The notes beneath the pieces were generated by a model that made no database searches, had not been told where the DNA came from, and saw only the letters and a list, made by a program, of their open reading frames with translations. The position numbers were made by a program, and so were the translations under genes. From Alphaproteobacteria bacterium HGW-Alphaproteobacteria-7 (GTDB lineage Bacteria > Pseudomonadota > Alphaproteobacteria > Sphingomonadales > Sphingomonadaceae), in NCBI GenBank assembly GCA_002842735.1, contig PHEB01000015.1, positions 1-64,000 on the forward strand: DNA of 64,000 bases. Direction: 5' to 3'. Below are positions 1-64,000 of the stretch, in pieces. Position 1 is the stretch's first letter. Every line of letters starts with the position of its first letter.

Positions 1-479
1 TCACCAACACACCCGCCGTGATGCAATGGCTGGGCGGGGTGCTCGACGATGGGGGCATGGAAAAGCAGCGCGCCCGCGTCGAAAATTGCGCCGCGCGACT
101 TGGCCATTGTTTCTGGGCGATCGAGCGCAAGGCGGACGGAGAGATCCTTGGCTTTTGCGGGCTCAAACGCGCCGATGCGCCCGGGTCGAGCGTCGCTGGC
201 GCGATGGAAGTGGGCTGGCGGCTGCGCGAAGATGCCTGGGGATGCGGCTATGCAAAGGAAGCCGCAATTGCTTCACTCGATATCGGGTTCGGTGAATTCG
301 CGGCGGATGAAATCGTGGCGCTGACAGTTTCTGGTAACACGTCAAGCTGGGGCCTGATGGTGCGGTTGGGAATGCGCCGACGGGCAGAACTGGATTATTC
401 CGATGACCGCTACGATCCGCCGTGGCGCGATGCGATCGTCTATTCGATTGACCGGCCAACCTGGGAGAACGCCGCATGA
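1..479 (+). CDS. GNAT family N-acetyltransferase (5' end outside window)
   Basis: The reading frame is open from the first base and the codons before the GTG at 18 (T-N-T-P-A-V) fit the usual family text, so the true start lies upstream and this is the C-terminal part of a RimJ/RimL-type acetyltransferase of about 160 visible residues. The acetyl-CoA pyrophosphate-binding signature (R-E-D-A-W-G-C-G-Y-A) is at about 225-265, followed by the usual helix and the beta strand that ends in N-T-S-S. Such enzymes acetylate protein N-termini or small amines; the substrate cannot be told from sequence. The stop codon overlaps the start of the carbonic-anhydrase-like gene (ATGA), so the two are probably co-translated. 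Confidence 0.85.
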   Translation, partial: TNTPAVMQWLGGVLDDGGMEKQRARVENCAARLGHCFWAIERKADGEILGFCGLKRADAPGSSVAGAMEVGWRLREDAWGCGYAKEAAIASLDIGFGEFAADEIVALTVSGNTSSWGLMVRLGMRRRAELDYSDDRYDPPWRDAIVYSIDRPTWENAA

Positions 480-1045
480 GCCTGAACCGACCCGGTGTGA
501 ATATCATCCCCATCCATGGCAAGACCCCGCGCATCCACGCCACCGCCTTTATCGCGCCCGGTTGCACGATCATCGGCGATGTCGAAATCGGCGCGGGATC
601 GTCGATCTGGTATAATTGCGTGCTGCGCGCCGATGTCAGCCGGATCGTGATTGGTGAACGCAGCAATGTGCAGGATGGATCAGTGCTCCACTGCGACCCG
701 CCGCGCCCGGGCGATCCCGAAGGCAGCCCGCTAATCATCGGCGACGATGTGCTGATCGGCCACATGGCGATGGTGCACGGCTGCACGATCGAAAGCCGCG
801 GTTTCGTCGGCCTTGGCGCGATTGCGATGAACAAGGCGGTGATCGGTGCGGACGCGATGCTGGCAGCGGGCGCGATGCTGACAGAGGGCAAGGTGATAGC
901 CCCGCGTGAGCTGTGGGGCGGCCGCCCGGCGCGCAAGATGCGCGATCTGGATGAGGCGGCGATCATGGGAATGCGGATCGGCACCGCGCATTATGCCGAA
1001 AATGCAAAACACCACGCCGCAGCGGTGGCGGCGGCGCTGACATAA
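476..1045 (+). CDS. Gamma-class carbonic anhydrase family protein
   Basis: A 189-residue protein of the left-handed beta-helix (hexapeptide repeat) family that includes PaaY, YrdA and the Cam-type carbonic anhydrases. Hexapeptide turns run from about residue 20 to 140. His72, His96 and His101 have the spacing expected of the three zinc ligands (the last two five apart), so metal binding is likely. It lacks the acidic loop of Cam, which is normal for this branch. The enzyme may hydrate CO2 in the cytoplasm, but many members have no demonstrated activity. It overlaps the acetyltransferase stop by four bases and is followed 9 bp later by a DUF167 gene, forming a small operon. Confidence 0.9.
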   Translation: MSLNRPGVNIIPIHGKTPRIHATAFIAPGCTIIGDVEIGAGSSIWYNCVLRADVSRIVIGERSNVQDGSVLHCDPPRPGDPEGSPLIIGDDVLIGHMAMVHGCTIESRGFVGLGAIAMNKAVIGADAMLAAGAMLTEGKVIAPRELWGGRPARKMRDLDEAAIMGMRIGTAHYAENAKHHAAAVAAALT

Positions 1046-1054
1046 GCGGGGATC

Positions 1055-1336
1055 ATGGCGCGGCCCAAGCCCGATTTCCCGCCCGTCGCAGCGCTGTTGG
1101 CGCTGGCCGATGATCGGCGGCGATTGGCGTTGAGGGTTACGCCGGGCGCGCGCAGCGAGCAGATTGCGCTGGGCGAGGGCGCGGTGCTGATCAAGGTTCG
1201 GGCCAAGGCGCATGATGGTGAGGCCAACGCCGCGGTACTGGCGATGCTGGCGCGCGCGCTGGGCATCCCCCCGTCAAAACTGCACCTGCTGCGCGGCGCG
1301 ACCGGGCGCGACAAGCTGGTACAGATCGACGCTTGA
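1055..1336 (+). CDS. DUF167 (YggU) family protein
   Basis: A 93-residue protein matching the DUF167/YggU family: the central stretch L-R-V-T-P-G-A-R is the family core, followed by the conserved K-V-R-A ... D-G-x-A-N-A and a C-terminal G-x-x-x-R-x-K segment. The family is small, soluble and widely conserved, with no firm biochemical role. The start ATG follows GGGGATC by a few bases, and the gene continues the acetyltransferase and carbonic anhydrase operon. It ends 16 bp before the stop of the oppositely oriented SulP gene. Confidence 0.88.
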   Translation: MARPKPDFPPVAALLALADDRRRLALRVTPGARSEQIALGEGAVLIKVRAKAHDGEANAAVLAMLARALGIPPSKLHLLRGATGRDKLVQIDA

Positions 1337-1352
1337 TATCAGCGCGCTGGTA

Positions 1353-2615
1353 TTAACGCTCTGGCCCGCTCCACGCGCCCGGTTTTGCACCCGCATCGCG
1401 CAGCCGCAGCGCAAGGCCCAGCACCACCCCGACCCCGATGGCAATGGTGAGATCAGCCACCACGGTCAGCACCATGGTGAGCACCAGCAACCCGCGTTTG
1501 GACAGCGGCGTGTCCCAATATCCGCGCCACTTGTGCGGCTCGCTCATGTTCCACGCGGTTATCAGCAGCAGCGCGGACAGTGCCGGCATCATCAGATAGC
1601 CCGCCAGCGGGGCGGCCACCACCATGATGATCAGGATGATAAGGGCGTGCAATACGCCGGCTACCGGGGTCTTGCCCCCGGCGCGCACATTGGTGGCGGT
1701 GCGCGCGAGCGCTCCGGTGGCGGGCATCCCGCCGAACAGGCCGGAACCCAGATTGGCCCAGCCCTGCGCAGAAACTTCGGCATTCGGGCGATGCTGCCCG
1801 CCCATCATGCGATCCGCGACTATTGCCGACAGCAGCGATTCAACCGCTGCAAGGAACGCGATCACCATTGCCGATGGCAGCAGCTCGATCAGCCGCGCCG
1901 CACTGATATCGGGCAGGCTGGGGAACGGCAGACCGCTGGGCAATGCGCCATAGCGCGACCCGATGCTATCGACCGGCCACTGCGCCAGCGCCGCGATTGC
2001 AGAAATCGCCGCGATGGCGACGATCAGGCCGGGCAGGCGCGGGAACTTCCACCGCAGCACAATAATCAACCCCAGCGCCCCTGCACCGGCGGCCAGCGCA
2101 TAGGGGTTCAACTGATCACGCGCCGCCCAAAGGGCGGGGATTTTTTCGAGGAAATCGGCGGGCATCGCGGTCAGGCCAAGGCCGAAGAAATCGTTGAGCT
2201 GGCTCGTCGCGATGACGATCGCGATACCGATGGTGAAGCCGTTGATCACGGCTTCGGGCACATAGGTGATCAGATTGCCGAGCCGCAGCCAGCCGGCGAT
2301 GATCAGGATCATGCCTGCCATGATGGTCGCCAGCACCAGCCCATCATACCCATGTTCGGCAATCACCCCGAACACCACCACGATGAACGCGCCGGTCGGC
2401 CCGCCAATCTGCACCCGGCTGCCGCCCAGCAGCGAAATCAGCAACCCGCCGATGACGGCGGTAATCAGCCCCTTGGCCGGATCGGCGCCCGATGCGATCG
2501 CGATGGCGATGCTGAGCGGCAGTGCGACCATCGCGACAGTCACGCCAGCGACCAGATCGGCGAGGAACAACGAAGGGCTGTAATCCTTCATTGTGGTCAG
2601 TATTTTTGGTTGCAT
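1353..2615 (-). CDS. SulP family inorganic anion transporter lacking a STAS domain
   Basis: An integral membrane protein of about 420 residues with ten or more hydrophobic helices. The N-terminal signature (L-A-D-L-V-A-G-V-T-V-A-M-V-A-L-P-L-S) and the later G-G-x-x-x-Q-I-G-G-P-T-G-A segment are typical of SulP (SLC26-like) carriers of sulfate, bicarbonate or dicarboxylates. The sequence stops just after the last membrane segments, so the cytoplasmic STAS domain usual in the family is missing. The frame continues upstream to a GTG at 2717, but homology begins near the ATGs at 2615 and 2591; neither has a clear ribosome site, so the start is uncertain. The substrate cannot be assigned; bicarbonate would suit the nearby carbonic anhydrase, which is only a guess. 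Confidence 0.88.
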   Translation of the reverse strand: MQPKILTTMKDYSPSLFLADLVAGVTVAMVALPLSIAIAIASGADPAKGLITAVIGGLLISLLGGSRVQIGGPTGAFIVVVFGVIAEHGYDGLVLATIMAGMILIIAGWLRLGNLITYVPEAVINGFTIGIAIVIATSQLNDFFGLGLTAMPADFLEKIPALWAARDQLNPYALAAGAGALGLIIVLRWKFPRLPGLIVAIAAISAIAALAQWPVDSIGSRYGALPSGLPFPSLPDISAARLIELLPSAMVIAFLAAVESLLSAIVADRMMGGQHRPNAEVSAQGWANLGSGLFGGMPATGALARTATNVRAGGKTPVAGVLHALIILIIMVVAAPLAGYLMMPALSALLLITAWNMSEPHKWRGYWDTPLSKRGLLVLTMVLTVVADLTIAIGVGVVLGLALRLRDAGAKPGAWSGPER

Positions 2616-2812
2616 GAAAGCAGCCGCTACGCCGCGATTGGCGACGATGCAATCCTTGATTGGTGGGGACGCAGCCCGCTTCGCAAAGTCGCGCGGCGCG
2701 ACTTGTGCACTGAACACCGGGATGCGCCATATTCATTGCAATGCCATATGTTTGCGGTAAATCCACCGCACGGCGTGCTGACTATCAGCCGCGCCAACAA
2801 GGAACCGCTTTT

Positions 2813-3130
2813 ATGAAGTTCATTCCGTTTGCCGCGCTCGGCCTTGCTGCCGCTGCCGTGACTGCCCCGGCCTTCGCCGCTGAAGATGATGCGGCGACCA
2901 CTACCACCACCGTTGCTGCGGCGTTCACGGTCGATATGCCGATCGAAGCGCTGATGGCTGATGAGCGCGCCAAGGCGGCGGTGCTCACGACCCTTCCTGA
3001 TCTTGATCAGCATCCGGCCTATGAACAGTTCAAGGCGATGAGCCTGACCGCGGTCGCGCCGTTCTCGCAAGGGATGATTACCGAGGAAGTGCTGGCGAAA
3101 ATCGCCGCTGACCTCGCCGCCATTCAGTAA
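2813..3130 (+). CDS. Small secreted hypothetical protein
   Basis: A 105-residue protein with a clear Sec signal peptide: K at position 2, a hydrophobic Ala/Leu core, and A-F-A at residues 20-22 as the probable signal peptidase I site. The mature part opens with an acidic and Thr-rich linker, then a helical region (E-A-L-M-A-D-E-R-A-K-A-A-V) that ends at the stop. AAGGAA at 2799-2804, eight bases before the ATG, decides the start; the longer frame from 2741 is not needed. I do not recognise a named family. It is probably periplasmic and faces the clpA gene across a hairpin. Confidence 0.75.
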   Translation: MKFIPFAALGLAAAAVTAPAFAAEDDAATTTTTVAAAFTVDMPIEALMADERAKAAVLTTLPDLDQHPAYEQFKAMSLTAVAPFSQGMITEEVLAKIAADLAAIQ

Positions 3131-3142
3131 GCCGACTGCCGC

Positions 3143-3173
3143 CCACCCCTTTCTTTTTCAAAGAAGGGGGTGG
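3143..3173. terminator. Bidirectional terminator-like hairpin
   Basis: An inverted repeat with a 13-bp stem (3143-3155 against 3161-3173, one G-T pair) and a five-base loop lies between the converging stops of the small secreted protein and clpA. The inner half of the stem is A/T-rich, so either strand would give a run of U within the hairpin. It probably ends transcription from both sides. Confidence 0.7.
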
Positions 3174-3193
3174 AGCAGTTGTGCGGGCGGGCC

Positions 3194-5548
3194 TCAGCCC
3201 TCTCCCGCCTCAGACGCGGGCTTTTTCGCGGGGGCCTTCTTTTTCGCAGCGGGCTTTCTGACTGCTTTCATCTTCGGCGGGGCCGGGGTGATTTCAAAGG
3301 TCGGCTTGCCGTCCTTGACGCTGACCTGCACCTCGCCGCCGTCGGACAATTTGCCGAACAGCAGTTCTTCGGCAAGCGGTTGTTTGATCTTGTCCTGGAT
3401 CAACCGGCTCATCGGGCGCGCGCCGTACAGCTTGTCATAGCCCTTGTCGCCCAGCCAGCTGCGCGCTTCGCTGTCAAACTGGATGTGGACGTTCTGTTCG
3501 GCCAGCTGCAATTCCAGCTCAAGGATGAACTTGTCCACCACCCGCGCCACTGTTGACCGGCCAAGGTAGGCGAACGGCACAATCGCATCGAGCCGGTTGC
3601 GGAATTCCGGGGTGAACATCTTGTTCACCGCCTCGGTTCCGGCGTCTTCTTTCGACACGTCGCCAAACCCGATCCCGCTGCGCGCCATGTCGGATGCGCC
3701 CGCATTGGTGGTCATGATCAGCACGACATTGCGGAAATCCACGGTCTTGCCGTGGTGATCGGTCAGGCGGCCATTATCCATCACCTGCAACAGGATGTTG
3801 AACAGATCGGGGTGCGCTTTTTCGATTTCGTCGAGCAGCAGCACGCAATGCGGGTTCTGGTCGATCGCATCGGTCAAAAGGCCGCCCTGATCATAACCGA
3901 CATAGCCCGGAGGCGCGCCGATCAGCCGCGAAACGCTATGGCGTTCCATATATTCGGACATGTCGAAGCGTTTCAGCTCGATCCCCATGATGCTGGCAAG
4001 CTGGCGCGCAACTTCGGTCTTGCCCACCCCGGTGGGGCCGGAAAACAGGAAGCTGCCAATCGGCTTGTCCGGATCGCGCAGCCCTGCGCGGCTCAGCTTC
4101 ATCGCGGTCGACAGCCGCTTGATCGCTTCGTCCTGCCCGAACACCACGTGTTTCAGATCGCGTTCGAGGTTTTCGAGCGCTTTCTTGTCGTCCTTGCTCA
4201 CTGATTTGGGCGGGATGCGCGCCATGGTCGCGATCACCGCTTCGATTTCCTTGGCGGTGATGGTCTTCTTGCGGCGGCTGGGGGGCACCAGCATCTGCAT
4301 CGCGCCAACCTCGTCGATCACGTCGATCGCCTTGTCGGGCAATTTGCGGTCATTGATGTAGCGTGCTGACAGTTCCACCGCAGTCTTGATCGCATCGGGG
4401 GTGTATTTCACCTTGTGGTGATCTTCGAAGGCGCTGCGAAGGCCTTTCAGAATCTTGATCGTATCCTCAACCGTCGGTTCGTTCACGTCGATCTTCTGGA
4501 ACCGGCGCAGCAGCGCGCGATCCTTTTCGAAGTGGTTGCGAAACTCCTTGTAGGTGGTCGAACCGATGCAGCGGATCGCGCCGCTCGACAAGGCGGGCTT
4601 GAGCAAGTTGGACGCATCCATCGCCCCGCCGCTGGTTGCGCCCGCGCCGATCACGGTGTGGATTTCGTCGATGAACAGCACCGCGTTCGGCATTGCTTCC
4701 AATTCGGTGACGACCTGTTTCAGCCGTTCTTCGAAATCGCCGCGATAGCGCGTGCCTGCCAGCAATGCGCCCATGTCGAGCGAATAGATCACCGCTTCGG
4801 CCAGCACTTCGGGCACATCGCCTTCGATGATCTTGCGCGCCAGCCCTTCGGCAATCGCGGTTTTGCCGACGCCGGGATCGCCGACATAGAGCGGGTTGTT
4901 TTTTGACCGGCGGCACAGGATCTGGATCGTGCGGTCAACTTCCGGCCCGCGCCCGATCAGCGGATCGATCTTGCCGCTTTCCGCCTTGGCGTTAAGGTTG
5001 ACGGTGAACTGGTCGAGCGCGGTTTCTTTCTTGTTGCCGCCTTCTTTGGTCTGCGCCGGCTCGTCGGGCTTGTCAGCGCCAGCCACGTTCTTGGTTTCGA
5101 TCTGGCGGCCACCCTTGCCGATTCCGTGGCTGATATAGCTGACCGCATCGAGCCGGCTCATATCCTGCTGCTGGAGGAAATAGACCGCGTAGCTATCGCG
5201 TTCGGAAAACAGCGCAACCAGCACGTTGGCACCGGTAACGGTATCCTTGCCCGAAGATTGCACGTGCAGGATCGCTCGCTGGATCACCCGCTGGAACCCG
5301 GCAGTGGGCTGCGGATCGGCCCCATCTTCTGTTTTAAGAGACTGATATTCCTGATCAAGATACTGCTTCACCACCTCACCCAGCTCGGCCAGATCGACCC
5401 CGCAGGCGGCCATCACCTGGGCGGCATCCTCATCATCGATCAACGCCAGCAGCAGGTGTTCGAGCGTGGCATATTCGTGCCGCCGGTCAGACGCATTGCC
5501 GAGCGCGTTGTGCAGCGTGCGTTCGAGGTTCTGGGCGAAGCTGGGCAT
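3194..5548 (-). CDS. clpA: ATP-dependent Clp protease ATP-binding subunit ClpA
   Basis: A 784-residue AAA+ unfoldase that feeds substrates to ClpP. It has the Clp N-domain (about 1-145), a first ATPase module with Walker A G-D-P-G-V-G-K-T near residue 223 and Walker B F-I-D-E, and a second module with G-P-T-G-V-G-K-T and L-L-D-E-I-E-K. The S-G-I-G-F loop near residue 620 is the ClpP-docking motif, and the absence of the long middle coiled coil separates it from ClpB and ClpC. The C-terminus ends in a Lys/Ala-rich tail (K-K-K-A-P-A-K-K), a common extension in this group. No clpS is adjacent in the window. Confidence 0.97.
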   Translation of the reverse strand: MPSFAQNLERTLHNALGNASDRRHEYATLEHLLLALIDDEDAAQVMAACGVDLAELGEVVKQYLDQEYQSLKTEDGADPQPTAGFQRVIQRAILHVQSSGKDTVTGANVLVALFSERDSYAVYFLQQQDMSRLDAVSYISHGIGKGGRQIETKNVAGADKPDEPAQTKEGGNKKETALDQFTVNLNAKAESGKIDPLIGRGPEVDRTIQILCRRSKNNPLYVGDPGVGKTAIAEGLARKIIEGDVPEVLAEAVIYSLDMGALLAGTRYRGDFEERLKQVVTELEAMPNAVLFIDEIHTVIGAGATSGGAMDASNLLKPALSSGAIRCIGSTTYKEFRNHFEKDRALLRRFQKIDVNEPTVEDTIKILKGLRSAFEDHHKVKYTPDAIKTAVELSARYINDRKLPDKAIDVIDEVGAMQMLVPPSRRKKTITAKEIEAVIATMARIPPKSVSKDDKKALENLERDLKHVVFGQDEAIKRLSTAMKLSRAGLRDPDKPIGSFLFSGPTGVGKTEVARQLASIMGIELKRFDMSEYMERHSVSRLIGAPPGYVGYDQGGLLTDAIDQNPHCVLLLDEIEKAHPDLFNILLQVMDNGRLTDHHGKTVDFRNVVLIMTTNAGASDMARSGIGFGDVSKEDAGTEAVNKMFTPEFRNRLDAIVPFAYLGRSTVARVVDKFILELELQLAEQNVHIQFDSEARSWLGDKGYDKLYGARPMSRLIQDKIKQPLAEELLFGKLSDGGEVQVSVKDGKPTFEITPAPPKMKAVRKPAAKKKAPAKKPASEAGEG

Positions 5549-5681
5549 GGGAGCGGCCTTTTTCAGCGGGCGGTAAGTGCTCGTGGCGAACGAGCGGGGA
5601 AAGCCATTTGCGCATCATATGGGATCGCGCGATAAAATTGCGAATCCGTTACCGCGAAGGCGAGGGAGGGCGCGCGGCAGA

Positions 5682-5885
5682 TCATCCGCCGCCCTTTGCG
5701 AACAGCGCATCGGCGGCGGCGCGGTGCGCGGCGGCCTTATCACGGTGGGCAATCACGCGTGCGATTTCCGCTTCAAGCTGCGTGATACGGGTCGCCAATT
5801 CAGCTTGGGAATAGGGCGCAAGATCCTCCGCCGCAAGGCGGGCGGCCGCGTCTCCTTTGGGTCTTGGCAGATCGGGTTCTTCCAT
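5682..5885 (-). CDS. DUF1192 family small protein
   Basis: A 67-residue protein that matches DUF1192, a small alphaproteobacterial family: L-A-A-E-D-L with P-Y-S, then E-L-x-x-R-I-x-x-L-E-A-E-I-x-R as a short coiled coil, then A-A-D-A-L-F near the end. The ATG at 5885 is preferred over the TTG at 5903 because the family begins M-x-x-D/E-x-x-P. The function is unknown. It is transcribed away from the quinone oxidoreductase gene and towards clpA. Confidence 0.8.
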   Translation of the reverse strand: MEEPDLPRPKGDAAARLAAEDLAPYSQAELATRITQLEAEIARVIAHRDKAAAHRAAADALFAKGGG

Positions 5886-5987
5886 CAGGATGCAGCATCG
5901 CAAGCCAAGCGGGTTGCTGTCAATCCGAGAGACGGTTATTGGCGCGCATCAAGTGATTAACGAAGCTGGATCAGGGGGATTTTGGTA

Positions 5988-7010
5988 ATGATCGCAGGCA
6001 ATGGCGCGGAACTGCCCGAAAACATGGCTGCGATCGGGTTCGATGCGCCCGGCGGGCCGGATGTGCTGCGGATCGAAACCGCCCCCCTGCCGCGCCTGCG
6101 CCCCGATGATGTGCTGATCCGGGTCGCCTATGCCGGGGTCAACCGCCCCGATTGCCTGCAACGCGCCGGTGCCTACCCGCCGCCGCCGGGGGCATCGCCG
6201 CTGCTGGGGCTTGAGGTTGCGGGCGAAGTGGTGGCGGTCGGCTCAGAGGCTCCGCGTGAAATGATCGGGCAATATGTCGCCGCGTTGACGCTGGGCGGCG
6301 GCTACGCCGAATATTGCGCCGCGCATTGGCAGCACTGCCTGCCCGTGCCCGAAGGGATGCTGCTGGCCGAAGCCGCGGCGCTGCCCGAAACGCTGTTCAC
6401 CGTGTGGCACAATCTGTTCGAACGCGGGCTGGCGCGCGATGGTGAGCGGGTGCTGGTGCATGGTGGCACTTCGGGCATCGGGACAATGGCGATCATGCTC
6501 GCCAAGGCGTTCGGCATGGAGGTGATCGTGACCTGCGGGGACGCGGCCAAATGCGCCGCCGCCCGCCGGATTGGCGCAGACCTCGCGATCAATTACCGCG
6601 AGACGGATTTTGTCGAGGCCATCGCTGCGTATACCGGCGGCAAGGGCGTCAACATCGTGCTCGACATGGTGTCGGGCGATTATGTCGCGCGCAACTGCAA
6701 ATGCCTTGCCGAAGATGGCCGTCACGTTACCATCGCGCTGCTGGGCGGCGCCAAGGCCGATCTCAATATGGCGACGGTGATGATGCGGCGGCTGACGCTG
6801 ACCGGATCGACGCTGCGCCCGCGTTCCGATGCTTTCAAAGCCGCGCTGGCGGATGAAATCGCCGACAATGCCTGGCCGCTGTTCGCGAGCGGAGAGCTTT
6901 CTCCGGTGATGGACATGACCTTCCCCCTGACCGAAGCTGCCGCCGCCCATGCGCGGATGGAAGCAGGCGCGCATATCGGCAAGATCGTGCTGGAAGTGGC
7001 GGGTGGGTAG
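5988..7010 (+). CDS. NAD(P)H quinone oxidoreductase, PIG3/zeta-crystallin-like (MDR superfamily)
   Basis: A 340-residue medium-chain dehydrogenase/reductase without structural zinc ligands. The N-terminal half has the family text V-A-Y-A-G-V-N-R-P-D followed by R-x-G-x-Y-P-P-P-P-G, which is specific to the PIG3 quinone oxidoreductase branch. The Rossmann motif is H-G-G-T-S-G-I-G near residue 155. It should reduce quinones one electron at a time with NADPH. AGGGGGA at 5973-5979, nine bases upstream, selects the ATG at 5988 over the TTG at 5982. It is divergent from the DUF1192 gene. Confidence 0.92.
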   Translation: MIAGNGAELPENMAAIGFDAPGGPDVLRIETAPLPRLRPDDVLIRVAYAGVNRPDCLQRAGAYPPPPGASPLLGLEVAGEVVAVGSEAPREMIGQYVAALTLGGGYAEYCAAHWQHCLPVPEGMLLAEAAALPETLFTVWHNLFERGLARDGERVLVHGGTSGIGTMAIMLAKAFGMEVIVTCGDAAKCAAARRIGADLAINYRETDFVEAIAAYTGGKGVNIVLDMVSGDYVARNCKCLAEDGRHVTIALLGGAKADLNMATVMMRRLTLTGSTLRPRSDAFKAALADEIADNAWPLFASGELSPVMDMTFPLTEAAAAHARMEAGAHIGKIVLEVAGG

Positions 7011-7132
7011 GTGTGGCTCGCTTGAGCCTCTCGTAAGAAACTGACTCCAAACCGTCACGCGTCTGCGCGACGCTTGTAACATTCCGCTGTTATGTCTGCG
7101 TCTGACCACGACGTGACACGCAGGGAATTACC

Positions 7133-8044
7133 ATGACCGGTGCCGATCTGTCCGATCTGATCAGCGACAACATCACCAGCCTGCCGCTGTCCGCGCCGCG
7201 TACGCCGGAGCCCGCCGGTGGTGATCGGCGCAGCTTTCGCACCATCTGGATCAGCGACGTGCATCTCGGCACCAAGGGCTGCAATGCCGATATGCTGATC
7301 GACTTCCTCGACAATACCGACAGCGATCTGATGTATCTGGTCGGCGACATCATCGATGGCTGGCGGCTGAAGAAGAAATTCTACTGGCCCGCCGCGCATA
7401 ACGACATCGTCTGGCGCATTCTGAAGCGGGCCAAGCGCGATACCCGCATCATCTACATCCCCGGCAATCATGACGAAATGTTCCGGCAGTTCACCGGGTT
7501 GAACTTTGGCGGGATCGAAATTCGCCGCGCCGCCTTTCACGATACCGCCGATGGACGGCGGCTGATGGTGCTGCACGGCGATGAATTCGATGCGGTGATG
7601 CTGTCGCACCGCTGGCTCGCGTTTGTCGGTGACAATGCCTACCACCTGATGATGAGGCTGAATGTCGCGGTCAACGCGGTGCGGCGCTGGCTGGGCAAGC
7701 CCTATTGGTCGCTGTCGAAAGCGGCCAAGCACAAGGTCAAGAACGCGGTCGAGTTCATCGGCAAATACGAAGAAGTCGTCGCCCGCGCCGCCGGGGAACG
7801 CGGGGTTGACGGGGTGGTGTGCGGCCATATCCACACCGCCGAATTCCGCACCTTCGATCACGATGGCCGCCAGATCGAATACTGGAATGATGGCGATTGG
7901 GTGGAAGGCTGCAACGCGCTGGTCGAACATCACGATGGGCGGATGGAAATCCTCCACTGGCCTGATGAGATCAAGCGCCGCGAGGCCGAGCAGGTTCCGG
8001 CCGCGCCCGCCGATCCGGCCCGTGCGACGCGCGAGGCGGCGTGA
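7133..8044 (+). CDS. Calcineurin-like metallophosphoesterase, LpxH-like
   Basis: A 303-residue metallophosphoesterase with all metal motifs in order: S-D-V-H-L-G, G-D-I-I-D-G, G-N-H-D-E, H-G-D-E-F-D and C-G-H-I-H-T. Databases usually name this branch UDP-2,3-diacylglucosamine diphosphatase, but it differs from enterobacterial LpxH (a 35-residue N-terminal extension and a longer middle), and alphaproteobacteria normally use LpxI for that lipid A step. Its stop overlaps the GTG start of a GT4 glycosyltransferase by four bases, a tight coupling that suggests both act in one glycolipid or cell-surface pathway. The exact substrate is unknown. Confidence 0.88.
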   Translation: MTGADLSDLISDNITSLPLSAPRTPEPAGGDRRSFRTIWISDVHLGTKGCNADMLIDFLDNTDSDLMYLVGDIIDGWRLKKKFYWPAAHNDIVWRILKRAKRDTRIIYIPGNHDEMFRQFTGLNFGGIEIRRAAFHDTADGRRLMVLHGDEFDAVMLSHRWLAFVGDNAYHLMMRLNVAVNAVRRWLGKPYWSLSKAAKHKVKNAVEFIGKYEEVVARAAGERGVDGVVCGHIHTAEFRTFDHDGRQIEYWNDGDWVEGCNALVEHHDGRMEILHWPDEIKRREAEQVPAAPADPARATREAA

Positions 8045-9144
8045 ACCGACCGGCCACCATCACCCCTGATACTGCGGCCCTCGCCCCGGCCCCGATTGTG
8101 CCCGCTTCGATCGCGATTATCACCGATGCGTGGCACCCGCAGACCAACGGGGTGGTGCGCACCTTGTCGACCACTTGCGATGTGCTGCGCCGCTGGGGGC
8201 ATCAGGTGACGGTGATCTCACCCGAAGGCTACCCTTCGATGCCTGCGCCGACCTATCCCGAAATCCGGCTGGCGCTGACCGCGCCGGGCGCAGTGGGGCG
8301 GCAATTGGCGAAAATCGCGCCTGATGCGGTGCATATCGCCACCGAAGGCCCGTTGGGCCTTGCCGCGCGGCGATATTGCGTCCGCCGCAAGGTGCCGTTC
8401 ACCACCGCTTACCACACCCAGTTTCCCGATTACCTTGCGCGCCGCACCGGCCTGCCCGCGCGCTTTTTCTGGCCCTATATCCGCTGGTTTCACCGTCCGG
8501 CGGAAACGATCATGGTGGCGACCGAGACGATCCGCGCGCAGCTGCGCGAACAGGGGTTGAGCCAGCTTACCCATTGGAGCCGGGGGGTTGATCTCGCCTG
8601 CTTTTCCCCCGCCGCGCCGCCGCCTGAATATGCCGGGCTGGAAGGCCCGATCCTGCTCTATGTCGGTCGGGTCGCGGTGGAAAAGAATATCGAAGCCTTC
8701 CTCGCCTGCGATTACCCCGGCACCAAAGTGGTGGTCGGCGATGGTCCGGCGCGCGGCGCGTTGGCGGCGAAGTTTCCCGATGCGCTGTTTCTGGGTAAGC
8801 GCATGGGCGCGGAACTTGCGGGCTGTTATGCCGGGGCGGACGTGTTCGTGTTTCCCAGCCGCACCGATACATTCGGCCTCGTGATGATCGAGGCGCTGGC
8901 CTGCGGCACTCCGGTGGCGGCTTTCCCGGTGGCAGGCCCGATTGATATCGTCACCGACGCGGTCGGCGCTTTGTCCGAAGACCTGACCCGCGCGATTGAC
9001 GCGGCGCGCTATTGCGACGGAACCGAATGCGCTGCCTATGCGGCGGGCTTCAGCTGGGAGGCGGCGACACGCCAGTTTTTGGCGGGTTTGGCGGCGTTGA
9101 AGGAAGAACACACCGTCTCGCTTGCAGCCGCACCTGCGTTCTGA
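8041..9144 (+). CDS. GT4 glycosyltransferase, GDP-mannose/UDP-sugar:diacylglycerol type
   Basis: A 367-residue retaining GT-B glycosyltransferase. The N-terminus I-T-D-A-W-x-P-Q-T-N-G-V-V-R-T resembles the SqdX/PimB/MgtA group that glycosylates lipid acceptors. The C-terminal half has Y-V-G-R-V-A-V-E-K-N, V-V-G-D-G-P and the nucleotide-sugar motif F-P-S-R-T-D-T-F-G-L-V-M-I-E-A-L-A-C-G. The start is GTG, overlapping the metallophosphoesterase stop (GTGA), which makes a translationally coupled pair. It may make a membrane glycolipid; sugar donor and acceptor are inferred from family resemblance only. Confidence 0.9.
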   Translation: MNRPATITPDTAALAPAPIVPASIAIITDAWHPQTNGVVRTLSTTCDVLRRWGHQVTVISPEGYPSMPAPTYPEIRLALTAPGAVGRQLAKIAPDAVHIATEGPLGLAARRYCVRRKVPFTTAYHTQFPDYLARRTGLPARFFWPYIRWFHRPAETIMVATETIRAQLREQGLSQLTHWSRGVDLACFSPAAPPPEYAGLEGPILLYVGRVAVEKNIEAFLACDYPGTKVVVGDGPARGALAAKFPDALFLGKRMGAELAGCYAGADVFVFPSRTDTFGLVMIEALACGTPVAAFPVAGPIDIVTDAVGALSEDLTRAIDAARYCDGTECAAYAAGFSWEAATRQFLAGLAALKEEHTVSLAAAPAF

Positions 9145-9156
9145 ATCAAGGTTTGC

Positions 9157-9185
9157 TTGCTGTCGGCAGGGGCTTGGCCTATAAG
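9157..9185 (+). promoter_or_regulatory. Probable sigma-70 promoter of trcR
   Basis: TTGCTG (9157-9162) and TATAAG (9180-9185) are separated by 17 bases, close to the housekeeping consensus. Transcription would start near 9192, giving a leader of about 55 bases before the trcR ATG. This is a pattern match only. Confidence 0.55.
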
Positions 9186-9197
9186 GGTGCGCAATGT

Positions 9198-9219
9198 GGC
9201 CGCTCCGAAAGGGGCGGCC
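9198..9219 (+). promoter_or_regulatory. Leader hairpin with GAAA tetraloop upstream of trcR
   Basis: A nine-pair GC-rich stem (9198-9206 with 9211-9219, one G-T pair) is closed by a GAAA tetraloop and followed by CTTCTATTTTC. It could end read-through from the upstream glycosyltransferase gene or act as an attenuator or stabilising 5' structure, because it starts only a few bases after the predicted transcription start of trcR. Confidence 0.6.
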
Positions 9220-9245
9220 CTTCTATTTTCAACGGAGATTCCCCC

Positions 9246-9989
9246 ATGGCCATCAAGGATCAGCCCAAGCCGCTGATGCCGCACGCCACCGCAACCTGGC
9301 TGGTGGACAACACCGCGCTGTCATTTGAACAGATCGCCGAATTCTGCGGGATACACATCCTCGAAGTGCAGGCGATGGCCGATGATCTGGCGGGCAGCAA
9401 ATATACCGGTCGCGATCCGCTGCACTCGGGCGAGCTTACGCAGGGCGAGATTGAGCTGGGTCAGGCTGACCCGACCTATTCGCTCAAGATGCATAAGGCC
9501 CCGGCCGAAGCGACCCGCACCAAAGGCCCGCGCTATACCCCGGTGTCCCGGCGGCAGGACAAGCCCGATGGTATCGCGTGGATCCTGCGCAGCCATCCCG
9601 AAGTGTCGGACGCCCAGATCGGCAAGCTGATCGGCACCACCCGCAACACCATCGGCGCGATTCGCGACCGCAGCCACTGGAACATCCAGAACATCACGCC
9701 GAAAGACCCGGTGACGCTGGGCCTGTGTTCGCAGCGTGAGCTTGATGCGATGGTGGCCAAGGCCGCCAAGCGCGCCGGGATCACCGAAGACGCCGATGCC
9801 CCGGTCAAGTCCGAGCGCAATGATCGCGAAAAGCTGATCGAGGAATTGCGCGCCGAACGCGATGCCAACGTCAAGGCTGCCGGTGCCGCTGCGCAGGAAG
9901 CGGAAGCGCAAAGCTGGCTCGCCGCACGCCGCGCTGCCGAAGCCGCCGAAGAAAAGATCGACCCCGAAAGCGGGTTCATCCAGAACTGA
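9246..9989 (+). CDS. trcR: Cell cycle transcriptional regulator TrcR (DUF1013)
   Basis: A 247-residue protein that matches DUF1013 over its length; the family was named TrcR from work on alphaproteobacterial cell-cycle transcription. The N-terminal part (A-T-A-W-L-V-D-N-T-x-L-S-F-x-Q-I-A-x-F-C-G) and a second helix-turn-helix-like stretch around residues 115-140 (I-G-K-L-I-G-T-T-R-N-T-I) are typical. The tail is an Ala/Glu-rich helix. GGAGA at 9234-9238, seven bases before the ATG, fixes the start, so the longer frame from 9012 is rejected. The gene has its own predicted promoter and a hairpin on each side, and is probably monocistronic. Confidence 0.9.
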   Translation: MAIKDQPKPLMPHATATWLVDNTALSFEQIAEFCGIHILEVQAMADDLAGSKYTGRDPLHSGELTQGEIELGQADPTYSLKMHKAPAEATRTKGPRYTPVSRRQDKPDGIAWILRSHPEVSDAQIGKLIGTTRNTIGAIRDRSHWNIQNITPKDPVTLGLCSQRELDAMVAKAAKRAGITEDADAPVKSERNDREKLIEELRAERDANVKAAGAAAQEAEAQSWLAARRAAEAAEEKIDPESGFIQN

Positions 9990-9997
9990 TCGGCCGT

Positions 9998-10024
9998 GCC
10001 GAGGTGCTGCACCAGCACCTCGGC
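9998..10024 (+). terminator. Hairpin terminator-like structure after trcR
   Basis: A perfect 12-bp inverted repeat (9998-10009 and 10013-10024) with a three-base loop starts nine bases after the trcR stop. It has no U-run after it, so it may end transcription inefficiently or protect the 3' end. Its position just behind the stop supports a terminator role. Confidence 0.6.
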
Positions 10025-10090
10025 CAATCCACGCGCGAATTTGCATGAAAGCGACATTGCACCAGCGAGTTTCGCTTGTGCGCCGGCGTG

Positions 10091-11776
10091 ATGTCAGTCA
10101 CCATCGCTGCCATGACTGTCAATAACGCTGCCTATCATCACCCGACCCCGCCCGACACGCAGTTTGCGGCGATCAGCCTGCCAGCGCTGTTTGAACGCAC
10201 CACCGGGGAGGCCCCCGACGCGCCGTTTCTGCATTTCCTTGGGCGCACCTATTCCTATCGTGAAATCCGCGCAGAGGCGCAGTGCTTTGCTGCGGGTCTT
10301 CAGGCGATGGGGATTGCCAAGGGCGACCGGGTCGGCCTGTTCCTGCCCAACGTCCCGATCTACGCCGCCGCCTATTACGGGGCGATGATGGCAGGGGCGA
10401 TTGTCGTCAATTTCTCGCCGCTCTATTCGGTTGAGGAACTGAGCTGGCAGGTCGAAGACAGCGGCACGCGGGTGCTGGTGACGCTGGATGTGCCCGAACT
10501 TTATGGCACCGCAGCCAAGGTGCAGGCCGCATCCGGGCTGGAAATGCTGGTGGTCGGCAGCCTTGCCGATATGCTGCCCTGGGCGAAGGGCATCGCCTTC
10601 AAACTGCTCAAGCGTAAACAAATCGCCGATGTCGCCTATGGGCCGACCATTCGGCGCTGGAAGGATTGCTCCCCCGACACGCCCTTCACCCCCGTTGCGC
10701 TCGATCCGCACGCCGATCTGGCGCTGCTGCAATATACCGGCGGCACCACCGGGCGGCCCAAGGGCGCGATGTTGGGGCACGATCAGCTCAGCATCAACGC
10801 GCAGCAGGTCGCCGCGATCAACCCGTTTGGCAATCCGCGCGGCGAAGTGTTTATGGGGGCGCTGCCGTTCTTCCATGTGTTCGCCAACACCGCGGTATTG
10901 AACCACGCCGTCGTCACCGGGGCGTCGATCGCGATGGTGCCGCGGTTTGAAACGAAGCAGGTGCTGGAGACGATTGCGCGCTATCGCTGCACCGGCTTTC
11001 CCGGTGTGCCGACGATGTTTCAGGCAATGCTCGATCATCCCGATCTGGCAAAAACCGATCTTTCCAGCCTCAAAATCTGCATTTCCGGCGGCGCGCCGAT
11101 GCCTGCGCCGGTGCATGTGCAGTTTGAGGAAGTCACCGGGGTGCGGGTGTGCGAAGGCTATGGCCTCACCGAAAGTTCGGGCGTGGTGTCGGCCAATCCC
11201 TATGAAGGCACGCGCAAACGCGGCACCATCGGGCAGTTGGTGCCTGGCACGCAAGTGATCCTGCTCGACAAGGAAGACCCGACCCGCCTCGCCCCCGATG
11301 GCGAGCCGGGCGAACTCGCGGTGTGCGGCCCGCAGGTGATGCGCGGTTATTGGAACCGCCCTGAAAGTGACGGTGACACCTTCGTTGAACGCGACGGCAA
11401 ACGCTATCTGCGCACCGGCGATGTGGCGCAGATCGACGCGGACGGGTTCCTCGCCATCGTTGACCGGATCAAGGATATGATCGCGGTTGGCGGGTTCAAG
11501 GTGTTCCCCAGCGTGGTCGAGGACGTGATTGTCGAACATCCGGCGGTGAAAGAGGCGCTGGTGATCGGCGTTCCCGAAGAATATCGCGGCGAAGTGCCCC
11601 GCGCCTATGTCACGCTACACGAGGCGGGCGGCGCAACGGGCGAGGAACTGCGCGATTGGCTCAACGCCAAAATCGGCAAGCACGAACGGGTCGATCAGGT
11701 GGTGATCCGCGACAGCCTGCCCAAAACCATCATCGGCAAGCTCGACCGCAAGACCCTGCGCGCCGAGGTGTTGTAG
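10091..11776 (+). CDS. Long-chain fatty acid-CoA ligase (FadD-like)
   Basis: A 550-560-residue adenylate-forming enzyme. The P-loop motif is Y-T-G-G-T-T-G-R-P-K-G-A, followed by G-Y-G-L-T-E-S-S, the R-T-G-D-V-A motif, D-R-I-K-D-M-I-A-V-G-G and the catalytic Lys in T-I-I-G-K-L-D-R-K. It activates fatty acids with ATP and CoA for beta-oxidation or lipid remodelling. The start is uncertain: ATG at 10091 and ATG at 10112 are both possible, and neither has a strong ribosome site. It converges with the bactofilin gene, the two stops being 9 bp apart. Confidence 0.93.
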   Translation: MSVTIAAMTVNNAAYHHPTPPDTQFAAISLPALFERTTGEAPDAPFLHFLGRTYSYREIRAEAQCFAAGLQAMGIAKGDRVGLFLPNVPIYAAAYYGAMMAGAIVVNFSPLYSVEELSWQVEDSGTRVLVTLDVPELYGTAAKVQAASGLEMLVVGSLADMLPWAKGIAFKLLKRKQIADVAYGPTIRRWKDCSPDTPFTPVALDPHADLALLQYTGGTTGRPKGAMLGHDQLSINAQQVAAINPFGNPRGEVFMGALPFFHVFANTAVLNHAVVTGASIAMVPRFETKQVLETIARYRCTGFPGVPTMFQAMLDHPDLAKTDLSSLKICISGGAPMPAPVHVQFEEVTGVRVCEGYGLTESSGVVSANPYEGTRKRGTIGQLVPGTQVILLDKEDPTRLAPDGEPGELAVCGPQVMRGYWNRPESDGDTFVERDGKRYLRTGDVAQIDADGFLAIVDRIKDMIAVGGFKVFPSVVEDVIVEHPAVKEALVIGVPEEYRGEVPRAYVTLHEAGGATGEELRDWLNAKIGKHERVDQVVIRDSLPKTIIGKLDRKTLRAEVL

Positions 11777-11785
11777 GCGGGCGGT

Positions 11786-12157
11786 TTACTCCGCCGCTTC
11801 GACACGCACCGATGGCACGGCCTTCACGGGCTGGCGCGCATTGGGGGCGAAGCGGCCATCGACCTGCGCGCCCTGTTCGATCGTCAGCGCATCATAATGC
11901 ACATCGCCTTCGATCTGCGCGCTTTTGAGGATCACCAGCTCACGCGCGGTGATCGATCCGTTGACCTTGCCCGCCATCCGCGCGCTTTCGGCGGTCACTG
12001 CGCCGCTGATGCTGCTCGATTCGCCCTGCACCAGCGAGGCGCATTTGATGTCGCCTTCGATCGTGCCGTCGACGTGCAGATCGGCAGTGGCGTTGATATC
12101 GCCCTTGATCACCACATCCGCGCCGATCACCGAGAAGGTTGAACCCGAAGCCATCAT
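11786..12157 (-). CDS. Bactofilin family polymer-forming protein
   Basis: A 123-residue bactofilin: a short N-terminal tail (S-T-F-S-V-I-G) followed by the DUF583 right-handed beta-helix built from repeats such as V-I-K-G-D-I-x-A-x-x-D-L-x-V-D-G-x-I-E-G-D-I. Bactofilins polymerise without nucleotide into membrane-bound filaments that position cell-wall enzymes. AGGAG at 12162-12166 precedes two adjacent ATGs (12157 and 12154); spacing slightly favours the second. The ribosome site overlaps the end of the M23 peptidase gene, so the two form one operon. An M23 peptidase with a bactofilin is a recurring cell-shape pair in alphaproteobacteria. Confidence 0.9.
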   Translation of the reverse strand: MMASGSTFSVIGADVVIKGDINATADLHVDGTIEGDIKCASLVQGESSSISGAVTAESARMAGKVNGSITARELVILKSAQIEGDVHYDALTIEQGAQVDGRFAPNARQPVKAVPSVRVEAAE

Positions 12158-12164
12158 GCTGCTC

Positions 12165-13349
12165 CTATTTGCGGGCCGGGGTGGCGGCGAGACGGTCCGG
12201 TCCGGCGCTGCGGGCTTCTTTGAGAACATCGGGGGCGGCCTCCAGAAACGGGCGCGGATTGACCGCGCGGTCATTGATGCGGACTTCGAAATGCAGATGC
12301 GGGCCGGTTGAACGGCCGGTGCTGCCCAGCCCGCCGATGGTGGCCCCGGCATCGACCTGCTGGCCAACCCGCGCGTCGATGCGCGACAAGTGTGCATAGC
12401 GGGTCATCATGCCATTGCCGTGGGTGATTTCCACCGCCTTGCCATAGCCTGATTTCCATCCGGCATGGGTCACGCGGCCATCGGCAGCGGCAAAGATCGG
12501 CGATCCTGTTGCGCCCTTGAAATCGATCCCGGAATGCATCGCGCTGCGGCCATTGAACGGATCGCGGCGATAGCCAAAGCCTGAGGTGATGTTCTCGACA
12601 GTGGCAGGCACGACCTGCGGGATGCCGTTCAACGCGCGTTCCAGCACCGCCATGCGCGCAAGGCTGAGACCGAGCCGTTCAAAGCGTGGGTCGATAGCGC
12701 CGTCTGCGCCGGTCAAAGCCTCGAACGGGCCGCCCATTGCTTGCAGTGTTTGGGTCTGGCGGCTCATCGCGCGCGGGTCGAGATTGAGTTTGCGCATCGC
12801 CGCTTCGGCGCGGCGGGCGCGGGCATCGGCGAAGCGGGTCAGGCGCTCGACAAAGGCGAGCTGGCGGGCTTCAACCTCAGCGAGGCCGCGCGCTTGCGGG
12901 ATCAGCGCGCCGACTTTTTCGATGGTCTTGGCGGATTCGTCGGAAGAATCGGTAACGGTGCCCGATGCGTTGCCTTCCGCAACCATGTCCTCAGGCAGCA
13001 TCTGCGCCATTTCTTCGAGGAATTGCTGGCGTTGTTCCAGTTCGCTCACCACCCGGTCAAGATCGCCGCCATAGGCATCCAGCCGTTCGCTGGCGGTGGC
13101 GACGCGGGCTTTTTCTTCAGCGAAGGACGCGAGATCGGATTCGGCGCGGTATTGGCCCCAGCCCATCACGGCGAGCGCGATCAACCATCCCAGCGCCAGC
13201 GCCACTGCGCCCGCCGCGCCGCGGATCTGCAATTTCGATGATAGCTTGATGAAGCGCACCTGCCCATCGGCGCGCATGAAAAACTCACGGTCGGGGAACC
13301 ACTGTCGCAGCCGCTCGCCCCACTTCTGCGCGGTAATCCTGTCTGACAC
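12165..13349 (-). CDS. M23 family (LytM) peptidoglycan endopeptidase, membrane anchored
   Basis: A 394-residue bitopic protein: cytoplasmic N-terminus (1-45), one membrane helix (about 46-66), a coiled-coil region (70-230), and a C-terminal LytM domain (about 265-375). The zinc ligands are present: H-S-G-I-D for the first His and Asp, and G-P-H-L-H-F-E for the H-x-H pair, so it should be an active DD-endopeptidase that cuts cross-links in periplasmic peptidoglycan. The start is GTG with GGGGTCGGA just upstream. The following gene is a bactofilin whose start overlaps its stop region, which implies that the filament guides this enzyme, as in known BacA-LmdC pairs. Confidence 0.93.
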   Translation of the reverse strand: MSDRITAQKWGERLRQWFPDREFFMRADGQVRFIKLSSKLQIRGAAGAVALALGWLIALAVMGWGQYRAESDLASFAEEKARVATASERLDAYGGDLDRVVSELEQRQQFLEEMAQMLPEDMVAEGNASGTVTDSSDESAKTIEKVGALIPQARGLAEVEARQLAFVERLTRFADARARRAEAAMRKLNLDPRAMSRQTQTLQAMGGPFEALTGADGAIDPRFERLGLSLARMAVLERALNGIPQVVPATVENITSGFGYRRDPFNGRSAMHSGIDFKGATGSPIFAAADGRVTHAGWKSGYGKAVEITHGNGMMTRYAHLSRIDARVGQQVDAGATIGGLGSTGRSTGPHLHFEVRINDRAVNPRPFLEAAPDVLKEARSAGPDRLAATPARK

Positions 13350-13380
13350 TCCGACCCCGATTTTGTTTTGAACGCCCCGG

Positions 13381-13396
13381 TGTTAGCGCGCTAACA
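13381..13396. promoter_or_regulatory. Perfect 16-bp palindrome, candidate operator
   Basis: TGTTAGCGCGCTAACA reads the same on both strands and lies 31 bp upstream of the M23-bactofilin operon. The TGTTAGC...GCTAACA halves resemble operators of LacI/GalR-type repressors, though the centre is two bases longer than the usual 14-bp form. It could also work on the divergent proA side, but that gene starts about 240 bp away. Confidence 0.5.
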
Positions 13397-13637
13397 GCAC
13401 CCTCGCACGCGGTCGAATCCCGCTGGCGACAAGGCGGTTGAAGCGAAGCGGAATCGCGGTGAATGGTTCAAGTCGGAGTCATCTTGCGCGAAGACTGCCT
13501 GAGCGGGTTGCAAATTTCGCATCATCACTGCCGTTGTTCCTGATTCGTGCTAACCTTGCAATGAAAGCCCCGCTTTGCCCGCCCCCCTGCCGATGTCGGG
13601 CCTGACAATCGACGATGCGGCTGCTAGACTCAGCGAC

Positions 13638-14927
13638 ATGACCCAGACAGCAACCCAATCGACTCACTCGAACGACACCGATCATGAAATACTCGTCACC
13701 GCGATGGCCCGTGCGGCGCGCAAAGCCCAGCGCCAGCTTGCCGCGATGACCAGTGCGGCCCGCGCCGCTGCACTCCACCGCGCGGCGGATCGGCTTGAGG
13801 CCTCGGCCACGACTGTGCTGGCCGCCAATCAGCGCGATCTTGCTGCCGGGCAAGCCAATGGGCTGAGCAAGGCGATGCTCGACCGGCTGGCGCTTGATGA
13901 GGCGCGGCTGGCGGGCATTGCGCAGGCGGTGCGTGCGGTGGCCGATCTACCCGATCCGGTTGGCGATGTGATCGATTCGCTTGAACGCCCCAATGGCCTG
14001 CGTCTCCAGCGCATCCGGGTGCCAATCGGCACCATCGGGATCATCTATGAAAGCCGCCCCAATGTTACCGCCGATGCCGCCGCGCTGTGTGCGCGCGCGG
14101 GCAATGCGGCGCTGCTGCGCGGGGGGAGCGAGGCGGTGCATTCTAACCGCGCGATCCACGCCGCACTGGTTGAAGGGCTGGTGGAAGGCGGCGTTCCGGC
14201 CGAAGCGGTGCAACTTATCCCGACGCAGGATCGTGCCGCCGTGGGTGCGATGCTGGCCGCGGCGGGCCTGATCGACATGATCGTGCCGCGCGGGGGCAAA
14301 AGCCTCGTCGCGCGGGTGCAGGCCGATGCCCGTGTCCCGGTGCTCGCGCATCTCGACGGCATCTGCCACACCTATATCCACGCCGCCGCTGGCCCGGACA
14401 TGGCGAGCGCGCTCGCGCTCAATGCCAAATTGCGCCGCACCGGCATTTGCGGGGCGATGGAGACGCTGCTGATCGATTCGGCCTTTCCCCAAGCCGCCGC
14501 GCTGGTCGCCGCGTTGATCGAGGCGGGCTGCGAAGTGCGCGGCGATGACCGCATCCGCGCGCTCGACAGCCGCGTGATCCCGGCGAGCGCCAATGATTGG
14601 GACACCGAATATCTCGATGCGATCCTGTCAGTTGCGATGGTCGATGGGCTGGACGCCGCGCTGGCGCACATCGCGCGCCATTCCTCTGCGCATACCGATG
14701 TTATCGTGACGTCAGACAATGCCGCCGCCGAACGCTTCCTTGCCGAAGTCGACAGCGCGATCGTGATGCACAACGCCTCATCCCAATTCGCCGATGGGGG
14801 CGAATTCGGCCTCGGCGCAGAGATCGGGATTGCCACCGGGCGGCTGCACGCGCGCGGGCCGGTCGCGCTCGAAGGGCTGACGACCTACAAATGGCAGGTC
14901 CGCGGGCAAGGCCAGGCGCGCCCGTGA
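13638..14927 (+). CDS. proA: Gamma-glutamyl phosphate reductase ProA
   Basis: A 429-residue enzyme of proline synthesis that reduces glutamyl 5-phosphate to glutamate semialdehyde with NADPH. Family text is plain: I-G-x-I-G-I-I-Y-E-S-R-P-N-V-T-A-D-A, a Gly-rich R-G-G segment, and the catalytic Cys in H-L-D-G-I-C-H. The C-terminal T-S-D-N-A-A-A and the final G-L-T-T-Y-K are also typical. The ATG at 13638 fits the family start; the frame is open further upstream but those residues do not look coding. proB is not in the window. nadD follows 19 bp later, the usual alphaproteobacterial order. Confidence 0.95.
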   Translation: MTQTATQSTHSNDTDHEILVTAMARAARKAQRQLAAMTSAARAAALHRAADRLEASATTVLAANQRDLAAGQANGLSKAMLDRLALDEARLAGIAQAVRAVADLPDPVGDVIDSLERPNGLRLQRIRVPIGTIGIIYESRPNVTADAAALCARAGNAALLRGGSEAVHSNRAIHAALVEGLVEGGVPAEAVQLIPTQDRAAVGAMLAAAGLIDMIVPRGGKSLVARVQADARVPVLAHLDGICHTYIHAAAGPDMASALALNAKLRRTGICGAMETLLIDSAFPQAAALVAALIEAGCEVRGDDRIRALDSRVIPASANDWDTEYLDAILSVAMVDGLDAALAHIARHSSAHTDVIVTSDNAAAERFLAEVDSAIVMHNASSQFADGGEFGLGAEIGIATGRLHARGPVALEGLTTYKWQVRGQGQARP

Positions 14928-14946
14928 ATTTCAGGCCGTAACCCAC

Positions 14947-15630
14947 TTGCACGCGCGCTCCCGATTGACCGGACTGCTCGGCGGCAGCTTCAACCCCGCG
15001 CATGGCGGGCATCGCCGGATCAGCCTGTTCGCGGCGGAGGCGCTGGGGCTGGACGCGGTGTGGTGGCTGGTGTCCCCCGGCAATCCGTTGAAGCCGAAAG
15101 CAGGCATGGCCCCGCTCGCCGCGCGGCTGCGATCGGCCAACCAGCAGGCGCGCCGCGCGCCGATTGTGCCGACCGCGATTGAGCGTGAATTGGGCACCCG
15201 CTACACAGCCGACACGCTAGCCAAGCTCGTCCGGCGTTACCCCAAACGGCGGTTCATCTGGTTGATGGGGGCAGATAATCTCGCCCAGTTGCACCGCTGG
15301 AAAGACTGGCGGAGGATCGCGCGGACAATGCCGATTGCGGTGATCGCCCGGCCCGGCTATGATGCAGCCGCCATGACGAGCCCCGCCATGGCCTGGCTCA
15401 GGCGCTATCGTGTGCCCGCTGCCAGTGTTCGGAAACGGGGGCAATGGAGCGCACCGGCTCTGGTGTTATTGCGTTTTGATCCGGATCACCGCTCGGCCAC
15501 GGCTATTCGCCGCGCCAATGCGGGATGGGCTGAGGATATTCTCGGCACGGATTCGGGAAATGGGAAACGCAGAGCCCCGGTGCGTGATCGGCTGACATTT
15601 CGCAGCATCCGGTCAGGGGAGGAGGCATGA
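14947..15630 (+). CDS. nadD: Nicotinate-nucleotide adenylyltransferase NadD
   Basis: A 227-residue nucleotidyltransferase that adenylates nicotinate mononucleotide in NAD synthesis. The dinucleotide-binding H-x-x-H-like motif appears as G-G-S-F-N-P-A-H-G-G-H near the N-terminus, and later G-A-D-N-L-A-Q-L-H-x-W-x-D-W and the C-terminal R-x-x-x-I-S/T-I-R-like part are present. The start is TTG: an in-frame stop at 14926-14928 leaves no other start codon before the conserved L-L-G-G-S-F. It belongs to the proA-nadD-rsfS-rlmH series. Confidence 0.93.
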   Translation: MHARSRLTGLLGGSFNPAHGGHRRISLFAAEALGLDAVWWLVSPGNPLKPKAGMAPLAARLRSANQQARRAPIVPTAIERELGTRYTADTLAKLVRRYPKRRFIWLMGADNLAQLHRWKDWRRIARTMPIAVIARPGYDAAAMTSPAMAWLRRYRVPAASVRKRGQWSAPALVLLRFDPDHRSATAIRRANAGWAEDILGTDSGNGKRRAPVRDRLTFRSIRSGEEA

Positions 15631-15714
15631 GACGCTGCTTAAGCGTTTCGGCTCCATCGTTTGTTCGTCTGCGTGCTGTTTGTTCCCATCGCCCTGATAT
15701 CTGGAGATACCCGA

Positions 15715-16158
15715 TTGCCGATTACCGAAGCCTTTGTCGCGTCCGTGCCGCCCGGTGCGGTTCAAGCCGCTGCCACTGCAGCCCAAACGCTGGCGCGTTC
15801 TGATATGGATGCCGACGCGCTGCACCAATTGGTGCTGACCCAGCTTGATGATGATCAAGCGCAGGAAATCGTTTCGATCCCGCTCGCGGGGAAAAGCTCG
15901 ATTGCCGATCACATGGTGATCGCCAGCGGGCGTTCGACCCGGCAGGTTGCCTCGATGGCGCAGAAACTGGCTGAAGAGATCAAGAAAGCCGGGTTCGGCC
16001 ATGCACGGATCGAAGGTCTGCCCGCCGCCGACTGGGTGCTGATTGATGCGGGCGACGTGGTGGTGCACCTGTTCCGCCCCGAAGTGCGCAGCTTTTACAA
16101 CCTTGAACGGATGTGGTCGTTTGAAGGTTCGGACACGGCGGCAACCGGGCGCGCGTAA
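15715..16158 (+). CDS. rsfS: Ribosome silencing factor RsfS
   Basis: A 147-residue RsfS/Iojap protein that binds ribosomal protein uL14 and stops subunit joining when nutrients fall. Core family text is D-D-D-Q-A-Q-E-I-V-S-I-P-L, then I-A-D-H-M-V-I-A-S-G-R-S-T-R-Q-V, and W-V-L-I-D-A-G-D-V-V-V-H-L-F. The N-terminal extension of about 40 residues is Ala-rich. GGAGA at 15703-15707, seven bases upstream, points to the TTG at 15715 rather than the TTG at 15661. It lies between nadD and rlmH, as in most relatives. Confidence 0.92.
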   Translation: MPITEAFVASVPPGAVQAAATAAQTLARSDMDADALHQLVLTQLDDDQAQEIVSIPLAGKSSIADHMVIASGRSTRQVASMAQKLAEEIKKAGFGHARIEGLPAADWVLIDAGDVVVHLFRPEVRSFYNLERMWSFEGSDTAATGRA

Positions 16159-16167
16159 TTGGTTTTG

Positions 16168-16268
16168 TGCGCGCCCCTCCGGGCGCGCATCCTCGGCGCT
16201 GTTTCAAGCCCTGCAGGCTTGAGCGCCTGCGGGCGGGCGGTCGCCCTTGCGGGCTGCTTTGCAGCCCG
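16168..16268 (+). repeat. Tandem GC-rich hairpins between rsfS and rlmH
   Basis: Four inverted repeats follow one another in 100 bases: 16168-16176 with 16181-16189 (9 bp), 16204-16210 with 16216-16222 (7 bp), 16231-16235 with 16242-16246 (5 bp, weaker), and 16250-16257 with 16261-16268 (8 bp, TTT loop). All are GC-rich with short loops. ATTTTT follows at 16275-16280, so the last one could end transcription. The block looks like an inserted palindromic repeat unit or a structured mRNA segment rather than ordinary spacer. Confidence 0.7.
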
Positions 16269-16297
16269 TCTGGGATTTTTCAGTCGGGGTTATTCCT

Positions 16298-16723
16298 ATT
16301 CTCCTCCACATCATCGCGCGCGGGAAAATTGGTCGGTCGCCTGAGGGCGATCTGGTTGATCGTTATGCCAAACGCCTGACCTGGCCGGTCAAGCTGACCG
16401 AATGGCCCGATACCGGCGCGGGCAAGCTGGCCGATCCGCTTAACCCCTGCCGCACCGTGCTGCTCGACGAACGCGGCAAGGCGATGACGTCAGAGGATTT
16501 TGCCGCCTTGCTGGGCCGCTGGCGCGATGATGGCGTGCGCGAAACGCGGTTTATGCTGGGCGCGGCGGATGGCCATTCGGACGATGAGCGCGCATCTGCC
16601 GATCTGCTGCTCGCCTTTGGCCCTGCCACGTGGCCGCATCTGCTGGCGCGCGCGATGCTGATGGAGCAGCTTTACCGCGCCACCACCATCCTTGCCGGAC
16701 ACCCCTATCATCGGGCAGGATAG
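16298..16723 (+). CDS. rlmH: 23S rRNA (pseudouridine-1915-N3)-methyltransferase RlmH
   Basis: An approximately 141-residue SPOUT methyltransferase acting on helix 69 of 23S rRNA in 70S ribosomes. It has the family N-terminus L-L-H-I-I-A-R-G-K-I-G, the R-Y-x-K-R-L segment, the SAM-binding L-G-A-A-D-G-H knot region, and the C-terminal L-L-E/M-E-Q-L-Y-R-A-x-x-I ... P-Y-H-R. There is no ATG, GTG or TTG at the conserved start; the codon in that place is ATT (16298-16300), with GGGG eight bases ahead. The only ordinary starts in frame are TTGs at 16247 and 16259, inside the upstream hairpins. The true start is therefore open. Confidence 0.88.
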   Translation: MLLHIIARGKIGRSPEGDLVDRYAKRLTWPVKLTEWPDTGAGKLADPLNPCRTVLLDERGKAMTSEDFAALLGRWRDDGVRETRFMLGAADGHSDDERASADLLLAFGPATWPHLLARAMLMEQLYRATTILAGHPYHRAG

Positions 16724-16727
16724 GACA

Positions 16728-17969
16728 ATGAACCGTCCCGCGCTGCTTGCCCTGTGCACCGCCGCTGCCTGCGCCGCGCTGCTTGCGATGCTGCCAGCCA
16801 CCCGCGCGCAAACCGCCGTGCAGCTGATCGCGCCCGATGAGGCCGAAGCCGCGCTGACCCGCGCCACCCGCGAAAGCCGCCTTGCCGAAGCCCGCGCCGC
16901 GCGTCTTTCGCGTGAGGCCGAAGCCGCCACCGAAGCCGTGCAGCGCACCGCCACCGAAGCCGCCGCGCTCGCCGCGCGGATCCAGCAGGCCGAAGCCGAT
17001 ATCGAAGCCGCACGCGCGCGCTATTCGATCGCGCGGGCCGAGCGCGCCGATCTGACCGCGAGGCTGGCCGAAAAGCAGGAGCCGACCGCGCGCCTCACCG
17101 CTGCCTTGCAAACCGCAGCGCGCCGCCCTCTGGCACTGTCGGCGCTGCAACCGGGGTCGCTCAAAGACGTGGTCTATGTGCGCGCGGTGCTCGATAGCGC
17201 GGTGCCGCAGATCCGCGCCCGCACCGCCGCGCTGCGTAGTGAGCTTGATCGCGGGCGCGCATTGGAAGTGCAGGCGGCGCGCTCGCTCGATCAGTTGCGC
17301 AGCAGTGAAGGGATGCTGCGAGAACGCCGCCAAAGCCTCGCCGCGGTTGAAAACCAGCAACGCATCGCCTCACGCAGTGCACGCGGCGCGGCCCTGCGTG
17401 AGGCTGAGCGCGCGCTGGCGCTGGCCGAGGAAGCGCGCGATCTGGATGGATTGGTCGACAAGCTTGACGAAGTGGCGGCATTGCGGCGCGAACTTGCCGC
17501 GCTGCCGGGGCCGGTGCTGCGTCCGGCTGATCTCGCCGCGCCGCTCACCCCGGAAGCCTTGGCTGCGCCCAATAATGCGCCGTCTCCTGCCGCCAGCGCC
17601 CCACCGCCTGCGGATTTCCAGCTTCCGGTGCAGGGGCGCACATTGATCGGGTTTGGCGCAAAGCGCGACAGCGGCATCGCCAGCACCGGATTGACGCTGG
17701 CGCCGGCCTCGGGCGCGCAGGTGGTCGCGCCGGGACGCGGGCGGGTGGCCTTTGCCGGCGAATATCGCGGGTTCGGGCGAATCGTGATTATCGAACATGC
17801 TGGCGGCTGGACGAGCCTTGTCACCGGGCTTCAGCGGGTGAACGTGGCGGTGGGCGATAATGTCATCGGCGGCAGCCCGCTGGGCATGGCCGATGGCGCA
17901 GCGCAAGCTGTGACGATCGAATTGCGGCGTGACGGAGAACCCGTTAACCCATTGCAATTTCTTCTCTAA
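16728..17969 (+). CDS. EnvC-like murein hydrolase activator (degenerate M23 domain)
   Basis: A 413-residue periplasmic protein with a signal peptide (cleavage near T-R-A-Q, residue 27), a long Ala/Glu/Arg-rich coiled coil (about 35-250), a Pro/Ala linker, and a C-terminal LytM fold. The domain keeps the shape of an M23 peptidase (V-V-A-P-G-R-G-R-V-A-F-A-G and R-R-D-G-E-P-V-N-P) but lacks the zinc ligands: no H-x-x-x-D, and the H-x-H position reads T-I-E. It should therefore activate amidases at the division site like EnvC, not cut peptidoglycan itself. ATG at 16728 follows AGGA. ctpA lies 133 bp downstream. Confidence 0.9.
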   Translation: MNRPALLALCTAAACAALLAMLPATRAQTAVQLIAPDEAEAALTRATRESRLAEARAARLSREAEAATEAVQRTATEAAALAARIQQAEADIEAARARYSIARAERADLTARLAEKQEPTARLTAALQTAARRPLALSALQPGSLKDVVYVRAVLDSAVPQIRARTAALRSELDRGRALEVQAARSLDQLRSSEGMLRERRQSLAAVENQQRIASRSARGAALREAERALALAEEARDLDGLVDKLDEVAALRRELAALPGPVLRPADLAAPLTPEALAAPNNAPSPAASAPPPADFQLPVQGRTLIGFGAKRDSGIASTGLTLAPASGAQVVAPGRGRVAFAGEYRGFGRIVIIEHAGGWTSLVTGLQRVNVAVGDNVIGGSPLGMADGAAQAVTIELRRDGEPVNPLQFLL

Positions 17970-18102
17970 TCATCCGCGTCTCAACCTCACGCCGCGATTG
18001 TGTGCACCGCCGGGACAGGTTGCAATCGTCCGCACAGCTCTCATCTGGCGTTAAGCTCGGCAAACCTATACATTATCGCCATAAAGGAGCCTTGCACCCC
18101 AT

Positions 18103-19464
18103 ATGAAAATCGCCGCTCTCCTGCGCAGCGCCGCACTTGTCACCGCTGTTGCGCTGATTCCCGCCACCACCGCCACCATGGCGCAGGTCGATGGCCGCGC
18201 CGGGCCTGAATTCGCCAAGCTGTTCGCGGTGTTTCAACGGGTCAAGGCCAGCTATGTCGAGCCGGTTGAGGATGAGGTGCTGATCCGCGGCGCGATTGAT
18301 GGGATGCTGGCCGCGCTTGATCCGCATTCGGCCTATCTCGATGGCAGCGATCTCCAGCGGCTCGAAACCATGATTGACGGGGAGTATTCGGGCCTTGGCC
18401 TGTCGGTGATAATGGAGGATGGCGCGGTCAAGGTGATCTCGCCGTTTCGGGGCAGTCCGGCGGACAGCGCCGGGGTCAAGGCGGGCGATTTCATCACTCA
18501 TCTGGATGGCAGGCTGATTTACGGCGGAAATCTGGATGATGCGGTGGCGCAGATGCGCGGCCCTGCGGGATCGGCAATCCGGTTGACGATCTTCCGCCCC
18601 GGCCGTGATGAGCCGCTGGAGGTGGATGTAACGCGCGGCGTGATCGCGCTGGAACCGGTCACGCATGAAGTCGCCGCCGGGAATATCGGCGTGATCAGCG
18701 TCAATGAATTTTCCGCCAATGTCGGTGCGGATGTGTTCGCGGCGTGGCAGGAAATTCTGAAAAAGGCCCCCGGCGGGCGGGTCAACGGTCTGGTGCTCGA
18801 TCTGCGCAACAACCCGGGCGGCAGCCTGGATGAATCGGTGGCGCTGTCCGACCTGTTCCTGTCCTCGGGCCGGATCGTCAGCCAGCGCGGGCGCGCGCGC
18901 GGTGAAACGATGCTGTATGATGCCGAAACCGTCTATCCCGGCGATATGGCCGAAGGCGTGCCGATGATCGTGCTGATCAATGCCGGGTCGGCATCGGCAT
19001 CGGAAATTGTCGCGGGCGCGTTGCAGGATCACCGCCGCGCGCTGATCATGGGCGAACGCAGTTTTGGCAAGGGATCGGTGCAATCGCTGCTGCCGCTCGG
19101 AAAGGATGCGGCCTTGAAGCTGACCACCGCGCGCTATTTCACCCCGGCGGGAAAATCGGTGCAGGAAGGCGGGATCAAGCCCGATATCGCGGTGCCGCAG
19201 TTGTCCGATCCCGACATGGCCTTGCGGGCCAAATACCAGACCCGCGAAAGCGACCTGCGTGGGCACCTGATCAACGAACTCGGCATCAAGGATGAAGAGC
19301 TGGAGGCGGACAAGATCTCCGATCCCCGCTTCAAGCTGACCGCCGCCGAGCTGGAGGAGCAGGGGGTTAAGGATTTCCAGCTGCATTACGCCATGGAAAC
19401 CCTGCGCCGCACTACACAGAGCACGGTGGCACTGCGTCCCGCCCCGCGCGCGGCCAAGCCTTAA
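18103..19464 (+). CDS. ctpA: S41 family carboxyl-terminal processing peptidase
   Basis: A 453-residue periplasmic protease: signal peptide (cleavage near M-A-Q, residue 28), N-terminal helical segment with D-P-H-S-A-Y-L, PDZ domain (about 85-165), and the S41 core. The catalytic Ser lies in N-A-G-S-A-S-A-S-E-I and the Lys in F-G-K-G-S-V-Q, the Ser-Lys dyad of CtpA/Prc. It trims C-terminal tails of periplasmic proteins and often controls cell-wall hydrolases, which suits its place behind the EnvC-like gene. AAGGAG at 18084-18089 is 13 bases from the ATG, farther than usual. Confidence 0.94.
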   Translation: MKIAALLRSAALVTAVALIPATTATMAQVDGRAGPEFAKLFAVFQRVKASYVEPVEDEVLIRGAIDGMLAALDPHSAYLDGSDLQRLETMIDGEYSGLGLSVIMEDGAVKVISPFRGSPADSAGVKAGDFITHLDGRLIYGGNLDDAVAQMRGPAGSAIRLTIFRPGRDEPLEVDVTRGVIALEPVTHEVAAGNIGVISVNEFSANVGADVFAAWQEILKKAPGGRVNGLVLDLRNNPGGSLDESVALSDLFLSSGRIVSQRGRARGETMLYDAETVYPGDMAEGVPMIVLINAGSASASEIVAGALQDHRRALIMGERSFGKGSVQSLLPLGKDAALKLTTARYFTPAGKSVQEGGIKPDIAVPQLSDPDMALRAKYQTRESDLRGHLINELGIKDEELEADKISDPRFKLTAAELEEQGVKDFQLHYAMETLRRTTQSTVALRPAPRAAKP

Positions 19465-19474
19465 GGCCAACGGT

Positions 19475-19951
19475 ATGAACAATCTGGACAGGGCAAGGTT
19501 GCTCGCCTTGGCGTTGCCCGCGGCATTGCTGGGCGGAGCCTATATCGCGCAATATGGGTTCGGCCTTCCGCCGTGTGAGATGTGCTGGTGGCAGCGCTAT
19601 CCGCATTTCGCGGCGCTTGGCATTGGCGCGCTCGCCTTCTTTTTGAAGCCGCCGCAGGTCTGGGCTGCGCTGGCGGGGCTGGCGATCATCACGTCGGGGT
19701 TGATCGGGGGCTTCCACGCCGGGGTCGAATATGGCTGGTGGGCCGGGATCACCGGCTGTTCCACCCTGCCTTCGGGGATCGACGTGATGAACCCCGCCGC
19801 CGCCCCGCTGATCCGCTGCGATGTTGCGCCGTGGACGTTGTGGGGCATTTCGCTGGCGGGGTATAACTTCCTGATTTCCTGCATCGGCGGTGCGGCTATT
19901 GTGGCGCTGTCTGCGTATCCTAAGGCAGACGCAGGCGAAGGGAACGGATGA
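19475..19951 (+). CDS. Disulfide bond formation protein B (DsbB family)
   Basis: A 158-residue inner-membrane protein with four predicted helices. The first periplasmic loop carries C-E-M-C-W-W-Q-R (Cys34 and Cys37), the quinone-reactive pair that is the hallmark of DsbB. A second Cys pair is formed by the Cys of T-G-C-S and that of R-C-D-V in the other loop. It should reoxidise DsbA and pass electrons to ubiquinone. The gene overlaps the coq7 start by four bases (ATGA), a sensible pairing because Coq7 makes the ubiquinone it uses. Confidence 0.9.
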   Translation: MNNLDRARLLALALPAALLGGAYIAQYGFGLPPCEMCWWQRYPHFAALGIGALAFFLKPPQVWAALAGLAIITSGLIGGFHAGVEYGWWAGITGCSTLPSGIDVMNPAAAPLIRCDVAPWTLWGISLAGYNFLISCIGGAAIVALSAYPKADAGEGNG

Positions 19952-20472
19952 TGGACAGGCAAGAACTCCACCGCATGATCCGGGTCGATCAGGCCGGTGA
20001 ATTCGGCGCGACCCGGATTTATGAAGGCCAATTGGCGGTGATGGGTGATCGCGGGCCGCATTCCGCGCAAATCCGCCACATGGCCGAACAGGAACGCGAA
20101 CACCGCGCCAAATTCGATGCGCTGCTGGCAGGGCGCGGTGTGCGGCCGACGGCGCTGCATCCGTTCTGGTCGGCGGCGGGTTATGCGCTGGGCGCTGGCA
20201 CGGCGCTGCTCGGCCCCGAAGCGGCGATGGCCTGCACGGCGGCGATCGAAACCGAGATCGACAAGCATTACAGCGAACAGCTCGACAAGCTGGAGGCGAG
20301 CGGGGCTGATCCTGAACTGGCAGACATGATCACCGCCTTCCGCGAGGATGAACGCGAACACCGCGACGCCGCGCTGGCGAGCGGCGCCGAACGCGCGCCC
20401 GCCTATCCATTGCTGGCAGGCGCAATCCGGCTGGGCTGCCGCATCGCCATCAAGGTGAGCGAGCGGGTTTAA
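19948..20472 (+). CDS. coq7: Demethoxyubiquinone hydroxylase, Coq7 family
   Basis: A 174-residue diiron hydroxylase that performs the C6 hydroxylation of demethoxyubiquinone. The iron ligands are visible: E in D-Q-A-G-E-F-G-A, E-x-x-H in M-A-E-Q-E-R-E-H, E in A-I-E-T-E-I-D-K-H-Y, and E-x-x-H in R-E-D-E-R-E-H-R-D. It sits on the membrane through hydrophobic helices. It overlaps the dsbB stop (ATGA) and converges on the next gene, whose stop lies 13 bp away. Confidence 0.93.
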   Translation: MMDRQELHRMIRVDQAGEFGATRIYEGQLAVMGDRGPHSAQIRHMAEQEREHRAKFDALLAGRGVRPTALHPFWSAAGYALGAGTALLGPEAAMACTAAIETEIDKHYSEQLDKLEASGADPELADMITAFREDEREHRDAALASGAERAPAYPLLAGAIRLGCRIAIKVSERV

Positions 20473-20485
20473 CCGTCAGGACCGC

Positions 20486-21514
20486 TCAATCAAAATCGGC
20501 TGGCCGCCGCCGGCCAACCGGCTTCCATGGCTGGCCCATCAGGCTCTCGAATCTGTCGCGCAGCGCCCAAACCCAACCAATCCGCCGTTCGGCAAGGCCC
20601 GGCAGGCTTAACAGGTCACCGCCAAGCCACGGCAGAAACGGGTTGCGGCGGGCATAAGACCAGATTTCCACGCGTTCCCCGCCAACCAGTGATGGTGCCC
20701 GCGCATGAAACCCGACCGTATCGGCAACCACTAGAGTGTTCGCGGCAACCGCCATCTTTTCCAGCGGCGGCAAGTGCATCACCTCAAGCTCATGCTCGGT
20801 GATCCGCGGTGATCCGCGCGCCGACAGCCGGTCAATCGCGTGCGGATCGGCAAGGCTGCGGTTATATTCCCAGGTCAGCCGTTCAGGCGTGAAACGGTGC
20901 GATCCGCGAACATAGGCGAAGGGCCCATCCTCAAGTGTAACAGGATTGAGAAACAACCACGATTTCAGCGACGCGTGGAAGCTATCGGCATGCATCGTTT
21001 CCTGGGGGTCAGTTCCGCCATCACCAATCTTGCTGACAATGGTCTGGATATAATGGAGCGGGGTGGTGCGATAGCTGGCGGCATAATGTTGCAGTGCCTT
21101 GATATCAGAGCGGTCAAGCAACCGCCGCAGCGCCGGGATCGCCTGCAGCATGGCCGGATCAATCGCCATGCGCCGGGTAATCGCATCGCCCTGCTGCATT
21201 TCGCGCGCATCGCCCACGTAACCCATTATCGCGTCGCGAAGGGCGGCGAACTCGTCATTCGGGATGATGTTAGGGATGGCGACGAAGCCATCGCGGTCAA
21301 ATGCTTCACGCCAGTCAGCCCGAACCGCCTTTGCCAGCCGCCTGCGGCGCCACAGGCACATCGCGTTGGCAATCCGGACGCGGGCCACGTGCAGGCCGCG
21401 CCGGTTCAGGGTGTGAGAGCCGATCAACGGATTGTCGAGGAAGCTTTTGGCCCCCGTCGCCAGTTGCACCAGCCAGACCGGGGCCATCAGGATTTTGACA
21501 AAACTGCTTGCCAT
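20486..21514 (-). CDS. Phytanoyl-CoA dioxygenase family protein
   Basis: A 342-residue Fe(II)/2-oxoglutarate oxygenase of the PhyH family. The metal triad appears as H-A-D in E-T-M-H-A-D-S-F-H and the distal His in V-G-F-H-A-R. A GGAAGG ribosome site seven bases before the ATG at 21514 decides the start. The N-terminal 45 residues are helical and hydrophobic enough to touch the membrane. The substrate is unknown: relatives hydroxylate lipids, amino acids or secondary metabolites. It lies at the border of the capsule locus, but I see no link beyond position. Confidence 0.85.
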   Translation of the reverse strand: MASSFVKILMAPVWLVQLATGAKSFLDNPLIGSHTLNRRGLHVARVRIANAMCLWRRRRLAKAVRADWREAFDRDGFVAIPNIIPNDEFAALRDAIMGYVGDAREMQQGDAITRRMAIDPAMLQAIPALRRLLDRSDIKALQHYAASYRTTPLHYIQTIVSKIGDGGTDPQETMHADSFHASLKSWLFLNPVTLEDGPFAYVRGSHRFTPERLTWEYNRSLADPHAIDRLSARGSPRITEHELEVMHLPPLEKMAVAANTLVVADTVGFHARAPSLVGGERVEIWSYARRNPFLPWLGGDLLSLPGLAERRIGWVWALRDRFESLMGQPWKPVGRRRPADFD

Positions 21515-21854
21515 GTGTCGACCTTCCTTGCCGCTTTGCTTGCGGTTCGCGATGGGACGATTAGCAGCCCTGCCAGCCAATTGAACCTTTTTCCAACTGC
21601 CGGAGCCGTGCCGGCCCAATCGCATTGTTGCAGTTCGGCAAGGCGATTGCGCGCCAGAGCCTGCGGATTTCCACGCAGGGACAGCGACAGTTCAGCTTTA
21701 GCTGGGTATGCGCTTAAGCTATAGCATGGTAGTCAATGCGGGCTGGACAATTGCTTTGGAACACGGGCATTGCAAAGTCGGCAGCCAGATTTTGATCGAC
21801 GCGGTCCCGCTTGGCGACTTGGCAACACAAATCAGACACGAAAGAACCGGCCGA
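21515..21854. other. Intergenic region between divergent genes, no gene seen
   Basis: This 340-bp gap separates the divergent phytanoyl-CoA dioxygenase and secreted-protein genes and must hold both promoters. I see no reading frame with a recognisable product and no strong terminator. A short hairpin (CAGC-TTTA-GCTG) lies near 21690-21702. No promoter matches the consensus well enough to call. Confidence 0.6.
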
Positions 21855-22436
21855 ATGAAGCTCCTCTTGATCCCCACCCTGTCGGCAATTGCCGTTCTGG
21901 CGGTCACTGCCGCACCGGCTGCCGCGCAAAGCGCGGATGAAAAGATCAACATGGTGATTGCCTATGACGAATCGGAATGCCCGGTCGCCAAGGAAGGCGA
22001 GTTGGTGATCTGCGAAATTCTGGTCGAGGCCGAACGTTACCGCATCCCGTCGAACCTGCGTTACAGCGATTCGCCCCAAAATGTCGCGTGGGCGCAGCGG
22101 GTCGAGGAGATCAAATATGTCGGCGATTTCGGCACGATGAGCTGCAGCCCGGCGGGTGCCGGCGGCTTTACCGGCTGCAATCAGAAGTTCATCGAAGCCG
22201 CCTACAAAGATCGCGCCGAAAGCGAAAACGTGCGCTTCGGCCAGTTGATCGAGCAAGCGCGGGCCGCGCGCCTTGCCACCATTTATACCGATGCCGCCGC
22301 CGAACAGGAGCGGGTCGAGATGATCGAGCGTGAATATATGGAGCGGCTTGAACGCGAACGTGATGCGGAAGACGGAGTCGAAGCCGCGCCGCCGCCGCCG
22401 GGGCAACCCGCGCCTGAGAGCGATCAGCCGCAATAA
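21855..22436 (+). CDS. Secreted hypothetical protein with Cys pairs and Pro-rich tail
   Basis: A 193-residue exported protein: signal peptide ending A-A-A-Q near residue 25, then a domain with Cys residues at S-E-C-P, V-I-C-E, M-S-C-S and G-C-N-Q that could form two disulfides, a charged helix (Q-E-R-V-E-M-I-E-R-E-Y-M-E-R-L) and a Pro/Glu tail. The ATG at 21855 starts right at the signal peptide, so the longer frame from 21708 is not used. It resembles uncharacterised Sphingomonadales proteins as far as I can tell; no function is assigned. Confidence 0.72.
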   Translation: MKLLLIPTLSAIAVLAVTAAPAAAQSADEKINMVIAYDESECPVAKEGELVICEILVEAERYRIPSNLRYSDSPQNVAWAQRVEEIKYVGDFGTMSCSPAGAGGFTGCNQKFIEAAYKDRAESENVRFGQLIEQARAARLATIYTDAAAEQERVEMIEREYMERLERERDAEDGVEAAPPPPGQPAPESDQPQ

Positions 22437-22445
22437 CGTGTCTAT

Positions 22446-23457
22446 TCAGACCTGATAATAATCGCGGTACCACGTTACGAACCGTCTGATCCCCTCGTGA
22501 AAATCGGTCTGCGGCGCATAGCCGGTAAGCGATTTCAGCAAGCTCGCATCGGCCCAGGTTGCAGGCACATCGCCTTGCTGCATCGGCAGATAATTGCGCA
22601 CCGCTGCGCGCCCGCATTCAGCCTCGATCGCGGTGATGAAATCCATCAGCCGCACTTTGTCGCCATTGCCGATATTGACCACCCGGAACGGGGCCGCGGG
22701 GGAAAGGCTGTCACCCGGCGCGATATCCTCGGGCGTTTCGGGGCGCACCGGGGGCGTATCCACCAGCAACCTTATGCCGCGCACCAGATCGCTGACATAG
22801 GTGAAATCGCGGAACATATCGCCATTATTGTAGATATCGATCGGGGTGCCTTCGAGGATCCCCTTGGTGAATTTGAACAGCGCCATATCGGGCCGCCCCC
22901 ACGGGCCATAGACGGTGAAAAACCGGAACATCGTGGTCGGCAGGTTCCACAGATGGGCATAGGAATGCGCCATCGCCTCGTTCGCCTTCTTGGTCGCGGC
23001 ATAAAGCGTCAACGGGGTGTCGCATTTCTGCATTTCGGTGAACGGCATTTCGGTGTTTGCGCCATAAGCCGAACTGGTCGAGGCCATCAGCAGGTGATCC
23101 ACCGCCAGTTCGCGCGCGCATTCCATCACGTTGAAGGTGCCGATCAGGTTCGCCTCAATATAGGCGCGCGGGTTTTCGGCTGTATCGCACCCCCGCCTGC
23201 GCGGCGAGGTGGACGATCACGTCGGGCCGTTCCGCCAGTGCCAGCGCGTGCAAGGCGTCGAAATCTTCGAGCATGGCTTCGGCCGCGCTGAAATGCGGGT
23301 GTTGCAGCAACATCTGGTGACGCCGCTGCTTGATCCGCACATCGTAATAATCGGTCATCCCGTCAAAGCCGACCACGCGGAAACCTTCATCGAGCAGCAG
23401 CTGCGAGAGGTGATAGCCGATGAACCCGGCCGATCCGGTGACGAGAATGGTGCGCAT
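22446..23457 (-). pseudogene. UDP-glucuronate 4-epimerase-like gene broken by a frameshift
   Basis: The first 100 codons from 23457 encode a Rossmann N-terminus ([11 protein letters not shown]) up to [11 protein letters not shown], then run into a stop. One base out of frame, the text continues as [14 protein letters not shown] and then S-S-A-Y-G-A-N-T and Y-A-A-T-K-K to 22446. The break is at about 23178: a single extra base, or two missing bases in the codon after R-Y-S. Total length (about 337 codons) and both halves fit an extended SDR that converts UDP-glucuronate to UDP-galacturonate, a likely capsule precursor. Either the gene is inactive, or the sequence has an error here. Confidence 0.85.
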
Positions 23458-23617
23458 GAATTATCCTTCAACCGGATTTGGTGAATGGGTTGGGCAATAG
23501 CATTTGGCAGCAACACCGAATCCGTTGTGCCCACAAGCCAAAGCTTAAAAAATCGTCCTTTTGACCCATGTCGACGCACAATCGACAGAATTGGTTGGCG
23601 TCGCGCGGACTTCGGAA

Positions 23618-24898
23618 TCAGTCCGGCGACAGCCCGCGCCCATCAAACCGGGCAACGGCGTGCGCAACCACCTTGTCCAGCGCCTCACCGGAGAAAAAGC
23701 CCCCCGGGATCAGGCAGTGATCAATCAGCACCCGGCGAAAGGCAGCGAAGGTTTCGCCATCGGGCGGGGTAGCCTCAGTCCAGAAATGGTCGAGCCCGTT
23801 CTGGCAGGTGAGGTCAGGCAAGTCGTAAATCGCCGTGCCCAGCACCACCACCGGAACGCCCATGGCGAGCGCCAAGGTTCCGCTGGTGCTGTTGATCGTG
23901 GCCATCCCCAGCGCGCGTTCGGAAATCGTTTCGATATCACCCCACGCCAAGTAATCTACCCGATCGGCAACCCCGAATCGCTCGGCAAGGTCGCTGGTTT
24001 CAAGCTCCCAGTTGCGCACTCCGTTATCGAGGGGGTGCTCTTTCACCACCAATCGGGTATGGGTTGGCGCGTGTTTGGCAAAGGATTCGAGCACGACTTT
24101 CAGCGCCTCCTTGACCCCGGCGAATGGGGAATGGAGGCGGATCTGTGCGTCTGAATCGAGCTGCAATGGAAACAGGAAATAGGCCTCATCCCGATCCAGC
24201 AGGCGCGCAATCAAGGCTGCGGCCTGTTCGCGCCGTTCTTTGCTGCGGCTGAGCTTGCGCGCCCAGCCCATGCCCTCGACCAGCGGATGCCACGGACGGT
24301 GGGTGTGCCAGCCCGGATAACGCCAGCGGGTCAGCACATCGGCAACGTTGTAAAAAAACCCCTCGCTGGCGCGCCTGCGAAAAGAAGACGGCACCTTCCG
24401 GTGTTCAGGCGCAGGTGGCAGTGCGGCGGCGCGGTCGCGGTAAAATTGCGGGTCACGCGGCAGTGAACTGTGGCCGTTGACCCCGCCGAGCTCCATCGTC
24501 ACCCAGTCAGGCCGGACATAGCCTTCCTCGAACACCCAGGCAGACACACCGTGTTCCCTGCAGACCTTGAGTGCGGCAATATGGTGATCGCGGCAGTCGC
24601 CAAACAGCATGACATCGGTGATCTGGTGGCGTGCCAGCAGATCGGCGAAAGCATCAGGCCATTCGGCAAGGGTTCCGCGATAGTCGATCCCGTTCGGCAG
24701 CCGCCAGTAGGCCCGGTCACCGCCGTTGAAATTGACCTTGAACACCGTGTGCCCGGCCTTGCGCAGACCTTGCCCAAGCTGACGGAAGAACGGGCCCATC
24801 AAGCCTTGAAGCAGCATCACACGGCGCGGAGTTCCCGCAGATGCGGGGCGATGTGCCGAAAGCGGATCGGGTTCAGCAGCCATTACCAGATCGAACAC
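23618..24898 (-). CDS. kpsS: Capsule Kdo-linker glycosyltransferase KpsS
   Basis: A 426-residue protein of the KpsS (capsule synthesis/LipB) family. KpsS adds the first beta-Kdo to lyso-phosphatidylglycerol at the inner face of the cytoplasmic membrane, starting the linker of ABC-exported capsules. Family text includes L-L-Q-G-L-M-G-P-F-F near the N-terminus, F-E-E-G-Y-V-R-P-D-W, F-P-L-Q-L-D-S-D-A-Q-I, V-V-K-E-H-P-L-D and I-N-S-T-S-G-T-L-A-L-A. The frame starts with GTG at 24898; an ATG lies five codons in. It is the first gene of the Kdo-linker group and is unlinked in strand from kpsC. Confidence 0.92.
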   Translation of the reverse strand: MFDLVMAAEPDPLSAHRPASAGTPRRVMLLQGLMGPFFRQLGQGLRKAGHTVFKVNFNGGDRAYWRLPNGIDYRGTLAEWPDAFADLLARHQITDVMLFGDCRDHHIAALKVCREHGVSAWVFEEGYVRPDWVTMELGGVNGHSSLPRDPQFYRDRAAALPPAPEHRKVPSSFRRRASEGFFYNVADVLTRWRYPGWHTHRPWHPLVEGMGWARKLSRSKERREQAAALIARLLDRDEAYFLFPLQLDSDAQIRLHSPFAGVKEALKVVLESFAKHAPTHTRLVVKEHPLDNGVRNWELETSDLAERFGVADRVDYLAWGDIETISERALGMATINSTSGTLALAMGVPVVVLGTAIYDLPDLTCQNGLDHFWTEATPPDGETFAAFRRVLIDHCLIPGGFFSGEALDKVVAHAVARFDGRGLSPD

Positions 24899-25092
24899 CT
24901 TGCTGGAAACAAACGGGAAACGCGCTCGCCTGTAGTCGTCTTCCTTAGACTTTGTCGACGACCGGCCATCAATTTGTTTTTACTTTCCCGAACTTTTTCA
25001 TGATAGCCGCCACCGATAGGATGCCACAAGCATGATCGCTCGCGCACAAAAATTTTATGCATTGCGCAGTGCCGACGCGCGGATTCTTGTCG

Positions 25093-26568
25093 ATGAGTGA
25101 GGTCATGTTGGCACTCGAATGGGCGCTCGTCTGGGCGGGGGGGGTGGTGCTGGCCGATGCGCTGGCCTTACCGCGCGCCCGGCTGTCTGTGCTGCCGCGC
25201 AGTTTTGCCGGGACGGCCATGCTGCTGTTCGCCGCTGCACTGGCGGGCGGCGTGATCCTCGTCATCACTGGTGCGCTGCCCGTGTCGGTGGCCGCGACAG
25301 TCTTGCTTGCCAGTGCGCTGTCAGCGATCTCGAATGCCAAGCGCAAGGTGCTGGGCGAACCGCTGGTATTCACCGATGTTGCGCTGGTTGGCGCGGTGTT
25401 CCAGCATCCGCAGTTCTATGTCTCGGCACTGCGACCGTGGCAGTTTGCTGTGCTGGGCGGCGGGTTTGTCAGCCTGATTGCGGCAGTGGCGCTGTTTTCA
25501 AGCGCCGCATTGGCGCCGCGGCTTGCAGGAGCCGCGCTGGCGCTGGCGGCAGGGCTTGGTCTTGGCATCCTGCTGCGGATGAAGCGTAGGCGGGGAATCG
25601 CCAAAGCGCCAGATCCCGAAATCGATGTCCGCGATCACGGGCTGATCGCCAGCTTGCTGGTGCATTGGCACTATTGGCGAAAGATGACCGATTCTGCCCC
25701 TTGCGATGCGCCGAAGATTGCAGGTCAAAGCCGCCAGCTGGTGGTGATCGTCCAATGCGAATCATTCACCGATCCGGCGGCGCTGTTCGAACAACCGCGA
25801 TTCGCGCTACCCGGTCTTGAAAGCGCGCGAAATCTCGCCTGGCAGAAAGGGCGGCTTTTGGTGCCGGGCTTTGGGGCCTATACCATGCGCACCGAATATG
25901 GCGTGCTGTTTGGCCGGGACGAGGCGGCGCTGGGGTTGCGCCGCTTTGATCCCTTCCTGACCGCGGGCGGAGAGACCAGCTGGGCGCTGCCCAATCGGCT
26001 TGATGATAGTGAATGGGCCAGCTGGTTTGTCCATCCGCACGACCTGCGCTTTTACGGGCGTGACCGGTTGATGCCGCCAGCAGGGTTCACTGCGCTGATC
26101 GGGGAGGATAGCTTTGCCGCACCCGCGCCGGAAGAAGGGCGTTATGTCACCGATGCGGCCATTGCCGAGCGTATCATCGAACTGGCGCAAGACCGCACGC
26201 GCGCTGGCCTGATCTATGCCGTGACAATCGAAAATCACGGGCCCTGGCCGCCCGGAAAAGCCGGGCCTGAATCCAAGGCTGCCCCCTATCTCGAGCTGGT
26301 CGGCCATAGTGATGCCATGCTCACAAGGCTGCTGGAGGCGCTGCCGCAGCTTGAACGGCCCGTTACATTGTGTTTCTTCGGCGATCATCGGCCGAGCATT
26401 CCCGGTGTGATTGAGCCGGCAGCAGAGCGCCACACGCCCTATGTGCTGATACGGTTTGCCCGTGATGGAACGGCGCTATCCGGTAGCGGCTCCGATCAGG
26501 ATCTGACCCCGGCGGAACTGCACCACGCCATCCTCGCCGCCATCCGGTCAGGGGAGGCGGAGGGATAG
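25093..26568 (+). CDS. LTA synthase/phosphoglycerol transferase-like membrane protein
   Basis: A 491-residue protein (ATG at 25093; ATG at 25057 is also possible) with four hydrophobic helices in the first 170 residues and an alkaline-phosphatase-superfamily sulfatase fold after residue 215. The catalytic Thr lies in F-G-A-Y-T-M-R-T-E-Y, with metal residues in V-Q-C-E-S-F and F-F-G-D-H-R-P-S. Relatives (LtaS, OpgB) move glycerol-1-phosphate from phosphatidylglycerol to sugars or lipids in the periplasm. In a capsule locus it may decorate the polysaccharide with phosphoglycerol. It overlaps the converging SDR gene by 21 bp. Confidence 0.85.
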   Translation: MSEVMLALEWALVWAGGVVLADALALPRARLSVLPRSFAGTAMLLFAAALAGGVILVITGALPVSVAATVLLASALSAISNAKRKVLGEPLVFTDVALVGAVFQHPQFYVSALRPWQFAVLGGGFVSLIAAVALFSSAALAPRLAGAALALAAGLGLGILLRMKRRRGIAKAPDPEIDVRDHGLIASLLVHWHYWRKMTDSAPCDAPKIAGQSRQLVVIVQCESFTDPAALFEQPRFALPGLESARNLAWQKGRLLVPGFGAYTMRTEYGVLFGRDEAALGLRRFDPFLTAGGETSWALPNRLDDSEWASWFVHPHDLRFYGRDRLMPPAGFTALIGEDSFAAPAPEEGRYVTDAAIAERIIELAQDRTRAGLIYAVTIENHGPWPPGKAGPESKAAPYLELVGHSDAMLTRLLEALPQLERPVTLCFFGDHRPSIPGVIEPAAERHTPYVLIRFARDGTALSGSGSDQDLTPAELHHAILAAIRSGEAEG

Positions 26569-27327
26569 TAGCAAGCGGTCACGCAGAGCGCGGGGCAGCA
26601 GCCGGTCGAGCCAGCGCAGCAGCAGAAACCGCCGTGGCACCACGAGTTCAGCCTGTCCTTTGGTAACCGCCGCAATCATCCGCTCTGCGACGATGGCGAC
26701 CGGGATTTCCCCCGGGCGAGCCGAACCGGCAATTTTGCTGTCCGACGCTGCGAAAAAGCCCGGAGTAACGAGGGTCACGCCAACGCCGCGGTGTTTGACC
26801 GCCAGCCGCAAGGCATCGGCGAACCGCGCAAGGCCAGCCTTGCTCCCGGCATAGGCTGCCGCGAACGGCAGGGAGTGCGCGGCGGCGGCGGTGCCGACCA
26901 AGCCGATGCGCCCGCACCCCCGGCGCGCCATGCGTTCGGCGATGGCGGCAGCCATGGCGGCGGGCGCGATGAAGTTGGCATGCCCCAGCCGCGCGACCTG
27001 CGCCGGGTCTTCGACAACCGCACCGGGCGCGCGGGTATCGCCCTGGCCTGCAACCAGCAAGACAAGATCGAACGGGTCGGCGGCATCCTCCTCGGCCAGA
27101 GCAGCAAGCGCGGCGTCGAGATCGGCCAGGTCGAGCGCGCGGATCGCCGCGTCTGCGCCCTGCGCACGGCACGCGGCGGCAACCTGATTCAGGCGCTCAT
27201 CATTGCGGCCCCATAGCGACAGGCGCACCCCGGGCTGCGCGAGTCGCAGAGCCAGTGCGCGACCAAGGTTGCCCGATGCTCCGCTGATAAGAATACGTAC
27301 AAACACGGGGGGTTGGGAACCATTCAT
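26548..27327 (-). CDS. Short-chain dehydrogenase/reductase
   Basis: A 259-residue classical SDR. The cofactor motif is G-A-S-G-N-L-G-R near residue 14, the D-L-A-D-L acid-type motif is near residue 67, and the active-site Tyr and Lys are in Y-A-G-S-K (about 162-166). A C-terminal Leu/Arg-rich helix (R-F-L-L-L-R-W-L-D-R-L-L) may bind the membrane, which suggests a lipid substrate. It ends inside the last codons of the phosphoglycerol transferase gene and is divergent from the hydroxylase gene. Its role in the capsule locus is unknown. Confidence 0.85.
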   Translation of the reverse strand: MNGSQPPVFVRILISGASGNLGRALALRLAQPGVRLSLWGRNDERLNQVAAACRAQGADAAIRALDLADLDAALAALAEEDAADPFDLVLLVAGQGDTRAPGAVVEDPAQVARLGHANFIAPAAMAAAIAERMARRGCGRIGLVGTAAAAHSLPFAAAYAGSKAGLARFADALRLAVKHRGVGVTLVTPGFFAASDSKIAGSARPGEIPVAIVAERMIAAVTKGQAELVVPRRFLLLRWLDRLLPRALRDRLLLSLRLP

Positions 27328-27410
27328 CGTTACTATGATTGAGCAATCAGGCGGTCAGTTGCCGTTCAGATCGCACCCTTAATAAGGTCTGCGCGGCGGG
27401 GAAATTTCTC

Positions 27411-28133
27411 ATGGTTTCTTTAGAAAAGTTGCTGCGGGTGTCAAACCGGCGCAAACATATGTTGTTGCGCCGAAATGCGCTTGACACGGCCGGTGTCGGC
27501 GACATGGGTGCGGGCATGTCGGGGGCGTCGCACTCTTCTCACAGCCGGATAACGCTGTTTCGCAATTCGCGATTGGAGCGGTTGACCATTATTTCGTTCA
27601 CGGCATTCGCGGTGCTGTGGGCGCTGCTGCTGCCTGCCATCATGCTGGCCGGGTTGGTGTGGGGCCCGACGCGGTGGGCGCTGGCGCTGGTTGCCCTTGG
27701 ATTGATGATTTGGTCGCTGGCGGAATATTTGCTGCACCGATACGTTTTCCATTTTGAGGCGCGCTCTCCCATGCTGCGGCGCGCGGTGTTCATCATCCAC
27801 GGCAATCACCACGCCAATTCGAACGATCCTCTGCGCAATCTTATGCCGCCGATCATCAGCATCCCGGTGGGGGGGCTAGTCTGGGCGATTTCGTGGGGGG
27901 CCGCCGGGCCTGCGGGAACATGGATTCTGCTCGGCTTCATGTCAGGCTATGTTGCCTATGATGTGGTTCACTACGCCTGCCACCAGTTCCCGATGAAGGG
28001 GCGGCTGGGGCGGATGCTCAAAACCCATCACATGCGCCACCACCATCTGCGTGTGCGCGGCAATTATGCCATCACCGGGATGATCTGGGATCGCGCCTTC
28101 GCGACCCGTATTTCATCGGTCGGGGATGATTGA
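27411..28133 (+). CDS. Sterol desaturase/fatty acid hydroxylase superfamily protein
   Basis: A membrane diiron hydroxylase of about 240 residues (start at 27411 or upstream at 27339). The eight-His pattern is complete: H-R-Y-V-F-H, H-G-N-H-H, H-Y-A-C-H-Q and H-H-M-R-H-H. This order and spacing match bacterial and yeast fatty acid 2-hydroxylases (Scs7-like) better than sterol desaturases. Sphingomonads contain hydroxylated sphingolipids, so a housekeeping lipid role is possible; placement between capsule linker genes leaves room for hydroxylation of the lipid anchor. It overlaps the HAD gene stop by 21 bp. Confidence 0.87.
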   Translation: MVSLEKLLRVSNRRKHMLLRRNALDTAGVGDMGAGMSGASHSSHSRITLFRNSRLERLTIISFTAFAVLWALLLPAIMLAGLVWGPTRWALALVALGLMIWSLAEYLLHRYVFHFEARSPMLRRAVFIIHGNHHANSNDPLRNLMPPIISIPVGGLVWAISWGAAGPAGTWILLGFMSGYVAYDVVHYACHQFPMKGRLGRMLKTHHMRHHHLRVRGNYAITGMIWDRAFATRISSVGDD

Positions 28134-28790
28134 GCGGCCATGACCTGCAACGCCATCAACCAGAACCGACATGGTCTCGACCACTGGTGGGCGGGGCTTG
28201 GCCTGCCGCGCCTCGGCCGTGCCATAACCCCACGCCGCCAGCGCGACCGGCAGTCCAGCCGCGCGCGCGGTGGCCACGTCGATGGCGGAATCCCCGAAAT
28301 AGAGCGTGTTTGTCACCGTACCGCCCACACCCTCCAGCGCGAGCAGCGCGGCCTCTGGCGCGGGCTTGCGCGCGCGGCCGGGCGCGCTGCCGACGATAAC
28401 GGCGAAATGTTGCGCCAGCCCGAGCGCGGCGAGAATTTTCTCGCACAGGAATTGCGGCTTGTTCGAACAGATGGCGAGGCCGATGCCGCTTGTCTCCAGC
28501 GCCGCGAGCGCCGCGCGCACACCGGGGAAGGGCAGATCCTGTGGCACCGCAATGTCCCGGTGGATTGCGCGAAACTCCTCGATTTCAGCAGCGGGGTTGG
28601 CCGAAAATTCGCCCATCACCGCCGCGATCATGGCTTCGCCGCCCACGGCGTCCATCTGGCGGATCAGCGCACGGTCGGCGCGCGCGTCAATCCCGCGTTC
28701 GTCCAGCATCCGGTCGATGATCGCGCCGGTCAGCCGCGCGCTGTCGATCAACGTGCCATCAAGATCGAAGATGATGTTCTGAAAATTCAT
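28113..28790 (-). CDS. HAD-IA family phosphatase
   Basis: A 225-residue haloacid dehalogenase phosphatase with a helical C1 cap. Motif I is F-D-L-D-G-T-L-I-D (residues 8-16), motif II is I-C-S-N-K, motif III is R-K-P-A-P-E and motif IV is F-G-D-S-A-I-D-V. It resembles phosphoglycolate phosphatase (Gph). It is divergent from kpsF, with starts 53 bp apart, and therefore sits beside the Kdo biosynthesis run. That run lacks kdsC, so Kdo-8-phosphate is a possible substrate, which is inference only. The ATG at 28790 is preceded by GAGAAAG. Confidence 0.88.
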   Translation of the reverse strand: MNFQNIIFDLDGTLIDSARLTGAIIDRMLDERGIDARADRALIRQMDAVGGEAMIAAVMGEFSANPAAEIEEFRAIHRDIAVPQDLPFPGVRAALAALETSGIGLAICSNKPQFLCEKILAALGLAQHFAVIVGSAPGRARKPAPEAALLALEGVGGTVTNTLYFGDSAIDVATARAAGLPVALAAWGYGTAEARQAKPRPPVVETMSVLVDGVAGHGRSIIPDR

Positions 28791-28842
28791 GAATCGACTT
28801 TCTCTAGAGCGCCGCTTCCGATTGCAGCGAGCAGCCTGACAC

Positions 28843-29892
28843 ATGATGGAGGGGCAATTGCAACTGGTATCTCTTGATCCGCGCGCGCAAGCGCACGATG
28901 AGGCGATGACACCTGACTTGGCGGCTACCGCCATCGCCACCGGGCGCGATGTGATCCGCATGGAGGCCAACGCGCTTCAGCTGCTGAGCGATCAGCTTGG
29001 CAGCGAATTTGCTCAGGCTGTGGAGATGGTTCTCGCCTGCCGCCAGCGCGTGATTATCTCGGGCATTGGCAAGTCGGGCCATGTCGCGCGCAAGATCGCT
29101 GCAACCCTCGCCGCGACCGGCACGCCTGCGCTGTTCATCCACGCGGCTGAGGCGTCGCATGGCGATGTCGGGATGGTCAGCCCCGGCGACGTGCTGATAG
29201 TATTCTCTAACAGCGGCGCGACGGTCGAAGTGCAGCCTTTGTGCATCTACGCCCGGAAAATCGGTTGCCGGGTGATTGGCGTGTCGCGCAACCGCAATTC
29301 GCTGTTGATGCGCACGGTCGATCTCGGCCTGATATTGCCCGAAGTCGAAGAGGCCTGCACCTCTAGCCTGGCGCCGACCACGTCGTCGACGATGATGCTC
29401 GCGCTCGGCGATGCTTTGGCTGTTGCGGTGATGCGGGCGCGGGGGCTGTCCGGGCTCGACATTCGCGCGCTGCATCCCGGCGGCGAAATCGGTTTGCATT
29501 TGCGCGGTGTCGAGGATGTGATGCACTCGGGTGACCGGCTGCCGCTCGTGTCGCTTGACACCCCCATGCCCGAAGTGCTCGTCACCATGACTGAAAAGCG
29601 GCTAGGGATCGCGGGCGTCGTCAACGCGGTGGGCGAATTGGTCGGGATCATCACCGATGGTGATCTGCGGCGCCACGCGCGCAACCTCGTGTTCGGCACC
29701 GCGGCCGAGGTGATGACCAAGGCACCGCGCACGATCATGCGCACCGCGCTGGTGCAGGAGGCGCTCGAACTGATGAACACCCACCGCATTACTGTGCTGT
29801 TTGTGGTGGACGAGGGCCAGCCTCGAATCCCGCTGGGCGCGGTGCAGATTTACGATATTGCGGCCCCCCCGGCGCCGATGACCGCGCCCTGA
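28843..29892 (+). CDS. kpsF: Arabinose-5-phosphate isomerase KpsF/KdsD
   Basis: A 349-residue enzyme that turns ribulose 5-phosphate into arabinose 5-phosphate, the first committed step to Kdo. The SIS domain covers about 45-190 (I-S-G-I-G-K-S-G-H-V-A-R-K; S-N-S-G-A-T-V-E-V), with P-T-T-S-S-T-M-M-L-A-L-G-D-A-L-A typical of KpsF/GutQ. Two CBS domains follow (about 220-345). It starts the kpsF-kdsB-kdsA-kpsC operon, whose spacing is 6 bp, a 1-bp overlap, and 1 bp. The start at 28843 is probable; an ATG at 28906 is a weaker option. Confidence 0.95.
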   Translation: MMEGQLQLVSLDPRAQAHDEAMTPDLAATAIATGRDVIRMEANALQLLSDQLGSEFAQAVEMVLACRQRVIISGIGKSGHVARKIAATLAATGTPALFIHAAEASHGDVGMVSPGDVLIVFSNSGATVEVQPLCIYARKIGCRVIGVSRNRNSLLMRTVDLGLILPEVEEACTSSLAPTTSSTMMLALGDALAVAVMRARGLSGLDIRALHPGGEIGLHLRGVEDVMHSGDRLPLVSLDTPMPEVLVTMTEKRLGIAGVVNAVGELVGIITDGDLRRHARNLVFGTAAEVMTKAPRTIMRTALVQEALELMNTHRITVLFVVDEGQPRIPLGAVQIYDIAAPPAPMTAP

Positions 29893-29898
29893 GCGGCC

Positions 29899-30717
29899 AT
29901 GGCCAGCATCACGATCATCATCCCCGCCCGGTTCGCTTCGAGCCGTTTTCCAGCCAAGCCGCTTGCCTCCTTGATCGGCCCGGACGGAATCGCCCGACCC
30001 GCGATCTGCTATACTTGGCAGGCCGGGCTTGCCGCTGCGCGGGCGCTGGGGCCGGGCGCGCGCTGCGTGATCGCCACTGATGACGATCAGATTGCCGATG
30101 TTGCCCGCGCTCAGGATATGCAGGTGGTGATGACCCCTGTTGGCTGCGCCAATGGCACCGAACGTTGCGCCGCCGCACTGTCAGCGCTGGGCGATCAGCC
30201 GGATATCGTGATCAATCTGCAAGGCGACGCTCCGCTGACCCCGGCAGCAATGGTGGTGGCGGTCGCTGCGCTGCTCGATCGCGATCCGGCATTGGCGATG
30301 GCCACCGCTGCTGTCCCGGCCAGCCCTGCTGTGCTGGCGCACCTTCAGTCTGATGCAGCGGCGGGTCGGGTCGGAGGAACGACGGTGGTGTGCAACAGCG
30401 CGGCGCGCGCGCTGTATTTTTCGAAATCGGTCATTCCCCACGTTGCGCCGGGCACCACCCCGCGCGAAAGCGTGCTGCTGCATCTGGGGCTTTATGCCTA
30501 TCGTCCTGCCGCTCTGGCCGCCTATGCCGCGCAAGCGCCAGCGCCGCTTGAGCTGCAGGAGGGGTTGGAGCAGTTGCGGTTCCTTGATGCAGGCTTGCCG
30601 GTGGGCGTCACGGTGTGCGCTGCGCCGGGGTGGGAAATGATTGAGCTTAACAACCCCACCGATGTTCCCTTGATCGAGGCCGAGCTGGCCCGCCGCGCTG
30701 CGATGGAGCCTTTCTGA
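29899..30717 (+). CDS. kdsB: 3-deoxy-manno-octulosonate cytidylyltransferase KdsB/KpsU
   Basis: A 272-residue enzyme that activates Kdo as CMP-Kdo, the donor for KpsS and KpsC. Family text: [16 protein letters not shown], then [22 protein letters not shown], and Y-F-S-K-S-V-I-P. It is longer than KdsB of enteric bacteria by about 20 residues. Its stop overlaps the next ATG by one base (TGATG). As it lies within the capsule operon it may be a second copy next to a chromosomal LPS kdsB elsewhere. Confidence 0.94.
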
Positions 30718-31535
30718 TGTTACCCCAACTTCACCGCGCGCCCGGCGCACCGCCCTTTCTTATTGCCGGCCCTTGCGTGATCGAAAGCGAGGCACTGTGC
30801 CTGTTGATTGCAGAGCGATTGCAGGCGATTGGTGCAGAACTGGGTATTCCGATCATTTTCAAGGCCAGCTTTGACAAGGCCAACCGCACATCGGTGAACG
30901 GCTTTCGCGGCCATGGGCTTGAAGAAGGGTTGCGGGTGCTCGAAAAAGTCCGGCAGGAAACCGGGCTGCCGGTGCTGACCGATGTCCACCTGCCCGATCA
31001 AATCACCGCCGTTGCTGATGTGGTGGACATGATCCAGACCCCGGCCTTTCTCGCGCGGCAGACCGATCTGATCATGGCTGCTGCGGCAAGCGGCTGCCCG
31101 GTCAACATCAAGAAAGCCCAGTTCATGGCGCCTGCCGATATGGCAGCAGTGCTGGGCAAGGCACGCACTGCGGCCCAAGGTGCGGGTATCGCCGATCCGC
31201 AGATCATGCTGTGCGAACGCGGGTCCAGCTTCGGCTACAACAACCTCGTGGTCGACATGCGCGGGCTGGTGATCATGCGCGATATGGGCGCTCCGGTGGT
31301 GTTCGATGCGACCCACAGCGTCCAATTGCCCGGCGGCGGCGGTGATCGCTCGCTAGGCCAGCGCCAGTTTGTCGAACCGCTTGCCTGCGCGGCGATGGCG
31401 GTCGGGGTTGATGGCCTGTTCATGGAAACCCACCCCGATCCTGATAGCGCGCTGTCCGATGGGCCTAATATGGTTCCGCTGGACGCGCTGGCCGGATTGT
31501 TGCGCAAGATCGCCGCCATCGCCGCGCTGGGCTGA
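30717..31535 (+). CDS. kdsA: 3-deoxy-8-phosphooctulonate synthase KdsA
   Basis: A 272-residue aldolase that condenses arabinose 5-phosphate and phosphoenolpyruvate into Kdo-8-phosphate. Family text: [49 protein letters not shown] and D-A-T-H-S-V-Q. The Asn in V-N-I-K-K and the lack of a Cys near I-A-G-P-C should be compared with known metal-dependent members before metal use is stated. The start overlaps the kdsB stop; kpsC begins one base after its stop. Confidence 0.96.
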
Positions 31536-31536
31536 G

Positions 31537-33114
31537 ATGGAGCCAGAACCTATTCTCGCCATCCCGCCGTTCCCCGGCGCACGGGCACCGCGTTTCGCCA
31601 CGCCCGGCGGTGAGGGGATTGGCGATCCGGCAGAGCTACTGGCCGCGCTGGCAAGCCACCGCGTAGGGGGCTGTTACTGGGGCGTTCAGACATCCTTTCC
31701 GCCGCGCGGCTTCGTGCTGGATGGCACAGTGGCCCCGCTGCCGGGTGCGCTCCAATGGGATCCGGAGGCTGATCCCTGGCCTTTGCTTGACGCCGCTGAT
31801 GGTGTCCGCCTGCCAGACGGGGACCCGCGCGCGCTGCTCGCTTTGGCGGCCGCCCTGCCGCTGACGCTGGTCGATCACGATGGCGGTGATCGCGATGCAG
31901 GCCAAGACGATGCAGCGCATCTGCTCGCACAGCACCTTACCGGCTGGCATTGGCAGAACCCCTTCGACGGTCGCAGCCTGTCGGTGCTTGATGCTATTGC
32001 CCTGTGCGGGTTCTGGCGGCAGTTGATCGACGCCAATCGGCGGATCCATTCGGTGCTGGGGATTGCCCATTGGAAGAAGCCCACCGTCACACCGCTTTTA
32101 TGGGCAGGCGCGCCGGTGCCTTATGGCCGCGCACTTGCCACCATGCCGAACGATGCGGCGGTTGCGATCTGGCGCACCCGGCTGCCCAAGGCCCAAACGC
32201 GCGCCATCGCCGCCACGCGTGCGCCCATCATCGAAATCGAGGATGGGTTCATTCGTTCCGCCGGGCTGGGCGCGGATTGCGTGCCGCCGCTGTCGATCAT
32301 CGTCGATGAAGAAGGCCCCCACTTTGCTCCCGGCGCGCCAAGCGGCATTGAACGATTGCTGCAAGACGGCGCGTTTCCACCTGATCTTGTGGCCCGCGCG
32401 CGCGCGCTGCGCGAAGCGATCGTCGCGGGCGGTTTGTCCAAGTACGAAACGGGGGCCACCGCGCCCCTGCCGCGCCCCGGCGGGGATCGCCGCCACGTTC
32501 TGGTGCCGGGGCAGGTCGAAGATGATCGCGCGGTGACCAGCGGTGGGGCGCTGCCTTCAAACCTTGAACTGTTGCGCCGGGCGCGGGCCGAAGCGGGGGC
32601 TGATGCCTACCTGATCTACAAACCCCATCCCGATGTGCTGGCCGGCCACCGCCGCGGGCTGATCGCCGATCACGATATGGCCGCGCTTGCTGACCGTGTG
32701 GAAACAAGCAGCCCGATGGCTGCGCTGATCGCGATGGTTGACGAACTGCACGTCAACAGCTCGCTCGCCGGGTTCGAGGCGCTGATGCGGGGCAAGCGAG
32801 TGACGGTTCATGGCGTGCCGTTCTACGCGGGCTGGGGCTTGACCATCGACAAGGGGCCAGTCCCGCCCCGGCGCACAGCGAAACGCACGCTGGATGAATT
32901 GGTGGCTGCGGCGTTGCTGCTTTACCCGCGCTATTTCGATCCGGTGACCGGCCTGCCATGCCCTGCGGAAGTGGTGGTGGAGCGGTTGGCGAGGGGCGAC
33001 GTGCCGCATTCCGACCTGACCATGTCGGCGCTGGTGGTTGGCAGGCGATTGCAGGGTCGGGTGCGATCCACGCTTGACCGCTGGCTGGGATCGAAGGCCA
33101 TCGGCGGCGGCTGA
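31537..33114 (+). CDS. kpsC: Capsule Kdo transferase KpsC, single-module form
   Basis: A 525-residue protein that extends the poly-Kdo linker of ABC-exported capsules. One full catalytic module is visible: E-D-G-F-I-R-S (235-241), S-K-Y-E (301), V-P-G-Q-V-E-D-D (323-330), Y-K-P-H-P-D-V (361-367), N-S-S-L-A-G-F-E-A-L (407-416) and F-Y-A-G-W-G-L-T. Typical KpsC is about 670-700 residues with two such modules. Here the first 110 residues are weakly conserved and residues 138-185 (N-P-F-D-G-R ... A-N-R-R-I) look like the inter-module start, so the N-terminal transferase seems missing. ATG at 31537 follows the kdsA stop directly. Confidence 0.88.
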   Translation: MEPEPILAIPPFPGARAPRFATPGGEGIGDPAELLAALASHRVGGCYWGVQTSFPPRGFVLDGTVAPLPGALQWDPEADPWPLLDAADGVRLPDGDPRALLALAAALPLTLVDHDGGDRDAGQDDAAHLLAQHLTGWHWQNPFDGRSLSVLDAIALCGFWRQLIDANRRIHSVLGIAHWKKPTVTPLLWAGAPVPYGRALATMPNDAAVAIWRTRLPKAQTRAIAATRAPIIEIEDGFIRSAGLGADCVPPLSIIVDEEGPHFAPGAPSGIERLLQDGAFPPDLVARARALREAIVAGGLSKYETGATAPLPRPGGDRRHVLVPGQVEDDRAVTSGGALPSNLELLRRARAEAGADAYLIYKPHPDVLAGHRRGLIADHDMAALADRVETSSPMAALIAMVDELHVNSSLAGFEALMRGKRVTVHGVPFYAGWGLTIDKGPVPPRRTAKRTLDELVAAALLLYPRYFDPVTGLPCPAEVVVERLARGDVPHSDLTMSALVVGRRLQGRVRSTLDRWLGSKAIGGG

Positions 33115-33187
33115 CGGGATGAGTGGGTCGGAGTGACCTTCATCGACGCCCGCCAAGTTTTATCTCAACACCTGAGGATTCCTGAAA

Positions 33188-34663
33188 ATGAATGCGATTA
33201 TCTCGGTTGCAGACCTGGTGCGCACCAGCGGGGTTGCGTTTGGCACGAGCGGCGCTCGCGGGCAGGTGGCCGCCATGACCGACGAGGTCTGCGGCGGCTA
33301 TACTGAGGGCTTCCTTCGCCATCTTATCGACGAAGGGGTCTGGCGCCGGGGTGACGAGGTTGCACTTGCAGGCGATCTGAGGCCCTCGACCCCCCGCATA
33401 CTTGTTGCCTGCGCTGCTGCCGTAGTGCGTGTTGGCGGGATCGTTCGTTTTTGCGGCTACGTCCCGACACCGGCGCTGGCTCTCCACTCTCTCGCCAAAA
33501 ATATCCCGGCGATCATGGTGACTGGCAGCCACATTCCCGATGATCGCAATGGGATCAAGTTCTACCGGCCCGAAGGAGAGATTCTCAAGGAAGACGAGCC
33601 TGGCATCCTCAGCCAACGGCTTGATCCGGGCGAATGGGACAGGTCAAATTCACCCTCGCTCCTTCCGTCATTACCAAAGCCAGTTGACATTATTTCCGCC
33701 TATCGTGCGCGCTATGTCAACGCATTCGGATCACAGGCGCTGGCAGGGCGCAGGGTCGGCGTTTACCAGCATTCTGCGGTCGGACGCGACGTGCTTTTGG
33801 AAATCCTGTCGGCTTTGGGAGCGGTCGTCGTCCCGCTTGGGCGGTCAGAACATTTCGTTCCGGTCGATACCGAAGCGGTGCGCGAGGAAGACCGCACCCT
33901 TGCTCGGCAGTGGGCAGTGGAGCACGGGCTCGATGCCATTGCCTCTACGGACGGTGACAGTGACCGTCCGTTACTGTCGGACGAGCATGGGGAGTGGCTG
34001 CGCGGCGATGTGTTGGGCGTAATCTGCGCACGCGAACTTGGAATGCGGACGGTTGTTACGCCTGTTTCCAGCAACAGCGTGGCCGAACGCTGCGGTGCTT
34101 TCGTAAAAGTCGAACGCACCAGGATAGGCTCCCCCCACGTGATCAAGAAAATGAACGAAGCCAAGGCCGAAGGCGAACAGAAGATTTGCGGCTTTGAGGC
34201 GAACGGTGGCTTTCTTTTGGCCGACGCCATTTCGCTTGAAGCCGGTCAGCTCCCGGCGCTCCCGACGCGCGATGCTGTGCTGCCGATTATTGCGGCGCTG
34301 GTAGCGAGCGCAGGGGGCTCTTTGAGCCAGCTGGTCAGCGCCTTGCCGAAGCGCTTTACGGATAGCGATCGTCTGCCCGATTTCCTGCCAGCACGGCGCG
34401 ACGCTCTAATGGCGGCACTTCTTCAGGTTGAGGGCCAACAAGCCCGTTTCACAGGCGCATTCGGCCCGTTCGCAGAAGCGCCGCTGACCAATGTTGATTT
34501 TACCGACGGTGTGCGGATGATCTTTGCCAATGATCGGGTCATCCACCTGCGCGCCTCGGGGAATGCGCCGGAATTGCGCTGCTATAGTGAGGCAGAAACA
34601 CCGGAAGTAGCGCGCGGCTTGATCAGCGCCACGCTTGCTTCGATCGAGGCAAATTGGCCATAA
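33188..34663 (+). CDS. Phosphomannomutase/phosphoglucomutase family protein
   Basis: A 491-residue alpha-D-phosphohexomutase that moves phosphate between C6 and C1 of mannose or glucose. The phosphoserine loop reads V-T-G-S-H-I-P instead of the common T-A-S-H-N-P, and the metal loop D-G-D-S-D-R-P is intact, as is the sugar-binding G-F-E-A-N-G-G segment. Thus it should be active. Together with gmd and rmd it would supply GDP-mannose precursors for D-rhamnose; a mannose-1-phosphate guanylyltransferase is not in the window. It has its own GAGG ribosome site and lies 73 bp after kpsC. Confidence 0.9.
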   Translation: MNAIISVADLVRTSGVAFGTSGARGQVAAMTDEVCGGYTEGFLRHLIDEGVWRRGDEVALAGDLRPSTPRILVACAAAVVRVGGIVRFCGYVPTPALALHSLAKNIPAIMVTGSHIPDDRNGIKFYRPEGEILKEDEPGILSQRLDPGEWDRSNSPSLLPSLPKPVDIISAYRARYVNAFGSQALAGRRVGVYQHSAVGRDVLLEILSALGAVVVPLGRSEHFVPVDTEAVREEDRTLARQWAVEHGLDAIASTDGDSDRPLLSDEHGEWLRGDVLGVICARELGMRTVVTPVSSNSVAERCGAFVKVERTRIGSPHVIKKMNEAKAEGEQKICGFEANGGFLLADAISLEAGQLPALPTRDAVLPIIAALVASAGGSLSQLVSALPKRFTDSDRLPDFLPARRDALMAALLQVEGQQARFTGAFGPFAEAPLTNVDFTDGVRMIFANDRVIHLRASGNAPELRCYSEAETPEVARGLISATLASIEANWP

Positions 34664-34731
34664 TAATGAGAAATCTGACCTTCGTCGCCCGTTCCAATCC
34701 ATTTGGCGCGCCATAAAAGCCGAAAGCCGCC

Positions 34732-35832
34732 TTAACGCGCGGCAGAGCGATAAACCTCGATGGTCTCTGAGATACACTTGTCCCACGAGTATGTGTCGGC
34801 AACCGCCCGCCCGGCGGTGGAGGCAGCGCAACGCCAGCTTGCATCTTCAAGTGCTTCCAATAGCCCATTGGCAAAGGCATCCAGGTCATCAGGCTGAACT
34901 ATTCGCGCGGCACCCTTCGCTACTTCCGAAAGGCACGCTGCGTCTCCGATCAGGCATGGCGCACCTTGTGCCATTGCCTCCAATACGGGAAGCCCGAAAC
35001 CTTCGTAGCGCGATGGATATACAAACAGCGCGGCACCGGCATAAAGCGCGCCAAGGGTTGGCTCGTCGACGAAGCCGAGTAGCCGGACTGTCCCGTCTGT
35101 GGCGGCAGCTTCTATTTCAGTCATCAGAGCATCGTTTCTCCATCCGCTTGCACCGGCAAGTACGAGTGGGAAACGTGCGCGGATGGCTGGCGCTAGCGCT
35201 GCGTAGGCCCGAACCAGTTCTGCGATCCGCTTGCGCGGCTCGAATGTGCTCACACACAAGATGTAGCCATCAAGGCGAAGGTCTAAACCCTGCAAGCGCG
35301 CGAGATCGGGCTTCAGCCCTGCTGTCGATGCGGCCAGCGGCACCGCCAGAACCCTGTCTGGGCGCACACCAAACATAGCGATCAATTCCTGCCGCACAGT
35401 CTCGGTGTCGGTAATCAGCTTCGTGGCCCTGGCGAGCGTTCTCTCAAACCCTTGCTCGAACGCCCTCACCCGTTCGGCTGGGTGCGTTTCAGGAAAGAGA
35501 AATACCGAAAGATCGTGGATAGTCGCTACGCCGCGCTCTGCCCATTCGGGGAGAAAATAATTGGGGCTATGCACGATGGTGCCTTGCAACTTGCGGCGGC
35601 GCTGCCAATTCTCATACTGGCGGCGCCAAACTGCCCGCCGCTCTGGGCGCCAATTGTCCTGTAGCAGCGCTTGAGGGTCATCTAACCAGTGGTCGCCCCT
35701 GAAATAGCTGATATTTGACGCGCCCATCCTGACCGGAAGTCGCTCGGTAAGTTGCAGGCAATATCGGCCAATCCCTGTCAGCCGCGGCCCCAATGCATCG
35801 ACTGACAGTGCCACCGTCAGCGCGTCAGGCAT
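34732..35832 (-). CDS. GT4 glycosyltransferase
   Basis: A 366-residue GT-B enzyme. The N-terminal S-V-D-A-L-G-P-R-L-T-G-I-G-R-Y marks the acceptor-side domain used in alphaproteobacterial surface polysaccharide clusters, and the C-terminal half has V-S-T-F-E-P-R-K-R, L-L-G-F-V-D-E-P and Y-P-S-R-Y-E-G-F-G-L-P-V-L-E-A-M-A-Q-G, the retaining donor motif. It resembles WbaZ/mannosyl-type transferases, so a GDP-sugar donor is plausible. The ATG at 35832 overlaps the rmd stop by eight bases, so it is coupled to rmd and gmd. Confidence 0.9.
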   Translation of the reverse strand: MPDALTVALSVDALGPRLTGIGRYCLQLTERLPVRMGASNISYFRGDHWLDDPQALLQDNWRPERRAVWRRQYENWQRRRKLQGTIVHSPNYFLPEWAERGVATIHDLSVFLFPETHPAERVRAFEQGFERTLARATKLITDTETVRQELIAMFGVRPDRVLAVPLAASTAGLKPDLARLQGLDLRLDGYILCVSTFEPRKRIAELVRAYAALAPAIRARFPLVLAGASGWRNDALMTEIEAAATDGTVRLLGFVDEPTLGALYAGAALFVYPSRYEGFGLPVLEAMAQGAPCLIGDAACLSEVAKGAARIVQPDDLDAFANGLLEALEDASWRCAASTAGRAVADTYSWDKCISETIEVYRSAAR

Positions 35833-36727
35833 CCAGCATCCAGCCAATCGTTTCTTCAAGGGTTGGCATGGCGAGTGCACCAATCACGCTTTCCAGCCGG
35901 GCACGGCTGCCGCACAGGCTTTTGACCTCGTCCGCCCGAACAAACGCCGGGTTCACTTGCACCTCCATGTGGTGGCCTGAGAGCCGCTCAACCATTTCGA
36001 TGACTTCAGCGAGCGAGCGCGCTTGACCCGAGCAGACATTGAACAATCCGCCGATCGCACCCTGCGCGTTCAGCAGCCGAGCATAGCTATCGACAACCGC
36101 GCGCACATCGGAGAAATCGCGGGCCACATCAATATTGCCAAGCTCGATAACCGCCTTGCGCTGCTTGGCATGGGCGATGATTTTGGGGATAATGAATTGC
36201 TCGCCTTGACCTAACCCAGTGTAATTAAACGGTCGCACCGTGATAATCGGCAGGCGATCTGCATAAAGCCGGGCGAGCATTTCACAGGTGAGCTTGGTGA
36301 TGCCGTAATCATTGGCCGGCTCTGGAGGAAGGCTTTCATCCAGCACCCCATCACGGCGGTTGCCATAGACATTGGCGCTGCTCGCCACCAACACGGCCTG
36401 CGGCTGCCGAGAAGCGCTTGCAAGCGCGTGCAACAGGTTCCGTGTGCCAAGGATGTTGCTGCTGTAAAGTTCAGCGGCATCGCCATGCGCGACAAAGGCA
36501 ATCGCGGCGAGATGAACCACCTTATCCGGTTGCACGTCCTCGACCATGCGGGCAACGGCGCTCAGGTCACGCAGATCAGCGACATGAGCCCTGTGCAACA
36601 GCGACGGCGCTTCGTCGCTCGCGTGATGCACCACCCCGTGCAGTTCATGGCCGTCGCGCGCCAACCGCTCCAAGAGATGCCGGCCTGTGAAGCCACCCGC
36701 GCCAGTTACAAGAACCCGTGCCACCAC
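35825..36727 (-). CDS. rmd: GDP-6-deoxy-D-mannose reductase-like SDR (Rmd)
   Basis: A 300-residue extended SDR with V-T-G-A-G-G-F-T-G-R-H at the N-terminus, V-H-L-A-A-I-A-F near residue 72, S-S-A-N-V-Y-G (Ser) and Y-G-I-T-K (Tyr, Lys). Its closest kind is Rmd, which reduces the 4-keto product of Gmd to GDP-D-rhamnose. It begins five bases after the gmd stop, which supports the pairing. GDP-L-fucose synthase is less likely because that family has a different epimerisation Cys/His set. The stereochemistry of the product cannot be proved from sequence. Confidence 0.87.
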   Translation of the reverse strand: MVARVLVTGAGGFTGRHLLERLARDGHELHGVVHHASDEAPSLLHRAHVADLRDLSAVARMVEDVQPDKVVHLAAIAFVAHGDAAELYSSNILGTRNLLHALASASRQPQAVLVASSANVYGNRRDGVLDESLPPEPANDYGITKLTCEMLARLYADRLPIITVRPFNYTGLGQGEQFIIPKIIAHAKQRKAVIELGNIDVARDFSDVRAVVDSYARLLNAQGAIGGLFNVCSGQARSLAEVIEMVERLSGHHMEVQVNPAFVRADEVKSLCGSRARLESVIGALAMPTLEETIGWMLDA

Positions 36728-36732
36728 GCGCC

Positions 36733-38882
<2,150 letters not shown>

Positions 38883-38932
38883 CTATAGCTATCCTACATA
38901 TACTAAAGTTTAAGCATTTAATGCGAGCGGGG

Positions 38933-41900
38933 CTAATTTATCATCCGAATAATATTATCAAACTGTTTGGGATTTGACCTTCTTGTTCTGATCAATTCAT
39001 CGCTTATACAAAAAGCTAGAACCCCATGTATTTGCATCTTGGCTTTGATTAATAAAATGGCTGCAGTTTGATCGCTTGCTTTATCCAGCAGAATCAACTG
39101 ATCACCATTCCACGCCTCTACCTCACCATCCTCTGCCCAATCGTCGACAATATCCAGCAAGTAGCAAGCCAATTTTCTAGCCGTGACAAGCCCAGTCGAC
39201 GCACTGTTGACGACGACCGGCTCAACATGAACGTTAGGCGGCGGGGAAAGCAACAGGTGCCGCACAAAAGCGCCCCTTGGATCCGCTTGGGCCGTTGACG
39301 TATCCATTTCCGCAAGGGCCGAACAATCGACCAGCCATTGCTGGCGGCGCGGTTTTGGAGGGAAATTGCGCGAAATCGATTGGGCGATAGCGACTGCGTC
39401 AGCTGGCGCAAGTTGCGGCGCCAAGGCTGGCAACCGCTCCAGCAAACCCGGCAAGCCGCCCTGCGTCTTGTTATAGCTTGCCTCGATGATTGTAACGTAG
39501 TCATCGGCACACTTCCGGGGGTCATGGTGTGTCAGCAATCTCGCTCGGCCAGATTGGCCTAGTGTTTCCCGCAGCTTCGCGTCACGATGAAGGCGCTCCA
39601 ATGCGCCAATCAGTTCATCATCAGAGAACTCATCTGGCAGTTTGATCACGCAGTCATCGGGCAATTCTGCCAGCGCGCCGTGTGCGTTGACTATGGTTGC
39701 CAAGCCGGCGTTCCAGCAATCGAGCACGGCTGCTGACGTTTCTCCGCGTGATTTGGTGCGCAGCTGTGTGGCTGCGTCGGCTGCGAACAACCACCGCTCA
39801 TAATCGGCTTGGTCGACAAAGCCGGTGATGCGAATGCGTCCCCCGGCCCGCTCTATGCGCCGCGCTATCCCTTCTCCAAAAGGCCCGCCTTCATTCTGAC
39901 CAACAAACACAAGCTGGCAATCAGGCTGACGCGCCAGTTCCGAATTGAGCCATGCGTCCAGCAGGCGATCATTCAGCTTCGTACGAGCCAAATGGCCGAA
40001 GGCGCAGACAAGGAAATCGTTTGCGCCAATGCCCAGCGCTTCCCTCGCCTGCCGCCGAAGCCGGGACTTTCCGCCGTCAGGCGGAAATGCCTTTGCCCTG
40101 CGCAACAGGGGCAAATGTGACCATTCCCCGGTCGCTGGATCACCATGCCATGTTTTGGCAAGGTCAACTCCATGCCGGGAATGGAAGATAACCCCCAGTG
40201 CGTCCCGAAACACGTCGCCATTGCAGGGATAGGCCCAAACCACGTCCGCAGAATCACTTGCTTGAAACCGTTCTTGCCCGGCACGCCACCCGTGATCGGT
40301 CAACAAAGTCTTACCCCAAAGGCCTGGCTTTGCTCCGGTAAGATCAAGGTGCGCGACGATTCCAGACAGAAAGAAATCATGCAAAACAACAATGCCCGGC
40401 ATGTCGCGCAGCAAATCGAACATGTGTGAATGAAAATGTGAATTACCGAAATGATACATCACGCGGTCGAACGCGCGGTAGTTCCGCCTGAACCATTCGA
40501 CATTGCGCAGCGGGGCATTTGCAGACACCCACGTGTCAGACAACGGTTCGTCTTGGCACACGATCACATCAATATCGTAATGTCGTGAAAGTTCGGGCAG
40601 CAATTCGGCGCTGTAATCGGCGATACCGCTGCGGGCACCGGGCAACGGCGACAAATAGGCCAATTTCGGCCGACGTGCTGACGGCTGTGGGGTCTGCTTC
40701 GGCGTTGCAGACTGTTCGCGGCGCGCGACCATCTGCTCCACTGCCTGCCACGCCGCCTGAGCCGATTGTTCCCACGAAAACTTGCGGGCTTGTTTCGCGG
40801 CATGACGTGTCAGCATCTTGCGAAACGGATCGTCGGTCAGGCCTTTTTTCATAAGCGCGGAAATCGCATGATCGTCACGCGGGTCAAACATCGCCTTGTC
40901 CAGGCCGATCACTTCAGGCAGGCTCGATGTATTGGCACCAATCGTCGGACGTCCGCAGGCCATTGCCTCTAACGCAGGCAAGCCGAACCCTTCGTGCCAC
41001 GATGGAAACACGAACAAGGTGCAAGCATTATAAAGCGATAGCAGATCATCTTCCGGCACAAAGCCGGTCATAACCAGCTGCTGATCGGAAAGGCCTGCAT
41101 CGCGGGCGATCCCTTCGAGACGCTGTTGGTCGGCTTCATGTGCGGCGCACACGATCGCTAACTGATGGCGATCCCGCACCGCCTTTGGCAGCAGGCCGAA
41201 GGCTCTTATCAATCCTTCGATGTTTTTACGGTGATCAATCCCGCCCGTATACATGACGTAGGGCTTGTTCAGACCATACGTAGTTTCCAGTGTTTTGCGG
41301 CGCGCGTTGGTTACGCGAACAGGTTTGAATTCTGCATTGCAGGCGGTGCTGATATTAACGACCTGCTCCGCCGGAAAGCCAAGGTGATCGACAGCCTCCC
41401 GTCCTGACGAAGCGGAGATCGACAAGAGCATGTCCGCGCGGCGCAGATGATCAAGCTTGCGATGATACCACCGCGACACAGGCGGGTTGCTAAGATAGAT
41501 ATCTTTATAAATTAACGGTATCAGATCATAAAGAATAACGGCTTTGGGAACCGTCGTTTCGAATTGGCCAATGGATGTAACGGCATCATCGATGAGTCCC
41601 TCAAACAGCGAGGTGACGAGAACGGCGCTTGGCCGCAGGCTGGCCAGAAATGCTTCGTAAATGATTTCAGTGGCTATGCGGCGTTGATCATTGGCAGGAT
41701 CAACCGCCGAACACGGAACTGCGGGCGACCAAACATGGATGGCATCGGTTGGAAGCAGATCGGAAAATTCAGCCTTGATCGGCTCAATAGTATCGGCAAA
41801 CGCACCATTTAGAACAAGCAGCACTTCGTGGTCTGCACTTTGCCGCACAATTTCCTTGACCAGCGCCAAGGTGTATCGCCCGATGCCGCGATGACGGCTG

Positions 41901-41941
41901 CCGCTGGACTGCGCCCCCTGCATATCAATGATAAGCCGCAT
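38933..41941 (-). CDS. Double GT4 glycosyltransferase with truncated third domain
   Basis: A 1002-residue protein with two complete GT-B modules. Module 1 (about 1-420) begins R-L-I-I-D-M-Q-G-A-Q and R-G-I-G-R-Y and has P-S-W-H-E-G-F-G-L-P-A-L-E-A-M. Module 2 (about 440-830) begins L-A-Y-L-S-P-L-P-G-A-R-S-G-I-A-D-Y and ends near H-D-P-R. Residues about 866-1002 look like the first half of a third module (W-L-V-D-C-S-A-L ... G-D-Q-L-I-L-L-D) that stops short. Modular transferases of this kind add two or more sugars of the repeat unit. The ATG at 41941 lies five bases from the previous stop and is probably coupled. See findings for the truncated end. Confidence 0.9.
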   Translation of the reverse strand: MRLIIDMQGAQSSGSRHRGIGRYTLALVKEIVRQSADHEVLLVLNGAFADTIEPIKAEFSDLLPTDAIHVWSPAVPCSAVDPANDQRRIATEIIYEAFLASLRPSAVLVTSLFEGLIDDAVTSIGQFETTVPKAVILYDLIPLIYKDIYLSNPPVSRWYHRKLDHLRRADMLLSISASSGREAVDHLGFPAEQVVNISTACNAEFKPVRVTNARRKTLETTYGLNKPYVMYTGGIDHRKNIEGLIRAFGLLPKAVRDRHQLAIVCAAHEADQQRLEGIARDAGLSDQQLVMTGFVPEDDLLSLYNACTLFVFPSWHEGFGLPALEAMACGRPTIGANTSSLPEVIGLDKAMFDPRDDHAISALMKKGLTDDPFRKMLTRHAAKQARKFSWEQSAQAAWQAVEQMVARREQSATPKQTPQPSARRPKLAYLSPLPGARSGIADYSAELLPELSRHYDIDVIVCQDEPLSDTWVSANAPLRNVEWFRRNYRAFDRVMYHFGNSHFHSHMFDLLRDMPGIVVLHDFFLSGIVAHLDLTGAKPGLWGKTLLTDHGWRAGQERFQASDSADVVWAYPCNGDVFRDALGVIFHSRHGVDLAKTWHGDPATGEWSHLPLLRRAKAFPPDGGKSRLRRQAREALGIGANDFLVCAFGHLARTKLNDRLLDAWLNSELARQPDCQLVFVGQNEGGPFGEGIARRIERAGGRIRITGFVDQADYERWLFAADAATQLRTKSRGETSAAVLDCWNAGLATIVNAHGALAELPDDCVIKLPDEFSDDELIGALERLHRDAKLRETLGQSGRARLLTHHDPRKCADDYVTIIEASYNKTQGGLPGLLERLPALAPQLAPADAVAIAQSISRNFPPKPRRQQWLVDCSALAEMDTSTAQADPRGAFVRHLLLSPPPNVHVEPVVVNSASTGLVTARKLACYLLDIVDDWAEDGEVEAWNGDQLILLDKASDQTAAILLIKAKMQIHGVLAFCISDELIRTRRSNPKQFDNIIRMIN

Positions 41942-41945
41942 TGTG

Positions 41946-44105
41946 TCAGAGCCTTTCATAGCTGCGCATAAGCCGCCGATATATCTGGCCTGATGCCGCG
42001 GGCAGTTCAGCGCCAGGATCAATCGGTTCGGGGGTGTTTTCAGGATTCTGTCGGGGCGTATTCGCAGGCGCTGCGACCGGCGGCTCCGTCGGCGGCGCGG
42101 TTGTGCGTTCAGCGATCACTTCGGTGCGCGCTGCAATCTGCCTCACCGCGCGCGCCAATTCCGCCTGTCCACCACTCATCCGGCCGATCTCATTGGCAAG
42201 AACCCGCAAGTGGCGGTGGGTGGCGTGGTTGCCTTCGGCGCCGGTGATCAGGCGCACCAGCACGCCCACCAGCGGCAATGTCGCCCAGCGGTGCCGCTTG
42301 ATCGCGCGGTCCAGCCCCGCGACGCCGGGAATAAACGCGCGCCCTTCCGGTGAGCGGCGCAGCTGCCTCAGGATCGCCAGCTTGTGCGCCCCTGCGCGCA
42401 GGCGGTTGAGGTAATACACCTCGCCCTCGTGATCAGGCGCGCGGCCCAGCACGGATTGGTAGGCGGCATGAATGAACTCGCGGTCATGCGGAGCCAGCAG
42501 GCGCGGCACAGATGTAATCGGCTCGTCGCTTTCGGTCATCTCGAAGTTCCCGTATTGGAAGGCGGCATCTGCAACCGGCGGGTTACCGGGATGAGACAAA
42601 TTGCCCCCCCGGTCCGGCAGCGGCGCGGTCGGCACCACGGCCTCGCGCTGGAATTGCCGGATTGCCGTGGCGTGCTCGGCCAAGGCCACAAGCGCGGCGC
42701 GCGGCGCAAGCCACCGGACAAGTGTAGCGCGAACACGCGGTAATTTAACAAAAAAATCAGGCGAGGCCACCAGCAATTCTGTGGCACGCCGCAACTGCTC
42801 CTCGCGCCAGGCGATATGGCCGTTCAACCGATCTATCTCGGCCTGCAAGCGGCCGTGCTGATCCGCGGTTTCGCGTTGCGATGATGCGAGGTTTTCGGCG
42901 AGGCTATCGCGCTGTGCTGTTGCTTCTGCGAGTTGCTGCGCCAACATCGCTTGAACGCCAGTCAGTTTGGCGATTTCGTCCGTGGCACTGCTAAGCTCGG
43001 CACTGTGCAAGGCCCGATCAGCCGCCGCATCGGAACGCGCCGTGTGCAATTCTTCTTCCGCACGCTCAAGCTGTCGCTCAATATGCTCGCGAAGGACTGC
43101 GGCGTCAGCAATGCGTTCGGTGTGAGCTTGCGCCATGGTGACAAGCCGGCCTTGGAGGTGGCCAACTTCGCGCAGCACTTTTCCGTGATCCTGCCGCAAG
43201 GCGTCGAGCGCGGCGGTCGCGTCGGCCAGCTGTTGCTTGACCTTGCCCAGTGCGGCCTCATTTTCGGTAAGTTGGTTCTGCGCCTCTTCACACTCTGACG
43301 CGAGGCGAGCTTTCTCGGCGTTGTCCGCCGCCTCTATTGCATCGATACGCGCAAGCAATTCTGTACGAACTTCGGCAATCGCCTCGTCTTTTTCGGCGCA
43401 AACCTGCCCTGCTGAAAAGTGAGTGTCCGAGACTTGAAAGCCGTCAAAGACATTGGGGCATTCCGCGATTCTATCACGCAGATGCTCATGGCTTTCGTGG
43501 ACGAAGAACCGGCTTAGCCCGTCGAAAGCAACGTCATGATAACCGCGCGCAAGCACCATCGCGTGCCACGCGGTGTGGGTCGGTGTTTGTGTGTTTGGTG
43601 CTGTTGCTTCGATGACCAGCACAGCCGGGCGAGCGGGATGATCGCCCCAGCTAGCGATGACATCGGCTTCCATTCCTTCAACGTCAATTTTGAGCCAATG
43701 GATTGGTTCTGGCCCAAAAGACTCAAACACGCCTGCAAGAGTCACTGTCGGGACCAGAATTTCCCGGCAAAGCCAACCTGCATCCGAGTGCCGTTGCGCG
43801 ATATCGGCTATGCCGGTTGAAAGCCCGGTTGTTGGTATTTCGAAAAATCTGATGGGGCCGGGCGCGGTCGCTATAGCCGCTTCGATAACCACTTCATCGG
43901 GACGACCATTGCGCAAGGCTGCCGCATAAGCAGGCGTTGGTTCAACGTGCAATCCGCGCCATCCGCGCTGATAAAAGGCTAGGCTAACCGAATCTCTTAT
44001 TGGGTCTTGGCCGCCGACATCAATATATCGTCCAGCCTCAATGTCACAAAAGGCGCGCCACAGGCGTACATCCTCATAGTTTTGTGAATAGCTGACAAAG
44101 GTCAT
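41946..44105 (-). CDS. FkbM methyltransferase-coiled coil-DUF4214 fusion
   Basis: A 719-residue protein in three parts. Residues 1-225 are an FkbM-type SAM methyltransferase (Y-S-Q-N-Y-E-D-V-R-L-W, Y-I-D-V-G-G-Q-D-P, W-L-K-I-D-V-E-G-M-E). Residues about 230-450 are one long charged coiled coil of heptads rich in Glu, Ala and Arg. Residues about 540-610 are a DUF4214-like domain (A-A-Y-Q-S-V-L-G-R-A-P-D-H-E-G-E-V-Y-Y-L), followed by a hydrophobic segment (L-P-L-V-G-V-L-V-R-L-I) and a Pro-rich tail. It overlaps both neighbours in the kpsT-side operon. It may methylate the end of the capsule chain. No close named homologue is known to me. Confidence 0.85.
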   Translation of the reverse strand: MTFVSYSQNYEDVRLWRAFCDIEAGRYIDVGGQDPIRDSVSLAFYQRGWRGLHVEPTPAYAAALRNGRPDEVVIEAAIATAPGPIRFFEIPTTGLSTGIADIAQRHSDAGWLCREILVPTVTLAGVFESFGPEPIHWLKIDVEGMEADVIASWGDHPARPAVLVIEATAPNTQTPTHTAWHAMVLARGYHDVAFDGLSRFFVHESHEHLRDRIAECPNVFDGFQVSDTHFSAGQVCAEKDEAIAEVRTELLARIDAIEAADNAEKARLASECEEAQNQLTENEAALGKVKQQLADATAALDALRQDHGKVLREVGHLQGRLVTMAQAHTERIADAAVLREHIERQLERAEEELHTARSDAAADRALHSAELSSATDEIAKLTGVQAMLAQQLAEATAQRDSLAENLASSQRETADQHGRLQAEIDRLNGHIAWREEQLRRATELLVASPDFFVKLPRVRATLVRWLAPRAALVALAEHATAIRQFQREAVVPTAPLPDRGGNLSHPGNPPVADAAFQYGNFEMTESDEPITSVPRLLAPHDREFIHAAYQSVLGRAPDHEGEVYYLNRLRAGAHKLAILRQLRRSPEGRAFIPGVAGLDRAIKRHRWATLPLVGVLVRLITGAEGNHATHRHLRVLANEIGRMSGGQAELARAVRQIAARTEVIAERTTAPPTEPPVAAPANTPRQNPENTPEPIDPGAELPAASGQIYRRLMRSYERL

Positions 44106-45382
44106 CTGCGTCCGCCGTCTCGGATCAGTGCAGTTTCGATACCCAGCCGATTTACAAGTGCAAGTGCGCTGTCGCTCCAGCGTGGAAGGCCGTCGGTGCT
44201 TAACGGCACTGTCCGACCGGTGCTACCCAGCCAGGTTTCAATAGAATTGGCGAGGGAGCGAGGGCTGTCATCACTAAAATAGTGGAATACGCCTTCCCCG
44301 ATCTCGCGGAAAACGGGCAAGTCGCGTGCGAGAACCGGAGTGCCATGAGCCTGCGCTTCTACCAGCGGCAGGCCGAAGCCTTCGCCATAAGAGGCAGCGA
44401 TCAGCCCACTGGCCTGCGCATATACTTCTGCCAGCAATTCATCACTTGCCGCATCAAGCCAGCGCAGCCTCTTGCCATGTTCAGGGTGGAGCCTCAATTC
44501 CTCCTGTAAATCCTCGGTTTTCCACCCAGGTTTGCCAACGATTAGAAGGGCCAAGTTATTTCCCGGCTGTGACCGCCAGAGCTCTGTCATTGCCCTTAAA
44601 ACACAGCGATGGCCTTTGCGCGGTTCGATAGTTCCAACTGACAAGATGACGCGGTGCTGCTCCATCCAGCTGCGCAAGGCTGTAATCTCTGGAGGCAGAC
44701 CAATGGTGGGAAAACTCGCGGCTATATCAACGCCCAAGGGAATGGTCGTTATCTCAGGCAGGGCGCGTACGCCCCGTTTCGACAACTCGGCTGCCAGCGC
44801 CTGTCCCACAGATTGAGAGATACATATGCATTGGTCCGCCTGGCGAGCGATTAACCCTATCCACCGCGTGAAGTTGCGAACGGTGCTCGGTACGAACCAG
44901 TCGGGCCGGTTCAGCGGAAGTAGATCATAGACCATGAAGTTGATCGCGACGCCTTGGCGTCGCCATGATTCGATTTCCCATTCGTTAAGGGGCGCAATAT
45001 TGGCCGCGAGATCAAGTCCCAGGAAAATATCGCCGGGGCGAGGCCGCACACGCTGTCGGGATTTTGCTGTAGCACCTGCCGTCTCTATGGCTCCATCGCT
45101 GGACAGGTGCGCGCGGCAATAGCCGTGATCACGTGTCGCAAAAACCGGAAGGACGATAAATCCTGGCAGCGACATGCTGGAAAGCTGGCCAAGCAGTGCG
45201 CGCACAACACGCTGTATCCCCGTGCGCGCATCATTCTGCATAATCACTGAGACATCCACCAAAAGCTGCCTGGAGCTTTGGACAGGCAAAACTTCAAAAT
45301 CAAACCTGCGCGACATCCAAAGCCGCCGCAAGACACCTTGCACGGTGCGGAACATGGGCGACGACATGCGCTGCACACTCAC
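44102..45382 (-). CDS. GT4 glycosyltransferase (capsule operon)
   Basis: A 426-residue GT-B enzyme. The N-terminus carries L-L-V-D-V-S-V-I and T-G-I-Q-R-V-V-R, the acceptor-domain signature shared with the third, cut domain of the large transferase; the donor half has V-G-T-I-E-P-R-K-G-H and A-S-Y-G-E-G-F-G-L-P-L-V-E-A-Q-A-H-G. It overlaps the FkbM gene start and the kpsT stop by four bases on each side (ATGA), so the operon is tightly coupled. Its sugar is unknown. Confidence 0.9.
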   Translation of the reverse strand: MSVQRMSSPMFRTVQGVLRRLWMSRRFDFEVLPVQSSRQLLVDVSVIMQNDARTGIQRVVRALLGQLSSMSLPGFIVLPVFATRDHGYCRAHLSSDGAIETAGATAKSRQRVRPRPGDIFLGLDLAANIAPLNEWEIESWRRQGVAINFMVYDLLPLNRPDWFVPSTVRNFTRWIGLIARQADQCICISQSVGQALAAELSKRGVRALPEITTIPLGVDIAASFPTIGLPPEITALRSWMEQHRVILSVGTIEPRKGHRCVLRAMTELWRSQPGNNLALLIVGKPGWKTEDLQEELRLHPEHGKRLRWLDAASDELLAEVYAQASGLIAASYGEGFGLPLVEAQAHGTPVLARDLPVFREIGEGVFHYFSDDSPRSLANSIETWLGSTGRTVPLSTDGLPRWSDSALALVNRLGIETALIRDGGRR

Positions 45383-46032
45383 GCCATTTCTTTGGTGTAG
45401 AAATCATAGGCAGCATCGAGTGAAGCGAATTGTTTGAGTTTTCCGTCAATTAACACAGCCGCGCGATCACAGTGGGCGCGCACAAACCCCGGGTCGTGCG
45501 ACACAATAATGCGCGCCTTGTCAGCACGTTTGACAAACAGTTCTTCGTGGCACTTGGCCTGAAACCGGCTATCGCCAACCGCGACAATCTCATCAATGAG
45601 GTAGCAATCAAAATCGACCACCATTGACGTTGCAAAGGCCAACCTTGCGCGCATCCCGGAGGAGTAAGTCCGCACGGGCTCTTTCAGATATACCCCAAGT
45701 TCGGTAAAATCTTCGACAAATGGCAGCCAGGCTTCCGGATCAACACCATAAACCCGGCAGATAAAACGCAAATTATCAAGGCCGGTCAACGTGCTCTGAA
45801 AGCCGCCCGAAAAAGCAAGTGGCCAGGAAACGCTCATGGTCCTTTCCACAACTCCGCTGTCGGGCATTTCTGCTCCGCTCACGATCCGTATCAGTGTCGA
45901 TTTCCCCGCACCATTGCGCCCGACAATGCCGATAGCTTCCCCGCGCTGCAGAACCATATTCACACCATCAAGCACTTTGACGGGCCCCGATGATGTCGCG
46001 TAGGATTTGTTGACTTGGGCAAGACGTATCAT
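45379..46032 (-). CDS. kpsT: Capsule ABC transporter ATPase KpsT
   Basis: A 217-residue ABC ATPase that powers capsule export with KpsM. Walker A is G-R-N-G-A-G-K-S-T, the signature is Y-S-S-G-M-R-A-R-L-A-F-A, Walker B is C-Y-L-I-D-E-I-V-A-V-G-D and the switch His is S-H-D. The family-specific region after Walker A (V-S-W-P-L-A-F-S-G-G-F-Q) identifies polysaccharide exporters. The start is ATG at 46032, overlapping the kpsM stop (ATGA); the longer upstream frame is not needed. No C-terminal carbohydrate-binding domain is present, unlike O-antigen Wzt, so chain-end recognition must be done elsewhere. Confidence 0.96.
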   Translation of the reverse strand: MIRLAQVNKSYATSSGPVKVLDGVNMVLQRGEAIGIVGRNGAGKSTLIRIVSGAEMPDSGVVERTMSVSWPLAFSGGFQSTLTGLDNLRFICRVYGVDPEAWLPFVEDFTELGVYLKEPVRTYSSGMRARLAFATSMVVDFDCYLIDEIVAVGDSRFQAKCHEELFVKRADKARIIVSHDPGFVRAHCDRAAVLIDGKLKQFASLDAAYDFYTKEMA

Positions 46033-46817
46033 TCCGGTCGCACCTCCCCGGAAATCGCGCGAACTCTCAGCAAGCCGGCGATGGTCAGACCGGCATTCCA
46101 CGCGGCCATGTATGCAAGATCATATCGCGCATTGATGCTGGAGCCGAAATATCCTTCACGCAAAAATTCCACCCCGTGCACCATGGGGAAAAGCAAGATT
46201 GCCTCTTGAGCGGCAGGAGGAAGACTATCGACGAGGAATGCCGCGCCAGATAAGGGAAAAAGAATATAGGCAGCGGGATGCCAGAGCTTGTCGACCAACT
46301 CGCTTGACCACGAGAGCGCCCCAAGAAACAGCGCCAAACCAGCGCCGAACCAGGCGAGCATGAGCCACGCCGAAGCTACCTTAACGACATCCTCGGGCGG
46401 CCCCAACCACTCAACCCCCCAGAACAGAAGGACAAGCCCAACGAACGACATCGTTGTTCCCGCGACCTCAAGCACTAGCCGCGCCAGAAAGAGATCAATA
46501 ATCTTCACATTTCTGTGGTATAACAGCGGCAAATTGGGCTCGATGGCGGAGATGCATCGAGCGGGCATGTTGCGCCACAGGAGCACGCTCGAATAACCAG
46601 TGATTGCGAATGCAACGATTGGGATGGAGGAATACTGATCGAGTTTGGCAATAGACCAAAGCGCCGTAACGCCCAGTGTGAAGATCATCGGCTCAGCGAA
46701 CAGCCACAGAAACCCGATATTGTGCCGACCATAGCGCGTTAACACCTCACGCATCAGCAAAGCGCCGAGCACTCTGCGTTGGATCGTCCAGGATTCAGCA
46801 AACGAGCCTGCCATCAC
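46029..46817 (-). CDS. kpsM: Capsule ABC transporter permease KpsM
   Basis: A 262-residue ABC-2 type permease with six predicted helices. It begins with the amphipathic R-R-V-L-G-A-L-L-M-R-E-V-L-T-R-Y-G-R-H-N-I-G-F-L-W-L-F-A-E-P stretch that is typical of KpsM/Wzm. It forms the channel that passes the lipid-linked polysaccharide across the inner membrane. GTG at 46817 or ATG at 46814 may start; it lies one base from the kpsE stop. The next gene, kpsT, overlaps its stop. Confidence 0.94.
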   Translation of the reverse strand: MMAGSFAESWTIQRRVLGALLMREVLTRYGRHNIGFLWLFAEPMIFTLGVTALWSIAKLDQYSSIPIVAFAITGYSSVLLWRNMPARCISAIEPNLPLLYHRNVKIIDLFLARLVLEVAGTTMSFVGLVLLFWGVEWLGPPEDVVKVASAWLMLAWFGAGLALFLGALSWSSELVDKLWHPAAYILFPLSGAAFLVDSLPPAAQEAILLFPMVHGVEFLREGYFGSSINARYDLAYMAAWNAGLTIAGLLRVRAISGEVRPE

Positions 46818-46818
46818 G

Positions 46819-48033
46819 TCAATGCTTGTGTTCGCGCACGCCTGCGAGAAGCATGGTAAGAATGCCCCACGCGACCAGTCCGATAATCAGCGTGGCCAGA
46901 ACGTCGCGAAGCCTTCTTGGTTCGACCGCATCATCCGGAAGGCTGGGCTGGGAAACCCGCTCAACATAGGCCTGCTGACGGCGGGCCTCGTTGCGAGCGT
47001 CTTGCAGCGATGCCAGGGCCAGCCCCAATTGCTTGTCGGCGAATTCGCGCCTTAGCTGAAGTTCCTGATATTGTGCGGCTGCGGCTGACAACGAGCCTTC
47101 CGCGCCAGCGACCTGTCCAAATTGGTCTTTGATCGCCTGCTCCAAACCCTTGATGCGTACGCGCAGTATGGGGATTTGCGGGTTCGCCGGCGCGACGCTT
47201 GAAAGCTGCAGCAATTGCATTTTTGCGCCGATGAGCTCGTCCTGCAGCTTTGAGATCATCTGCAACTGCACCGCAGCTTGTCGCTCAGGGTCAATCACGC
47301 CCCGCGTGTTGCGGTACTTTGCAAGCGCCAGTGCTGCTGCCGAAGCCTGCGACTGCGCTTCTGTGACTTCGCGCTCGGCGTATTTGATGAGGTCGCCGCG
47401 CCCCCGCTCGTTCAGCTGGTTCACCAGAGTTTCGGCCTGATTAAGCAGGCGCTCATTCATCGTGAGCGAATCCTTTGGAGAAAACGCCCGAACGCTAAGC
47501 GTAGTGATACCAGTCTGACTGTCATATTCTACAGCGACCTTGGACTGGTAGTAATCAAACAGATCCTCAAACGAGCCGGAAAATCCCAAAGGATTAAATC
47601 GGTTGAAGATCGAAATGTTTTCTTTCCCCCATGCCGACTTGGCGAAACCGTCAGCATCAAGTGCTCGCAGTCCATCGCGCGATTCAATGTAACCTTTCGC
47701 CGCCTGTACTTCATCACCAGCGCTGGCAAATCCAGCACTATCCAGAAGCACGCCTATGCCGCTCTTCTGCGGCTTGTCGGGGCTGCGAACCACGAAGCGG
47801 CTCTCGGACATATAAACGTCCGACGCGAGCAGCCCAAAATAGACTGCGCTCAAAATGGTCGGAACCGCGACAGTGAGCAGGAACAACCGCCCCATTCCGC
47901 GAAGCTTGGCACTCAGCCATGCCAGCGGCTGCGGCAAATGAGACTTTGCCCCATTTGAAATGTGATTGTCCAATGGGACATCGCTCCCTTCAGGCGAAAG
48001 TATCTTCGCCGCAGGCGACCCGGTTTCTAACAT
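46819..48033 (-). CDS. kpsE: Capsule export inner-membrane protein KpsE
   Basis: An approximately 404-residue polysaccharide co-polymerase-like protein. It has a hydrophobic helix near residues 50-70, a periplasmic region that is coiled-coil and Gln/Ala-rich (A-E-R-E-V-T-E-A-Q-S-Q-A-S), and a C-terminal helix (L-I-I-G-L-V-A-W-G-I-L) with a short basic end. KpsE links KpsMT to the outer-membrane KpsD. ATG at 48033 is chosen because GGAG lies upstream; the frame also opens at 48099. It starts the kpsE-kpsM-kpsT-GT4-FkbM-GT operon, facing the kpsD-like gene across a 553-bp gap. Confidence 0.93.
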   Translation of the reverse strand: MLETGSPAAKILSPEGSDVPLDNHISNGAKSHLPQPLAWLSAKLRGMGRLFLLTVAVPTILSAVYFGLLASDVYMSESRFVVRSPDKPQKSGIGVLLDSAGFASAGDEVQAAKGYIESRDGLRALDADGFAKSAWGKENISIFNRFNPLGFSGSFEDLFDYYQSKVAVEYDSQTGITTLSVRAFSPKDSLTMNERLLNQAETLVNQLNERGRGDLIKYAEREVTEAQSQASAAALALAKYRNTRGVIDPERQAAVQLQMISKLQDELIGAKMQLLQLSSVAPANPQIPILRVRIKGLEQAIKDQFGQVAGAEGSLSAAAAQYQELQLRREFADKQLGLALASLQDARNEARRQQAYVERVSQPSLPDDAVEPRRLRDVLATLIIGLVAWGILTMLLAGVREHKH

Positions 48034-48586
48034 TATCTCATTGGCTCCGACATGTTTTAACGGGAACTTGTCAGCCTTGCCCCAAGCGCCACAAACCACG
48101 CCATATAATCAGTATATTGCCCCTGATTTGCCGCTACTGGCATGGACCTTTAAGGTCAAGCATCGTCAAGATAGATGCGTCTCACCTGCGATCATGTCGC
48201 GGTGCTGCGCCAACGGAAGTTCCCTACGCATCTCAAGAACATAGGCATTCCCTGCGCGATCGTATAATGCGACGGATGGTTCTGTGCGGAGGGTGGCGTG
48301 CGCTTGCGCTCAAGACTGTTGATGCTATTTTGCCCGGACTCTTTTCAGACCATGACACGCTGACAGTGGCCCGTTTCGTCGTCTTGTGGCGTTCTTTCCG
48401 GTGCACTTGCAACCTCTGGGATGGCGCACCTATGGGGGTTAAATACGGCGTGAGGCGTCTAATCCTCATGCTGAACAGGAGTTGCTTCGACGACTTTTGA
48501 CATGACTCCTTCGGAGTGCCAACAGTCGCGCGGTATTTCCGACCGCATCACGGAATCCTCCGTAATACCATCCGGATCCTTTTAGA
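48034..48586. other. Divergent capsule promoter region, no convincing gene
   Basis: This 553-bp gap lies between kpsE and the kpsD-like gene, so it must hold both capsule promoters. A frame of 193 codons (47919-48500, plus strand) crosses it but its residues are Cys/Arg/His-rich and match nothing I know. A small perfect hairpin (48505-48509 with 48513-48517) and A/T-rich patches near 48100-48120 are the only visible features. I cannot place promoters with confidence. Confidence 0.6.
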
Positions 48587-49732
48587 ATGACCCTTCCCCA
48601 CATAAGACACTTGATGATCCTTGTGAGCTTCGTTGCGCTGAGCGCATGTCAGGCCTTCGGGCCGGGCAGGGAGAACATATTGGCCGGAGGCTCCGTGCCT
48701 GCTCGATCAGGCGAAGCGCCAGTGCCCATCAAGATCATTCAGGTGGGCAGTGATCAAGCGCAGCCGTTGCCGACGGCGAGTGCTTTGCGTCCGTTTTATG
48801 ATGTCATCCCTGAGGCTTTGCCGGTCGGTACTACCGTGGATGTGGGCGATGCGCTGGAAGTCACGATCTGGGAGGCCCCGCCGGCAACCCTGTTTGGCGG
48901 GGCGGCGGCTGATACGAGGATCGCAACGGCCATCAGCACCGCAAGACCGACCATACTTCCGGAAATGCGGATTGGGCCAGACGGGACAATCTCGGTACCC
49001 TTTGCCGGAGCGATCCCGGCGCGCGGGCGAACCTTGCAAAGCATCGAGCGTGAGATCGTGGCGCGGCTGAAAGGGCGAGCGAATATGCCGCAGGCCCTGG
49101 TACGGCTGGTCGGCAATGAGACTGCGACGGTCACAGTCGTGGGAGAATTCGCGCAATCTGCCCGTTTTCCGCTGTCGCCTAGGGGAGAACGTCTGCTTGA
49201 TGCGATTGCAAAGGTCGGCGGGGTTAAGCCGCCCATCAATCTGACTACGATCCAGGTCACCAGAGATGGTGCAAGTTACCGTCTTCCGCTTTCACAGATA
49301 ATTGAGCAGGAAAGAAACAACATTATCCTTGCCCGGAATGATGTCATAACCGCGCTTTATCAGCCTTATAGCTTCACGGTTCTTGGTGCCGCAGGCCGGA
49401 ATGATGAATTCAAATTCGAGGCTTTTGGCATTTCACTTTCACAAGCTTTGGGCCGGGTTGGCGGCTTGCAGGATGGTCGCGCGAACCCACGCGGCGTGTT
49501 CCTGTTTCGCTGGATGGACCGATCCGATCCCGGTGCTCTACGCGATCCGGTAATCTACAACTTCGATTTCAAGGATCCGGCGGTTTATTTCATGGCGCAG
49601 CAGTTCCCAATGCAAGACGGCGATTTCATTTATGTCACCAACTCTCCGGTCGCCGAGTTGCAGCGTTTTGTTGGCATTGTTTCGCAAGCCATTTTGCCTG
49701 CTGCGACAGTGACGACAATCGTGCAGCAGTAA
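48587..49732 (+). CDS. Outer-membrane polysaccharide export lipoprotein (KpsD/Wza-like)
   Basis: A 381-residue OPX-family protein. The signal peptide ends in the lipobox L-S-A-C (Cys21), so it is lipidated. A Poly_export domain covers about 80-170 (V-D-V-G-D-A-L-E-V-T-I-W-E; G-T-I-S-V-P-F-A-G), followed by SLBB-type repeats (T-V-V-G-E-F; F-T-V-L-G-A-A-G) and the C-terminal G-D-F-I-Y-V-T-N-S-P-V-A. It forms the outer-membrane exit of the capsule. Although short compared with KpsD, its size is usual for alphaproteobacterial capsule loci. It is divergent from kpsE and followed by a GT4 gene. Confidence 0.94.
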   Translation: MTLPHIRHLMILVSFVALSACQAFGPGRENILAGGSVPARSGEAPVPIKIIQVGSDQAQPLPTASALRPFYDVIPEALPVGTTVDVGDALEVTIWEAPPATLFGGAAADTRIATAISTARPTILPEMRIGPDGTISVPFAGAIPARGRTLQSIEREIVARLKGRANMPQALVRLVGNETATVTVVGEFAQSARFPLSPRGERLLDAIAKVGGVKPPINLTTIQVTRDGASYRLPLSQIIEQERNNIILARNDVITALYQPYSFTVLGAAGRNDEFKFEAFGISLSQALGRVGGLQDGRANPRGVFLFRWMDRSDPGALRDPVIYNFDFKDPAVYFMAQQFPMQDGDFIYVTNSPVAELQRFVGIVSQAILPAATVTTIVQQ

Positions 49733-49746
49733 TATGCAGCTTGCGA

Positions 49747-50943
49747 ATGCGTGATAACGACGCGCCACTGCTGCTTGATGTTTCGCGACTGATCTGGCGG
49801 CGCTGGACAGGCACACGTCCGACCGGGATTGACCGCATTTGCCTTGCTTGGCTCGACCACTATGCGGCGCAGGCGCAGGCGGTGGTGATCCATCGTTGCG
49901 GTAAGGCGATTCTGCCGCAGAGCGTCTCGCAGACCTTGTTTCGGATACTGCAGCGACCTGAGCGCTCCGTGAAGGACGCAACGCAGTTCCGCCGCGACAT
50001 TGTTTGTCTTGCCTTGCGCCGCGGCTTGCATCTCCGTGACCATCTGGATGGGCGCGGTCGATTGTGGCTCAACCCCGGCCACACCGGGCTCGACGCCGCA
50101 GGCATCGCGGACTGGTGTGACAAGCGTGACCTGCGGCCGGTTCATTTGATCCACGATCTCATTCCGATCACCCATCCGCAGTTTTGCCGTGATGGAGAGC
50201 AGGAGCGGCACCGGCGGCGGATGCTGGCGGCGCTTGCCACCGGCTGCGGGGTGGTGGCGAACAGCGCACACACGCTGGAAACACTCGCCGAATTTGCCCA
50301 TACCGAGAATGTCCAGGTTCCGCCTGCGATTATTGCCTGGCCCGGAACCCCGCACTTGCCGATCATCAACCCTCAGCCGCAGGAGCGGGCGACCTTCGTC
50401 GTGCTTGGCACGATTGAGGGCCGCAAGAACCACCGGCTTTTGCTGGCGGTTTGGCAGGGGCTGCTTGATGCCATTGGCACAGATGCCGATCCGAGTCATC
50501 TGCCGCAGCTGGTGATCGTCGGAAGGCGCGGCTGGCAGGCGGATGATATCTTTGCGATGCTGGATAATCACGATTTTCGTGGCCTTGTCAGCGAGGCCGG
50601 GCCGCTCGACGATGCAGGTCTCGCCAAAGTGCTTGCAAGCGCGCGCGCCTTGCTATTCCCAAGCCTTGCAGAAGGTTTCGGCATTCCGTTGACCGAAGCG
50701 CTCGCTGTCGGGGTGCCGGTAATCGCCAGCGACTTGCCGGTTTTCCGGGAGATCGGGCAGGGGGTGCCGGAGCTGTTGCCGCCGACCGATCATGCGGCGT
50801 GGACTGAGGCAATACTGGACTATGCAAAACCCGCGAGCATGCGCAGAGCAGCACAACTTGCGCGGATCAACGGCTTCCAGACGCCGAACTGGGGCGACCA
50901 TTTCGCACAGATTGATAATTTCCTGACAGAATTGGGTGCCTGA
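49747..50943 (+). CDS. GT4 glycosyltransferase (downstream of export lipoprotein)
   Basis: A 398-residue GT-B enzyme with L-L-L-D-V-S-R-L-I-W-R-R-W-T-G and T-G-I-D-R-I at the N-terminus, V-L-G-T-I-E-G-R-K-N-H, G-R-R-G-W and P-S-L-A-E-G-F-G-I-P-L-T-E-A-L-A-V-G in the donor half. ATG at 49747 or TTG at 49741 may start it. The 14-bp gap to the export gene suggests a two-gene operon. It is the last gene of the capsule locus before fabI, which faces it. Confidence 0.9.
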   Translation: MRDNDAPLLLDVSRLIWRRWTGTRPTGIDRICLAWLDHYAAQAQAVVIHRCGKAILPQSVSQTLFRILQRPERSVKDATQFRRDIVCLALRRGLHLRDHLDGRGRLWLNPGHTGLDAAGIADWCDKRDLRPVHLIHDLIPITHPQFCRDGEQERHRRRMLAALATGCGVVANSAHTLETLAEFAHTENVQVPPAIIAWPGTPHLPIINPQPQERATFVVLGTIEGRKNHRLLLAVWQGLLDAIGTDADPSHLPQLVIVGRRGWQADDIFAMLDNHDFRGLVSEAGPLDDAGLAKVLASARALLFPSLAEGFGIPLTEALAVGVPVIASDLPVFREIGQGVPELLPPTDHAAWTEAILDYAKPASMRRAAQLARINGFQTPNWGDHFAQIDNFLTELGA

Positions 50944-50976
50944 CCCGGCAGGCGACTATACTCACCCCAGCATTGG

Positions 50977-51807
50977 TCAGGACAGCGCAATATCAGGCGC
51001 GTCTTCCTGTTTCATGCCGACGACGTGATAGCCTGCATCGACATGATGCGTTTCTCCGGTGACGCCCGATGCGAGGCCTGACAACAGATACAATGCCGAT
51101 CCGCCCACATCGTCGATCGTGACATTGCGGCGCAGCGGGGCGTTCAGCTCGTTCCATTTGAGGATGTAGCGGAAATCGCCGATCCCGCTTGCTGCCAGCG
51201 TCTTGATCGGCCCGGCGCTGATCGCGTTGACGCGGATATTGCGCGGCCCCAGATCATTGGCGAGGTATTTGACGCTGGTTTCCAGCGCCGCCTTGGCCAC
51301 GCCCATGACGTTGTAATGCGGCACGACCTTTTCCGCGCCGTAGTAACTCAGCGTCAGGATCGCCCCGCCGCTTTCGGGCATCATCGCGGCGGCGCGCTGT
51401 GTGATCGCGACCAGCGAATAGGCCGAAATGTTCATGGTCATCAGGAAATTGTCGAGACTGGTGTCGACATAGTGCCCGCGCAGTTCGTTCTTGTCGGAAA
51501 AGCCGATCGCGTGAACCACGAAGTCGATGCTGTCCCACCGCTGTCTCAGCGCAGCAAAAGCGGTATCGAGCGATTCCATGCTGGAAACGTCGCATTCAAA
51601 GGTGAAATCGCTGCCCAGTTCTGCCGCGAGCGGGATTACCCGCTTGGCCAGCGCTTCGCCCTGATAAGAAAACGCCAGTTCAGCGCCATGTTCGGCCAGC
51701 TTTTTGGCGATGCCCCAGGCGAGCGACTTGTCATTGGCCAGCCCCATGATCAGGCCGCGCTTTCCCGCCATTAAACCGGGCCCCAAATCAGGCATTGATC
51801 CGTTCAT
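50977..51807 (-). CDS. fabI: Enoyl-[acyl-carrier-protein] reductase FabI
   Basis: A 276-residue SDR that completes each fatty acid elongation round with NADH. Family text: R-G-L-I-M-G-L-A-N-D-K-S-L-A-W-G-I-A, V-H-A-I-G-F-S-D-K, and the catalytic Y-x-x-x-x-x-x-K in H-Y-N-V-M-G-V-A-K. The segment A-G-P-I-K-T-L-A-A-S-G-I is the substrate loop. It is the target of triclosan-type inhibitors. Its start overlaps the BrkB-family stop by four bases (ATGA). Confidence 0.96.
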   Translation of the reverse strand: MNGSMPDLGPGLMAGKRGLIMGLANDKSLAWGIAKKLAEHGAELAFSYQGEALAKRVIPLAAELGSDFTFECDVSSMESLDTAFAALRQRWDSIDFVVHAIGFSDKNELRGHYVDTSLDNFLMTMNISAYSLVAITQRAAAMMPESGGAILTLSYYGAEKVVPHYNVMGVAKAALETSVKYLANDLGPRNIRVNAISAGPIKTLAASGIGDFRYILKWNELNAPLRRNVTIDDVGGSALYLLSGLASGVTGETHHVDAGYHVVGMKQEDAPDIALS

Positions 51808-52682
51808 TCCGTCATCTCCTCGCGCTCTTCGCCAAGCGCTGTGTGCGGCTGTGTCAGCGCCAACGCCGCATTCAATTCTGCGCCAATAACCAGCCCAAGC
51901 CCGACGAGCCAGAAAAACAACAAGGTAATCATGCTGCCAGCAAGACTGCCATAGGTCAGGTCATAGGTGAAGAACTGCCGCAGCACCACTGGCAGCGCAG
52001 CGGCGACCCCCAGCCACCACAGCATCGTGAACACGGCTCCGGGCCAGCGCGGCGCGCGGGAATTGCGATATTGCGCCGGGGTCAGCCTGACAAACAACAC
52101 GTAAAGTGACACGGCCAGTCCCAGTGCGGGCAGCAGCCGGGACAATCTGAGGGGCGCAATCACCTCACCCAGCTGCGGCAAGGCGGCAATGATCACCTGT
52201 TGCACAGCACCAATTGCCACCTGCGCGAACAACGACAGCATCAACACCACCACTGCCGCCAGCGTCAGCCCGGCGGACAGCAGCCGGGTTTTCCAGAACG
52301 CGTGCACCGGCGGCGTGTCATAGGCGCGGCGCAGGATGTCGCGGATCGTTTCGATCAGGCTTGATACCGTCCACAGGCCAACCGCTGCGCCGAGCCATAA
52401 CAACCAGCCCGAACGCGCATAGATCACGTCTTCGGCGACCGGTTCGATCACGCTGGCAACCGAATCCGGAAGCGCCCGCGCGACCGCAGCGATCATCGCT
52501 TCGGCATTGGCCCGCCCGCCGAGCAGATCGAACAGTGCCGCGCCCAGAATGAAGAACGGGAAAATCGCCAACATCGACAGATAGGCCAGATTGCCCGCGT
52601 GGATGAAGCCATCGTTGAAGGTGCCGGTGATGACCCGGCGGATCACCTGCACGGCCTGTTTAAAGGGGGCGGTGTCGATCAC
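51804..52682 (-). CDS. YihY/virulence factor BrkB family membrane protein
   Basis: A 292-residue inner-membrane protein with five to six helices. Family text: A-G-N-L-A-Y-L-S-M-L-A-I-F-P-F-F, L-L-W-L-G-A-A-V-G-L-W-T-V-S, and the C-terminal G-S-L-A-G-S-M-I-T-L-L-F-F-W. BrkB/YihY proteins are widespread and poorly understood, with proposed roles in transport. It is cotranscribed with fabI (ATGA overlap) and a DnaJ-like gene 27 bp upstream. Confidence 0.9.
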   Translation of the reverse strand: MIDTAPFKQAVQVIRRVITGTFNDGFIHAGNLAYLSMLAIFPFFILGAALFDLLGGRANAEAMIAAVARALPDSVASVIEPVAEDVIYARSGWLLWLGAAVGLWTVSSLIETIRDILRRAYDTPPVHAFWKTRLLSAGLTLAAVVVLMLSLFAQVAIGAVQQVIIAALPQLGEVIAPLRLSRLLPALGLAVSLYVLFVRLTPAQYRNSRAPRWPGAVFTMLWWLGVAAALPVVLRQFFTYDLTYGSLAGSMITLLFFWLVGLGLVIGAELNAALALTQPHTALGEEREEMTE

Positions 52683-52709
52683 CGGATAGAGGCCCGCGCG
52701 CCCGGCCCG

Positions 52710-53696
52710 TTACAGGCCGAACTTCTCCCGCGGGCGGGCGGTGTCAACCCAGCCGTCGAGCCGTTGTTCGAGCGCAGCCAGATCTTCGGGAAGCTGGATT
52801 TCGAGCGTGACCAGCTGATCGCCGCGTTCGGGCTTGCCATCCACGACTTTGCCGTTCTTCTTCGTCCAGCCCTTGCCCGCCAGCCGCAACACCGTGCCGC
52901 CGTTGGTGCCCGGCTTGATCGTCAACATCACCGCGCCATCGACCGTCGGGCATTTGACCTTCGCGCCGCGCACAGCCTCATCAAGGGTGATCGGCAGATC
53001 CATGCGGATATTGTCGCCTTCGCGCCGGAAGAACGGATGGCTGCCGACCTCGACCATCACGATCCCGTCACCATATCCGCCGACCCCGAGTTGCCCCTTA
53101 TCCTTGAGGCGCATGATCGTGCCATCATCGACGCCGGCGGGCAGTTTGAGGTTGATCGCCTTGCCATCGGCCAGCGTGATGCGCTGATCTCGCCCGGCGG
53201 CGGCATCGACGAAAGGCACGGCGAGGCGGTATTGGATATCGGCCCCGCGGCGCGGCGGCGGGGGTGGTGGCGGAGCCTGACGGCCAAATCCGCGCCGCGC
53301 GCCTGCACCCGGCTGCTGGCGTGTTTTGCCGCCGAACAGCCCTTCGAACAGGTCGCTGAGATCAACATCATCAGGGCCAACGCCGCCAAAATCTCCGCCG
53401 CCCGGCCCCGCACCATAAGTGCCGCCGCCTCTATGGCCGCCGCGCGCGCCCATCCCGGCAAAGGGGTGGGCGGGATTGCCTTCACCATCAATTTCACCGC
53501 GATCATATTGCGCGCGTTTGTCCTTGTCGGACAACAGATCATAGGCGCGGGTCACATCGGAAAATCTCTCAGCTGCGTTGGGTTTATCCTTGTTGCGATC
53601 GGGGTGCAGTTCCTTCGCGAGCTTGCGATAGGCGCTCTTGATGTCCGCTTCGGATGCGGTGCGGGCAATGCCAAGTGTGCTGTAAGGATCGCGCAT
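52710..53696 (-). CDS. DnaJ C-terminal domain protein (CbpA-like co-chaperone)
   Basis: A 328-residue J-protein. The J-domain is residues 1-70 with H-P-D in E-L-H-P-D-R-N. A Gly-rich linker and a run of six or more Pro residues near residue 145 come next, and then two beta-sandwich substrate domains (I-T-L-A-D-G-K-A-I-N-L-K-L-P; V-R-G-A-K-V-K-C-P-T). No Cys4 zinc repeats are present, so it is a class B J-protein like CbpA rather than DnaJ. It should work with DnaK. It starts the DnaJ-BrkB-fabI transcription unit. Confidence 0.93.
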   Translation of the reverse strand: MRDPYSTLGIARTASEADIKSAYRKLAKELHPDRNKDKPNAAERFSDVTRAYDLLSDKDKRAQYDRGEIDGEGNPAHPFAGMGARGGHRGGGTYGAGPGGGDFGGVGPDDVDLSDLFEGLFGGKTRQQPGAGARRGFGRQAPPPPPPPRRGADIQYRLAVPFVDAAAGRDQRITLADGKAINLKLPAGVDDGTIMRLKDKGQLGVGGYGDGIVMVEVGSHPFFRREGDNIRMDLPITLDEAVRGAKVKCPTVDGAVMLTIKPGTNGGTVLRLAGKGWTKKNGKVVDGKPERGDQLVTLEIQLPEDLAALEQRLDGWVDTARPREKFGL

Positions 53697-53836
53697 GGTG
53701 ATTTAGCTAGGTGCAACAGTGGCAAGTGGCAAGCATCGAGCCGCACGAACGAACAGACGAAATTTACCATGCCCGCCTTTCCCCGGCGGGCGCAGGTGCC
53801 TATGTCCCGTGTGCAGCAACATAGTAAGGAAGCCCG

Positions 53837-54493
53837 ATGACTAGCGCACCCCCTCTTGATGATGCCCAGCTTGCCGCCAGTGTGCTGCCCGCCGGGGCCG
53901 ATCCGTTTGCGCTGTTTGACGAATGGTTCGCCGCAGCCCATGCCAGTGAACCGAATGATTCCAACGCCATGGCGCTCGCCACGGCGACGGCGGATGGCGC
54001 GCCTTCGGTGCGGATGGTGTTGTTGAAGGGCCACGGCGCAGGCGAGATCGCGGGTGGGGGCTTCACCTTTTTCACCAACGCCGAAAGCCGCAAGGGCGCG
54101 CATATCCGCGCCAATATGCAAGCCGCGCTGCTGTTCCACTGGAAAAGTCTGCGCCGCCAGATCCGTATCGAAGGCCCGCTGATCGAAGTCAGCCCCGAGG
54201 CGGCTGACGCTTATTTCCACTCGCGCCCGTTCAAAAGCCAGGTCGGCAGCGCGGCGAGCGACCAATCGCGTGCCCTGCCTGACCGCCAGACCTATTTGAC
54301 CCGCGTGCAGGAAATCTGGGCCGCGCACGAGGGCGACGGCAAGGTGCCGCGCCCGCCGCATTGGACGGGATTCACGCTCAGCCCGCGCCGGATCGAGTTC
54401 TGGATTGATCGTGACAACCGCCTCCACGACCGCCGCGAATTCACGCGCTCTGCGGCCGATGCGCCATGGTCGGACACGCTGCTCTACCCCTGA
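53837..54493 (+). CDS. pdxH: Pyridoxamine 5'-phosphate oxidase PdxH
   Basis: A 218-residue FMN oxidase that makes pyridoxal 5'-phosphate. Family text: P-N-A/S-N-A-M-A-L-A-T-A-T-A-D-G, R-M-V-L-L-K-G, F-F-T-N-A-E-S-R-K-G, R-P-F-K-S-Q-V-G-S-A-A-S-D-Q-S, and the C-terminal R-I-E-F-W-I-D/G-R-D-N-R-L-H-D-R. AAGGAAG lies just before the ATG. Upstream (about 53765-53830) is a CTATGT...ACATAG inverted repeat of unknown role. A PhzF-family gene follows 11 bp later. Confidence 0.95.
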   Translation: MTSAPPLDDAQLAASVLPAGADPFALFDEWFAAAHASEPNDSNAMALATATADGAPSVRMVLLKGHGAGEIAGGGFTFFTNAESRKGAHIRANMQAALLFHWKSLRRQIRIEGPLIEVSPEAADAYFHSRPFKSQVGSAASDQSRALPDRQTYLTRVQEIWAAHEGDGKVPRPPHWTGFTLSPRRIEFWIDRDNRLHDRREFTRSAADAPWSDTLLYP

Positions 54494-54504
54494 GGAACCG
54501 CAAG

Positions 54505-55299
54505 ATGCCGCAATCGATCCCCTATTGGCACGTCGATGCCTTTTCCGCGGTGCCGTTTGGCGGCAATCAGGCGGCGGTGATGGTGCTCGACGAATGGCTG
54601 CCCGATGATGTGCTGGTGGGAATCGCGGCGGAAAACCTGTTTGCCGAAACCGCCTTCGTGGTGCGCGATACGACCGGTGCGGCGGACTGGGAATTGCGCT
54701 GGTGCACGCCCGCCGAAGAGGTGAGACTGTGCGGCCATGCGACACTGGCGAGCGGGCATGTGCTATTGCGCCGGGATGGCGGCGAAAGGGTCACTTTTCG
54801 CACCCGTCAATCGGGCACCCTCGAAGTGCGCCGCGCAAATGGTGCGTATGAAGTGGGGCTACCCTGCATTGCGACGACCCCCGGTGAATGGCCAGAAGCT
54901 TCCGCTTTGCTTGGCGCAGCGCCGCTGGAGACATGGCGCAATCCGCATGGCTACGACCTCTTTCTCTATCCCGACGCGGCGGCAATTCGGGCGTTGGAGC
55001 CTGACCTGCGCGGGCTTGCAAAGTTGGGCAATAATCTGTTCGTCTGCACTGCTCCGGGGCAGCGCACAGATATTGTCAGCCGCGTGTTCGTCCCCGGCGG
55101 CGGGGTGGATGAAGACCCCGTGACCGGCGCCGCCCACGCCGTGCTCACCCCGTTCTGGGCCAAAAAGCTGGGCCGTGATCACTTTACCGCGCATCAGGCG
55201 AGCACGCGCGGCGGCGATCTGACCTGCCGCAAGGACGGGAACCGCGCGTGGCTCGGCGGGCCGTGCGTCACTGTGGTTGAGGGGACCTTCTACCTCTAG
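54505..55299 (+). CDS. PhzF family isomerase/epimerase-like protein
   Basis: A 264-residue protein with the two-lobed diaminopimelate-epimerase-like fold of PhzF. It begins H-V-D-A-F-S-A-V-P-F-G-G-N-Q-A-A-V, and the catalytic Glu lies in F-A-E-T-A-F-V; later G-H-A-T-L-A-S-G-H and D-P-V-T-G-A-A-H-A complete the signature. PhzF catalyses isomerisation in phenazine synthesis, but here no phenazine genes are near, so the substrate is unknown. GAGGAA at 54492-54497 selects the ATG at 54505; the pdxH stop is 11 bp away. Confidence 0.9.
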   Translation: MPQSIPYWHVDAFSAVPFGGNQAAVMVLDEWLPDDVLVGIAAENLFAETAFVVRDTTGAADWELRWCTPAEEVRLCGHATLASGHVLLRRDGGERVTFRTRQSGTLEVRRANGAYEVGLPCIATTPGEWPEASALLGAAPLETWRNPHGYDLFLYPDAAAIRALEPDLRGLAKLGNNLFVCTAPGQRTDIVSRVFVPGGGVDEDPVTGAAHAVLTPFWAKKLGRDHFTAHQASTRGGDLTCRKDGNRAWLGGPCVTVVEGTFYL

Positions 55300-55350
55300 C
55301 CAGCCAACCATTCCGTGATCCCCCGCGCCCCTGCGCGGGAGCGCGCTGCT

Positions 55351-56496
55351 TTATCTCACCGGATACAAATCCAGCACATCGGCCGCCTGTTGCAGCATCG
55401 GTGGGCGCTGCGCACTGTCCGAATGGCCGAGCCGTACCAGCGTCACGCGCTGTTCGGGCGAAACCAACACATATTGCCCCATATGCCCGATCAGCGAAAA
55501 CAGGCTTGTCGGCGCGCGGGTCGGGAACAGCGGGTGCTGGCCGGGCTCTGCGCCGGGAATCGGACGGTTGAGCCAGGTCTGGAACCCATAATGCGGGTTG
55601 GCGGGGCTGGGGGTCACCATTGCTTCGATCCAGCGTTGCGGCACCAGTTGTTCACCACTGGGCGCGCGGCCTTTCAATCGCAGAAATTCCCCGAATTTGG
55701 CCCAGTCGCGCGCGCTGGCGTGCATCAGGCTGCCGCCGATCATCGTGCCTGATGCATCGAATTCGGGCACCATGCTGGTCATGCCCAGCGGGCCGAACAG
55801 CCGCACTTGCAGATAATCCGCTACCGCCTGCCGCCGGGCATCGGGCGCGTCGCTATCCGTTAGCGCGCGCGCGGCAATATCGGCGAGGATCACGCTGGTG
55901 TTTGATGAATACTCGAACTTGTCACCCGGTTCGGCCTCCAGCGGTTGTTCGCTTGCCCAGCGCGCCATGTCATCGCGCCCGTCAAGAAACAGCATTCGCA
56001 CTTCGCTGCTTTCATAGGGCGGATCGCCCGCTTCGGTGTGTCGCAGTCCGCTGCGCATTTGCAGCAGGTGGCGCAAGGTAATCTCGGCGCGCGGATCGCC
56101 GGGGCGCTGCCACAGCGGCACGGGCGCAGGGGCACCCAGGCTCAGCTTGCCATCTGCGATCAGCATCCCGATCAGCACCCCGGTAACCGTCTTGGCCATC
56201 GACCAGCTGATAAAACGGGTGTCCTTGTCATAGCCCGGCCCATAGCGTTCGGCGGCGAGCTTGCCGTTCGCCATCACCACGACCGCGCGGGTTTCACCCA
56301 GCCCTTCCATCGTGAACAGATCGTCGATCTGCCGGGCGAGCTGATCCTTGGGTGCGCCCGCATCATCGGTCACAACCGCCAGCGCAGCCTCGGACAGCGG
56401 CGTTTCGGCAGGCGGCGCGGCGGTGCATCCGCTCAGTATCAGCAGGACTGGCGCGATCAGGTGCGCGCGGTTATGGCTTCGTTGGTTCAGGGTCAT
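55351..56496 (-). CDS. Serine hydrolase, beta-lactamase class C family lipoprotein
   Basis: A 381-residue protein with a lipobox (L-I-L-S-G-C-T-A, Cys at about residue 24), so it is probably membrane-anchored in the periplasm. The active-site S-x-x-K is S-M-A-K in F-I-S-W-S-M-A-K-T-V, with the second motif Y-S-S in F-E-Y-S-S-N-T-S. It lies in the class C penicillin-binding/esterase group (AmpH, EstB-like); resistance activity should not be assumed. ATG at 56496 fits the signal peptide. It is divergent from a small membrane protein. Confidence 0.88.
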   Translation of the reverse strand: MTLNQRSHNRAHLIAPVLLILSGCTAAPPAETPLSEAALAVVTDDAGAPKDQLARQIDDLFTMEGLGETRAVVVMANGKLAAERYGPGYDKDTRFISWSMAKTVTGVLIGMLIADGKLSLGAPAPVPLWQRPGDPRAEITLRHLLQMRSGLRHTEAGDPPYESSEVRMLFLDGRDDMARWASEQPLEAEPGDKFEYSSNTSVILADIAARALTDSDAPDARRQAVADYLQVRLFGPLGMTSMVPEFDASGTMIGGSLMHASARDWAKFGEFLRLKGRAPSGEQLVPQRWIEAMVTPSPANPHYGFQTWLNRPIPGAEPGQHPLFPTRAPTSLFSLIGHMGQYVLVSPEQRVTLVRLGHSDSAQRPPMLQQAADVLDLYPVR

Positions 56497-56531
56497 CGCA
56501 CCCTCAATTCCCGATGTGGAAAGGCTTGGCA

Positions 56532-56894
56532 ATGGCGAAATCACCTTCCCCGACCCGCAAGCGCGGCGCGCGCTTCGGTTTGAACACGGGGCTGTGGCTG
56601 CTCGTATTCATAATTGCGGCGCTTGGCGCGGCGGTGTGGGCGTTCCGCGAACCGATAAAAGGTTATGGCAGCATCGCGTCGGCCTATTCGGCGCGGGTCG
56701 CCTGTTCGTGCCGGTTCGTTGCCGGGCGCAGCCTTGATGACTGCACCAAGGATAAGCTGGCGGGGATGGAGGCGGTGACGCTGTCGGATGACCCGGCAAC
56801 CCAAAGCGTGACCGCGCGTTTCCCATTGGTGGCCGATGCAACCGCGACCTACCGCAAAGGCTATGGCTGTGTGCTGGAGAAGTGGGAGGAGTAA
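56532..56894 (+). CDS. Small single-pass membrane protein with Cys residues
   Basis: A 120-residue protein: a basic N-terminus (K-S-P-S-P-T-R-K-R-G-A-R), one hydrophobic helix (about 20-38), and a periplasmic part with Cys residues in V-A-C-S-C-R-F, D-D-C-T-K and Y-G-C-V-L. GGAAAGG lies eight bases before the ATG at 56532. The frame is open further upstream but only as an overlap with the divergent serine hydrolase gene. I do not recognise the family; the position close to a serine hydrolase may suggest a shared regulatory region. Confidence 0.7.
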   Translation: MAKSPSPTRKRGARFGLNTGLWLLVFIIAALGAAVWAFREPIKGYGSIASAYSARVACSCRFVAGRSLDDCTKDKLAGMEAVTLSDDPATQSVTARFPLVADATATYRKGYGCVLEKWEE

Positions 56895-56961
56895 GTCCCC
56901 ACCGATTCAACCTCACCGGCATTCAAGCGGATTTCAAATGCAGGTTCAGAACCTGATCCCA

Positions 56962-57564
56962 TTAATCAGACGGCGGGTCAGTATTCACATCGGCGTCGCC
57001 ATTCATGGTTGTGGATCCGGATATTCGCAGCTTCTCTTGCCGGTGAACCTGAGACATTGATATTGTATGATCAACGCCCTTGATCGTTATTGCGATGGTT
57101 CCCTCCTCAGTATAACTGATCAATCCTTTTTCTTTCAGATACCAGATGTGAAAATCAAATGCTTCGTCGGAACATCCGACAAGTTTTTGCAATGAATATT
57201 GCCCAACGCCCGCATCCTGGGCAAAGCTGCGCCTGCGACGATATAGGTGCATCAATAGCTTTTCGTGGGCCTCGCCATCCGAAAGCGCGAGCTGTTCCCC
57301 TTCTGCGCTGAATTCGCTTTCCGCAAAGGGGAAACCGATTTTGGCAGCATATTCATCGTCATACTTTGCCCGATCGTCGGGGTTTTTCAATGCTCTGTAT
57401 GCTTCCAGAACGTCCCGTAATTTGTCGGTATCGGCGGTTTCGGGATGATCGGGATGGTATCGCTTCGCCAGATTGCGATACGCAGTTTCCAGCGTTTGCA
57501 GATCGCATCTGGGGTGCACATGAAGAACCGCGTAGAAGTCAACAAAGGCTTGATCAGTCGTCAT
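56962..57564 (-). CDS. J-domain protein with winged-helix-like C-terminus
   Basis: A 200-residue protein. Residues 9-68 are a J-domain (F-Y-A-V-L-H-V-H, H-P-D in R-Y-H-P-D-H-P). The C-terminal part (about 95-185) reads like a winged helix of the kind seen in small DNA-binding proteins: L-Y-R-R-R-R-S, S-L-Q-K-L-V-G-C-S-D-E-A-F-D-F-H-I-W-Y-L-K-E-K-G-L-I, then T-E-E-G-T-I-A-I-T-I-K-G-V-D-H. Such a fusion would tie DnaK recruitment to DNA or RNA binding. The start ATG at 57564 is the best because homology begins there. The gene is alone, A/T-richer than its neighbours. Confidence 0.8.
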   Translation of the reverse strand: MTTDQAFVDFYAVLHVHPRCDLQTLETAYRNLAKRYHPDHPETADTDKLRDVLEAYRALKNPDDRAKYDDEYAAKIGFPFAESEFSAEGEQLALSDGEAHEKLLMHLYRRRRSFAQDAGVGQYSLQKLVGCSDEAFDFHIWYLKEKGLISYTEEGTIAITIKGVDHTISMSQVHRQEKLRISGSTTMNGDADVNTDPPSD

Positions 57565-57721
57565 TCTCGATACCCCCCGGTGCCCTACTCGACTGTCAGC
57601 GAGTAAAATGCCCGAACAGTATCGCAACGCGGCCATGCGGACGCAAGACGCTTATCATCTTTGTTGGCCGCTGCACGGCGGAACCGGCTGAGAGGCTGGG
57701 AAATGGTCGCGGGTTAGCCCC

Positions 57722-59611
57722 TCACCCCCGATACAGCCCGTCGATCCGTTCCTGATACCGCTCACGGATCTTGTGGCGTCTGATCTTCATGCTCGGGGTC
57801 ATTTCCTCGTTCTCGATCGAGAACGCCTCATCCGCAAAGGCGAATTGGCGCACTTTTTCGACCACCGACAGATCGGCATTGGTGCGATCCACCGCGGCGC
57901 GCACTGCGTTTTTGAAGGCGGGCAGTTCCTGCAACGCCTTCAAATCGAATTTCTCGTCATTCTCGCGCGCCCATTCGAGCGCCCATTCGGCATCGGGCAC
58001 AATCAGCCCGACCACGTAAGGCCGCTTGTCCCCGCTCACCATCGCCTGCGCGATTTCGGGCTGGAGCGTCAGCATCCCTTCGACCTTTTGCGGGGCGATA
58101 TTGTCACCCTTGTCGTTGACGATCATGTCCTTCTTGCGATCGGTGATGACGATCCGGCCCTTGTTGTCCAGGTGCCCGATATCACCGGTATGCAGCCAGG
58201 GTCTCCCGTTTTGATCCTCCGGATCGGGTTGCAACGTGCGCGCGGTTTCCGCCTCGTTGCGCCAGTAGCCGTGCATCACCAGCTCGCCGCGCACCAGAAT
58301 CTCGCCATCTTCGGCAATGCGCACTTCCACGCCCCTGAGCGGCGGGCCGACGGTATCCATCTTGAGGCCGACCTTGGGACGGTTGCAGCTGATCACCGGC
58401 CCTGCTTCGGTCTGGCCGTAGCCTTGCAACATGGTAAGGCCCATCGCATCGAAGAAATTGCCGACTTCGGGATTGAGCGGCGCGCCGCCTGACACCATCG
58501 CCTTGATCCGCCCGCCAAACTTGGCGCGAATCTTGGGGCGCAGGGTTTTTTCGACGAGGAAATCCACCGGCTTGTCACGCAGGCGTTTTTTGCCCTCTGT
58601 GGCTTTACCAGCGATCCTGAGCGCGCTGTCCATCATGAAATTGGCGACTTTGCCCTGCTTTTCGACCTGTTTCATGATCCGTGTGCGCAGAACTTCGAAC
58701 AGGCGCGGGACGACGACCATGATGGTGGGGCGCGTTTCCTCGATATTCGATGCGAGCTTTTCCAGCCCTTCCGAATAGAAGATTTCCGCACCCACCCCGA
58801 TCGGCAGATATTGCCCGCCCGAATGTTCATAGGCGTGCGACAGCGGCAGGAACGACAGGAAGCGTTCGTCGGTGATGCCGAAATCTTCGATCAGCACCTC
58901 AGCCGCGCCTGCGACATTGCACAGGATCGCGCCGTGGTGCTGCATCACCCCGCGCGGTGCGCCGCCGGTGCCGCTGGTGTAGATCAGGCAGGCGGTGTCA
59001 TCGCGCTGAATGCCGGCAATGCGCGCGTCTACCGCCGCACGTGCGGCTGCCGCATCGCCGGAAATCAGCGCGGCCCAATCGTGATATTCAAAGCTGCCCG
59101 ATTGCTGGCGCTTGAGATCCTCGATCCCGATCACGTGTTCGGCCAATCCGGTCTGACCGATCGCGCCAACCACCGGGGCGAGCAGTTTTTCGTTCGAAAC
59201 GAACACCGCCCTCGCGCCCGAATTATCAAGGATATGCGCGTGATCGCGGCGGGTGTTGGTGGTGTAGGTCGGCACGGTGATGCACCCGGCGGCCATGATG
59301 GCGAGGTCAGCGATGCACCATTCAGGTCGGTTTTCCGAAACCAGCGCCACCCGGTCGCCATCATTCAACCCCATGCCGCGCAGGCTTTCCGCCAGCAGGC
59401 ACACCTGCTCTGCCGCGGAACGCCAGCTTTGGGTCACCCATTGCCCGCCCGCCTTGTGGCCCAGAAACGGCGCGTCGCCCTTGGCATCGGCGCGTTTGAG
59501 GAACAGCTCGACGAGGTTCTGCGCCCCATCAATATCCTGCAACAGATGGTGATCCGCAGGATTGACCACCGCGCGGGCAGCGTGAAGCTGTGTGGGGGAT
59601 TGCACTGGCAA
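57722..59611 (-). CDS. AMP-dependent long-chain acyl-CoA synthetase
   Basis: A 629-residue ligase of the long ACSL/FadD15 type. The P-loop is Y-T-S-G-T-G-G-A-P-R-G-V, followed by L-S-H-A-Y-E-H, G-Y-G-Q-T-E, T-G-D-I-G-H-L-D and D-R-K-K-D. Length and the R-G-V-M-Q-H-H-G motif set it apart from the FadD-like protein at 10-11.8 kb, so the cell has at least two fatty-acid activating enzymes. It is monocistronic as far as I can see. Confidence 0.92.
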   Translation of the reverse strand: MPVQSPTQLHAARAVVNPADHHLLQDIDGAQNLVELFLKRADAKGDAPFLGHKAGGQWVTQSWRSAAEQVCLLAESLRGMGLNDGDRVALVSENRPEWCIADLAIMAAGCITVPTYTTNTRRDHAHILDNSGARAVFVSNEKLLAPVVGAIGQTGLAEHVIGIEDLKRQQSGSFEYHDWAALISGDAAAARAAVDARIAGIQRDDTACLIYTSGTGGAPRGVMQHHGAILCNVAGAAEVLIEDFGITDERFLSFLPLSHAYEHSGGQYLPIGVGAEIFYSEGLEKLASNIEETRPTIMVVVPRLFEVLRTRIMKQVEKQGKVANFMMDSALRIAGKATEGKKRLRDKPVDFLVEKTLRPKIRAKFGGRIKAMVSGGAPLNPEVGNFFDAMGLTMLQGYGQTEAGPVISCNRPKVGLKMDTVGPPLRGVEVRIAEDGEILVRGELVMHGYWRNEAETARTLQPDPEDQNGRPWLHTGDIGHLDNKGRIVITDRKKDMIVNDKGDNIAPQKVEGMLTLQPEIAQAMVSGDKRPYVVGLIVPDAEWALEWARENDEKFDLKALQELPAFKNAVRAAVDRTNADLSVVEKVRQFAFADEAFSIENEEMTPSMKIRRHKIRERYQERIDGLYRG

Positions 59612-59726
59612 AGGCTCCTGATCCCTTCGAATAGTATTCGGGGTTCATGTGCGCCCCCCGTGAAGCCGCAGATTAGAAGCTGATTGCGGGAGCGGCAAGC
59701 GGTGTGCGCAGCAATGTGCTCAAATG

Positions 59727-61445
59727 CTATTCATAGGCCAGATTGCTTTGCAGGCGCGGGTCCACCGCCACTTCCCAGCCGCCATCGGGCAAAAGCCGCA
59801 GGGCATTGGCCTTGAGCGGCGGCGTGCCTGTGCGGATACTGGCATGGCCAAGCGCCTTGAGTGCGGCCTCCATGCCTTCGAGCGCGGTGCCTTCCTCGAT
59901 CAACACGCTATCGCCAAAGCTCATGATGAACGGCAGGCCCAGCGCACTTTCCGCTGACAGGTCGAAATCCACCACGCCGATGATCGCGCGGGCAACCTGC
60001 ACCGGGATCGTCGGGCCGCCCGCCGCGCCGATGACCAGCACAATCCGGCCATCGGCATCATAGACGATTGTCGGCGCCATCGACGAGCGCGGGCGCTTTC
60101 CGCCTTCGACCCGGTTGGCGACCGGCTTGCCATCGGCTTCGGGGGTGAGGGTGAAATCGGTGAGTTCGTTGTTGAGATAAAACCCGCGCCAATACAGCCC
60201 CGATCCGAACGCACCTTCGACGGTAGAGGTGTAGCTGATGGCGTTGCCCGCACCGTCAACAATCGCGAAATGGGTGGTACCATTTTCCGGTTCCTCCGGC
60301 CCGTCACCGCGTGCCAGCGGCGCACCGGGCGGCACGCCTGCTTCGGCCTTGGCAAGCGCGGTGTCAGGGGAAATCAGCATGGCACGCTGTTTGAGGTAGC
60401 CCGCATCGACCAGCCCGGCGACGGGGACTTCGACGAAATCGGCGTCGCCTGAATACAGCTCGCGATCAGCGTAGGCGAGCCGCTGGCTTTCAACGAACAG
60501 ATGCCAGAATTGCGGATTGTCCGGGCCGAGCGCGGCCAGATCAAAGCCTTCCAATTGCGCGAGCATCTGCACCACCGCGACCCCGCCCGACGACGGCGGC
60601 CCCATCCCGCATACCCGGTAAACACGGTATGGGGTGCATACCGGCGCGCGTTCTTTCGCCTGATAGGCGGTAATATCGGCGGGCGTCATGCGCCCATCCT
60701 GCGGGGTTTCGCCCGCCACGTAATTGGCGAGCGCGGCGGCGGCGCTGTCACCATACATCGCCTCTGGCCCGGCCTTGGCGAGCGTTTCCAGCGTATCGGC
60801 CAGCGCAGGCACGCGCACCGTCGCGCCAATCGGCAACGGTTCGCCATCGGCACCGAAAAACACCGTGCGTGCGGCAGCGGTCTTGTCCGCCCGGCCCCTG
60901 TTCGCAGCTAGTGATTCGTGCAGCCGCCGGTTCATGGTGAAGCCATCGCGGGCGAGCGCAATCGCAGGCTCGAACAGCGCGGCCCAGGGCAGCGTGCCGT
61001 GTTTCGCATGGGCTTCGGCGGCGAGCGCGATGTTGCCCGGCACCCCGACGCTGAGGCCCGAAAACACGCGGATTTCGCGCGCCAGCACCTTTTCATCGGC
61101 ATCAAGGAAGCGATTGCCCGTGGCGGTGGCAGGCGCGGTCTCACGCCCGTCGAAAGTGGTCAGCGCGCCGGATTCGCCGTCAGCGCGCAGCATGAACCCG
61201 CCCCCGCCGATGCCCGAGCTTTGCGGTTCGACCACGGTCAGCGCCAGCATCACCGCGATGCCTGCGTCAACCGCTGACCCCCCTTGCGCAAGGATAGCCT
61301 CCCCCGCTGCCGTCGCGCGCGGATCGGCGCTGCTGACTGCGCCTGCGGGGATCGGCACCGCAGCAGCGGTTTGCGGAGCGGGTGTGGCGGTGCAGGCTGC
61401 AGCAGCAAGAGCCAGCGGGGCGATCAGATGATGAAACAAACGCAT
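59727..61445 (-). CDS. ggt: Gamma-glutamyltransferase
   Basis: A 572-residue Ntn hydrolase. A signal-peptide-like N-terminus contains A-A-A-A-C, possibly a lipobox (Cys near 18). The large subunit has G-G-S-A-V-D-A-G-I-A, P-Q-S-S-G-I-G-G-G-G and D-G-R-E-T-A-P. Autocleavage should occur before the Thr in E-N-G-T-T-H-F-A-I-V-D. G-S-G-L and R-P-R-S-S-M-A-P-T are also in place. It hydrolyses or transfers the gamma-glutamyl group of glutathione in the periplasm. It starts ten bases after the pyrD stop, so both are cotranscribed. Confidence 0.95.
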   Translation of the reverse strand: MRLFHHLIAPLALAAAACTATPAPQTAAAVPIPAGAVSSADPRATAAGEAILAQGGSAVDAGIAVMLALTVVEPQSSGIGGGGFMLRADGESGALTTFDGRETAPATATGNRFLDADEKVLAREIRVFSGLSVGVPGNIALAAEAHAKHGTLPWAALFEPAIALARDGFTMNRRLHESLAANRGRADKTAAARTVFFGADGEPLPIGATVRVPALADTLETLAKAGPEAMYGDSAAAALANYVAGETPQDGRMTPADITAYQAKERAPVCTPYRVYRVCGMGPPSSGGVAVVQMLAQLEGFDLAALGPDNPQFWHLFVESQRLAYADRELYSGDADFVEVPVAGLVDAGYLKQRAMLISPDTALAKAEAGVPPGAPLARGDGPEEPENGTTHFAIVDGAGNAISYTSTVEGAFGSGLYWRGFYLNNELTDFTLTPEADGKPVANRVEGGKRPRSSMAPTIVYDADGRIVLVIGAAGGPTIPVQVARAIIGVVDFDLSAESALGLPFIMSFGDSVLIEEGTALEGMEAALKALGHASIRTGTPPLKANALRLLPDGGWEVAVDPRLQSNLAYE

Positions 61446-61455
61446 GAAACGCTCG

Positions 61456-62499
61456 CTATTCGCTTCCCACCGCTTCGGCAATGCTGGTGAAGCCATCGCG
61501 CCGCATCAGAACCTCCAACCCGCGCACGATCCGCGCGCCAAGCCCCGGCCCTTCATAGACCATCGCCGAATAGAGCTGCACCAGACTGGCCCCGGCTCGG
61601 ATCCGTTCCCACGCGTGCTGCGCGCTGGCGATGCCGCCCACGCCCACCAGCGGGATTGCGCCGCCGGTCGCCTTGCGGAAATCGCGCAGCCGTTGCAGCG
61701 CCAGATCGCGCAGCGGTTCACCCGACAGCCCGCCTGCCTCACCCGCGTGGTGTGATCGCAAGGCGGGCCGCGAAATCGTGGTGTTGGAAACCACCAGCGC
61801 GCCCAACTGCTTGTCGATAGCGATCCGCGCAATTGCGTCGATATCCGCAGGCTCCAGATCGGGCGCAACCTTGAGGAAGATCGGCGGGGGCGCGTTACAC
61901 TCGGCCTCGGCCCGCGCGGCGATCACCGCATCGATCAACGCGGTCAGCGCGGCTTCATCCTGCAAGGCGCGCAGGCCCGGCGTGTTCGGGCTGGAGATAT
62001 TGACGCACAGATAGCTTGCGAACGGGGCCATCATTCTGGCCATCACCGCGTAATCAGCAATGCGATCCGGCGAATCCTTGTTGGCCCCGATATTGACCCC
62101 GACAATGCCGGGCCATGCTGCGCGCGCGCGCAACCGGCCGAGCGCCGCTGCGCCGCCACCATTGTTGAACCCCATGCGGTTGATGACGGCCTTGTCTTCA
62201 ACCAAGCGGAACAGGCGCGGTTTGGGGTTGCCCACCTGCGGCAGCGGCGTGATCGAGCCGACTTCGGTGAACCCGAAACCGAGGCTGAGCAGCGCATCGG
62301 GCACCTCGGCATCCTTATCGAACCCCGCCGCGACGCCGACCGGATTGGGGAAGGTGAGCCCTGCAACCGTAATCGCCAGCCCATCAGGGGCAGGCTTTGA
62401 TGTGCGAAGCGGCAGCGCGGAAAGCGCGCGAATCGCCAATCGGTGTCCGGTTTCCGGATCGAACGCGAACATGGCGGGCTTGAGCAAATGAAACAGCAT
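61456..62499 (-). CDS. pyrD: Dihydroorotate dehydrogenase (quinone), class 2
   Basis: A 347-residue FMN enzyme of pyrimidine synthesis that passes electrons to ubiquinone. Family text: N-P-V-G-V-A-A-G-F-D-K-D, G-F-T-E-V-G-S-I-T, R-L-x-E-D-K-A-V-I-N-R-M-G-F-N-N, V-N-I-G-A-N-K-D and N-I-S-S-P-N-T-P-G-L-R. The catalytic Ser of class 2 lies in N-I-S-S-P-N-T-P. The N-terminal helices for membrane binding are present. ATG at 62499 fits the family. ggt follows. Confidence 0.96.
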   Translation of the reverse strand: MLFHLLKPAMFAFDPETGHRLAIRALSALPLRTSKPAPDGLAITVAGLTFPNPVGVAAGFDKDAEVPDALLSLGFGFTEVGSITPLPQVGNPKPRLFRLVEDKAVINRMGFNNGGGAAALGRLRARAAWPGIVGVNIGANKDSPDRIADYAVMARMMAPFASYLCVNISSPNTPGLRALQDEAALTALIDAVIAARAEAECNAPPPIFLKVAPDLEPADIDAIARIAIDKQLGALVVSNTTISRPALRSHHAGEAGGLSGEPLRDLALQRLRDFRKATGGAIPLVGVGGIASAQHAWERIRAGASLVQLYSAMVYEGPGLGARIVRGLEVLMRRDGFTSIAEAVGSE

Positions 62500-62649
62500 G
62501 GGAATCGCGCCTATGGCAGTGCGCGGCAGGTGTCGATGATTCGAACAACACACCTTCACGCTTTATCGCCTAACCCCAGGTGAATATGACATTCTTGTAA
62601 TATGTTACCTTGCCAGCCGATGGATTTTTTTGTCGCTTGCATACAATCC

Positions 62650-62764
62650 CGCAGACGATTCGTAGGCTAAGGCAATTCTTGCGACCCGAAGGACTCGGAG
62701 CATCATTGCAAAGAGTTCCTCAACTTTCATAGGCGGCGCTCCGCAAGGAGCGCCGCCTTTTTTT
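62650..62764 (+). ncRNA. Candidate small RNA ending in an orphan intrinsic terminator
   Basis: A plus-strand transcript must end at the terminator at 62731-62764, because no plus-strand gene lies upstream before the divergent pyrD start. The 5' end is not visible; an extent of about 80-130 bases from near 62650 is my estimate. The segment just before the terminator (AGTTCCTCAACTTTC, about 62714-62728) is unpaired and contains UCCUC, able to pair with ribosome-binding sites. Confidence 0.4.
62731..62764 (+). terminator. Intrinsic terminator
   Basis: A perfect 12-bp stem (62731-62742 with 62747-62758) has a GCAA loop and runs into seven T (62758-62764). This is the strongest rho-independent terminator in the window. 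It works on the plus strand only, because the other strand has no T-run on the outer side. Confidence 0.9.
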
Positions 62765-62820
62765 GACCGTCTCATTTTTGACTGCGGAAACAAATGCAGT
62801 AATAGTGGGTTGGGTAAGTT

Positions 62821-63741
62821 ATGGACGCGATCTTTCCTCCCGCTCAATTATCCGAAAGGGCCACGGTTGATCCGCCGCGCCTTACGCCAGCGGCGCTGAT
62901 TACAATCGATTACATCGCGCCTTCGCAATCCATCGCGCCTTACGTCACCACCCTGTATCATTTCCGCTGCGATGAACCGGTGATTCGCGATATCCAGCCA
63001 GCCTCGGTCGGTCATCTGTGCCTGTTCCCGCACGGCACTGGCGAATTGCATTTTGCCGGAGGAAACCGCGACCCCAATCATGCCATTGGCCTGCTCACCC
63101 CGCTTTCGCGCGCGGTGGCGTTTGTGATTGATGGGCCATTCCACGCTGTTGGCGCGGCGCTGACCCCGCTCGGCTGGGCGGCGCTGACCGGACTTCATGC
63201 CGGGAAGCACCGTGACCGGTTGCTGCCCGCAGGATCGGTGCTTGGGCCTGAAATCGATGCGCTTGGTGCGCAGTTGCTTGGCGCATATCGTGCGGGGACG
63301 ATGACGGGGCCAGAATGCGCGCTGGCGATCGGCACCTTCATCGAAGGCCGGATACGCCCGATCAATCCACGCCACCTTGAACTCGTCATCGCGGTGGGGT
63401 GCTGGCTCAGCTCCGCGTTCAATCCCGAAGCCGGTGCGCTGAACGGGACTGCCGGCTATTCCGCACGGCAGGTGCAGCGCCTGGTCGAACGTTACTTTGG
63501 CCTGCCGCCCCGGGCACTGGCGCGCAAATACCGCGCATTGCGGGTCGCCGCGCTGCTTTCTTCCTCGCAATTGTCGCTGGAGGACGAGGCCGAAATCGCC
63601 GAAGCCTTCTTCGATCAATCGCACATGATCCGCGAAATCACCCATTTCGTCGGGCGCACCCCGGCGCGGCTGAACGACCGGGAAACGCCCTATCTTGCCG
63701 AGATGATCAATTCGAGGAACCTGCGCGAACTGGGGGGCTAG
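62821..63741 (+). CDS. AraC family transcriptional regulator
   Basis: A 306-residue regulator. The N-terminal about 190 residues form a sensor domain (Y-V-T-T-L-Y-H-F-R-C-D; H-L-C-L-F-P-H-G-T-G) like the DUF6597 type that precedes some AraC domains. The C-terminal about 100 residues have two helix-turn-helices: Y-S-A-R-Q-V-Q-R-L-V-E-R-Y-F-G and F-D-Q-S-H-M-I-R-E-I. The effector is unknown. The start ATG at 62821 has no good ribosome site. A DUF885 gene follows 60 bp later and may be a target. Confidence 0.9.
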   Translation: MDAIFPPAQLSERATVDPPRLTPAALITIDYIAPSQSIAPYVTTLYHFRCDEPVIRDIQPASVGHLCLFPHGTGELHFAGGNRDPNHAIGLLTPLSRAVAFVIDGPFHAVGAALTPLGWAALTGLHAGKHRDRLLPAGSVLGPEIDALGAQLLGAYRAGTMTGPECALAIGTFIEGRIRPINPRHLELVIAVGCWLSSAFNPEAGALNGTAGYSARQVQRLVERYFGLPPRALARKYRALRVAALLSSSQLSLEDEAEIAEAFFDQSHMIREITHFVGRTPARLNDRETPYLAEMINSRNLRELGG

Positions 63742-63801
63742 TCGCGCAGGGCTGCATTCTTTACACCGATGAAATTGTGCCAATCTGACCTGAGAGTGAC
63801 C

Positions 63802-64000
63802 ATGCCCCATTTCCGCGCTGCTTCCGCATTTGCTTTTACCCCCTCGCTGTTGGCGCTGGCGCTGGCGCTGTCTCCGGTCAGCGTTGCCGCGCAGGATGCC
63901 GCGCCCGCACCTGCGGCTGACAGCACCGCCAGCGAAGCTGCGGCGATTGATGCGCTGTTTGCCGCCTATGATGCAGAGCAGCTCGCCAACTCTCCGCTTG
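63802..64000 (+). CDS. DUF885 family exported protein (3' end outside window)
   Basis: The first 66 residues of a protein with a signal peptide (hydrophobic Leu/Ala core; cleavage near S-V-A-A-Q, residue 31), then an Ala/Pro linker and A-I-D-A-L-F-A-A-Y-D-A-E-Q-L-A-N-S-P-L, which is the start of DUF885 proteins. These are large, probably zinc-dependent exported peptidase-like proteins. The gene is cut by the window end. Confidence 0.7.
   Translation, partial: MPHFRAASAFAFTPSLLALALALSPVSVAAQDAAPAPAADSTASEAAAIDALFAAYDAEQLANSPL

Follow-up and report, generated by a model that had tools for sequence, protein, structure and literature searches.

What does a methyltransferase carried on a long coiled coil do in a capsule cluster whose transporter ATPase has no carbohydrate-binding domain (CBD)? 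The question is raised by a 719-residue protein, comprising an FkbM methyltransferase, a coiled-coil stalk and DUF4214, that is encoded on the minus strand at positions 41,946–44,105 of the window (the 64,000-nucleotide stretch of contig PHEB01000015.1 from Alphaproteobacteria bacterium HGW-Alphaproteobacteria-7 analyzed here). A sequence-only reading of this DNA had proposed that the protein adds a methyl cap to the end of the capsule chain and that its coil serves as a ruler of chain length. Our analysis suggests that the protein is a stalked enzyme of a capsule system lacking a CBD, and that it probably modifies the chain end.

Domain architecture and genomic setting of the stalked protein

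A plus-strand reading of 41,946–44,105 was rejected, as that strand contains stops. The FkbM methyltransferase domain spans residues 29–189 (43,539–44,021, minus strand) and belongs to its family by both Pfam (PF05050, E 3.5e-22, 79.8 bits against a cut-off of 22.7) and NCBIfam (TIGR01444, over cut-off), so that the assignment of the head as a methyltransferase by family is well supported. Its DVEG motif, which we take to have a role in SAM binding, is invariant in all eight aligned rows. Near the opposite end lies a conserved DUF4214 module with a C-terminal extension (residues 527–645; 42,171–42,527, minus strand), containing a Pfam DUF4214 match at residues 539–587 (PF13946; 42,345–42,491; E 8.6e-9, 35.8 bits against a cut-off of 23.2), the sole such match of the whole genome, and a hydrophobic stretch at residues 607–624 (42,234–42,287, minus strand). 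Both termini are therefore as the sequence-only reading had described them. PDB sequence searches with the whole protein, the head profile, the base profile and the head of a relative discussed below (G892) returned no useful relative, the head profile matching no PDB chain at E 0.1 or better, and kinship of the protein with SMC proteins was rejected, the matches being weak and coil-driven only.

Between head and base, AlphaFold2 helices and coil scores together define a helical stalk at residues 232–446 (42,768–43,412, minus strand), within which a COILS-type score places a coiled coil at residues 251–421 (42,843–43,355, minus strand), in two segments of 251–318 and 323–421. The 167 coil residues scored within residues 231–450 compare with a mean of 33.5 and a maximum of 114 in 100 shuffles of that region, none of which scored as high, and a chance coil was rejected on this basis. 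The AlphaFold2 model, built from a 4-row alignment, is of low confidence (mean pLDDT 55.7, pTM 0.34); it places helices at 232–349 and 361–446, with pLDDT below 50 at residues 345–361 and again at 591–702, the latter covering part of the DUF4214 module. A long coil is thus predicted, and its absence, which would have told against the ruler proposal, was not what this check returned. The earlier description of about 220 residues of unbroken heptads holds in that the stalk is real, but not in its continuity: about 170 coil residues fall within about 215 helix residues, with a gap, register shifts and a weak spot near residue 350.

The gene lies among genes for a group 2 (kps) capsule. Its 5′ end overlaps an upstream GT4 glycosyltransferase gene (44,102–45,382, minus strand) by the four bases ATGA, as expected from the claim that it overlaps neighboring transferase genes, whereas downstream the claim hinges on the start codon chosen: a double GT4 glycosyltransferase, the polymerase by inference, is taken to begin at an ATG four bases beyond the FkbM-gene stop (38,933–41,941, minus strand), and an earlier in-frame ATG would give an overlap. 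The listed reading frame for this glycosyltransferase (38,933–42,022) starts at a TTG, the likelier start being the ATG at 41,941 or 41,959. Upstream of the first GT4 gene, also on the minus strand, are a KpsT-like ATPase, named by position (45,379–46,101), a KpsM-like permease (46,029–46,817; ABC2_membrane, NCBIfam KpsM model below cut-off) and a KpsE/BexC/CtrB-like protein (46,819–48,099; NCBIfam, below the model's cut-off), followed on the plus strand by a KpsD-like polysaccharide export protein with Poly_export and SLBB domains (48,587–49,732). Two Capsule_synth proteins (PF05159) are encoded at 31,537–33,114 on the plus strand (KpsC/KpsS type, start set by reading, no NCBIfam match) and at 23,618–24,898 on the minus strand (KpsS-like, NCBIfam KpsS model below cut-off), and the cluster also holds a phosphomannomutase-type enzyme, an SIS-CBS protein, several GT4 enzymes, and KdsA and KdsB, both assigned by reading only. 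With KpsM, KpsT, KpsE and KpsD, KpsC/KpsS-type enzymes and a Kdo supply, the cluster qualifies as group 2, several of its NCBIfam matches being below cut-off; relative to such capsules, the window adds a stalked modification enzyme. The KpsT-like ATPase (217–240 residues depending on the start) has an ABC_tran domain and no Wzt_C match, in agreement with the earlier statement that it lacks a CBD, and Wzt_C had no match in the whole genome at E 0.001. The genome has one Glycos_transf_4 gene, which we assumed to be MraY, and an undecaprenyl-linked O antigen with a WecA-type starter was rejected on that ground.

On the far side of the polymerase gene lie a second SAM methyltransferase with a C-terminal extension (37,812–38,882, minus strand; Pfam Methyltransf_11), a GDP-mannose 4,6-dehydratase (GMD; 36,733–37,767, minus strand; TIGR01472 over cut-off), an SDR enzyme (35,825–36,727, minus strand) and a GT4 glycosyltransferase (34,732–35,883, minus strand). 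No NCBIfam model names the SDR enzyme; we call it RMD-like from its position and the rmd label of a 55% identical plasmid gene. Because GMD and an RMD-like enzyme occur together, the cluster's gene content suggests a supply of GDP-D-rhamnose. The second methyltransferase gene is low in G+C (49%); part of its C-terminal extension recurs in an enzyme of G076 (L010 14,183–15,526) and to the eye resembles a beta-rich, perhaps glycan-binding domain.

Relatives, the operon slot and exchange of heads

Matches to the protein, partial ones included, were found in 6 of 199 genomes of the family (E 1e-10), 12 of 396 of the order (1e-20) and 12 of 385 of the class (1e-30); in two genera (1e-20) the counts were 3 of 24 and 8 of 71. 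These genome sets overlap, and the window's own genome is among them. Of 148 pattern stretches on genome contigs that were scanned with the DUF4214 module, four were confirmed, and two of these came from genomes already found. Among plasmid records, 16 matched the protein at E 1e-10, three from Sphingobium with the full protein and 13 others; one of the three Sphingobium plasmids and all 13 others were fetched, with only the best place kept for records that had two. The fetched Sphingobium plasmid (pTomTYG71b of Sphingobium sp. TomTYG71, L082, 60 kb) carries kps-type genes, gmd, rmd and a 596-residue FkbM–coil–DUF4214 protein annotated as hypothetical. In an Azospirillum thermophilum plasmid (L090), the FkbM domain heads a 1450-residue protein in which about 435 residues score as coil (237–672, threshold 0.3), adjoining a protein of almost 2000 residues annotated DUF4214. 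A relative of the head, 39% identical over 229 residues, is also encoded by Pseudomonas phage Y10 (OQ572411.1, 20,673–21,344).

Relatives share the gene order kpsE–kpsM–kpsT–GT4 followed by a slot, the place after kpsT and the GT4 gene, which was readable in 14 loci. As these loci were found through FkbM or DUF4214 searches, kps operons without both were invisible and the 14 are not a random sample. The same domain order near kpsT in other genomes, proposed earlier as a check, was found: the slot holds FkbM–coil–DUF4214 in six loci (the window, G020, L015, G334, G899 and G903). G892 has a different head there on a coil and DUF4214, G466 has FkbM and coil with no DUF4214, and the G916 protein is a divergent FkbM whose coil is weak and whose end is TPR-like. 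Separate FkbM and DUF4214 genes occupy the slot in G488, a non-FkbM methyltransferase with a separate DUF4214 and no coil in G076, and DUF4214 with no fused head in the remaining three (G386, G909 and G939). A long coil is therefore present in the slot of 8 of the 14 loci, weak in one and absent in five. Two carriers were left out of the 14: L013, whose contig begins inside the gene, and the Sphingobium plasmid, where the kps genes are about 10 kb away. The end of the 446-residue G466 frame looks by eye like out-of-frame sequence, and the TPR-like end that replaces DUF4214 in G916 (L079 9,483–11,195) is below the Pfam cut-off. Coils were also sought in open frames of at least 150 residues across the G488, G076, G386, G909, G939 and G916 stretches, where those of at least 40 residues occurred in the KpsE-like proteins of four stretches, in the tail of the G386 DUF4214 protein and in one G939 gene. 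In G909 an FkbM-type gene (236 residues, no coil) stands apart, about 3.4 kb from the slot.

Different heads appear on comparable stalks. The G892 slot frame, 1009 residues long, combines a head of about 360 residues lacking an FkbM match with a gapped coil (390–699) and a DUF4214 base. It is 42% identical to residues 304–718 of the window protein, which places the change of head inside the coil, and in a DUF4214 tree it groups with the window, L013 and G020 (support 95/94). Neither Pfam nor NCBIfam names the G892 head; motifs read by eye, which we take to be those of sulfotransferases, suggest that it is sulfotransferase-like. A Methylocystis plasmid protein (L083 8,839–10,497) whose head is 34% identical to that of G892 matches Sulfotransfer_3 at E 0.15, below cut-off; its coil consists of near-exact 28-residue tandem units, and its gene lies among transposase genes. 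In G939, about 4 kb past the lone DUF4214 gene, a 529-residue frame (L081 13,414–15,000) joins a Methyltransf_24 domain (E 2.9e-9) to a coil at 272–312 and 318–420, which favors heads exchangeable on coils. Three head types thus occur on coils in kps clusters of this kind: FkbM, the sulfotransferase-like G892 head and the G939 Methyltransf_24.

Variation in stalk length

The closest comparison is with L013, whose neighboring genes are 92–99% identical to those of the window. Its stalk is longer by exactly 49 residues, or seven heptads, inserted with the register kept between window residues 292 and 293 (43,229/43,230, minus strand), and similar short DNA stands at both insertion edges. In 4 of 11 stalks, tandem units (21, 28, 21 and 39 residues) scored higher than in any of 50 shuffles; the 39-residue unit is no multiple of seven. 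Four of the five length events are thus multiples of seven, for which a hand-worked probability by chance, chosen after the fact, is about 0.002. When the window is compared with L013, the coil (dN/dS 0.38) and DUF4214 (0.39) give similar values, and the polymerase gives 0.20. Between species, coils are 30–31% identical, compared with 68–73% for heads and 58–76% for bases; a coil diverging between a conserved head and base is as would be expected of a spacer.

Other observations sit less easily with a ruler. Stalk plus linker ranges from 239 to 404 residues in eight proteins, and when each is set against the window, only one of the seven length differences is divisible by seven, a count that linkers blur. 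Against 60 shuffles each, the coil score stood well above the shuffled value for L013 (215 versus 152), marginally above it for G020 (139 versus 138) and below it for L015 (150 versus 161). G488 has split genes and no long coil, with a head 62% and a base 42% identical to the window's; as it nests within the FkbM–coil–DUF4214 clade (5 rows, support 100/98), loss of the coil can leave head and base in place. The proposal that the coil is a chain-length ruler therefore gains from the seven-heptad difference to L013 and from three tandem units in multiples of seven, and loses from the variation in stalk length and from syntenic slots that have no long coil; we regard it as plausible, not established.

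Proposed chain-end modification and alternative readings

Coiled-coil chain termination offers the nearest precedent. The coil acts there as a ruler (PMC5082667, consulted in part), WbdD of E. coli O8 is methyltransferase-only, and in O9a termination is needed for export (both in the part of PMC3482155 consulted). According to the consulted part of another account (PMC11231755), a coiled-coil terminator with varied catalytic modules marks the ABC-transporter O-antigen strategy, and one ABC-exported capsule with no terminating residue is noted. WbdD of E. coli O8/O9a and K. pneumoniae O5/O3 and the window protein share an N-terminal methyltransferase, a long coil after it, a C-terminal non-catalytic base and a separate mannosyl-type polymerase; unlike WbdD, the window has an FkbM head with no kinase, a DUF4214 base, a kps transporter lacking a CBD, and a capsule rather than an O antigen. 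The head, compared by sequence only, is not a WbdD-family methyltransferase, and the partner transporter with a cap-reading domain is missing, Wzt_C occurring neither in KpsT nor in the genome; given these two differences in defining features we do not class the protein as WbdD-type, though it may work like such a terminator. The K. pneumoniae O4, O7 and O12 terminators (ORF7-O4, ORF6-O7 and WbbB) likewise set a modular head on a coil, sometimes fused to a glycosyltransferase (PMC11231755, in the part consulted), recalling the FkbM–GT4 fusions below, but differ in head chemistry and belong to O-antigen systems.

Although this is guilt by association, the neighbors of related heads are a more direct indication of chain-end methylation than the coil is. 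In 5 of the 13 non-Sphingobium plasmid loci (Peteryoungia, Azospirillum, Marivivens and two Rhizobium plasmids), the FkbM gene has a Wzt bearing Wzt_C as its direct neighbor or no more than 1 kb away, three recognized by Pfam, where the overlap with the FkbM gene is 1 to 4 bases, and two by BLAST similarity. The Wzt_C domain recognizes chain ends that carry a modification; in Aquifex this is a 3-O-methyl cap, borne by a D-rhamnose/mannose polymer (PMC9445017, as far as the part consulted goes). These loci resemble the window in their related head and nearby GMD, and differ in having the cap-reading Wzt, a short or no scored coil and no DUF4214 match in the FkbM protein itself. The FkbM tree joins nine heads from kps slots or Sphingobium plasmids in one set (support 100/99), nested in a larger set of 15 rows (95/89). 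The larger set also contains two FkbM–GT4 fusions and a Rhizobiaceae group of four, of which three lie near a CBD-type Wzt; outside it fall the heads of Azospirillum and Marivivens, which account for two of the five with a CBD link. Fusions to GT4 domains, with short scored coils, occur among heads of this family in G613, G717 and G848; G717 additionally encodes an ABC ATPase (236 residues) with no Wzt_C match. In the other 8 of the 13 plasmid loci no CBD-type Wzt was found in the fetched stretch, some showing no transporter at all and one (L092) an ABC ATPase of 258 residues lacking a CBD; these weigh against a cap. The proposed chain-end methyl cap thus draws support from the CBD-linked relatives, the GT4-fused heads and the exchange of heads in the slot, and is weakened by the eight.

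We tentatively propose, at distinctly less than an even chance for the whole, that the protein is a stalked chain-end modifier of a kps-type capsule that, once docked, caps only chains long enough to reach its head. The DUF4214 module would dock the protein at the membrane or the polymerase complex, and the coiled coil would hold the head about 25–32 nm away (residue counts multiplied by the rise of a straight helix). There the FkbM head would O-methylate the growing chain, which probably contains D-rhamnose, at its non-reducing end, and chains too short to reach the head would stay uncapped. Unlike in O9a, the cap would stop growth and not license export, because KpsMT is described as recognizing the glycolipid end (PMC12220298, in the part consulted). 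The parts of this proposal differ in strength. From the operon, it is likely that the head acts on the capsule chain; that it does so at the chain end we consider somewhat better than even, and that the stalk measures chain length remains clearly below even. A genome with no Wzt_C match, together with export described as recognizing the glycolipid end, leaves no reader for a cap, which counts against a cap measured by a ruler.

Several other explanations bear on these parts. The head may cap chain ends while the coil does no more than oligomerize the enzyme and hold it close to the polymerase, with length set by synthesis and export. The wide variation in stalk length, the coil-less G488 and the short or absent coils of FkbM proteins near a CBD-bearing Wzt all favor such a coil, but it accounts poorly for the long coil in 8 of 14 slots, for a coil about as constrained as DUF4214 between the window and L013, and for a 49-residue indel that preserves the register; we think this account unlikely, if worth keeping in view. 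We judge it equally unlikely that the head methylates an internal or primer sugar, with stalk and DUF4214 only scaffolding the glycosyltransferases. That would suit the heads fused to GT4 domains with short scored coils, a kps export described with no cap (PMC12220298, in the part consulted) and the eight plasmid relatives whose stretches have no CBD-type Wzt, yet five loci stand near a Wzt with a domain known to read the chain end.

Quite improbable, in our estimate, is that the cap is the work of the second methyltransferase (37,812–38,882), the FkbM protein having some other role. It sits in the same operon and is conserved in L013 and G892, with another methyltransferase at the equivalent place in L015; against it, G020 and G488 have the FkbM gene and polymerase and GMD genes no more than 30 bases apart, and BLAST found no relative of the second enzyme in either stretch.

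Returning to the stalked chain-end modifier, we found no open-access paper on FkbM together with a coiled coil, capsule and ABC transporter, none on DUF4214 with methyltransferase and polysaccharide, and none on FkbM with Wzt, O-antigen and methyltransferase; a 2025 kps review (PMC12220298), in the part consulted, contains none of the words ruler, WbdD and methyl. Extending the proposal beyond the window is more tentative still: some Alphaproteobacterial kps capsules could be length-controlled by a DUF4214 and coil ruler with exchangeable heads (FkbM, another methyltransferase or sulfotransferase-like), their chains being ended with no cap-reading transporter. The natural variants in stalk length, the coil-less variants and the exchanged heads provide a ready comparison set that makes the question of capsule chain length testable. 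If the proposal is true, coil-based termination would extend from O antigens to capsules, and capping would be separated from cap-dependent export.
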